From a virus, in the IMG/VR virus record IMGVR_UViG_3300025101_000097, positions 1 through 31,994 of that record: a stretch of DNA of 31,994 nt; one strand, 5' to 3'. This document shows, piece after piece, positions 1 through 31,994 of the stretch (its first letter is position 1; the number at the start of each line of letters is the position of its first letter). A model generated the notes under the pieces. It was not told where the DNA came from, made no database searches, and worked only from the letters and a program-made list of their open reading frames with translations. Made by a program: the position numbers and the translations under genes.

Positions 1-15
1 AAGGAGAAAGCAGGC

Positions 16-243
16 GTGTTCGTCGCTATCTATCCTGAGATCCACGAGGGGCGGGATAAAGACAAGCCCCTGCAAACTATGTTTGTGCCGTTCAGTGCGG
101 CACCGACAGCCGACGACGAAGAAGCGAAGCTGCGCAAAAGCAGTGCTGAGATGACAGATCAGCAGAAGAAGCAGCGGCGTAAATACAGACTGTCAGGAAA
201 CAATGTGCGTAAATATAAAACCAGACAAGGAGACATGGTATGA
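16..243 (+). CDS. Small protein of unknown function, possibly 5' truncated
   Basis: I do not recognise this 75-residue protein. The chosen start is a GTG at 16 because an AAGGAG ribosome-binding site lies at 1-6, nine bases upstream. The frame is also open to the window edge (KEKAG before the GTG), so a longer gene entering from the left is possible. The N-terminal half contains a short beta-like stretch (VFVAIYPEI). The C-terminal half is highly charged and basic (QQKKQRRKYR and later KYKTRQ), which could bind nucleic acid, but no domain is visible. Its stop codon overlaps the next start (ATGA at 240-243), so it belongs to the same operon as the small genes that follow. Confidence 0.6.
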   Translation: MFVAIYPEIHEGRDKDKPLQTMFVPFSAAPTADDEEAKLRKSSAEMTDQQKKQRRKYRLSGNNVRKYKTRQGDMV

Positions 244-497
244 GCGGCATGAACGGCAAGAGGATGACTAGGGATATGCGTATAGCTTTGCTGAAGGCTC
301 GTAATGAGCTGAAGGACATGAAGAATACAATCGTAGAGACAAACGATCTTTGGATTTCTGACCTTAGAAATCTTGAGTCTGCGCTCCACGTCATGGAAGT
401 TACGTTTGGTTTTGCGCCGCCCAAAAAACAGGGGGCGTTTTGGATGGACTACGTTCTGAAAGAGGACGTGCAGCCGGAGGAGGAACACGATGATTAA
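240..497 (+). CDS. Small helical protein of unknown function
   Basis: This 85-residue protein has no recognisable family. The start is an ATG overlapping the previous stop, preceded by AAGGAGA. Residues about 8-50 look alpha-helical and amphipathic (RIALLKARNELKDMKN), consistent with a short coiled coil. The C-terminus is acidic (EDVQPEEEHDD). It overlaps the next gene by eight bases, an arrangement typical of translational coupling. Its place among early phage microproteins suggests a host-takeover or accessory role, but that is only inferred from position. Confidence 0.6.
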   Translation: MSGMNGKRMTRDMRIALLKARNELKDMKNTIVETNDLWISDLRNLESALHVMEVTFGFAPPKKQGAFWMDYVLKEDVQPEEEHDD

Positions 498-678
498 ATG
501 GGTGTTGCTTGTGATCTCATTGACAGAACACAACACCCTCAACCATGAGGCGCTGGGCTTTTATGATACAATAGCCCAGTGTCATGTGGCGGCGACTCAG
601 TACCACTGGGAGGATCAAATGCCGCTCAATGAGGAAATGGTCTGCATGAGGATAGGTATCCAGGATGGTGACGAGTAA
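490..678 (+). CDS. Short exported-type protein with two conserved-looking cysteines
   Basis: This 62-residue protein begins with a short hydrophobic stretch (MIKWVLLVISL), which could be a weak signal peptide or a membrane anchor. A YDTIAQCHVAA segment and a CMRIGI segment follow, placing two cysteines about 23 residues apart, as would suit a single disulphide in a small periplasmic protein. The same layout (hydrophobic start, aromatic residue with IAxC, then a late Cys before a beta strand) recurs in the gene at 10950-11210. I cannot assign a function. The start ATG lies inside the 3' end of the previous gene, which has a GGAGGAGG stretch as ribosome-binding site. Confidence 0.6.
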   Translation: MIKWVLLVISLTEHNTLNHEALGFYDTIAQCHVAATQYHWEDQMPLNEEMVCMRIGIQDGDE

Positions 679-877
679 GTGGTACAAAGATGACTTGGGG
701 CGGAGCCGCACAAGAGAGAGCATACGGCGTTGGCTTAACGCTGAGTACATTCCGGCACGGGATGAAGATCCAAGAGTCGAAGAGGTAGAAAAGACAACCG
801 AAATTGTTCAATCGCTGGGGGGCGCGGGGCATGTTGAAGAAGCGTACTCTGCCCCGAAGCGGTGGGGGTATGATTAA
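665..877 (+). CDS. Small charged protein of unknown function
   Basis: This 70-residue protein is rich in Arg, Glu and Asp. It starts with ATG at 665, immediately followed by an in-frame GTG that could serve instead, and overlaps the upstream gene by 14 bases. The segment RESIRRWLNAEYIPARDED looks helical. No motif or fold is recognisable. Its stop (TAA) abuts the ATG of the next gene at 878, so the pair is translationally linked. Confidence 0.5.
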   Translation: MVTSKWYKDDLGRSRTRESIRRWLNAEYIPARDEDPRVEEVEKTTEIVQSLGGAGHVEEAYSAPKRWGYD

Positions 878-1081
878 ATGTATGTTGATAAAAGGCCGAC
901 ATGCGAGTTGTGTGGCGCAGCACCATCTGACGTACACAACTCTGACGGCACATACGAATGCGCTGGGTGTTGGGTAAAGAGGAGGAAGAGACATGAAGCA
1001 GAGAGATCCAAATTGGCGAGGCATACGCAGGCACCATGTTATTCCCGACAAGAGGGATGGACTCATCGCCAAGGAGCATGA
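878..1081 (+). CDS. Zinc-ribbon-like microprotein
   Basis: This 67-residue protein has two CxxC knuckles, CELC near residue 9 and CAGC near residue 28, separated by about 16 residues. That spacing fits a small zinc ribbon. A basic tail follows (KRRKRHEAERSK). Zinc ribbons of this size usually bind nucleic acid or a protein partner; which one applies here cannot be told. The last 89 bases overlap the next gene in a different frame, so the C-terminus beyond about residue 38 may be poorly conserved. It is the first of three consecutive small genes with such cysteine pairs. Confidence 0.55.
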   Translation: MYVDKRPTCELCGAAPSDVHNSDGTYECAGCWVKRRKRHEAERSKLARHTQAPCYSRQEGWTHRQGA

Positions 1082-1217
1082 GCAGGACATGTCTTACGAG
1101 GGCCGCTGTCCGAGGTGCGGGAGCCGAGATCGTGTGGAAGTACATGGGCACACTCAGTGTGTGGGGTGCCATGTTGTGATTGATGATTGTTGTCAGGGAG
1201 GTTCATGTGATTATTGA
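993..1217 (+). CDS. Zinc-ribbon-like microprotein
   Basis: This 74-residue protein has two CxxC knuckles (CPRC and CVGC) about 17 residues apart, then a C-terminal CCQGGSC run. The start at 993 is well supported: a perfect AGGAGG lies at 980-985, seven bases upstream. The N-terminus is basic (KQRDPNWRGIRRHH). The gene overlaps its neighbours on both sides. The function is unknown. The likely fold is a zinc ribbon that contacts nucleic acid or a host protein. Confidence 0.6.
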   Translation: MKQRDPNWRGIRRHHVIPDKRDGLIAKEHEQDMSYEGRCPRCGSRDRVEVHGHTQCVGCHVVIDDCCQGGSCDY

Positions 1218-1581
1218 GGGAGATGGATTGTTTGCGAAGCGCATGGCTAGGGGCCGGTGCCCATCGTGCGATGCCAAAGTAGAGGGCAACCAATGTACTG
1301 TGTGCAAGTTGCGCATCATTGACAGCCGACCATCATCTGATAAGATATCAGATGATACGTTACCATCTGAGTGGGAGCCGGATATGCATGAAACATGGTT
1401 GTCTCCGACAGCGGAGCAGATAGCTGAGAAGGAAGAAAAACTTTCATGGTCTTCCGCTGTATCCATTATCGAAGGCGTTGTCATGGAGAAGTTAGAGTAC
1501 ATGACTGACTACGGTAATGATTACGACGATGAGCATAAGGAAATGGTGGAGAAAGCATGGAACAGAATACTCAAGGGTTGA
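1207..1581 (+). CDS. Zinc-ribbon domain protein with acidic C-terminal half
   Basis: About 124 residues. I chose the GTG at 1207 because AGGGAGG (1195-1201) lies five bases upstream; an ATG at 1183 in the same frame lacks such a site. Near the N-terminus are CPSC and CTVC, about ten residues apart, forming a compact zinc-knuckle or ribbon. The rest is acidic, with a predicted helix (EKLSWSSAVSIIEGVVMEKL) and a DYGNDYDDEHKEM segment. It is the third cysteine-pair gene in a row. The function is not recognisable; the acidic half could mimic DNA or mediate a protein contact. Confidence 0.6.
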   Translation: MIIEGDGLFAKRMARGRCPSCDAKVEGNQCTVCKLRIIDSRPSSDKISDDTLPSEWEPDMHETWLSPTAEQIAEKEEKLSWSSAVSIIEGVVMEKLEYMTDYGNDYDDEHKEMVEKAWNRILKG

Positions 1582-1733
1582 CCCGGATCATTAGAATTCT
1601 TGACGAGGAGCTTACAGAGCTGATGATCGCAGGTCTGTACCGTCAGGCTGAAGAAACGCGCAAGCGTTTGGATACATACATTGACATGAGAAACTCTCAG
1701 GAAAGAAATACAGATGACAGACAACGTACTTAG
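1557..1733 (+). CDS. Short helical microprotein
   Basis: This 58-residue reading frame begins at ATG 1557, five bases after a GGAG (1548-1551). The translation starts MEQNTQGLTRIIRILDEEL and is almost entirely helix-forming and charged, suggesting one or two helices (LTELMIAGLYRQAEETRKRL). It overlaps the upstream gene by 25 bases and the downstream gene by 20. Without it, about 130 bases between the flanking genes would be empty in an otherwise gapless cluster, which supports it being real. No function can be assigned. Confidence 0.5.
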   Translation: MEQNTQGLTRIIRILDEELTELMIAGLYRQAEETRKRLDTYIDMRNSQERNTDDRQRT

Positions 1734-1944
1734 TTTCCCCGTGAAGAAAGTTGAGAAGGCCAAAGAACCTGTGCCAAAGGTTTGTGAGATGGCAGCCGAT
1801 CACTTTAAGGATCTGATTATCCTTGGTCAGAACAAGGAGGGGTCTGTGCAAATGGTCACGACCATTCACGATCCCGCTGAAATCTTCTGGTATTTTGAGG
1901 CCGCAAGGTTTGGCATCATGTTAGGTGATACAGACTCGGAGTAG
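1714..1944 (+). CDS. Small protein of unknown function
   Basis: This 76-residue protein has a basic N-terminal half (VKKVEKAKEPVPK), a central beta-like segment (SVQMVTTIHDPAEI) and a helix rich in aromatic residues (FWYFEAARFGIML). A purine-rich GGAAAG precedes the ATG. It sits directly before the SNF2 helicase gene, four bases apart, and is probably co-expressed with it. I do not recognise the family. Confidence 0.6.
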   Translation: MTDNVLSFPVKKVEKAKEPVPKVCEMAADHFKDLIILGQNKEGSVQMVTTIHDPAEIFWYFEAARFGIMLGDTDSE

Positions 1945-1948
1945 CGAC

Positions 1949-3406
1949 ATGAAGTTCAACTATAAAACAAAACCGTATGACCACCAGCACACTGCACTGA
2001 CTAAGTCGCATGATGCTAGGAACTATGGCTATTTTATGGAGATGGGTTGTGGCAAATCGAAAGTCTTACTTGATAACATCGTCTGGCTTTATGAGAACAA
2101 AAAGATCGACACCGCAGTTATCGTGGCTCCGAAAGGCGTCTACCGAAATTGGCAGACTAGCGAGATACCGACTCATCTACCAGAGGGCATTCCGCATGAG
2201 ATTTATGTATGGAAAGCGAGTGCCAACAAAAAAGAAACAGAGCGCCTCCGAGATGCCATTAAGAAGCGTGGCGTCCTCCGCATATTTCTGGCGAATGTGG
2301 AGGGGTTTGCGACTGCGAAGCTGCCAAAGTATATGGAGGCATTCGTTGGAGACAGCACATTTCTTCTTGCGGTTGACGAGTCAACAACAATCAAGAACCC
2401 CAAAGCCAAGCGGACTAAAAGTCTGGTACGGCTCGGCACGACAGCGGCCTACAAGCGCATACTTACAGGGTCACCTGTTACGAAGTCGCCGTTAGACTTG
2501 TACGCACAATGTGGATTCATGGACAAAAAGCTGCTGGGCCATGACTCTTACTACTCATTCCAGGGGCGGTACGCGATCACTCGCACACAGCGCATGGGCA
2601 GTCATTCATTTCAGCAGGTAGTGGGCTACAGAAATCTGGAGGAGCTGTCGGATAAGCTGCGCACGTTCTCTTACCGTGTGACAAAGGAAGAAGCCCTAGA
2701 CCTACCTGAGAAGATATATACCACTCGACAGGTGGGGCTGACTGATCAACAGCTAGACTACTATGCATCGATCAAGTCTGCGGCTATCGCCATCCTGGAG
2801 GATGGAGAGCTGGTCACAGCTCCAGCAGCCATGACTCAACTACTACGATTGCAGCAGGTTCTGTGTGGGCATGTGATGACAGACGATGGAGAGCTGGTTG
2901 AGGTTCCTACCAAGCGTCTGGCTGCGCTGGAGGAGTGCATCGATGAGATGGATGGTAAGGTTATCATTTGGTCGAGGTTCAGGTACGACATCAAGAAGAT
3001 CGAAGCTGCCCTGAAAAAGACCCACGGTCCGAGTTCCACGGTCAGTTATTTTGGGGACACGACTGATGATGCAAGACAGGAAGCGATCAAGTCTTTTCAG
3101 TTCGGGGACGCAAGGTTCTTTGTGGCTAACCCGCAGACCGCAGGATTTGGTTTGACTCTCACGGCAGCGACCAACGTGATCTACTATGCTAATGACTTCA
3201 ACCTTGAGACTCGTGTTCAGTCTGAGGATCGTGCGCATCGTATTGGTCAGCATCACCCTGTCCTGTATGTGGATCTGATGACAAAGAACACGGTGGATGA
3301 ACACATTGTGAAGACGTTGCAGTCAAAGATTGAGCTGTCTGCTCAGACTCTGGGTGAACAAGTGAAGAAATGGTTGGAACTAACCCCCCGCCGAAGTGAC
3401 GGTTAG
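1949..3406 (+). CDS. SNF2-family (superfamily 2) DNA helicase/translocase
   Basis: About 485 residues with a complete SNF2-type ATPase core. Visible elements: Walker A GCGKS (33-37), motif Ia around VIVAPKG, a DEST box (143-146) in place of DEAH, TGSP motif III (173-176), motif IV around KVIIWSRF, motif V near FGLTLTAATNVI and motif VI QSEDRAHRIGQ (about 424-434). The protein should use ATP to translocate on double-stranded DNA, in replication, recombination or strand remodelling. The ATG at 1949 is preferred over an upstream GTG at 1925 because CGGAG lies seven bases before it. There is no fused nuclease; a separate PD-(D/E)XK nuclease gene lies antisense over the 3' end. The family call is secure and the exact role is inferred. 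Confidence 0.93.
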   Translation: MKFNYKTKPYDHQHTALTKSHDARNYGYFMEMGCGKSKVLLDNIVWLYENKKIDTAVIVAPKGVYRNWQTSEIPTHLPEGIPHEIYVWKASANKKETERLRDAIKKRGVLRIFLANVEGFATAKLPKYMEAFVGDSTFLLAVDESTTIKNPKAKRTKSLVRLGTTAAYKRILTGSPVTKSPLDLYAQCGFMDKKLLGHDSYYSFQGRYAITRTQRMGSHSFQQVVGYRNLEELSDKLRTFSYRVTKEEALDLPEKIYTTRQVGLTDQQLDYYASIKSAAIAILEDGELVTAPAAMTQLLRLQQVLCGHVMTDDGELVEVPTKRLAALEECIDEMDGKVIIWSRFRYDIKKIEAALKKTHGPSSTVSYFGDTTDDARQEAIKSFQFGDARFFVANPQTAGFGLTLTAATNVIYYANDFNLETRVQSEDRAHRIGQHHPVLYVDLMTKNTVDEHIVKTLQSKIELSAQTLGEQVKKWLELTPRRSDG

Positions 3407-3761
3407 ATGCGCGTTGTTCGGCATAGTCGGAGGTGTGCTGGCTTTGTTTGCTCCGATATCTACTTTCTAGCTGATATGGGTACAGGGCACATTCATGTGT
3501 TTCCATGTCAACATATAACAGGCGGACACCTAGCTTCTTTTGTTCGTCACCTAAAAGACGTGAGATCACTGAGCCATTCTTTCGGCGTCCAGCTTTTTTC
3601 ACGTCAAACAATAGCACCTTCCTAGTGGGGGTGATGGCTATCAGGTCAACCGGGCCTTGCTCCAAGAAAGGGGAGTAGACATAACAGTTTTGGGCGAACA
3701 GCCAGTTGGCAGCAATCAACTCGCATCGTTTACCGTCACTGTTTTTCTTTGCTGGTCTCAT
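3198..3761 (-). CDS. PD-(D/E)XK-type nuclease (resolvase-like), antisense to helicase 3' end
   Basis: The first 95 or so residues form a compact PD-(D/E)XK nuclease. They show a helix with an acidic residue (KRCELIAANWL), then GPVDLIAI carrying the catalytic Asp, then LLFDVKKAG with the D-x-K signature, then a strand (VRLLYVD). This layout matches Holliday-junction-resolvase-like and VRR-NUC-like endonucleases, which cut branched or flap DNA. The remaining 90 residues lie antisense to the last 209 bases of the helicase gene and are low-complexity and Ser/His-rich, so they may be an unselected extension. It is the only minus-strand gene in the left 11 kb. Its start faces the divergent region 3762-3830. 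Confidence 0.75.
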   Translation of the reverse strand: MRPAKKNSDGKRCELIAANWLFAQNCYVYSPFLEQGPVDLIAITPTRKVLLFDVKKAGRRKNGSVISRLLGDEQKKLGVRLLYVDMETHECALYPYQLESRYRSKQSQHTSDYAEQRASNRHFGGGLVPTISSLVHPESEQTAQSLTATSSQCVHPPCSLSSDPHTGQGDADQYDAHDPQTEHESQG

Positions 3762-3768
3762 TTGGTTA

Positions 3769-3798
3769 TTGACCTCTGGCTAAAACATAAGATAGTAT
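3769..3798 (+). promoter_or_regulatory. Candidate sigma70-type promoter for the RHH gene
   Basis: TTGACC at 3769-3774 resembles a -35 box. TAGTAT at 3793-3798, 18 bases further on, matches four of six positions of a -10 box. The element sits in the 69-base divergent gap between the nuclease and the small regulator gene, where a promoter is expected. This is pattern matching only. Confidence 0.35.
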
Positions 3799-3830
3799 AC
3801 GTTAGCTGAACAGGGAATAGGAGTAAAGGT

Positions 3831-3974
3831 GTGGATACAAGTAAGTGGAAGTCTATCGCTGTGTCGATAGATATATACAGAACATTGCGTGAGCTTGCGG
3901 ACAAGAACGACAGGTCTGTCAGTAAGCAGGTTGCGCATATGGTCAAGGCTGCGACTGAAAAGAAAGCTGCCTAA
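3831..3974 (+). CDS. Ribbon-helix-helix (Arc/MetJ-like) DNA-binding protein
   Basis: A 47-residue frame that begins with GTG, with AGGAG (3819-3823) seven bases upstream. The translation fits a ribbon-helix-helix protein: a beta strand (KSIAVSIDI, residues 7-15), a first helix (YRTLRELADKND), a turn, and a second helix beginning RSVSKQVAHMV. Such proteins dimerise through the ribbon and bind inverted or direct repeats in operators. It is followed at once by a perfect 9-bp inverted repeat overlapping a promoter-like element, so it is a good candidate repressor or autoregulator of the downstream replication operon. The fold is inferred from pattern; the target is inferred from position. Confidence 0.7.
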   Translation: MDTSKWKSIAVSIDIYRTLRELADKNDRSVSKQVAHMVKAATEKKAA

Positions 3975-3982
3975 CCAAGATT

Positions 3983-4014
3983 ACGGTGTACATTTTGGGG
4001 TTGCAGTACACCGT
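3983..4014 (+). promoter_or_regulatory. Perfect inverted repeat, candidate operator
   Basis: ACGGTGTAC at 3983-3991 is the exact reverse complement of GTACACCGT at 4006-4014, with 14 bases between. The half-site centres are 23 bp apart, about two helical turns, which suits a dimeric or tetrameric repressor. The right arm overlaps the putative -35 box at 4001-4006. A small RHH-type protein is encoded immediately upstream. The repeat could instead form an RNA hairpin if transcribed. Confidence 0.55.
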
Positions 4015-4029
4015 TGGAATATGTATAAC
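4001..4029 (+). promoter_or_regulatory. Candidate sigma70-type promoter of the replication operon
   Basis: TTGCAG (4001-4006) and TATAAC (4024-4029) are separated by exactly 17 bases. The -10 box matches five of six consensus positions and the -35 box three of six. The expected start point, near 4036, falls at the foot of the hairpin at 4037-4061, so the transcript would begin with a strong stem. Confidence 0.5.
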
Positions 4030-4036
4030 CCCGTCT

Positions 4037-4080
4037 CCGTCCGGTCAACCTGACCGGACGGCCCAAAAGCCGAAGGGCTT
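4037..4080 (+). promoter_or_regulatory. Two adjacent stem-loops in the 5' leader of the replication operon
   Basis: CCGTCCGGTCA (4037-4047) and TGACCGGACGG (4051-4061) form a perfect 11-bp stem with a 3-base loop. AAGCC (4067-4071) and GGCTT (4076-4080) form a second, 5-bp stem. Neither is followed by a T tract on the plus strand, so a plus-strand intrinsic terminator is unlikely. A 5' stabilising hairpin or a protein-binding site is more plausible. The ribosome-binding site AAGGAG (4095-4100) of the next gene remains unpaired in this fold. Confidence 0.6.
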
Positions 4081-4106
4081 AAACTTTGTACTAAAAGGAG
4101 AGTGCG

Positions 4107-4673
4107 ATGAGCGATGTGTTTTCGCTGTTTGAAGAAGAGGCAGTCAACGCCGATAAGTTTGACACAGTTGGGAAGGAGGGCGCTTCGGAGCTTTCCAACC
4201 TTATCCGTCGATCTATTCAGATCGATCAGGAGATCAAGGATGCAGAACAGCATCTCAAGGATCTCAAGTTCAAGAAAAGAAAAGTGAACGAAGAAGATAT
4301 CCCTATGCTCATGGAAGAGATGGGCATGGATAGGGTTGACGTGGATGGTAACAAGGTTACTCTCCGCCAGTTCGTTCATGCCCGTATTACCGAGGACAAA
4401 CGCGATGAGGCTTTTGGTTTCTTGCGGTCTATCGGTGAGGCCGACATCATCAAGAATGACGTGACAGTATCCTTCTCTGCTGGGCAAGACAACCAAGCGG
4501 GTGCCGTGGTCGATGACCTGCGCAACCAAGGGTTGGAGCCAGCGCAGAAGACACACGTTCATCCTATGACGTTGAAGTCTTGGGTAAAGAACCGCATAGA
4601 AAGCGGTCAGGAAATAGACTTCGATACCTTCGGAGTATTTGTCGGCACAGAAGCCAAGATCACAAGGAGCTAG
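4107..4673 (+). CDS. Coiled-coil protein of the replication operon, unknown function
   Basis: 188 residues, preceded by a strong AAGGAG. Residues about 28-65 are strongly charged and helical (IQIDQEIKDAEQHLKDL, then KFKKRKVNEEDIP), indicating a coiled coil. A smaller beta/alpha region follows (MDRVDVDGNKVTLRQFVHAR). The C-terminal third (HPMTLKSWVKNRIESG) looks helical and could be a small nucleic-acid-binding domain. It is the first gene after the promoter and leader at 4001-4080, and lies two bases before the SSB-like gene. Genes in this position in podophages often encode DNA-replication accessory factors. I cannot name the family. Confidence 0.75.
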   Translation: MSDVFSLFEEEAVNADKFDTVGKEGASELSNLIRRSIQIDQEIKDAEQHLKDLKFKKRKVNEEDIPMLMEEMGMDRVDVDGNKVTLRQFVHARITEDKRDEAFGFLRSIGEADIIKNDVTVSFSAGQDNQAGAVVDDLRNQGLEPAQKTHVHPMTLKSWVKNRIESGQEIDFDTFGVFVGTEAKITRS

Positions 4674-4675
4674 AC

Positions 4676-5476
4676 ATGGCTGATACAGCAGTAGTAGAAA
4701 AGAAAGAAAACCTTCCCTCAACTATCATGGCTGACATGGCTCAGTTCGCTGGTGAGGGGATGGATAGCATCACCGCAGATGATATGCAGATCCCGTTCTT
4801 GCGGGTGCTGCAAGCTCTGTCTCCAGAGATCCAGAAGAACGATCCCAAGTTTATCAAGGGCGCGTCGGCTGGTGACCTAGTCAACACCGTTACTGGTGAG
4901 ACTTGGGATGGAGACGAGGGTGTCGTGGTCATACCTTGCGGGTACACTCTCAAGTATCTTGAGTTTGGTTTGCGTGACTCAGGTGGTGGCTTTCAGGGTG
5001 AAATCCCTGCCAACCATCCCGACCTTGCCAACACTACCCGCGAGGGTAATGCGGAGATGCTACCAAGTGGCAATGAGTTGGTTCGTTCAGCCCAGCATCT
5101 TGTGATGATTGTGGACACCAAGACAGGTGCTACACAGCAAGCTATCTGTGACATGAAGAAGACTCAGCTCAAAGTCTCACGCCGCTGGAACACACAGATG
5201 CGTATGGTTCAGTATGACGGTCCTAATGGTCTGTTTAACCCACCTATGTGGGGCACTGCGTGGCGTCTTACAGTGGTCTCAGAGAGCAACGACAGGGGTA
5301 CATGGTACAACTATGCTATCGCCCGTGTAGAGCCATCCGAGGTGCCAGATGCAGCATTCATGGCTGCGCGTTCCTTCTTCCAGTCGTTTAAGTCAGGTGA
5401 GGTACAGACCTCCGCTGGCACGAGTGATGAGATGACTAAGAAGCAGGATAACGACGGAGACGATATCCCATTCTAA
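4676..5476 (+). CDS. Putative single-stranded-DNA-binding protein
   Basis: 266 residues. The decisive feature is the C-terminus: an acidic stretch ending DGDDIPF, the same tip that bacterial SSB proteins use to recruit replication partners. The body is beta-rich, with several aromatic residues (ETWDGDEGVVVIPCGY, MWGTAWRLTVVSE, GTWYNYAIARVEP), as expected for an OB-like DNA-binding fold, though I cannot confirm the fold by eye. It lies between a coiled-coil protein and the primase gene in the replication operon. I read it as the phage SSB, analogous in role to T7 gp2.5. The start ATG at 4676 follows AAGGAG by six bases. Confidence 0.65.
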   Translation: MADTAVVEKKENLPSTIMADMAQFAGEGMDSITADDMQIPFLRVLQALSPEIQKNDPKFIKGASAGDLVNTVTGETWDGDEGVVVIPCGYTLKYLEFGLRDSGGGFQGEIPANHPDLANTTREGNAEMLPSGNELVRSAQHLVMIVDTKTGATQQAICDMKKTQLKVSRRWNTQMRMVQYDGPNGLFNPPMWGTAWRLTVVSESNDRGTWYNYAIARVEPSEVPDAAFMAARSFFQSFKSGEVQTSAGTSDEMTKKQDNDGDDIPF

Positions 5477-5478
5477 TC

Positions 5479-5602
5479 GCCGGGATGTTGCGACGTGGGT
5501 CAGGGGGCCGCGTGTATAAAGACCAAATGATCCCGGCAAGGGCTTACCTCGCCCTGGTAAATCATCATTTGGTTACCCCCTGCTCTTTCTAACACGAGGG
5601 GG
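5479..5602 (+). promoter_or_regulatory. Candidate structured RNA leader / translational switch before the primase
   Basis: This 131-base gap holds many complementary arms. GCCGGGAT (5479-5486) pairs with ATCCCGGC (5530-5537). CAGGGGG (5501-5507) pairs with CCCCCTG (5576-5582). ACCAAATGAT (5522-5531) pairs with ATCATTTGGT (5564-5573). AGGGC (5539-5543) pairs with GCCCT (5551-5555), competing with TTACC (5544-5548) and GGTAA (5556-5560). CCCCCT (5576-5581) can also pair with AGGGGG (5597-5602), which contains most of the primase ribosome-binding site. The first helix would cross the second and third, forming a pseudoknot. A TATAAA at 5515-5520 leaves an internal promoter open as an alternative reading. 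No known riboswitch class is recognised. Confidence 0.5.
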
Positions 5603-5607
5603 CAGAG

Positions 5608-7137
5608 ATGAACCTAGAAGAAAAGTTCATGGCGGCGTTTGATGGTTTTAGCGGCGCACATGGACAGACACAAATATCAGAAGAGAGACGCGCTGGTAAG
5701 CAGAAAGCGAACTCTCGTATCGTCAGACAACCACTGACGCTTGATCTCGTTAAGTCTCATCTCGGCGGTGCCCGAGGCGTGGGATCTATACCTATTAAGG
5801 AAAACAACAAGTGCTTGTTTGGTGCGCTTGACATTGACCAGTATCCTCTTGACCTCGCTGCGATAGATCGCAGGCTGCGGGAGAGTGAGATACCGTGCAT
5901 CGTTTGCCGATCAAAGTCAGGCGGTGCGCATATATTCTTTTTCTTTACCGAAGAGATAAGTGCCGGAGAATTTCGTGACAAGGCCGGCGAGATCTCTGCG
6001 TTTCTTGGGTATGGTGGGTGCGAAATATTTCCCAAGCAAGAGCAGATTCTCGTCGAGCGTGGAGATGTTGGTAACTTCATCAACCTGCCGTACTTTGACC
6101 ACGAGCAGACCACTAGGTATGCGGTCAAGGAAGATGGTCAGGATGCTACGCTGGAGGAATTTGTTGAGTTAGTTGAGAAGCGCAAGTGTACACCCAAAGA
6201 ATTTGTGAACACTAAACTTGGCAACAGCATTGATGAGTTCAACGAGTACCCCCCATGTCTACAGGGTATGTTCTCTGATGGTGTGCCAGAGGGTACAAGA
6301 AACACTGTGATGTTTGCGGCATGTGTGGCTTGCAAAAAAGAGCAGCCCGAAAGCTGGAAATCTAGGCTGGAGGAGATCAACACAAAGTATGTGCAGCCTT
6401 CTTTGCCTGCGTCAGAGATCGTCACCATACAGCAGCAGCACGAGAAGAAAGAGTACGGCTACCCCTGCCAGCAGGAGCCGCTGAAGTCTCGCTGCAACAA
6501 ATCATTGTGCAAGACAAGGAAGCATGGGGTTGGGGGCAACAGGGCAAGCGCAGACATCACAGGGCTGTGCGTGGTTAAGTCCGAGCCACCTGTCTGGTTC
6601 TGTGATGTTGATGGTAGCCGCGTCGAGTTGACCACTGAAGAGCTACAGACTCCACAAAAGTTTCAGAAGGCTTGCATGGAACAGGTCAGGATTATGCCAC
6701 CACTTTTGAAGATGGCAGACTGGCAAGACCTAGTTTCGATGATGATGGAGGACATGAGCGAGATAGATGTGCCAGAGGAACTGACCTATAAGGGACAGTT
6801 TGTTGATTATCTGGAAGAATTCTGTGTCGGTAGAGTTCAAGCTGCAAGCCCAGAGGAGCTATCTCTTGGTAAGCCGTGGACAGATGAAGGCATCACATAT
6901 TTTAGGATTGAGGCTTTAATTAAATATCTGCGGAACCACCGCTTCGATAGCTATAGTCGTGGGCAAATACAGGAACGTCTGAAAGAGATGAACCCTGATG
7001 GTAAGGCTAATGGGTTTAAGAAATTTAAGGACTCAAAAGGTGAGTGGAAAAACATACGAGTTTGGCATGTGCCGGAGTTCACTTCTCAGGTTGAAGTGCC
7101 GTCGGTAGAGGTTAAAGAAGCGGAGGTGCCGTTTTAA
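5608..7137 (+). CDS. Archaeo-eukaryotic-type primase (AEP, TOTE-primase-like)
   Basis: 509 residues. The N-terminal 170 carry the AEP signatures: LDID with the metal-binding Asp pair (D75, D77), SKSGGAH (102-108) with the conserved His, EIFPKQ (E139 the likely third metal ligand) and GNFINLPY (155-162). This set resembles the primase domain of TOTE conflict systems. It should synthesise primers for the PolA encoded downstream. A middle region holds C217, then a C-x8-C-x4-C cluster at 287-301 that could bind zinc or an iron-sulphur centre. The C-terminal third is unassigned and ends EAEVPF, like an SSB tip. There is no helicase domain. The stop overlaps the next start by one base. Confidence 0.82.
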   Translation: MNLEEKFMAAFDGFSGAHGQTQISEERRAGKQKANSRIVRQPLTLDLVKSHLGGARGVGSIPIKENNKCLFGALDIDQYPLDLAAIDRRLRESEIPCIVCRSKSGGAHIFFFFTEEISAGEFRDKAGEISAFLGYGGCEIFPKQEQILVERGDVGNFINLPYFDHEQTTRYAVKEDGQDATLEEFVELVEKRKCTPKEFVNTKLGNSIDEFNEYPPCLQGMFSDGVPEGTRNTVMFAACVACKKEQPESWKSRLEEINTKYVQPSLPASEIVTIQQQHEKKEYGYPCQQEPLKSRCNKSLCKTRKHGVGGNRASADITGLCVVKSEPPVWFCDVDGSRVELTTEELQTPQKFQKACMEQVRIMPPLLKMADWQDLVSMMMEDMSEIDVPEELTYKGQFVDYLEEFCVGRVQAASPEELSLGKPWTDEGITYFRIEALIKYLRNHRFDSYSRGQIQERLKEMNPDGKANGFKKFKDSKGEWKNIRVWHVPEFTSQVEVPSVEVKEAEVPF

Positions 7138-8660
7138 TGGAAACAACTATCTTTGGCCCACCGGGCACAGGCAAGACAACTACGCTGCTGAACATTGTTG
7201 ATGATGCCTTGCAGGGCGGCATGAACCCAAGCCGCATAGGTTTTGTTTCGTTCAGTAAGAAGGCTGCAACGGAAGCAAAAGAAAGAGCATTACAGAAGTT
7301 TGGAATCGACCCAAAGTACCTAACGCATTTCAGGACTTTACATTCTATGGCGTTCCAATACCTCGGCCTTAGATCACAGGACGTGATGAAGGGCGCTGAC
7401 TACACTGAGCTTTCTACTCTGGTGGGACTCCCGTTCTCGTCTCATGCATCTCTTACAATGGACGACGGGCTACTGTTCAAAGCAGGGAGGGGTGGGGATG
7501 CGTATCTGAATCTTATCAACCTAGCTAGGGCAAGGCAGGTCAGTGTTGAGACACAGTATCATCAGTTAAACGACTGGCGGATTCAGTTGCGTCAACTCAG
7601 AGTTATAGACGGTGCGCTTACATCTTATAAAAGTGCAAAGGGCAAGATGGATTTCGTGGACATGATTGAGCAGTTTGTTGAAGGCGGGGAGGGTCCGCAT
7701 TTCGATCTGCTGATCGTTGATGAGGCACAGGACTTGGTTCCGTTGCAGTGGCGCATGGTGAAAGACATTCTAGTTCCGAGGTCCGAGCGCACATATTATG
7801 CGGGCGACGATGACCAGTGTATCTATTCTTGGATGGGCGTTGACGTTCAAGATTTTATGAAGTCCTGTGATGACGTGAGAGTATTGAGTAAGTCATACAG
7901 GCTTCCCGCACCAGTGTATAACGTCGCGCAAAACATCGTAAAACGAGTGAGCTTGCGACAAGAAAAACACTGGTCACCCAATGATCACGATGGATCAGTC
8001 AATTGGCACTATGATATACTGGACGTAGACATCCGGTCTGGTGAGTGGTTGATTCTTGGTAGAACAAACAACATCGTCAACAGAGTTGGCACCATGCTCA
8101 AAGAGCAAGGCTTCGTGTTCTGGCGCGAAGGCCGAGGTAAAAACGGATGGTCTGTATCCCCTAACACTTTAGAAGCACTGGAGGTATGGTTACGGCTATG
8201 CAGAGGAGAGACGTTTTCATCCGAGGAACTAAAACAATTTGGCAAGTTTATGAGGAAGGAAGCTATAACCCCGGCTGGGAAGCGACGTTTGAACAATTTA
8301 GACCCCGAAGAAACCTACACTCTCGACGACATTATAGAGAAGTGCAGCTTACTCGTTACACGAGAGACACACTGGTCGCAGGTGATCAAGGTGTCGGACA
8401 GGGAGGTGACATACATCACCTCAGTTCGCCGGAGTGGGGAGAAGATTCTGGGGAACTCCAAGCCGAGGATTCGTCTATCGACGATTCATGCCGCGAAAGG
8501 TGGGGAGTCGGATAATGTAATCCTTCTCACCGAGACCAACACAGCCTGCGAAAAAAGCCTCGACCAAGATGGCGAAGCCCGTTGTTTCTATGTGGGAGCA
8601 ACGAGGGCCAAGAAAAACTTACACATAGTTGAATCAGGGAATCCGAGGTACAAGATATGA
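7137..8660 (+). CDS. UvrD/Rep-type superfamily 1 DNA helicase
   Basis: 507 residues with all core SF1 motifs: Walker A GPPGTGKT (7-14), motif Ia around FVSFSKKAA, DEAQD (195-199), GDDDQCIY (223-230), SYRLP (motif IV region), STIHAAKG (448-455) and VGATRA (486-491). It should unwind duplex DNA with 3' to 5' polarity, using ATP. It is shorter than E. coli UvrD (about 720 residues) and lacks much of the accessory 2B region. It lies between primase and polymerase genes and no DnaB or gp4-like helicase is visible, so it may be the working replicative helicase; that is inference. It overlaps the neighbours at both ends by one to four bases. Confidence 0.92.
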   Translation: METTIFGPPGTGKTTTLLNIVDDALQGGMNPSRIGFVSFSKKAATEAKERALQKFGIDPKYLTHFRTLHSMAFQYLGLRSQDVMKGADYTELSTLVGLPFSSHASLTMDDGLLFKAGRGGDAYLNLINLARARQVSVETQYHQLNDWRIQLRQLRVIDGALTSYKSAKGKMDFVDMIEQFVEGGEGPHFDLLIVDEAQDLVPLQWRMVKDILVPRSERTYYAGDDDQCIYSWMGVDVQDFMKSCDDVRVLSKSYRLPAPVYNVAQNIVKRVSLRQEKHWSPNDHDGSVNWHYDILDVDIRSGEWLILGRTNNIVNRVGTMLKEQGFVFWREGRGKNGWSVSPNTLEALEVWLRLCRGETFSSEELKQFGKFMRKEAITPAGKRRLNNLDPEETYTLDDIIEKCSLLVTRETHWSQVIKVSDREVTYITSVRRSGEKILGNSKPRIRLSTIHAAKGGESDNVILLTETNTACEKSLDQDGEARCFYVGATRAKKNLHIVESGNPRYKI

Positions 8661-8941
8661 AAACGAGAGAAGACTTCCTCAAGGAAGCAGAGTCACTGAT
8701 CAACGGTCCGAGGGCCAAGGAATATGGTCCTGCAAAGCTGAACCACCAGCGTATCGCAGACATATGGACGATTCTGCTACGGGGTAAATTATCGTCCGAA
8801 ATTACACCGGAAGAGGTGGTGGCCTGTATGGTGGGCTTGAAGCTGGCAAGACTGGCAGAGGACATTAGCAAGGATGATTCATGGGTAGACATCATTGGGT
8901 ACGCAGCGTTGGGCGGGGAGATCATCAACGATGAAGGCTGA
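8657..8941 (+). CDS. DUF6378-like small helical protein
   Basis: 94 residues, with a helical pattern that matches phage DUF6378 proteins. The recognisable parts are an N-terminal helix (REDFLKEAESLI), the motif RAKEYGPAKLNHQRIADIW, and a C-terminal helix-rich part (VACMVGLKLARLAED, then DSWVDIIGYAALGGEI). The fold resembles the MazG-like all-alpha nucleotide pyrophosphohydrolase family in its Glu/Asp-rich helices, but the catalytic residues are not clear. It overlaps the helicase stop by four bases (ATGA) and the polymerase start by 11, so the three are translated together. Confidence 0.75.
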   Translation: MKTREDFLKEAESLINGPRAKEYGPAKLNHQRIADIWTILLRGKLSSEITPEEVVACMVGLKLARLAEDISKDDSWVDIIGYAALGGEIINDEG

Positions 8942-10799
8942 TTTGTTTGAAGATGAGGGGGACACTTGGTCACCCCCGTCCACGTTTCCTGATCTCACCA
9001 ACTGTGACAGGATAGCTATTGACCTAGAGACTCGCGACCCAAACCTGATGACGTTGGGTCCAGGATGGTGCCGAAACGACGGATACGTTATTGGTTACGC
9101 TGTGGCTGCGGGGGACTTCGTCGGTTATTTCCCGGTGCGGCATGAGTCCGGAAACATGCCAGAGCGCATGGTAGTTAACTGGCTAAAGAAACAGATGGAC
9201 ACGCCTCACATTGAGAAGGTTATGCACAATGCCATGTACGATCTTGGCTGGATGCGCTGGGCTGGTATCGAAGTGAAGGGTAAAATTATCGACACAATGA
9301 TTGCAGCTCCGCTGCTCAACGAGAATCGCAGGTTCTATAACCTGAACTCGCTGGCGGGCGAATATCTTGGTGAGTGGAAGAACGAGAAGATGCTGCGGTC
9401 TGCGGCGTCCATGCATGGAGTTGATCCAAAGAGCGAAATGTGGAAGCTAGACTCCTGTTTCGTAGGTCGATACGCGGAGCAGGACGCTTCTGTTACCCTC
9501 AAACTATGGGACAGACTGAGTATAGACATAAATAAAGATGAGGTTACCAGCATCTTTGCGTTAGAGTCCGGGCTGCTGCCCGTGCTGCTTGACATGAAGA
9601 CAAAGGGTGTGCGGGTAGATCTAGACAAAGCAGAGCTGGTCAAGAAAGATCTGAGGAAACGTGAGGCAGCTCTACTTAAAGAAATAAAGGAAGAGACCGG
9701 CATCGCCGTGGAGCCGTGGGCTGCTGCATCTGTAGCAAAGGTGTTTGACAGTCTGGGTCTTTCTTACAACAGGACAGAAGGATCTAATGCGCCCTCCTTT
9801 ACAAAGAACTTTCTGGCGAATCATACGCACCCTGTCGCGCAAAAGATTGTACGCCTGCGCGAGTTTAACAAGGCCAACACGACATTTGTCGAGACTATTC
9901 TTAATCATGCGCATAATGGTCGTATCCATTGTGATTTTCATCCTCTTCGTACAGATGACGGGGGCACAGTTACAGGAAGATTTTCGTCGTCCAACCCGAA
10001 TCTCCAGCAAATCCCAGCGAGAGATCCAGAAATCAAAGCGATGATTCGTGGTTTGTTTATACCCGAAGAAGGGTGTAAATGGGGAAGCTTTGACTATTCG
10101 GCCCAGGAGCCGCGCTGGCTTGCTCACTACTGTGCTAGTATGCCAAACCCCCACCCATCTGTCGAGGGCGTCGTTGCCGCATACAAAGAGGGTGACGCTG
10201 ACTTTCACCAGATGGTGGCAGATCTTGCTGGAATTACACGCAAGGAAGCAAAGACAGTAAACCTTGGTATCATGTACGGCATGGGCAAGAAGAAGCTGGC
10301 TGGTGTGCTAGACATCGACCTCAATGAGGCAACTGAACTGATGGAGGGATATCACTCCAAGGTTCCTTTCGTTAAAGGCATGGCGGATGCTGCTGCTAAA
10401 GCAGCGATGGACAACGGTAAGATTCGCACATGGCTGGGGCGGAAGTGTCGCTTCGATATGTGGGAGCCAAAGTCATTTGGCTACAACAAGGCTATGAAGC
10501 TGGAGGAAGCAGCAGAAGAGTACGGCGGCAAGGGCCGCATCCGTAGAGCGTTTACTTACAAGGCTCTCAACAAACTGATCCAAGGTTCAAGCGCCGACCA
10601 AACAAAGAAGGCAATGGTTGACTGCTACGCAGAGGGTCTTGTGCCAATGTTAACAGTTCACGACGAGCTATGCTTTAGTGTACAATCAGAGGACGAGGCG
10701 GAACGTATTAAAGAAATCATGGAGACATGCGTTGATGGCTTGAAGGTTCCGTTTGAGGTAGATGCCGAGCTTGGTGACAACTGGGGAGAGGTAGGATGA
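8931..10799 (+). CDS. polA: Family A DNA polymerase with 3'-5' exonuclease
   Basis: 622 residues. The N-terminal third is a proofreading exonuclease with IDLE (D31, E33), HNAMYDLGW (D104) and YAEQD (181-185). The polymerase part has motif A FDYSAQEPRW (D388, E393), motif B RKEAKTVNLGIMYG (K441, Y449) and motif C HDE (577-579). There is no 5'-3' exonuclease domain. The residue matching E. coli Phe762 is Leu445. I chose ATG 8931 rather than an in-frame upstream start at 8895: it overlaps the previous stop, follows GGGGAG, and the upstream extension would run inside the preceding gene. It replicates the phage genome from primers made by the AEP primase. Confidence 0.96.
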   Translation: MKADLFEDEGDTWSPPSTFPDLTNCDRIAIDLETRDPNLMTLGPGWCRNDGYVIGYAVAAGDFVGYFPVRHESGNMPERMVVNWLKKQMDTPHIEKVMHNAMYDLGWMRWAGIEVKGKIIDTMIAAPLLNENRRFYNLNSLAGEYLGEWKNEKMLRSAASMHGVDPKSEMWKLDSCFVGRYAEQDASVTLKLWDRLSIDINKDEVTSIFALESGLLPVLLDMKTKGVRVDLDKAELVKKDLRKREAALLKEIKEETGIAVEPWAAASVAKVFDSLGLSYNRTEGSNAPSFTKNFLANHTHPVAQKIVRLREFNKANTTFVETILNHAHNGRIHCDFHPLRTDDGGTVTGRFSSSNPNLQQIPARDPEIKAMIRGLFIPEEGCKWGSFDYSAQEPRWLAHYCASMPNPHPSVEGVVAAYKEGDADFHQMVADLAGITRKEAKTVNLGIMYGMGKKKLAGVLDIDLNEATELMEGYHSKVPFVKGMADAAAKAAMDNGKIRTWLGRKCRFDMWEPKSFGYNKAMKLEEAAEEYGGKGRIRRAFTYKALNKLIQGSSADQTKKAMVDCYAEGLVPMLTVHDELCFSVQSEDEAERIKEIMETCVDGLKVPFEVDAELGDNWGEVG

Positions 10800-10948
10800 T
10801 CCGGTGTTTTCATTGTGAGCATGAGCTTATCTGGGGCGGAGACCACGATGCAGAAGATGATGAGGGTGGAGCAATGATTGAGTCCAACCTGTCATGCCCT
10901 AACTGCAATGCGTTCTATCTTGTCTGGCTTCCGATAGACGAGAGTTGA
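10796..10948 (+). CDS. Zinc-ribbon microprotein
   Basis: 50 residues, starting at an ATGA overlap with the polymerase stop and following AGG. It contains CFHC (residues 4-7) and CPNC (34-37), separated by an acidic loop (DHDAEDDEGG). This is a classic small zinc ribbon. It could be a polymerase accessory or a nucleic-acid-binding factor, given its coupling to the polymerase gene, but nothing in it proves a function. Confidence 0.7.
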   Translation: MIRCFHCEHELIWGGDHDAEDDEGGAMIESNLSCPNCNAFYLVWLPIDES

Positions 10949-10949
10949 T

Positions 10950-11210
10950 ATGTTATTCAAAGCAGCGTTGATGATATGCCTGATAGCTCGTCCCGACGCT
11001 TGCTTTATCGCGGACGATACTCGCGGACCATATGAAAGCATCGCTGTGTGCAGCGACAGATTAGCTGATATGATCGTCACAATAGAAAACGACGAGACAA
11101 TAGGTGCTATTCACTACGTCCGGGGTGCGAGGTGCGAGGTTGACACAACCACCAAGCATAAAACATCGATTCTCAGCGACCTCAAGGTACTAGGACACGG
11201 CACCCCTTAA
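10950..11210 (+). CDS. Small exported-looking protein, last gene of the plus-strand operon
   Basis: 86 residues. The N-terminus MLFKAALMICLIARPDA is a plausible signal peptide. After it comes GPYESIAVCSDRLADMIV and later GARCEV, two cysteines that could form a disulphide. This is the same plan as the 62-residue gene at 490-678. The function is unknown; a periplasmic or envelope target in the host is a guess. It starts one base after the zinc-ribbon stop and is followed by the convergence point of the two transcription units. Confidence 0.6.
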   Translation: MLFKAALMICLIARPDACFIADDTRGPYESIAVCSDRLADMIVTIENDETIGAIHYVRGARCEVDTTTKHKTSILSDLKVLGHGTP

Positions 11211-11236
11211 CGAAGTCCACGAGAATCGACATTTTT
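11166..11236 (+). terminator. Candidate terminator at the convergence of the two operons
   Basis: TCGATTCTC (11166-11174) and GAGAATCGA (11221-11229) are a perfect 9-bp inverted repeat, followed by CA and five Ts (11232-11236). The 46-base loop is long for an intrinsic terminator, and the left arm lies inside the last gene. Short inner pairings (GGAC with GTCC) may compact it. The location between convergent genes favours a terminator role. Confidence 0.35.
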
Positions 11237-11255
11237 ATCTAATGATTTTAGTTAC

Positions 11256-11708
11256 TTACTCAAGCTCTGCAAGTGCCCGCATACGCTCGACCAAGCGTCT
11301 TGCGCGGTTGGGAACCTGAGTATACCACCTGGAATCGACCATCTCGTCGGCTGCTGCCATAAAGTCACGAGCGTCCACACCACGTTTCATACCCTTGAAC
11401 TTGCTGAGTCTAGGACGGCCCATGTTGAACATCATATTTGCAATGATATGCTGACACTCTTCGGGCAGCTCGTCGAAGTCTGGGTACAGAACCTTGCACT
11501 CTTCTACCGTAACAGCCATGTCGAGGTTGAACAGTTGCTTGACCCGCTCTTGTTCGACCACTGTACCGACAGGCTTGCCGTGTTCTTGGTCCGACTCTGT
11601 AATCAAATGACCGATACCCGTTGTGGGTAGACCAAGGTGATCCAAATAAATTTCGTACTTGCAGCCTTCGTCCTCTGCGATTTCCTCGCGCAATCTATCT
11701 TTATTCAT
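11256..11708 (-). CDS. T4-type lysozyme (glycoside hydrolase family 24 endolysin)
   Basis: 150 residues from the ATG at 11708, chosen over an in-frame start at 11729 because GAGG lies just upstream and it aligns with the T4 lysozyme N-terminus. The catalytic triad is intact: E14, D23 and T29, spaced as in T4 lysozyme (E-x8-D-x5-T), followed by GIGHL. The C-terminal lobe contains NMMFNMGRPRLSKFKGM and WYTQVPNRARRLVE, close to T4 equivalents. It cleaves the glycan strands of peptidoglycan at the end of infection. There is no signal peptide or N-terminal membrane anchor, so it should need a holin; none is recognisable here. It is the last gene of the minus-strand late block. Confidence 0.93.
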   Translation of the reverse strand: MNKDRLREEIAEDEGCKYEIYLDHLGLPTTGIGHLITESDQEHGKPVGTVVEQERVKQLFNLDMAVTVEECKVLYPDFDELPEECQHIIANMMFNMGRPRLSKFKGMKRGVDARDFMAAADEMVDSRWYTQVPNRARRLVERMRALAELE

Positions 11709-11723
11709 AGCTAACCTCGTTAC

Positions 11724-11783
11724 ATACACAGGTCTTCATACTTAGCAGTATGGACTCTGTGCCGGCTCATATCGCCTGTGTGT
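11724..11783 (-). promoter_or_regulatory. Hairpin-rich leader upstream of lysozyme
   Basis: The 111-base gap between the 1313-residue protein gene and lysozyme contains ACACAGG (11726-11732) complementary to CCTGTGT (11775-11781), enclosing CATAC (11737-11741) and GTATG (11748-11752). On the minus strand, TTGTTT (11789-11794) and TATGAG (11766-11771) lie 17 bases apart and could be a weak promoter. No T tract follows either stem. This is the only gap of this size in the minus-strand operon, so separate control of lysis is possible. Confidence 0.3.
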
Positions 11784-11819
11784 TTGTAAAACAATAAACT
11801 CTTCAGCCAGTTTAACATA

Positions 11820-14800
11820 CTATGGATTCCTTTGACCTATAATCATGTTCTTCAGGACATTAATTGGATTTGACCCAAGTAAGGCTGGATTATTTCTAAT
11901 CGTGGTGTTGGAGGTCGGAGCAGCAGGGGCTGTCTGTTGCGCTCCGACCCCCTGTCCCGCAGTGGGAGCGACCACCGCTGCGGGAGATGGTTGAGTGGTG
12001 CTAGATGTAAGGCTAGGGGGCATTACGATGGGTGCGCTAACCCCAGCGTCCAAGGTTCGAGTTTCTTCTTCCTCTCCGCCAAGTTCTATTCCTCTGTACT
12101 CTCTTTGAATTGAACGTATCTCACTCATAGGCAAGCGGTTGCCGTTATCTCTGACCGCTCTTCTAGTTTCGTCACTAACCTGCATAGGTGTAAATTTACC
12201 ACGCATAAGATTTGTTACGTCACCAACCTTATATTTTTTTAGCGACCTTCTGATTTCGCTATCTCTCATGCCAAGCGCCCGCATATCATTTACGGTCTGG
12301 TACATTCTGTTCTGAACTCTGAGGAGTGCGTCATTAGCGTCTCGGTAAACAGATGTAGCATCACTATCGGACAAGGCACCTTGAGTCTTAACTGCTGTGT
12401 TAAAAATCTGGCGGGCACCTGTTATGTTACTGCTGTAGTCAAAAGATGAGTACATGGCAATTTTGTCTGGCTTTACTTTGACTTCGCCCAGTCCTGTCAC
12501 AGCACGAAGAAGTTCCTCCGCCGCGCTTCTTTCGTTTCCAGCAGCGTCTTTGTCGCTGACCATAGCGTCAGGGAGTGTGCCACGCAAAAACCTACCAAAC
12601 TCAAAACCACCAGTCTGAGTTGTTTTTTCCTGCGCTTTAAATGTTACAGGAGATCCGCCAGGATTAAATGCTTCGGCTATGTGGAAAAGACTTTTGTAAG
12701 CCTTGGTGCCGGGGGTATCTACGTCTCTGTAGACACGCGCTCCTGTGCCAGTAACACCCTGCCGATACGTTGAATCTAACAATCTTTCGGTGAGCATAGA
12801 CTCATCCCCGAAAGGTTTTACCATTTCAGTAACAGCTTCTAATACGGCGTTGGTGGCAATACTTCCTGTGTCTTTTCCTAAGTCCTGCCCATCTTTAACA
12901 GCGTTAAAGATTGCCTGTATAGGACGCTGGAGATAGTCGTATGGATTAGTAAAGCTATAATCAACGTATCCTGTTAGATTCCCATCCTCATCCACTGAGG
13001 TAGGGATTAGTCTACTGTTACGAGACCAAGGGGCCGCGCTACGCCTAGCTGCGTCTAACTGTTCTTGACTGACGCCGGTCAAGCCCATAGCTGTCTGTTG
13101 AATGGCAGCGGGAAGAATCATCGTGGTGGACATCAACCCAGTAAGACGACGCATTCCAATCTCACGAACTCTTGCGTTGCCACTCGCTAGTTCGTCAAGT
13201 GATTGCTTTAGTGTGTTTGCACTTGTACGAAGAATCTCAGCAGGAAACGCAATAAAGTTACCAAGAGGTAGCTTACGAAGACCCTTTACAAAAGCCGGTA
13301 CTCTCTCATAGTTGGGCACGGTGTTGCGAACAATGTCGGCAGCGTAATCGTCTAGCGTTTGAGTTTCTGTGATTTGTTTAGAAGCTCGCAATGCTTTGGT
13401 GGCCTCTAACTCTGTCCCAAAGGCAGACAGTATTTTGTTTTTCTCAAAGTTAAAGTTGTATATTTTCCAAAGATCATCACCGCCCTGATAGTATTCTCGG
13501 GCAACATCAAGCTTCTTGTTCAGGAACTGAGCCGCGCTAGATTGAGTAAATTTATTTCCAGCATTTTTACCGACCCTGATTCCAGCAATGACTTCATCAG
13601 CGTCACGAGTGACTCCGTAGCCTTCATTAATGAGTCTGTCTATCTCTTTTAACTGTGCTTGATTGCCGATTACACCCAGTCTCTGAAGTTTGGCGTATTC
13701 CTCTAACTGCTCGGCTGTGGACTTCTTTCTTATATTGTTCATAACCATGTTAAATGACTCAAAGACGTTTGCCCCACGACCAACATTACCCTGTGCCAAA
13801 GCAAACAAAGCAGCAGATGTTACGTTCCTTACTTGTGTAACGGGGGATAGAACAGTTTTACCAAACTGCGTTATGCCCTTCGCTCTGAGAAACGCGGAGT
13901 AAGAAGAGCGAGCCAAGTTACCCATTGAAGACGTATCGTTTGCAACAATCCTTGTGAGATCTTTGTACATGTTGTTGCTCACAGCTAGGCCAGAGGCTGT
14001 GCCCCAGTAATCTGCGGCACCTTTTTTGGCTGGGCCAAGAACCTCGTACTGTTCTTTCAGCTCATTAGGTAGTCTGGCATACGCCTCTTTTGTCAGGATC
14101 TCTCCGCTATCCCCAGCCTTATTAGCTATGTACCCAAGAAAATCATCTGTCGCTGAAAACACAGCCATGTCTTCAATGGTAGATATGAATGCCTCTTGCG
14201 GATCTTTCACCTCTCCCAGCATTCTACGGATTGCTTCTGGCTGGCTGTTCCTCGCTTTAAACAAATCTGTTCTTAACTTATCAACAACAACTCTGTTTAC
14301 GCCTACATTTTTTGCGTATTTACCCTTCTTGGCCTGAGAAGCGGCAAGCAACTTCTCAGTCAAGTCTTCAGCAGCTTGCCTGCTTACTTTCTGCGATTTG
14401 CCGACACCAACAAAAACCCCTTCATCAACCTTTGACAGACCACTTAGATCATCAAACCCGATAATCTGATCATGGAACTGTCTGTATATATCCGGGTTTT
14501 TTTCAAACAATTTTATGGTGTCAGCCTTGCCTTTTTTGAATTCGGCAGTTTGCATAAACCCTTTGCCGTCCTCAAACAAGCGATACTTGCGGCGTATGTA
14601 AGAGCCAATATTACCTTTAATTGTGTCTATGATGTCTTGCTGGTCAGACTTTGAGAGATAGTCTGAGTTAAGGATTCTATTGGACAGGCCATCAACCTGA
14701 TCTCTCATAGCTTTAGCTTGTACCTTTATGAAGTCTGGCAACGCTTTTTCAGAAATCTCACCTGTCAAGTAACCGTACAGATCATTGTTCAAGTCGGCCC

Positions 14801-15761
14801 GAGTAAGAGAGGTTCCGTTAACCATAACCTCTTCAACGCCCTTGTATGCTTTATCTATGTTTTTGCCTAAGTCTTTCAGGGTGCGAGCAGCAATGTTAGC
14901 CTCTGCCTGAACCCGTCCAGATATAAGAGATCTAACCTCAAATACGTCCTGTGGCAGGTTTCCTCTTGCCCTGAACACTGATTTTACCGCATCAAAGTTT
15001 TCTTCCCCCAGTAGTTTTTCTGCAAACTCACCGCCACGAGTGGACAGTGCAGTGCTTGCTTCCATCAGCTTTTGTGTTGCTGTTCCTACTATGGCTGGCT
15101 TAGAGGCAATCCTAGCGGCTGTTCCGCCCACGAGTCCAAGAGCTTTGAATGTAGGTTCTACAAGAGCAGTCGCGCCAGCGGCTTCAAACCCCACCTTGAG
15201 CTTGTTCCCGATTCTAGCGGCAGCGGCTTCTCTACCTTCAAGACCAATTAGATCTGTGGTTTCTGTTGGACCCCCGCCGAAAAAGTCTCCGATTGTTGTT
15301 GTTCCGTTTGTCGATACAACAGCATCAGTAACCCCAGCGGCCCCAGCTTGTGCGGCGGCTCTGGTTGTTTTGCTCACATTTGAAAGAGCGCCCATTCTAC
15401 CGACAGCGCCAGCAACACCTAGACCAGGAACTACAAACTGAGTAACGACTTCAGCGATTTCACCTGGAGTACCAACGGGATCAATCCCCCCAGCAGCTCG
15501 AATACCGGCGAACATGTCATCAACATTCTGCGCGTAGTTTGTATCTGCTACCAGATCTATGGCAGAACCACCCAGTTCCAAGATCCCTTGTGGAACAGCT
15601 AACACACCAGATACGATACCCTCACCAATCTCTTGAAGCGTACCCTCGTTCTCGTCGGTAAGCTCTCTCCTACGATTGGTGGATGCGAAGTCAGTAGAGG
15701 TTGGAGTTGAGGTGGAGGCTTCTAGTTCCTCCTGCATCTGCTCAAGAAAAGTTTTTGCCAT
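11820..15761 (-). CDS. Large internal virion / DNA ejection-type protein
   Basis: 1313 residues, the longest gene here. The N-terminal 230 residues contain several Gly/Ala-rich hydrophobic stretches (IVSGVLAVPQGILELGGSA, VTQFVVPGLGVAGAVG, FEAAGATALVEPTFKAL) that could insert into a membrane. A long helical, charged body follows. The C-terminus is a Pro/Thr/Ala-rich tail ending NPINVLKNMIIGQRNP. Size, late-operon position next to other long internal proteins, and membrane-prone segments fit a podovirus ejection protein, the role of T7 gp16. I see no lytic transglycosylase or kinase motif. The function is inferred from context; the existence of the gene is certain. Confidence 0.85.
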   Translation of the reverse strand: MAKTFLEQMQEELEASTSTPTSTDFASTNRRRELTDENEGTLQEIGEGIVSGVLAVPQGILELGGSAIDLVADTNYAQNVDDMFAGIRAAGGIDPVGTPGEIAEVVTQFVVPGLGVAGAVGRMGALSNVSKTTRAAAQAGAAGVTDAVVSTNGTTTIGDFFGGGPTETTDLIGLEGREAAAARIGNKLKVGFEAAGATALVEPTFKALGLVGGTAARIASKPAIVGTATQKLMEASTALSTRGGEFAEKLLGEENFDAVKSVFRARGNLPQDVFEVRSLISGRVQAEANIAARTLKDLGKNIDKAYKGVEEVMVNGTSLTRADLNNDLYGYLTGEISEKALPDFIKVQAKAMRDQVDGLSNRILNSDYLSKSDQQDIIDTIKGNIGSYIRRKYRLFEDGKGFMQTAEFKKGKADTIKLFEKNPDIYRQFHDQIIGFDDLSGLSKVDEGVFVGVGKSQKVSRQAAEDLTEKLLAASQAKKGKYAKNVGVNRVVVDKLRTDLFKARNSQPEAIRRMLGEVKDPQEAFISTIEDMAVFSATDDFLGYIANKAGDSGEILTKEAYARLPNELKEQYEVLGPAKKGAADYWGTASGLAVSNNMYKDLTRIVANDTSSMGNLARSSYSAFLRAKGITQFGKTVLSPVTQVRNVTSAALFALAQGNVGRGANVFESFNMVMNNIRKKSTAEQLEEYAKLQRLGVIGNQAQLKEIDRLINEGYGVTRDADEVIAGIRVGKNAGNKFTQSSAAQFLNKKLDVAREYYQGGDDLWKIYNFNFEKNKILSAFGTELEATKALRASKQITETQTLDDYAADIVRNTVPNYERVPAFVKGLRKLPLGNFIAFPAEILRTSANTLKQSLDELASGNARVREIGMRRLTGLMSTTMILPAAIQQTAMGLTGVSQEQLDAARRSAAPWSRNSRLIPTSVDEDGNLTGYVDYSFTNPYDYLQRPIQAIFNAVKDGQDLGKDTGSIATNAVLEAVTEMVKPFGDESMLTERLLDSTYRQGVTGTGARVYRDVDTPGTKAYKSLFHIAEAFNPGGSPVTFKAQEKTTQTGGFEFGRFLRGTLPDAMVSDKDAAGNERSAAEELLRAVTGLGEVKVKPDKIAMYSSFDYSSNITGARQIFNTAVKTQGALSDSDATSVYRDANDALLRVQNRMYQTVNDMRALGMRDSEIRRSLKKYKVGDVTNLMRGKFTPMQVSDETRRAVRDNGNRLPMSEIRSIQREYRGIELGGEEEETRTLDAGVSAPIVMPPSLTSSTTQPSPAAVVAPTAGQGVGAQQTAPAAPTSNTTIRNNPALLGSNPINVLKNMIIGQRNP

Positions 15762-15774
15762 CTGCCCCTCTATT

Positions 15775-17850
15775 TTAAAGTGTGGGCCATACTACTGTGT
15801 CGAACAGGTCAGAAAACTTTCTTGCGACCAAGTCATTATTTTTTACAAAGGCACGAAGTTCATCTTCGCTTTTACCTTGGTTTGCAGGCAAGTTTAGTAG
15901 CTCTTGTACTAGACTATCCTCCATGTTGATGGCAGCTTCTCCTTTGACCATCACGTCGCTGATAAAGCTAGATTTGTACTTACTTCTGTCCTTACTCGTT
16001 TTATCAACTGTGAGAAGCTCTGTAATCTGCGCGGGTGTCAAGAATTGCTCGTACAGCTTTTGCGTGTCACCTGGGAGCTTCGCAAGTTTTTCACGGAAGG
16101 CTTGCTCACTGAGTCCCTGGTCCTTCGCAAAGGCTTGTGCAATACCCAACTTCTCCAGATCAAATATCCTGCCCTCTTTAGCTTGCTCTGCTGCGAAATT
16201 ATGGTTTGCTAGGGCAAGATTCACCTGGTTTTCGTTTTGAGCATTTTGTAATGCAACCCTCAACGCAGCATCATTTTTCTGCCGAAGGTTTGCAGCATCA
16301 ATTTGCATGCCCGCTTCTTTAAGAGACGCATTAATTTGTGTCTGTATCCTGTCATTTTGCCAAATATTATCTTGAGCCGCTGTTGCCGCTTGAAATGCTT
16401 GATTAGACTTATTCACATCCCACTTAAACTGTCTGTCTTTTTCTGCTTCCGCCGCAGCATTCATAGCCGCAGCTTCAGTAGCCATCTCTTGGTTAACATC
16501 ACCAATAGCCATGAGGTTCATGTCACGCTTTTCTTTAACTTTGGCTTGAGTTTCTTCGCCTACTGCGGTTCCAAACTCACCAAGTTGAGCGGCACCAGCT
16601 TGAGCAATATTGCTTATGGCATTTTCTGACTGACCTGACGCTATACGAAGACCCAGCATCATAAGATTGTAGTTAGCGTCTGTGCGAATGTCCTTAACAG
16701 CTTCGTCACCCAGCATCTCACGATATAGCTCGACCCGCTGCTTAACTCTCTCTGACCTAGAGAGGTTTGGATCAATACCTGAAGCGGCGTCATTGTCTTT
16801 AGCCACGTCTTTAGCTGGTCTGTTTTGATTTAAGACACTGTCTACCTTATCGGCTGCTGCATCTGCCTCATTAAACCCAATTTCAAAACCCCTTGTAAGA
16901 GCCTGCCCCGGTGCCCTTTCTACGCCACCCTCTGGCAGATTCTTTAATGATTCAGGCAATACAACTTTGGCGGCAGTTATGTTACCAGAACCTGTTGTAC
17001 CGGCGTCAGTATCACCAGCCCCCGCTGTAGCTGCGGCAGGAGTCTCACCCTTTTGTCTGGCAGTCGCTTCAGCTAATAATTCTGCCGCGCTTTTGCCCTC
17101 TGTCTGCGGGGTAGAAGAATCTTCACCTGCGCTACCTGCCGCATCAGGAGTGGTGCCGACAGTATCTGTGACTGTGACTGGAGTTGCTTTAGTTGCAGCA
17201 CCAGCACCAGCACCAGGAGCGGGGGCGCTTGCCGGCATGGCACCCTGACTCGGAGGAACCGTACCGGGCCGATAAGCAGCGAGTTCTTCTGCGGGAGTCA
17301 TTCCAGTTGCAGTGGAGACTGGAGTAACCAGGGTTTTAACATCTCTTGCGACAGCCCCAGGAGTACCAATAATTGCATTAGCGGCAGATTGTAGCGGAGA
17401 CATTACCGCTCTAGCCGCTGATTGCAGAGGACTTTGACGATCATCTGTGCCGAATAAAAATTGATCAGTATTTTCATATATGTTGCGATCTACTTCTGCA
17501 ACTTTAGATATTCCACTAGACAGCTTGTCCAGCACAGTGCCTTCTGCCTTTGGAGCAGCCAATGCCTTAGTGGCTAAAGCGATAGCAGCCTTACCGTCCG
17601 GGGTCCGAGCCGCTTGACCGTAGTTTATGGGTTTAGCCAGTTCTTGAAGAGCAGCTTTATCCCCCGCCTGAATAGCATTTTGAACCGCAAGCAAATAGTT
17701 TCCCTGAGTGTTAACAGTGCCACCGTTAGCCATGCGCACAGGTTGCCTGCGTTGCGCTGCTGCCATCAGTTCAGGGGATGACGCCAAGATGCCAGCAGCT
17801 TGCCTGCTCGCCATTGGGTCACGAAACATTTTGCGGTTCATAGGATTCAT
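15775..17850 (-). CDS. Internal virion-type structural protein
   Basis: 691 residues, very rich in Ala, Gln and Thr. The start MNPMNRKMFRDPMASRQ is followed by RMANGGTV, a short Gly-Gly motif often seen near the N-termini of marine phage structural proteins. The middle (about 200-290) is Pro/Thr/Gly-rich and probably disordered. From about 370 on it is helical with long coiled-coil-like stretches (QEMATEAAAMNAAAEAEKDR, LRQKNDAALRVALQNAQNEN). It ends near a compact acidic region (SKDRSKYKSSFISDVM). It lies 13 bases from the 1313-residue gene and two bases after the Gln-rich gene, so these proteins probably assemble together as the internal core or ejection apparatus. Confidence 0.8.
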   Translation of the reverse strand: MNPMNRKMFRDPMASRQAAGILASSPELMAAAQRRQPVRMANGGTVNTQGNYLLAVQNAIQAGDKAALQELAKPINYGQAARTPDGKAAIALATKALAAPKAEGTVLDKLSSGISKVAEVDRNIYENTDQFLFGTDDRQSPLQSAARAVMSPLQSAANAIIGTPGAVARDVKTLVTPVSTATGMTPAEELAAYRPGTVPPSQGAMPASAPAPGAGAGAATKATPVTVTDTVGTTPDAAGSAGEDSSTPQTEGKSAAELLAEATARQKGETPAAATAGAGDTDAGTTGSGNITAAKVVLPESLKNLPEGGVERAPGQALTRGFEIGFNEADAAADKVDSVLNQNRPAKDVAKDNDAASGIDPNLSRSERVKQRVELYREMLGDEAVKDIRTDANYNLMMLGLRIASGQSENAISNIAQAGAAQLGEFGTAVGEETQAKVKEKRDMNLMAIGDVNQEMATEAAAMNAAAEAEKDRQFKWDVNKSNQAFQAATAAQDNIWQNDRIQTQINASLKEAGMQIDAANLRQKNDAALRVALQNAQNENQVNLALANHNFAAEQAKEGRIFDLEKLGIAQAFAKDQGLSEQAFREKLAKLPGDTQKLYEQFLTPAQITELLTVDKTSKDRSKYKSSFISDVMVKGEAAINMEDSLVQELLNLPANQGKSEDELRAFVKNNDLVARKFSDLFDTVVWPTL

Positions 17851-17851
17851 A

Positions 17852-18742
17852 TCAGCCCCCGAATAACTTAGCTAACCCACCAGCTTGGCCTGCTGCTCCA
17901 AGGCCCGCGATACCAAGTCCTAGCAACTGGGACGTTGCGCTTGGAGGCGGTGTTGTAGTGGTAGAGTATGTTGATTGTAAGGCTGGAACACCTTGGAAGA
18001 TATCGGACAAGAAGCCGACCTGCTGGAACGGAAGCTGCTGCTGCGCCAGAAGATTCTGCTGTGCTATGTTCAAGCCCTGCTGCGCCTGCTGCTGCTGAAG
18101 TCCACCGACACCCAACAGTGTGTTTATATCCTGGACGCCCATCTGCTGACCAAGCTGACCCAGACCGGCGATACCTTGACCCAGCGCACCTTGCAGTTGT
18201 GCCTGCTGCAACTGCTGCTGTGCAGCCTGACCAGCAAGCTGCTGCGCTTGTGCAAAGCCAGCAGTGCGAAGCTGTGATCCTGTACGAGCCTGCTGCTCCA
18301 GTACGTTCCTGTCAATCTCACCTGCTTGAATGGCCTGTCGTGACCCACCGAAGGCACCAGCTCCTATGGCTTGTGCGCCAAGACCCTGCTGCTGCTTTAT
18401 ACCCTGCTCGGCGATGTCAGCGTACTGCTGCTGAACTACATCCTCAAGGTACGGATCCATAAACTGTTGATATGATGTGGGGGTGATAGTTGCACCCTGC
18501 GCACCCGTGATCCCAGAACCGATAGCCGAGGCTGCTTGTTGTAGGTATGGCGCGTATGCACCAACACCAGACATGGCAGAAGAAATAGCCTGCTGTTGCG
18601 CTTCTGACAGATCAGCAAGCTGCGATGGAGCATACGGCATGCCTGTTTCGGATACGGTGCCTGCCTGTTCTAAAAGGTCAGCAAGGAACTGTTCCTGAAA
18701 CTCAGGTAGCCTTGTTTCTTGGATTACAGTTTGAGTAGCCAT
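17852..18742 (-). CDS. Gln/Ala-rich structural protein
   Basis: 296 residues. The N-terminal part (LPEFQEQFLADLLEQAG, then YAPSQLADLSEAQQQAI) is helical. The centre is dominated by AQQ and QQL runs (QQQLQQAQLQGALGQGI, LGVGGLQQQQAQQGLNIAQQ). The C-terminus is Gly-rich and small-residue (GLGIAGLGAAGQAGGLAKLF), hydrophobic enough to touch a membrane. Gln-rich helical proteins of this kind occur in podovirus internal cores. Start and stop overlap both neighbours, so translation is coupled. It is not recognisable as a named family, and its structural role is inferred from position. Confidence 0.75.
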   Translation of the reverse strand: MATQTVIQETRLPEFQEQFLADLLEQAGTVSETGMPYAPSQLADLSEAQQQAISSAMSGVGAYAPYLQQAASAIGSGITGAQGATITPTSYQQFMDPYLEDVVQQQYADIAEQGIKQQQGLGAQAIGAGAFGGSRQAIQAGEIDRNVLEQQARTGSQLRTAGFAQAQQLAGQAAQQQLQQAQLQGALGQGIAGLGQLGQQMGVQDINTLLGVGGLQQQQAQQGLNIAQQNLLAQQQLPFQQVGFLSDIFQGVPALQSTYSTTTTPPPSATSQLLGLGIAGLGAAGQAGGLAKLFGG

Positions 18743-19554
18743 TACGCCTGTGCCTCCAGTTCAGCCATCATATCATACATTCGTGCCGCTCCGATATCCC
18801 TATCTCCATCGCCTGCGCCACGAACCGCTTTGGCTGTCATTACAAATTCACCGTCAGATAGACGGGCTGGCACTGAGTCCGAAGTGCCGGTGCCCGGACC
18901 CTCAACTTCTCCGCCATGATACATCCGATACTCAAAGCCCGGGTCTCGGACCTCGGCCTTGCGTTTGGTGTACAGCTCAACATCTTCGGGGTTAGCTAGA
19001 TCAAGCTCTTCGCCCAGATATGTAGTTACAGGAGTTCTTCTCATCTTACCGACAGGGAATGGACGCAGAGACCCTGCTTCCTCTTCTTCCTCCTCGGTTA
19101 GACCAAGCGCAGCCAAAGATCCCAGGCCTGCTGTTGTTAGGAGTGGATTCTCTTTAGCAAAGCCAAGCGCCTTGTCAAAGAAAGACGGATCGTTCAATGC
19201 TTGAGTGGAAGCATTTTGTGGTGATACAGCAAAGTCCATTGCTGAGTCTACTCCTGGGACACCAATTTGTGTTGTCGCCTGCGGTAAAATAGAATCTCTT
19301 ATAAAACCAGGAGAAAAGCTTGAAGTTCCCGCAGGTCCAAAAACCTTTCCAGCACCAAACCCAAGCGCACCTCCGATAGCCGCTGTCTTCAAGGCTTCAT
19401 CAACATCCTGACCTGCAACAAGACCCCCGATCCCAGATCCGAGGGCCGAGTACAATGCTCCGCCAGCGGGACCACCAAGACCATACCCTATCACCCCACC
19501 AATGATAGGTGCGGCGTCCTTGATCTTATCTGTCAGCTTACTAAAAAGTCCCAT
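18742..19554 (-). CDS. Virion-associated protein with Gly-rich N-terminus and conserved C-terminal motif
   Basis: 270 residues. The N-terminal third is hydrophobic and Gly-rich (IIGGVIGYGLGGPAGGALY, GIGGLVAGQD, AAIGGALGFGAG), resembling glycine-zipper membrane segments. The C-terminal 60 residues hold a motif common in marine phage structural proteins: GPGTGTSDSVPARLSDGEFV, then MTAKAVRGAG, then RMYDMMAELE. Glycine-zipper segments suggest membrane insertion or pore formation, which would fit DNA ejection. It lies between the 76-residue protein and the Gln-rich protein, with overlapping start and stop codons. Calling it an ejection component is inference. Confidence 0.78.
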   Translation of the reverse strand: MGLFSKLTDKIKDAAPIIGGVIGYGLGGPAGGALYSALGSGIGGLVAGQDVDEALKTAAIGGALGFGAGKVFGPAGTSSFSPGFIRDSILPQATTQIGVPGVDSAMDFAVSPQNASTQALNDPSFFDKALGFAKENPLLTTAGLGSLAALGLTEEEEEEAGSLRPFPVGKMRRTPVTTYLGEELDLANPEDVELYTKRKAEVRDPGFEYRMYHGGEVEGPGTGTSDSVPARLSDGEFVMTAKAVRGAGDGDRDIGAARMYDMMAELEAQA

Positions 19555-19784
19555 CAGGTCACTACCTTTACAGTACCGCTATCATTATACAGTGCGCCGG
19601 TTTCAAGTCCAGTTGCACTCGTAGGCAGATTTGTCAGTGTTAGTTTTGTTCCGCGCATCTCTCCGGGGTTACGCTCCTGTGCAATAAACAACTCAAGAGA
19701 ACGAATCAGGTCAGACATATACTGAACCGAATACTCTGTTGGTGCTTCCGGTAGCCTTGGTGGTGCGATCTGATTTGATGACAT
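19554..19784 (-). CDS. Small virion protein, unknown function
   Basis: 76 residues. The N-terminal half is helical (YSVQYMSDLIRSLELFIAQ). The C-terminal half is short beta segments (TKLTLTNLPT, LETGALYNDSGTVKVV), which looks like the small beta-rich modules found in phage tail proteins. It overlaps the hub gene by one base and the 270-residue gene by one base. It is probably co-assembled with the tail hub or internal proteins, but this is inferred from location only. Confidence 0.65.
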   Translation of the reverse strand: MSSNQIAPPRLPEAPTEYSVQYMSDLIRSLELFIAQERNPGEMRGTKLTLTNLPTSATGLETGALYNDSGTVKVVT

Positions 19785-21661
19785 TAGCGTCTACCATCCT
19801 GTCGTATATCTATGCGTGGGCTACCAAGCTTCCACCTAGCTCCAAGGGCCGAGGACTCAATACGAAGAGCAAAGGATCTACCACGAGACCGCAAGAACAA
19901 CTGGTTGGTGAATGTCTCAACCGGCGACGTGGCTGTGCGTATCGTGTCACCCGATGCTGTGTTGTCGAAGCCCGCACCTGGGAAGTTCCTGGATTTTACA
20001 GTAAATGTGGCCTGTGGGCTACTGAGATTTGTTGACCCATCAAATGTAATGTCAGGTATCACCCTACCAATGTATGTAAACTTGTCACCATCACCGATGT
20101 CCATAGGCGAGGACTCGATGAATGAGTTCATCGCTGATCCGTCATCATCGTACCCAAGCTCATGGTTATATATGTATTGATTGCCTGTAGCCAGCGGGAA
20201 GGATCTAACACCACGGTCAAGCCACGCGGTGCGGGCAAGATTACCGAAGTACCAGACCTTTTCGGCGTAGTTGTATATGACATATCTGTCATTCTCAGAA
20301 CTACTAGCACTAGGGTAATACCACACAACCTCTGAAAACTCAGAGTTGACTCCAGCTACAACCTTGTCTCTCTGACTTTGGTTAAAGTCGAGAAACACCT
20401 TGTCTTTTACAGAGCAGGGTAACTGCTGTGTCTGACCAGCATAGATGTAGAAGTTGTCGATACCCATCCAGTAAACAACGTCTTCTGTACCAACCGCAGC
20501 ATTTGGTCCAGCTATCGTGATATTAGACGCAAGCTGCTGTATGCCAAAGGTAAACGGAGGACCAATAAACCGCATAGAACTGAGCGCAGTATCAGTCCAC
20601 ACCAGTATCTCACGCTTTGTTTCAACGGCTTGCACAAAGGTGGACCCTGATCCAAGCCTGAGATCTCCTGCTGTATTTGTTGCTGCCGGATACCAGATCA
20701 GCGGGTTCTCTTGGTCAGAGAAGCGTATGAGCAGCGGGTCTTGTACACCGTTACCTTGGTTAGCTGTGTTGCTTGCATTCAGAGCATCACAACCAAAAGC
20801 AATAACATGCCTATCTTGATCAGATACAAGCACCTGCTTTGCGATTTGCGGGACGCTGGTCTTTGTCCCGCTAACCGTAGACAGTTCAATCGCTCTCGTG
20901 GAGAGGTTATTACTTCTGTCCCAATAGTAAATGTTACTGTCACGAGGGTTGATGAGTAAATCTTCTCCGAAATTATCGTGTGACCACAGTCTGATCTGCG
21001 TGGTTGTAACAAGTCCACTAGAGGCCGCGTCACCCCATCCATCTCTTCCCCATGTTCCTGCACCCCAGCCAGTACCGCCAACCGTGGTATCAAGGCCCAC
21101 GTTTATTTGATACACGCCAACAGTGTTAGACCCACCGTTACCTGTATCAGAGCTATTAGCTGTGGCAGATACGGTGATTTTATAGCTGTTAGCGTTAACA
21201 ACTTGTGTGATCTGATGCTCAGTATTCAGCACTGCGGCAGTGATATTGCCACCAAGGCTTGCCGCGCTAGAGAAAGTAACAAAGTCATTCTCGACTGCGC
21301 CGTGACTAGAGTCAGTTACAGTGATTATTGCACTGCCATTTGTTGCAGCAAAGGTACAGTCTCCTGCACTTGTAGTCAGACGTATAGGAGTGATGTCGTT
21401 AAAAGACTGGCCCTCTTCGATGTAATATTTAAGGTGAGTGCCGATACCAAGATAGTTAGAGCCATCCAGGGCTATCCAGTTGTGCAGCGCACGAGCAGAG
21501 CCAAGATAGGTTGACGAGGCATACTTTTCCCAGCCGCCAATCTTTTCAGGGTAACCAAAGCGGAAACGCACCTTGTCGCAGTCGCGCCAGCCGCCCTCGT
21601 TACTATACGAGGTGACTTCCCTGTTTACACCCGGTCTAAACTGAAGCTTGGTCAAAGGCAT
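19784..21661 (-). CDS. Tail hub / tail tubular B-like protein
   Basis: 625 residues, beta-rich throughout. The N-terminus (LQFRPGVNREVTSYSNEG, then DCDKVRFRFGYPEKIGGWEK) is typical of podovirus proteins annotated as tail tubular, hub or packaged-DNA stabilisation proteins. Many repeated beta-type segments follow (ALHNWIALDGSNYLGIGTHL, VVWYYPSAS, KVWYFGNLARTAW), consistent with a propeller-like fold as in T7 gp12 or P22 gp10. It would form the distal end of the tail and close the DNA channel. It sits between distal fibre or adhesin genes (upstream in transcription) and internal virion genes. The assignment is by pattern, so alternatives within tail proteins remain open. Confidence 0.75.
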   Translation of the reverse strand: MPLTKLQFRPGVNREVTSYSNEGGWRDCDKVRFRFGYPEKIGGWEKYASSTYLGSARALHNWIALDGSNYLGIGTHLKYYIEEGQSFNDITPIRLTTSAGDCTFAATNGSAIITVTDSSHGAVENDFVTFSSAASLGGNITAAVLNTEHQITQVVNANSYKITVSATANSSDTGNGGSNTVGVYQINVGLDTTVGGTGWGAGTWGRDGWGDAASSGLVTTTQIRLWSHDNFGEDLLINPRDSNIYYWDRSNNLSTRAIELSTVSGTKTSVPQIAKQVLVSDQDRHVIAFGCDALNASNTANQGNGVQDPLLIRFSDQENPLIWYPAATNTAGDLRLGSGSTFVQAVETKREILVWTDTALSSMRFIGPPFTFGIQQLASNITIAGPNAAVGTEDVVYWMGIDNFYIYAGQTQQLPCSVKDKVFLDFNQSQRDKVVAGVNSEFSEVVWYYPSASSSENDRYVIYNYAEKVWYFGNLARTAWLDRGVRSFPLATGNQYIYNHELGYDDDGSAMNSFIESSPMDIGDGDKFTYIGRVIPDITFDGSTNLSSPQATFTVKSRNFPGAGFDNTASGDTIRTATSPVETFTNQLFLRSRGRSFALRIESSALGARWKLGSPRIDIRQDGRR

Positions 21662-22905
21662 TATGTAAGCTCCGCTCTTGTATACTGTCCAGAAAAGTCG
21701 CTAAGTGATATTCCTGCACTTGGCGTTCCTTGTGCATTTGTTGTTACGCCAGAACCACCAAAAGCCTTGACTGCTGGGTAGTACGGCTCACCTGCATTTG
21801 TAACCGTGTAAGCGTTTTGCCACAAAAATATAATACCCGGTGCGCCAGAGTTACCACCTTTGTTTTGTCCTGCGCCACCGCCACCGCCGTCACCCCAACC
21901 GTGGTTTGTTCCAGAAACCCATCCTTGACCGGGGTTAGCATTTACGGTTTCAGTGCGCCATCTATAATCATCTTCACCGTCTTGGGTAAACCATCCTTGA
22001 CCACCCTGACCTGTGCCGCCATTTAAAACATCATTACCACCGCTTGTGCCATTTCTAGCTGTGGTGCTTGTTATAGGATATGTGCCGTTGTTGGTCACAA
22101 CAGTTGCTGCTCCGCCGCCACCGCCATTATTACCACCACCGCTGGATTTTGCGCCGCCGCCTGCCCCTGTAACTAACTGAACACCACCAACTGTCAAATG
22201 AGAGTCGCCACCGCCACCTGATGGATCGGAGCCGTTTCCACTCCCACTTCCTCCGAATCTAGCGGTAACAGAAGTTCCTGCGCTCAAACTATTAAAATAC
22301 CCATAAGCACCGCCACCGCCGCCACCTCCCGGGCCTTTCCCAAAAAACTCACCGCCACCACCACCGCCACCTTGGACGATAAAATATACACGGCCTGTTT
22401 GGGGTACAGTATACGTCTCACTTCCATTTCCGTCTGTAGATGCTGACCCAGTGCCTCTTGTCACACCATTTGTCGTGGTGACAAACGTAGACAGCCCGTT
22501 GACTTTGCTCGTTGAAGTTTGTGGCAAAGTGTAGTCTTTACTATCTGACGTAGCAAAAGGAACAAACCCATCCGTAAAATTAACGGTGCTGTCCGTTGAT
22601 TTGGGTACAAACGATCCACCAGATATTGTGCCGGAACCTATCTTGCCAGACCCAGACAGGCGAAGTGTTACATTGTTAGAATTGTTGTACACAATAGGTG
22701 TTGAGCCGTTACCCCCCACATCGTTGCTACCAATTTCCAAATCAACAATAACGTGATTGTCATTGTTGGGTATGGTGATCACGCCAGTAAAGGATGAGGT
22801 AACCTCTATCTTCTGCACGGGAAGAGCATACGAGTTTCCTGCGACTGAGGATACGTCACCCCCAGAGGTCAGGTTAATCTTTGAAAGTCCCTTTGCAACA
22901 AGCAT
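21661..22905 (-). CDS. Glycine-rich tail adhesin-type protein
   Basis: 414 residues. The first 170 residues are beta-rich (KINLTSGGDV, VITIPNNDNHVIVDLEIGS, TLRLSGSGKIG). Residues about 178-350 are exceptionally Gly-rich, with long G runs broken by short polar segments (FGKGPGG, SGSGNGSDPSGGG, KSSGGGNNGG). This resembles the polyglycine adhesin domains at the tips of some phage tails, such as gp38 of T-even relatives, where variable loops between Gly strands bind receptors. A small C-terminal part (ITFL-type, FSGQYTRAELT) ends the chain. Placement among fibre genes supports an adhesin role. I infer this from composition, not a domain match. Confidence 0.75.
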   Translation of the reverse strand: MLVAKGLSKINLTSGGDVSSVAGNSYALPVQKIEVTSSFTGVITIPNNDNHVIVDLEIGSNDVGGNGSTPIVYNNSNNVTLRLSGSGKIGSGTISGGSFVPKSTDSTVNFTDGFVPFATSDSKDYTLPQTSTSKVNGLSTFVTTTNGVTRGTGSASTDGNGSETYTVPQTGRVYFIVQGGGGGGGEFFGKGPGGGGGGGAYGYFNSLSAGTSVTARFGGSGSGNGSDPSGGGGDSHLTVGGVQLVTGAGGGAKSSGGGNNGGGGGAATVVTNNGTYPITSTTARNGTSGGNDVLNGGTGQGGQGWFTQDGEDDYRWRTETVNANPGQGWVSGTNHGWGDGGGGGAGQNKGGNSGAPGIIFLWQNAYTVTNAGEPYYPAVKAFGGSGVTTNAQGTPSAGISLSDFSGQYTRAELT

Positions 22906-22906
22906 A

Positions 22907-23758
22907 TTATGATGTCACTGTCTCACTAAAGAACCAGTACCCTGCACTTGAATCGTAAACACCACTAGCTAGTTTGGCTTGGTTGCCAAGACTAACGCCC
23001 TTTGACGAACCGTGCCACGAAAGCGTCATGGTTCCTACTGATCCAATGTTGACTGTTTGACCATCATACTGGCCTGCACCAATCGACAAAGTTCCTGTTC
23101 CAGAATGTTTGATAAATGTCTGCACCGCCGTTGCTGACATAGTAACACTTGCCGTGCCTGACTTTGTTTGTACATCTATCGCTACTTTAGCTGATGTTGC
23201 GGCGTCATCTGCAATGTCAGCAGTGGCAATCGTGCCATCCGCAATCTTTGCAGAGGTAATGGCGCTGTCTGCAATATCTGCGGTAGCGATGCCCCCATCT
23301 GCTATCTTAGCTGATGTAATCGCGCTGTCCGCAATCTGTGACGTATCCACCGTAGCGAGAGTTACTGCTGCCCCTGAACCCGCGCCATCTGCAAAAATCC
23401 AACCAAAATCACCTGCGGGTATCGTGGCATTCGCTCCTGAACCCTGACTAAATATTGCAGACTGGCCCGTGTTGTTATGAACAAGAAACATCTTATCCTG
23501 ATCATTAGGGCTTATCGTAATCGTGTTGGTTCCGCTAGGTGAGCCGCCAAGAACAAGAACTTTAAAATGACCATCCGACACAGAACCATCAGAGGTTGTC
23601 AGCGTATGTGTTGTGCCAGACAGCGTAATCGCGCCAACACCGTTAAGAGCGCGGTCAATGATGTCAAAGTTTGTATTAGTGGTATCGCCCCAAGTTCCTG
23701 ACTGTTCGCCGGAGCCGGGTTTTTCTATGCCACTGTTTGCTGTATATGTACTAGCCAT
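22907..23758 (-). CDS. Tail fibre-like protein with IADSAITSAK repeats
   Basis: 283 residues. The N-terminus (YTANSGIEKPGSGEQSGTWG, then DTTNTNFDIIDRALNG) is a common phage fibre N-terminal module. Residues about 138-190 repeat SAITSAKIADG and IATADIADS units of ten residues, four or five times, as expected for a trimeric beta or coiled shaft. The C-terminal part (KHSGTGTLSIGAGQYDGQTV, SAGYWFFSETV) is a small beta domain. It lies directly after the FTQ-repeat gene and one base before the Gly-rich gene. It probably forms part of the distal tail or a short fibre. Confidence 0.8.
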   Translation of the reverse strand: MASTYTANSGIEKPGSGEQSGTWGDTTNTNFDIIDRALNGVGAITLSGTTHTLTTSDGSVSDGHFKVLVLGGSPSGTNTITISPNDQDKMFLVHNNTGQSAIFSQGSGANATIPAGDFGWIFADGAGSGAAVTLATVDTSQIADSAITSAKIADGGIATADIADSAITSAKIADGTIATADIADDAATSAKVAIDVQTKSGTASVTMSATAVQTFIKHSGTGTLSIGAGQYDGQTVNIGSVGTMTLSWHGSSKGVSLGNQAKLASGVYDSSAGYWFFSETVTS

Positions 23759-24532
23759 TTAGACCACCTCTTCCGTCCACTGGTTGATTGTACCACCAGC
23801 ATTGATTTCTGTCCATGAATCGCCCGTGTGAGTTATAGCAGACCAGTTAGGTGTGCCGCCAGGATCAATCGGCACCCACAACAAGCCTCCGTCTACTGTC
23901 ATTACAAACAAGAACGTCATGCTGCTTTCGCCGGAAGCGATTAAGTTAGGTATAGTGGTTTGCGTAAATGACGTAACAAGCTCTGCCACAGACGTTTTTA
24001 TTAATGTGGGAGTAATGTCTTGTGAGAATACAAACTCTATACCAGACGAACCAGATGCCACAAGATTGCCATCACTGGTTTGCGTAAAGCTAAATATAAT
24101 GTCTGAAGTTGCTACTTTAACAGTGTTGGCGGAGGCAGACTGAACAAACAAGAAGTCGGCTTCAGCAACAGCACTAGCTATCCGTGTAGCTGTAGAGGTC
24201 TGCGTGAAGTTAGCGTCCATAGACGCATCAGCTTCTTTGACTCTGTTGGCTGTACTGGTTTGCGTAAAATTGAAATCAACCTCTGCTACACCACTAGCAA
24301 CAAGTGATGCAGTTGAGGATTGAGTAAAGTTAGCATCTATCGTTAGCTCACCACTTAGAATGCCAACACCAACATGTACTTTACTAAATGTGCCTATCAT
24401 GTGATCCACACCTGAAAACACACCTATGCCTACAGAGGTTTGAGTAAAGTTGGCGTCCATAGTCTGAACGCCTTCTCTAATAATCCCCTGCCCAGCAAAA
24501 GGTATTTCGGCAAATGTGGCTTCGGCAAACAT
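23759..24532 (-). CDS. Repeat-rich tail protein (FTQTS repeats)
   Basis: 257 residues made largely of a degenerate repeat of about 20 residues with the core D-x-x-FTQTS-x-x-x-x-VASG. I count about ten copies, from MDANFTQTSVGIG near residue 24 to roughly residue 210, some altered to FSQ, FVQ or FVM. Strands of this length and regularity suggest a beta-solenoid or trimeric beta shaft. The C-terminal 45 residues (WVPIDPGGTPNWSAITHTGD, then WTEI) differ and may cap it. The gene is tightly coupled with its neighbours in the fibre cluster. I do not recognise the family by name. Confidence 0.75.
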   Translation of the reverse strand: MFAEATFAEIPFAGQGIIREGVQTMDANFTQTSVGIGVFSGVDHMIGTFSKVHVGVGILSGELTIDANFTQSSTASLVASGVAEVDFNFTQTSTANRVKEADASMDANFTQTSTATRIASAVAEADFLFVQSASANTVKVATSDIIFSFTQTSDGNLVASGSSGIEFVFSQDITPTLIKTSVAELVTSFTQTTIPNLIASGESSMTFLFVMTVDGGLLWVPIDPGGTPNWSAITHTGDSWTEINAGGTINQWTEEVV

Positions 24533-24777
24533 TAGCTTGCTGTGTACCCTTTGCCAGCCGTGATAGCAGCATTAACCGCTGCCATGTCCTCATCTGTCCA
24601 GTAGTCTTTAGCTACCATCAGTTGCAGATGTTCAACATTGCGGTCTACACAACCCTGACGCTCTTCTGCATCATCATCTGCCATTGCATCACCTGCAATA
24701 ACGTCTGTGATGAGTTGCACGGAATGACCCATAGCGGTGTAGTTCTGTGCGATTTGTTCTGTTGTAAGTTCGTCCAT
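24532..24777 (-). CDS. Small helical protein in the fibre cluster
   Basis: 81 residues from ATG 24777, chosen because AAGGAAAT sits just upstream; an in-frame start at 24810 would overlap the previous gene further. The protein is all-helical and acidic (LTTEQIAQNYTAMGHSVQLI, then EDMAAVNAAITAGKGY). It could be a fibre assembly chaperone or a small linker, as small acidic proteins between fibre genes often are. No family is recognised. Confidence 0.65.
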   Translation of the reverse strand: MDELTTEQIAQNYTAMGHSVQLITDVIAGDAMADDDAEERQGCVDRNVEHLQLMVAKDYWTDEDMAAVNAAITAGKGYTAS

Positions 24778-24788
24778 TTTAATTTCCT

Positions 24789-27236
24789 TTAACAAGCCAT
24801 TAGGACACAAGGCACACAGTATGACCCATCGTCATAGGTGTGCGATACATTGGTTGATGTTACTTTTGCGATTGTTTTGCTGCGAACAATGTCGTCATCT
24901 TGTGGCTTTGCTGTGCCATCGCCAGCACTCATCAGCAAGTCACCTCGTGCGACAGTTGTGCCTTGTGCGATACGGATAATCATGTCGCCTGTCATTGCGA
25001 CATTCATGTCGGCGGTGTAGTCCTCGTCATCATTATCCCAGTTGACGAACACGCCAGCAACATTTGGGTCACCTTCAACTGAAGACACAGCCATACAGTT
25101 AAGCTGTTCGTTATCTTCTGTCACGCCATCCTTAGTCCACTCAGCCATCTGGTCTAAGTTAGTCATCACGGTGCCTTTGAGCAGGCCGTTAATACGGTTG
25201 CCGTCTGTAGCTTGTGACCAACGAGACAGGTGTCCACCGTTGTATGACACGGTAGTGCCAGATACTGAAATACTACCTTCAGCAGCGCCAGCCTGATAAA
25301 AAACTATTAAATCACCGTCAGAGGCGTTTCTATCTAAATATAATAAATTTGCGCCGCCTGTAATGCCAATATATCCAGCGCCACTGCCAGTATGTCCGTC
25401 AAGTACAATACCATTTCTTCCACTTACAGAACCCGTATTTGGGAAAAAAGTATTTTGACCACTATGTGAAATTCTCCAGCGTTCACTATCAGACCACATA
25501 CGAATATTGCCAGCGCCATCTGACAGCACGACTCTGTTGCTGGCTGTGCGGATGTCTAGACCATCCTGATTGCCGTTGTAGCGGCCAAGAATGGTGTTAT
25601 TAGAGCCTGTGGTGATATTGTCGCCAGAGCCTTGCCCAAAGAAACTATTTAATGCCCCAGTAGTTATGGATGCACCAGCAGCATGACCAAAAAATGCGTT
25701 TTGATACCCTGTAGTATTGGCAGTTCCAGCCTGATACCCAAACGCGGAATTGGTTGTACCAGTGGTGTTTGAAAGAAGTGCATTGTAACCTACCGCCGCA
25801 TTTGAATGACCACTAATGTTTGCTTGCAGAGCGGCATAGCCCATACCAGTATTGTTGGCACCAGTGGTGGTGTTCAACAAAGCGTTTACACCGACAGCGG
25901 CATTGCCACTAGCCGTAGTGTTTTTATTCAGTGCAGCACTTCCCACTGCGGTGTTACTTACCCCCGTGGTGTTCAAAGCCAACGCCCCATTACCCACAGA
26001 TGTATTGTCTGCTCCAGTAGTATTTGCTGATAGCGCAAGCCGACCTAGCCCAGTATTTCTATCTGCCGTGGTGTTTGCACTCAACGCTTGATAACCCACC
26101 GCTGTATTTCTTACGCCTGTAGTGTTAGCATCAAGTGACGAATGACCAACAGCCGTGTTCTGAGTGCCAGTGGTATTTGCATCCATCGCTGCATAACCAA
26201 CAGCCGTGTTGGCGTTTGCTGTCGTATTGTTCTGCAAACTAGCCCTGCCTACAGCAACATTCTCTTCTCCTGTAGTATTCGCGGTCATAGAGTTTTGACC
26301 GATTGCGGTGTTAAGAGCGCCAGTGGTGTTTGCAGCTAGTGCAGCACTACCAACGGCTGTGTTGTTGCTTGAGGTGGTAGCTGCTTCAAGCGCACTTTTT
26401 CCAACCGCTACATTAGACGAACCTGTAGTATGTGCGCTGAGAGAACTCGTTCCCAGAGCCGTATTGTTTGCGCCAGTGGTGTTTGCATACAATGATTGAT
26501 AACCAACGGCGGTATTACCCCCACCAGTGGTCGTTACCTCCATCGCAAGGCCACCAACCGCTGTATTTAATTCAGCAGTAGTGTTTGAGTTCAAAGCGGA
26601 GTATCCAATAGCCGTATTATAATCTAAGCCGCTATCAGTGACGTTATATGTCGCAAGCGCGGCATGACCAACAGCGGTATTGCGCCCACCCGTGGTGTTT
26701 GAAGTCATAGCGTTGTAGCCAATCGCCACGTTTCTAACACCTGTGGTGTTTGCGTCTAGTGATGTTGTTCCTACGGCTACGTTTCTGTCGCCTGTGGTGT
26801 TTGCGCCCAGTGCATCTTTACCCACACCAGTATTGTTGCTTGCTGTTGATGTCGCATCACCAGCTTGATGGCCTAAAAATGTGTTGCTATCGCCAGTTGT
26901 AATAGATGCACCAGAGTTATGTCCAACGCCTGTGTTAGCGGTTGAGTCAGTTACTGCACCAAGAGCGTTATTGCCAATACCCACATTTTCTGTAGCACTT
27001 GTAGCTGCATCAAGGGCGTTATCACCAATAGCAATATTATAGTTTCCAGATAGTGAACCGCCACTCAATGCCCCGTCACCCAACGCTACATTGTTAGTGC
27101 CTGTTGGAAAGTTACCGTCCAGCTTAACCGTGCCGCTATCCTGCGAGATGTTACCGCCAATAGTTATATTGTCTACAGTAACGGTGCCACTGAAGTCCTT
27201 ATCGGCTGCATCTGCTAAGTCTCTTGCTCTAGTCAC
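24789..27236 (-). CDS. Long tail fibre with YadA-head-like repeats
   Basis: 815 residues, GTG start preceded by AGGAGA nine bases upstream. The N-terminus (MTRARDLADAADKDFSG) is a common virion-attachment module of marine phage fibres. Residues 49-559 are about thirty consecutive repeats, nearly all of 17 residues, with core N-T-A-V-G-x-x-A-L-x-x-N-T-T-G-x-x. These resemble the beta-roll repeats of YadA-type bacterial adhesin heads. A C-terminal domain of about 250 residues follows (SGQNTFFPNTGSVSGR, then GDLIVFYQAG) and ends with a region rich in NWDNDDEDYTADMNVAMTG and TTVARGDLLM, with Cys near the end. No membrane translocator is present, so it is a virion fibre rather than a bacterial autotransporter. 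Confidence 0.88.
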   Translation of the reverse strand: MTRARDLADAADKDFSGTVTVDNITIGGNISQDSGTVKLDGNFPTGTNNVALGDGALSGGSLSGNYNIAIGDNALDAATSATENVGIGNNALGAVTDSTANTGVGHNSGASITTGDSNTFLGHQAGDATSTASNNTGVGKDALGANTTGDRNVAVGTTSLDANTTGVRNVAIGYNAMTSNTTGGRNTAVGHAALATYNVTDSGLDYNTAIGYSALNSNTTAELNTAVGGLAMEVTTTGGGNTAVGYQSLYANTTGANNTALGTSSLSAHTTGSSNVAVGKSALEAATTSSNNTAVGSAALAANTTGALNTAIGQNSMTANTTGEENVAVGRASLQNNTTANANTAVGYAAMDANTTGTQNTAVGHSSLDANTTGVRNTAVGYQALSANTTADRNTGLGRLALSANTTGADNTSVGNGALALNTTGVSNTAVGSAALNKNTTASGNAAVGVNALLNTTTGANNTGMGYAALQANISGHSNAAVGYNALLSNTTGTTNSAFGYQAGTANTTGYQNAFFGHAAGASITTGALNSFFGQGSGDNITTGSNNTILGRYNGNQDGLDIRTASNRVVLSDGAGNIRMWSDSERWRISHSGQNTFFPNTGSVSGRNGIVLDGHTGSGAGYIGITGGANLLYLDRNASDGDLIVFYQAGAAEGSISVSGTTVSYNGGHLSRWSQATDGNRINGLLKGTVMTNLDQMAEWTKDGVTEDNEQLNCMAVSSVEGDPNVAGVFVNWDNDDEDYTADMNVAMTGDMIIRIAQGTTVARGDLLMSAGDGTAKPQDDDIVRSKTIAKVTSTNVSHTYDDGSYCVPCVLMAC
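25560..27092 (-). repeat. About 30 tandem 51-bp (17-codon) repeats inside the fibre gene
   Basis: The repeat is visible at protein level as N-T-A-V-G-x-x-A-L-x-x-N-T-T-G-x-x. Almost every unit is exactly 17 codons; the first is 18 and one (NTAVGHAALATYNVTDSGLDY) is 21. At DNA level the units differ mostly by synonymous and conservative changes, so the array is old rather than freshly amplified. Confidence 0.9.
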
Positions 27237-27254
27237 GGATACGTTCTCCTAAAA

Positions 27255-27299
27255 TTACCAGCTTGATGGTACTTTGCCTACAATAGATGGGCTTGCCAT
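27255..27299 (-). CDS. 14-residue micro-ORF, apparent remnant of a DUF7936-like gene
   Basis: The peptide is MASPSIVGKVPSSW. It has a strong ribosome-binding site (GAGGAG, seven bases before the ATG, with TAAACA between). Its last 13 residues match the C-terminus of the 115-residue protein at 29303-29650 (ASPSILTGTPSGW) at eight positions. The bases around the start (GAGGAGTA, A or G, ACAATGGC) match that gene's start as well. This looks like a copy of that gene reduced by an internal deletion to its first and last codons, or a deliberate short peptide. It fills the gap between two fibre genes. Confidence 0.45.
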   Translation of the reverse strand: MASPSIVGKVPSSW

Positions 27300-27302
27300 T
27301 GT

Positions 27303-29087
27303 TTACTCCTCTAGCGCAGCCACACGACTACGCAATTCCTGAATTTCTTTGATAAGCATTGGAACTAGAATACTATAGTCTACACCCATCATTTTATTAC
27401 TATCTTCACTGCCTGAAACAGCGAGTGGCTCAACAGACTGAAGTTCTTGTGCTATCATTCCGTAGTCTTGATGCTTGCCATCTTCAGTCCAATCAAACTG
27501 ACGCACTTTCATGGCATCAATTTTGGATGAGGCAGATGCAGCATCTTGGATGTTAGACTTTAGACGGCGGTCAGATGAAGTGTTATAGGCAGTGGTTGTA
27601 CCCGTAACAGTGATTGACCCCCTTGTGTTACCAGAATTATTAAACTGAAGTCTAGTTCCATCACCATTTCTGTTAATGCTTACATATGCAGATGCACTAC
27701 TAAAAGCTACGATGCCACCGGGCTGAAAAGCATGTCCGGTGGTGGTATTGCCAATACCCGGACTGTCTGTTCCTGTCTGGAACATACGGATATTCCCACC
27801 GGACGAAATCCGCATCCGTTCAGCATTGCCAGTGCCGAATATCAAAGTGCCGCTTTCACAATTATTTAAAATTGCATCAGTGCCAATCATGGCAAACTGT
27901 GCGCCACGATTAGAGCCTGATGCTGGGTCTGAAAGTTTTAAATACGCCCCATCCGTATCGTTAATGTGTAAAACCCTAGCCCCACCGGGTACATTTATGC
28001 CAGCCAGTGAGGAGTCAATGGTTGGGTCATTTGTACCCATACCAATGCCCTTTGTTGCGCCTTCAACAACAAAAGAGTTGGCATCGCCAAGAGACTCAAC
28101 ACGAAAGTCTACGTCTACACTATCCTCATTGAATACTGTTTCTGTCGGGGAAAAACTTTGACGAGTTCGGCGAGTTCCACCACTCATTATATTTATAAAT
28201 AGGGTTGCAGATTCAGTGCTATCTGATGCGTCAATCAACTGACCTTTAAACTGTACTAGATTGATTGATTGTGCAGCATCATTGTCAGCGTTGTACCGAA
28301 TCATTCCTATAACATCATTATCTGCTGGACTGCCTGAATCACGAGTCAAGTCAAGAATAGGCCCAGAACTTGCATCTGCATCTGTGGATTTTAAAATCAA
28401 CTGCGAAACATTGTTTGCACTACTAATTATACACTGGTCAGTTGCGGTAAACGCCCCTGTGATGTCTATGCCAGTTGAGCTAGTTTCTAACTTCTTGGCG
28501 TTGTCGTGGTACAGTTCAACAGCACCGTCAGTCTTAGCCACCAACATCTGTTCAGCTTGGTTTTTCATAAGCTGGATGTTGTTGCCGTTAGTGGTGATTA
28601 GGAAGTTACCTGTTCCGACATCTTCGATAAATGAGTTATTGTTGGCGTGGTAAATCTGCAAGTCATTGCCAGCACCAAACACAGCCTTGTCATTGTCGCC
28701 AAAGTTGATGTCACCAGTTGTGGTCAGTCCAGTAATAGTTGTTGCGCCTGTAAATGCAGTTGTACCTGTTACACTTAGATTACCACCCACACTGAAGTCG
28801 CTGTTCACGTTACCGCTGAACACACTAAACACGTCATACACTACAATCTCAACTACATCGCTTGCAGTCAGGGCTGACAGACCCGCGATAGTGTTCGCTG
28901 TGCTTGTGTTGTAGTCGGTGCCAGCTACTAGGGTTACACCATTCAGGTTTACGTCAACATAGTTGCCGTCAGTGAATGTCAGGGTGCCACCTGTCAGCGC
29001 ACCACTAACGGATGTCTCGCCCCCGGATGCAGTGAAGTAGTAACGATTTCTAACACCCTGTGATGGTGATCTACCCAAGTACGCCAT
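27303..29087 (-). CDS. Tail fibre with S74 intramolecular chaperone
   Basis: 594 residues. The N-terminus (MAYLGRSPSQGVRNRYYFTA) is a widespread fibre attachment module. It continues through a Gly/Thr-rich beta shaft (VGGNLSVTGTTAFTGATTIT) and a segment shared with the fibre at the right edge (LYHDNAKKLETSSTGIDITG). The last 90 residues are an S74 chaperone: SDRRLK at 505-510 with the Ser/Lys cleavage pair, then DYGMIAQELQSVEPLAV, then a C-terminal coiled coil (LIKEIQELRSRVAALEE). Such domains trimerise the fibre and cut themselves off at the Ser. The gene is a clear receptor-binding or shaft protein of the tail. Confidence 0.92.
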   Translation of the reverse strand: MAYLGRSPSQGVRNRYYFTASGGETSVSGALTGGTLTFTDGNYVDVNLNGVTLVAGTDYNTSTANTIAGLSALTASDVVEIVVYDVFSVFSGNVNSDFSVGGNLSVTGTTAFTGATTITGLTTTGDINFGDNDKAVFGAGNDLQIYHANNNSFIEDVGTGNFLITTNGNNIQLMKNQAEQMLVAKTDGAVELYHDNAKKLETSSTGIDITGAFTATDQCIISSANNVSQLILKSTDADASSGPILDLTRDSGSPADNDVIGMIRYNADNDAAQSINLVQFKGQLIDASDSTESATLFINIMSGGTRRTRQSFSPTETVFNEDSVDVDFRVESLGDANSFVVEGATKGIGMGTNDPTIDSSLAGINVPGGARVLHINDTDGAYLKLSDPASGSNRGAQFAMIGTDAILNNCESGTLIFGTGNAERMRISSGGNIRMFQTGTDSPGIGNTTTGHAFQPGGIVAFSSASAYVSINRNGDGTRLQFNNSGNTRGSITVTGTTTAYNTSSDRRLKSNIQDAASASSKIDAMKVRQFDWTEDGKHQDYGMIAQELQSVEPLAVSGSEDSNKMMGVDYSILVPMLIKEIQELRSRVAALEE

Positions 29088-29088
29088 A

Positions 29089-29301
29089 CTAGGCTACCTC
29101 TTCTTCGTCCTTGCTCTGAACTGATTCAATCAGCTTGTCAGTAAAAACATTCTGTGCAGCCTGAACCTGATCCAAATCAAATCGAATGTTCGCCGCTTTG
29201 TTTTGGCAAGACCGGATTTGCATAATGAGGTAGTTCTGCTCCTCATTAAGATCCTCTGTCTTGTATTCCTTGCCGTTGATCGTAACTACGTTATCGCTCA
29301 T
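29089..29301 (-). CDS. DUF6447-like small coiled-coil protein
   Basis: 70 residues. It begins with a short beta hairpin (VVTINGKEYKTEDL) and then is a single long helix (NYLIMQIRSCQNKAANIRFD, then LDQVQAAQNVF), ending in an acidic tail. The pattern resembles DUF6447 proteins that accompany phage tail fibre genes, where they may act as assembly factors. It is separated from its neighbours by one base each side. The family name is from memory; the location in the fibre cluster supports a tail-related role. Confidence 0.7.
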   Translation of the reverse strand: MSDNVVTINGKEYKTEDLNEEQNYLIMQIRSCQNKAANIRFDLDQVQAAQNVFTDKLIESVQSKDEEEVA

Positions 29302-29302
29302 C

Positions 29303-29650
29303 TTACCACCCTGATGGAGTTCCAGTTAAAATCGAAGGACTGGCTTTCTCTGCAATGTCGGCATCTAATGCTGCCTTGACTTCATCTTCAGTCTGGCCCA
29401 TGTCAGCCAAAACTTTGGCTTTGCACCAGTCCTTGGTTAAATCATTATATGCCACAAACTCTGCGCCGTCTTCCATCTCTACGCCAGTTGTGCCGTATTT
29501 AGTTGCGGAAAGGGCGTTGCCGTCAGCGTCTGTTTCGCTGTCAGAGGTCGCTGTTACACGCCAGTGAATTGTTTTTACAACGTCAGAGTTGTCCCCTTCA
29601 GTTGCTACGCGGTCAAGTTGTGGATATGTCCACTCATATGAATTAGCCAT
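29303..29650 (-). CDS. DUF7936-like tail-associated protein
   Basis: 115 residues. An N-terminal beta-rich domain (YEWTYPQLDRVATEGDNSDV, then TIHWRVTATS) is followed by a helical part (VAYNDLTKDWCKAKVLADMG, EDEVKAALDADIAEK) and a short tail SPSILTGTPSGW. Similar proteins are common next to fibre genes of marine podoviruses and myoviruses; I recall the family as DUF7936. Its C-terminal 13 residues recur in the micro-ORF at 27255-27299. Function in the tail is inferred only from neighbours. Confidence 0.7.
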   Translation of the reverse strand: MANSYEWTYPQLDRVATEGDNSDVVKTIHWRVTATSDSETDADGNALSATKYGTTGVEMEDGAEFVAYNDLTKDWCKAKVLADMGQTEDEVKAALDADIAEKASPSILTGTPSGW

Positions 29651-29653
29651 TGT

Positions 29654-30010
29654 CTACTCCTCGTATGGGCTTGTGCCGCAGCATGAAGGCCAAGCTGCTT
29701 TGAGTTCAGTGATTGTGGTTGCCCCGTTGCCAGCAGTCGGGGCATCCCGCAACGCCTGTTTGTCAGCCACGATTGAGGCTGTGTCTGCGCTTGCTTCAAG
29801 GGCTTTCATGTAGTCAGCATCCAAAGCCTCAAGCAGCGGCTTTCTGGCTTCGCGTATCTTGTCGGCAAAGATTGTCTTAGCTGCTGCCAAGTCCTCTGTG
29901 ATGACCGTGCCGTCCAAAGCCCAAGCGTTACGGAAATGTCTGTCGCTTGGAACTGTGGCTGATGTAGCATCAATCTCATTGCCGTCTTTATCTGCAATAA
30001 TTGTGGTCAT
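29654..30010 (-). CDS. Tail fibre assembly-type small protein
   Basis: 118 residues from the ATG at 30010, overlapping the upstream stop (ATGA). The N-terminus (TTIIADKDGNEIDATSATVP) leads to DRHFRNAWAL, then a long helix (DLAAAKTIFADKIREARKPL, LEALDADYMKALEAS) and a short C-terminal part. The helix composition and DADYMKALE pattern resemble XkdW/DUF4376-type proteins found with phage fibre genes. A C-terminal SCC pair precedes the acidic end PYEE. The role in fibre assembly is inferred. Confidence 0.7.
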   Translation of the reverse strand: MTTIIADKDGNEIDATSATVPSDRHFRNAWALDGTVITEDLAAAKTIFADKIREARKPLLEALDADYMKALEASADTASIVADKQALRDAPTAGNGATTITELKAAWPSCCGTSPYEE

Positions 30011-30426
30011 GCTGCGACCCTCCAAGCGTTTCGAAATTCTCTGTCTGGCTGCTGTTCACGCCTAATGATTTTAAGATGAACACTGTTGCTGGTTTCGTAG
30101 TTGCGCCAGATATGCTGTGGCACATCTTTCATAATGAGATACAACAAGGCTTCTTCTTCTGTTTTCGGACCTTCTCTTGGTGTGTCGTGCAGCAGGTGCA
30201 TACGATGATGTCGTTTGAAATCAGGTTGTGCTTCGTCCTTTGCCAGTTCCCAATAGACCCATACTGGTGGGAACACACCGCCAGCCATCAATGCAGCCAT
30301 CGCATTTGGGTCTGGGTGCATAACAGCACAGCAGTCCATATCAACGTCCTCATACACAACAGCATACTTTGTTTGATAAGGTTCAAGTTGTTGCCGTGCT
30401 TCTTTTATGTGGTCAATCATGTGCAT
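30007..30426 (-). CDS. Small protein of the fibre cluster, unknown function
   Basis: 139 residues from the ATG at 30426, which overlaps the stop of the preceding gene (TGATG). Visible segments include KYAVVYEDVDMDCCAVMHPD, WVYWELAKDEAQPDFKR and YLIMKDVPQHIWR. The C-terminus (DREFRNAWRVAA) shares an FRNAW motif with the following gene's DRHFRNAW, so the two genes may share a module. The protein looks compact and cytosolic. No named family is recognised. Confidence 0.65.
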   Translation of the reverse strand: MHMIDHIKEARQQLEPYQTKYAVVYEDVDMDCCAVMHPDPNAMAALMAGGVFPPVWVYWELAKDEAQPDFKRHHRMHLLHDTPREGPKTEEEALLYLIMKDVPQHIWRNYETSNSVHLKIIRREQQPDREFRNAWRVAA

Positions 30427-30770
30427 CAAAGGTCACCAAAAAACGCAACACAAACATCAGTAAAGTCTAGGTTAGTGCCAGCAGACCAAGCTGAACATGA
30501 AATGGCAGCCACAGTGGTGCTTCCACTAGCTGCACCAGATGAACCCATACAGGCTGTTCCTCTGTTAGCGGTGCTAGAATCACCAATGATTGAACCGACT
30601 ACACACATATGAGCATTTGCATGGGTTACAGCGGTTGTTACACGATAATTTCCTGTGCCATCATCTGTAATAGAAGATGCGTTAAAACTATCTGATATTG
30701 AGATGCTTCCTGTACCATTAAAGTTAATGCGGCAAGTGCAGCCTTCATTTTCAGGCCCAAAGCTAGACAT
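30426..30770 (-). CDS. Small beta-rich tail protein
   Basis: 114 residues, rich in Ser, Thr, Gly and Ala with short beta segments (RINFNGTGSISISDSF, YRVTTAVTHANAHMCVV, SAGTNLDFTDVCVAFFGDL). It resembles the short beta-type C-terminal domains of fibres, standing alone as a separate gene. It overlaps the large fibre gene's stop by one base. Possibly a fibre tip or a receptor-binding module; this is inference. Confidence 0.65.
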   Translation of the reverse strand: MSSFGPENEGCTCRINFNGTGSISISDSFNASSITDDGTGNYRVTTAVTHANAHMCVVGSIIGDSSTANRGTACMGSSGAASGSTTVAAISCSAWSAGTNLDFTDVCVAFFGDL

Positions 30771-31994
30771 TACTTAGCCTCCATCTCAGCGAGACGCTGT
30801 TCCAGTTGTTCGATTTTGCGGTGTGCATCCTGCAACGCCGACACCAAGATTGGTGTGATGCGTCCGTAATCCATAGACATCATCGCCTTGTCATCAGTGC
30901 CAATGCTTACAGCTTCGGGCATCACCTCTTCCATCTCTTGGGCGATAAAGCCCATAGAGCGTGGGCCGTCTGGGTCAGCCTTCCAGCTATATGACACAGG
31001 GTTCATCTGCATCAGTTTATCTGTTGCGACTAACGGTTCGATGTCTTGCTTGAGGCGAATGTCTGAGGTTGTGGCAAAGGTTGCGCCGCTAGTTGTTACA
31101 TTAATGCCGCCTACCCCAACTCCACTTCTAAGAACAGTTAGGACATTGTCATTCTGATTTACATTGAAATATCCAGCAGTACCATTTGACCTAGAGAAAA
31201 AGGCATCGCCGATAGCACCTCTCAATGTGCATCCAGTAGCTGTATTTCCAGCACCGGGGGCTGAAGTGCTTGTTACTCCAACCGAAAATGCTCCATCCGA
31301 CCCGAATCTGAATTTCTCACTACCACCATTGAACACTTTGATGTTATTGCCAGTAGCAAAATCAAAGTAAGTGTCTGGGTCATCAAGATTGTAATGGTAT
31401 CTTGCTGTTATACCGTTGTTGAAATAACCGTCTTTCCAACGAACACTAGTGCTTCCCAAGTCCACAGCATTATTCTGTTGTGTGCCGTCGTAATGGGCAA
31501 TGATACTGGTTGATGCAAATTGTAAGCCTGAGTTATCGGCATCGTTGGCAATGAAAGGATTATTATTGTTTACAACGCCGATTGAGCCAATCGTTGTGCC
31601 GTCTTTTCGGAGTTGGATAATCTCACCATCACTATTCAATCGGTTCAACCTTAGTGCGTCTGAGCCATCTCGTGTTGAAATTAAAGGACCAGTAGCACGG
31701 GCTTCGATGCCAACTGTTGCTACGTTATCTGCGGTCTTGCCAATCAGCAGATTTCGGCTTCCGTCAAATCGTGCGGCCTCAGTATTGGCAACCATAAACG
31801 CAAGCTGTGTACTGCCAGCCTCAGTGCCGAATGTTCCAACACTGCTTCCATCTGTTTTCATCGTAAAGTTTGTTGCAACACCGTCTGTAAACGTGGCGAG
31901 TGTTCCTGTGCTGCCTTTGGTTGCAATGACTTGGCCCTGAACATCTATGCCTGTAGCGGTAGTAGATATTTTGGCAGCGTTGTTGTGGTACAAA
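30770..31994 (-). CDS. Tail fibre with S74 chaperone, 5' part beyond the window
   Basis: About 407 residues visible; the start lies past the right edge, so the N-terminal attachment module is not seen. The visible part begins in a shaft segment (YHNNAAKISTTATGIDVQG) that is paralogous to one in the fibre at 27303-29087. The last 98 residues are an S74 chaperone: SDIRLK with the cleavage pair, then GFIAQEMEEVMPEAV, then a coiled coil (HRKIEQLEQRLAEME). Such proteins self-cleave after trimerisation. It is the first visible gene of the minus-strand late block in transcription order. Confidence 0.9.
   Translation of the reverse strand, partial: LYHNNAAKISTTATGIDVQGQVIATKGSTGTLATFTDGVATNFTMKTDGSSVGTFGTEAGSTQLAFMVANTEAARFDGSRNLLIGKTADNVATVGIEARATGPLISTRDGSDALRLNRLNSDGEIIQLRKDGTTIGSIGVVNNNNPFIANDADNSGLQFASTSIIAHYDGTQQNNAVDLGSTSVRWKDGYFNNGITARYHYNLDDPDTYFDFATGNNIKVFNGGSEKFRFGSDGAFSVGVTSTSAPGAGNTATGCTLRGAIGDAFFSRSNGTAGYFNVNQNDNVLTVLRSGVGVGGINVTTSGATFATTSDIRLKQDIEPLVATDKLMQMNPVSYSWKADPDGPRSMGFIAQEMEEVMPEAVSIGTDDKAMMSMDYGRITPILVSALQDAHRKIEQLEQRLAEMEAK

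Follow-up and report, generated by a model that had tools for sequence, protein, structure and literature searches.

A conserved double pseudoknot RNA between the SSB-like and AEP primase genes of related phages

In a marine phage, 131 nt separate the gene for a putative single-stranded (ss) DNA-binding protein (SSB-like), whose stop codon ends at position 5476, from the gene for an AEP-type primase. This gap lies within the window, the whole 31,994-nt stretch of viral DNA analysed here (IMG/VR record IMGVR_UViG_3300025101_000097), and it forms two interlocked pseudoknots, P1/P3 and P2-loop/PK, which together comprise four helices. The element is a conserved structured RNA, with compensatory changes that go beyond both shuffle and sliding controls, and it apparently represents an undescribed family that is absent from Rfam 15. 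Phage mRNAs with cis-acting pseudoknots are already known, and the double pseudoknot adds a new form to them. Quite possibly, the element serves as a 3'-end boundary of the SSB-like cistron, with an effect on primase translation that is limited to certain lineages.

The gap and its fold

The product of the upstream gene matches Pfam PF23977 (E 1.5e-64) as well as phrog_2402, and a structure search with its predicted structure (pLDDT 74.7) returned no solved-structure match at E <= 0.001. The label "SSB-like" comes from its acidic C-terminal tail, DDIPF, and from a depositor's annotation, since the homologue in phage Lydia is described as "ssDNA-binding protein, T4 gp32-like". We take the DDIPF end to resemble the tip of bacterial SSB, and we infer that the protein binds ssDNA. 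An initial annotation, made from the letters of the window, considered the gap that follows this gene to be unusual. It does stand out, although further gaps of 150, 481, and 609 nt are present between listed genes. The two longest of these, at 3626-4106 (481 nt) and 11211-11819 (609 nt), have no assigned gene in a genome that is otherwise tightly packed.

The same annotation placed the arms of the structure correctly, and the main ones are exact inverted repeats. These include the 10-bp stem formed by ACCAAATGAT (5522-5531) and ATCATTTGGT (5564-5573), and the 8-bp helix formed by GCCGGGAT (5479-5486) and ATCCCGGC (5530-5537), which had been proposed to create a pseudoknot. The competing 5-bp stems within the loop, AGGGC (5539-5543) with GCCCT (5551-5555) and TTACC (5544-5548) with GGTAA (5556-5560), are also seen. 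CAGGGGG (5501-5507) is an exact inverted repeat of CCCCCTG (5576-5582), so that this helix has 7 bp rather than the 6 originally given. However, hairpin P2 (5493-5498/5508-5513) was overlooked. Since the P2 loop carries CAGGGGG, the pairing of this arm is a pseudoknot (PK) and not a simple long-range stem. Although P1 and P3 share nucleotides, the outer 6 bp of P1 (5479-5484/5532-5537) are compatible with a full P3 (Table 1).

Table 1. Features in and around the SSB-like/primase gap of the window
Feature	Position	Strand	Remarks
Upstream gene, putative ssDNA-binding protein (Pam3_gp34/phrog_2402 family), C-terminus DDIPF	4676-5476	+	PF23977, phrog_2402
P1 5' strand, pairs with 5530-5537	5479-5486	+	begins 2 nt past the stop codon
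P2 5' strand, ACGUGG	5493-5498	+	present in all full members
PK 5' strand, CAGGGGG, inside the P2 loop, pairs with 5576-5582	5501-5507	+	mostly invariant G-C
P2 3' strand, CCGCGU	5508-5513	+	
Unpaired A immediately 5' of P3	5520	+	invariant in relatives
P3 5' strand, 11 bp, pairs with 5564-5574	5521-5531	+	inverted repeat and covariation
P1 3' strand, abuts P3 (0-nt junction)	5530-5537	+	first 2 nt shared with P3
Variable loop, two alternative 5-bp stems	5539-5560	+	in relatives, optional hairpin P4; absent from group G
P3 3' strand	5564-5574	+	
Unpaired A separating P3 from PK	5575	+	invariant in relatives
PK 3' strand, CCCCCUG	5576-5582	+	
Alternative hairpin, 5580-5589/5596-5605, hiding the primase Shine-Dalgarno sequence	5580-5605	+	overlaps PK by 3 nt; lineage-limited
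Primase Shine-Dalgarno sequence, AGGGGG	5597-5602	+	
AEP-type primase gene	5608-7137	+	PF22548, E 1.1e-16; phrog_21866, E 1.1e-85

Relatives of the element were sought at hundreds of loci in related contigs, gathered by means of the primase and SSB-like proteins, and the gaps were then compared. There are 32 full-length relatives. By sequence they form about eight groups, namely the window group, B (L009-L024), C (L026, L036, L047, L052, L053, L120), F (L176, L177, L181, L225, L305), G (L134, L211, L316), H (L189-L191), I (L212, L214), and J (L287, L294). Four reduced forms (L028, L027/L033, L041, and L275/L276) keep P2 and PK, with or without P3. From 5' to 3', the full element consists of the first strand of P1, a joiner of ~6-10 nt, the first strand of P2, 1-2 nt, the first strand of PK, the second strand of P2, and a short joiner ending in an invariant A. 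Then come the first strand of P3, the second strand of P1 with 0 nt between, the variable loop, the second strand of P3, an invariant A, the second strand of PK, mostly unpaired nt (10-14 in most members), and a Shine-Dalgarno sequence.

P1 begins ~0-3 nt past the upstream stop and overlaps the stop codon in some groups (L287, L189). P3 spans about one helical turn in full members, with 9-11 uninterrupted pairs in most; in groups H and J, inspection shows it to be interrupted by a mismatch or bulge. Reduced forms without P1 have a shorter P3 or none, and the length of P3 may be set by the need for a one-turn bridge from P1 to the P2/PK end. Among the unpaired positions, only the two A's at 5520 and 5575 are invariant; the others are hardly conserved.

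Covariation and distribution

The initial annotation had suggested looking for compensatory changes in homologous gaps, and the element passes this test decisively. In A1, an alignment of 22 sequences made with plain MAFFT, 95.8% of cells are paired and 20 of 31 pairs have two-sided changes. When the partners are slid by 1-3 columns, at most 53% of cells are paired and at most 9 pairs have two-sided changes, and shuffles of A1 never match the real paired percentage, two-sided cell count, or covariation score. A second alignment of 32 sequences (A2) was built with a model holding only P2 and P3; even though P1 is not modelled there, 7 of its 8 aligned pairs have two-sided changes. Nine of the 10 aligned pairs of P3 covary on both sides. 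PK, which is mostly invariant G-C, has 1-2 covarying pairs out of 7 (one in A2). The pairing columns were picked from the same sequences as were tested, but the sliding control and the large effect make it unlikely that this bias matters. Wobble pairs identify the selected molecule as RNA of the + strand, since on this strand there are 45 G-U versus 7 A-C combinations.

Local folding of the window gap is more stable than that of shuffles (z -2.4), and a descriptor of the four helices scores 74 in the gap; the maximum is 59 among 300 dinucleotide shuffles of the gap and 64 among the remaining 131-nt tiles of the window on both strands. In group H the margin is narrower (63 versus a shuffle maximum of 60). 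Rfam 15 yields no gathering match in the window, and the element itself has no match at E 5 or below; among relatives, L134 and L028 have only weak matches that lie off the element, and L287, L189, L212, and L041 have none at E 2. A search of the open-licence literature found no description of this fold, or of any motif upstream of phage AEP primases. The early description of a compact, pseudoknotted, cis-acting RNA of no known class is borne out by the strong covariation and the lack of an Rfam 15 match. A DNA promoter near TATAAA (5515-5520), considered at that time as a competing source of conservation, is not: the sequence occurs in the window group only, and no σ70-like promoter was found. 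Read-through of the stop codon into a fusion protein is also rejected, because many of the gap lengths are not multiples of three.

The element is found only between the SSB-like gene and the AEP primase gene, with the SSB-like gene immediately upstream every time. A covariance search of 82 loci matched only this gap, with at most one copy per genome, at E values between 1e-38 and 1e-19 (full members) or between 1e-12 and 1e-7 (reduced forms). Likewise, a search over the entire 56.6 kb of a phage record whose flanking genes are nearly identical gives a single copy. When 2.9 million viral contigs and 84,980 genomes were scanned for the pattern, no true members turned up outside of the SSB-like/primase junction; the other candidates from these scans are without the helices, and in the covariance search L301 gave E 5.3 and L300 nothing.

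What follows the SSB-like gene

The element is interchangeable with plain hairpins. The primases of L041, which has a reduced pseudoknot, and L048, which has a hairpin, are 96% identical, and those of L026 (full form) and L028 (P2 and PK only) are 95% identical. In L006, the SSB-like and primase genes are ~99% identical to those of the window (4600-7140 compared), yet the gap is an unrelated, hairpin-rich sequence of 226 nt. This gap is closely similar to that of L055, although the L055 primase and SSB-like protein are only 82% and 55% identical, respectively. L224 resembles L006, and the gap of these two looks to have been exchanged as a cassette. On a primase tree, in which the row for L024 is mislabelled (its upstream gene was not read to the end), the full form needs at least 7 changes. 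L006 also has ~290 nt of extra sequence directly 5' of its SSB-like gene. The gaps before the primase in L254 (183 nt) and L265 (218 nt) contain a simple hairpin with a loop insertion of 120-155 nt, which may itself be structured.

Within the clade, an association with the SSB-like gene is inseparable from one with the primase, since every full member found lies directly upstream of the primase gene. Distant phages, in which the SSB-like gene is 27-41% identical, point to the former. In this small sample (16 + 6 loci, not phylogenetically weighted), a strong hairpin is present after the stop of the SSB-like gene in 14 of 16 cases, with z <= -2 in 13, while the control place, after the gene preceding the SSB-like gene, has z <= -2 in 1 of 16, and none of six primases without an SSB-like neighbor has a strong upstream hairpin. 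The gene that comes next after the hairpin can encode a primase, a Dda-type helicase, an endonuclease, an SSB, a deaminase, or an unknown product. That hairpins follow the SSB-like gene regardless of its neighbor suggests that the place belongs to the SSB-like cistron, as its 3' end, and not to the primase, as a 5' leader. Strong hairpins or terminators lie directly 3' of the Pam3_gp34-family gene in L391, L392, L395, L401-L404, and L406-L408; the hosts of phages with such a hairpin are Pseudomonas, Vibrio, Serratia, Escherichia, Acinetobacter, and Salmonella. Several of the distant hairpins resemble rho-independent terminators, and that of LBL3 carries such an annotation. No rho-independent terminator-like site was found in the window gap, and among the groups a U-tract is present in group B only.

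Boundary, operator, or switch

In the explanation that we favor, a compact, hard-to-unwind fold right behind the stop codon would act mechanically, shielding the upstream segment of the message or defining its 3' end, through a block of 3'-to-5' decay, through processing, or through partial termination. An effect on mRNA stability or on stoichiometry would follow, with the SSB-like protein made in excess over the primase and the downstream replication proteins. In the branch that contains the window, the fold would sequester a C-rich strand that could otherwise pair with the primase Shine-Dalgarno sequence, and would secondarily favor translation of the primase. Since a U-tract is missing from most members, outright termination is unlikely in the clade. 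For protection a plain hairpin would be enough, yet the exact fold is selected, and its geometry (a P3 of about one turn and a zero-length P1 junction) is kept in nearly all full members; this hints at a more specific role.

The initial annotation placed the emphasis instead on primase translation, proposing that CCCCCT (5576-5581) pairs either with the upstream arm or with AGGGGG (5597-5602) at the ribosome-binding site (RBS). The latter pairing is indeed an exact inverted repeat, but it is not the strongest occluder; the hairpin 5580-5589/5596-5605 is preferred, and neither pairing is conserved across all relatives. Several groups with the full fold have AGGAG as RBS, which forms no pairing with the C-strand. 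In computations with the PK strand occupied, the Shine-Dalgarno sequence becomes more accessible (for example, from 0.0 to 0.5) in L028, L041, the window, and groups B and C. The rise is partial in F and G, opposite in L316, and missing in H and J, and RBS pairing was rejected as the conserved core for this reason. In the close relative L007, the gap has only 32 nt and is without the double pseudoknot; here a 13-bp hairpin (-17.1 kcal/mol, z -6.2), with no competing upstream element, hides the primase Shine-Dalgarno sequence almost fully. Given this variation among groups and the L007 hairpin, occlusion is a lineage-limited extra and not part of the conserved core.

An on/off switch, in which a formed PK leaves the Shine-Dalgarno sequence open and a broken PK hides it, under the control of a ligand, of temperature, or of ribosomes finishing the upstream gene, agrees with the computed accessibility in the window, B, C, L028, and L041, and P1 would overlap the footprint of a terminating ribosome. 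However, groups F, G, H, and J keep the full fold with a partial effect or none, so that an expression platform controlling the RBS is not found in all members; L007 retains the occluding hairpin without the pseudoknots; and two invariant A's hardly amount to a conserved ligand pocket. As a general feature of the family, the switch is not supported, since close relatives carry a plain hairpin or nothing and the hairpins track the SSB-like gene. We therefore consider a switch improbable. A ligand riboswitch is among the less likely possibilities, as are a ribozyme and a DNA origin. Nested pseudoknots are frequent in small ribozymes, and the P2 hairpin, with its G-rich pseudoknotting loop, presumably resembles the P1 hairpin of pistol, while the strand order of the element is, as we take it, unlike that of pistol and HDV. 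Permuted ribozymes with two core pseudoknots do exist (PMC10085705). Yet no ribozyme in Rfam matches even with E values as high as 5 allowed, the two A's are the sole invariant unpaired positions, and plain hairpins can replace the element, which makes it very unlikely that a self-cleaving ribozyme or a permuted relative (pistol, HDV-like) cuts the transcript between the two genes. A structure in ssDNA (a replication origin or a primer site for the primase) appears least likely of all: the element does lie between two replication genes, and an ssDNA form was at one time considered for the STAXI motif, which lies near SSB genes (PMC2864571), but the excess of G-U over A-C on the coding strand is that expected of RNA, and the element is altogether missing in L007.

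The main rival to a boundary element, by our analysis, would be an operator through which the SSB-like protein, by binding, controls translation of the primase. Protein in excess of the available ssDNA would bind the knotted RNA, spread over the 10-14 nt and the Shine-Dalgarno sequence, and turn the primase off. T4 gp32 represses through its own leader, which contains a pseudoknot and an unstructured RBS (PMC535899). The layout here is similar and is constant, with a phage RNA pseudoknot, an unstructured spacer, and a Shine-Dalgarno sequence, and an SSB or SSB-like gene is involved in both cases, directly upstream every time in the phages studied here. There is also a precedent for an SSB controlling another replication protein, since M13 gp5 represses gene 2 (cited in PMC535899); the likeness to that case would be the control of another replication mRNA, although the RNA target differs. 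Unlike the T4/RB69 gene 32 operator, a ~28-nt single pseudoknot with UUAAA repeats in the 5' leader of the SSB gene itself (PMC535899), the element is a double pseudoknot of ~105 nt behind the SSB-like gene and before the primase, without UUAAA repeats, and binding of the protein to it is putative. Moreover, unrelated hairpins can substitute even where the SSB-like and primase genes hardly differ (window versus L006), and hairpins follow the SSB-like gene also when the next gene is unrelated. Thus, we view an operator as rather unlikely.

Other known systems can be compared as well. The structures of the Rhodobacter puf operon are plain hairpins, whereas those here are interlocked pseudoknots. 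In puf, an intercistronic hairpin sets the protein ratio by segmental mRNA stability (cited in PMC11354728); the likeness is an intercistronic RNA structure within one operon, and an effect on the ratio is only proposed here. The L17 downstream element is, similarly, a structured RNA in a 3' UTR, and STAXI consists of pseudoknots near SSB genes, repeated two or three times (PMC2864571). The present element matches neither in Rfam, and it differs from STAXI in being a single copy with a different arrangement.

It is conceivable, though we hold this more loosely than the boundary itself, that the double pseudoknot, set by a helix of about one turn, is a new class of RNA fold, a knotted barrier in a phage replication operon. 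Such a barrier could be either a bacterial counterpart of the exoribonuclease-resistant viral RNAs, shielding the SSB message, or an operator through which the SSB-like protein senses free ssDNA and throttles the primase. Public contigs already hold natural deletion and swap mutants of the element, and its long helices covary strongly. Thereby, it becomes testable how the SSB-to-primase ratio is set in a phage and whether, in bacteria, knotted RNAs serve as decay barriers or as SSB sensors. Finally, the hairpins found after this SSB-like family in very different phages offer a general clue to how the family is expressed.
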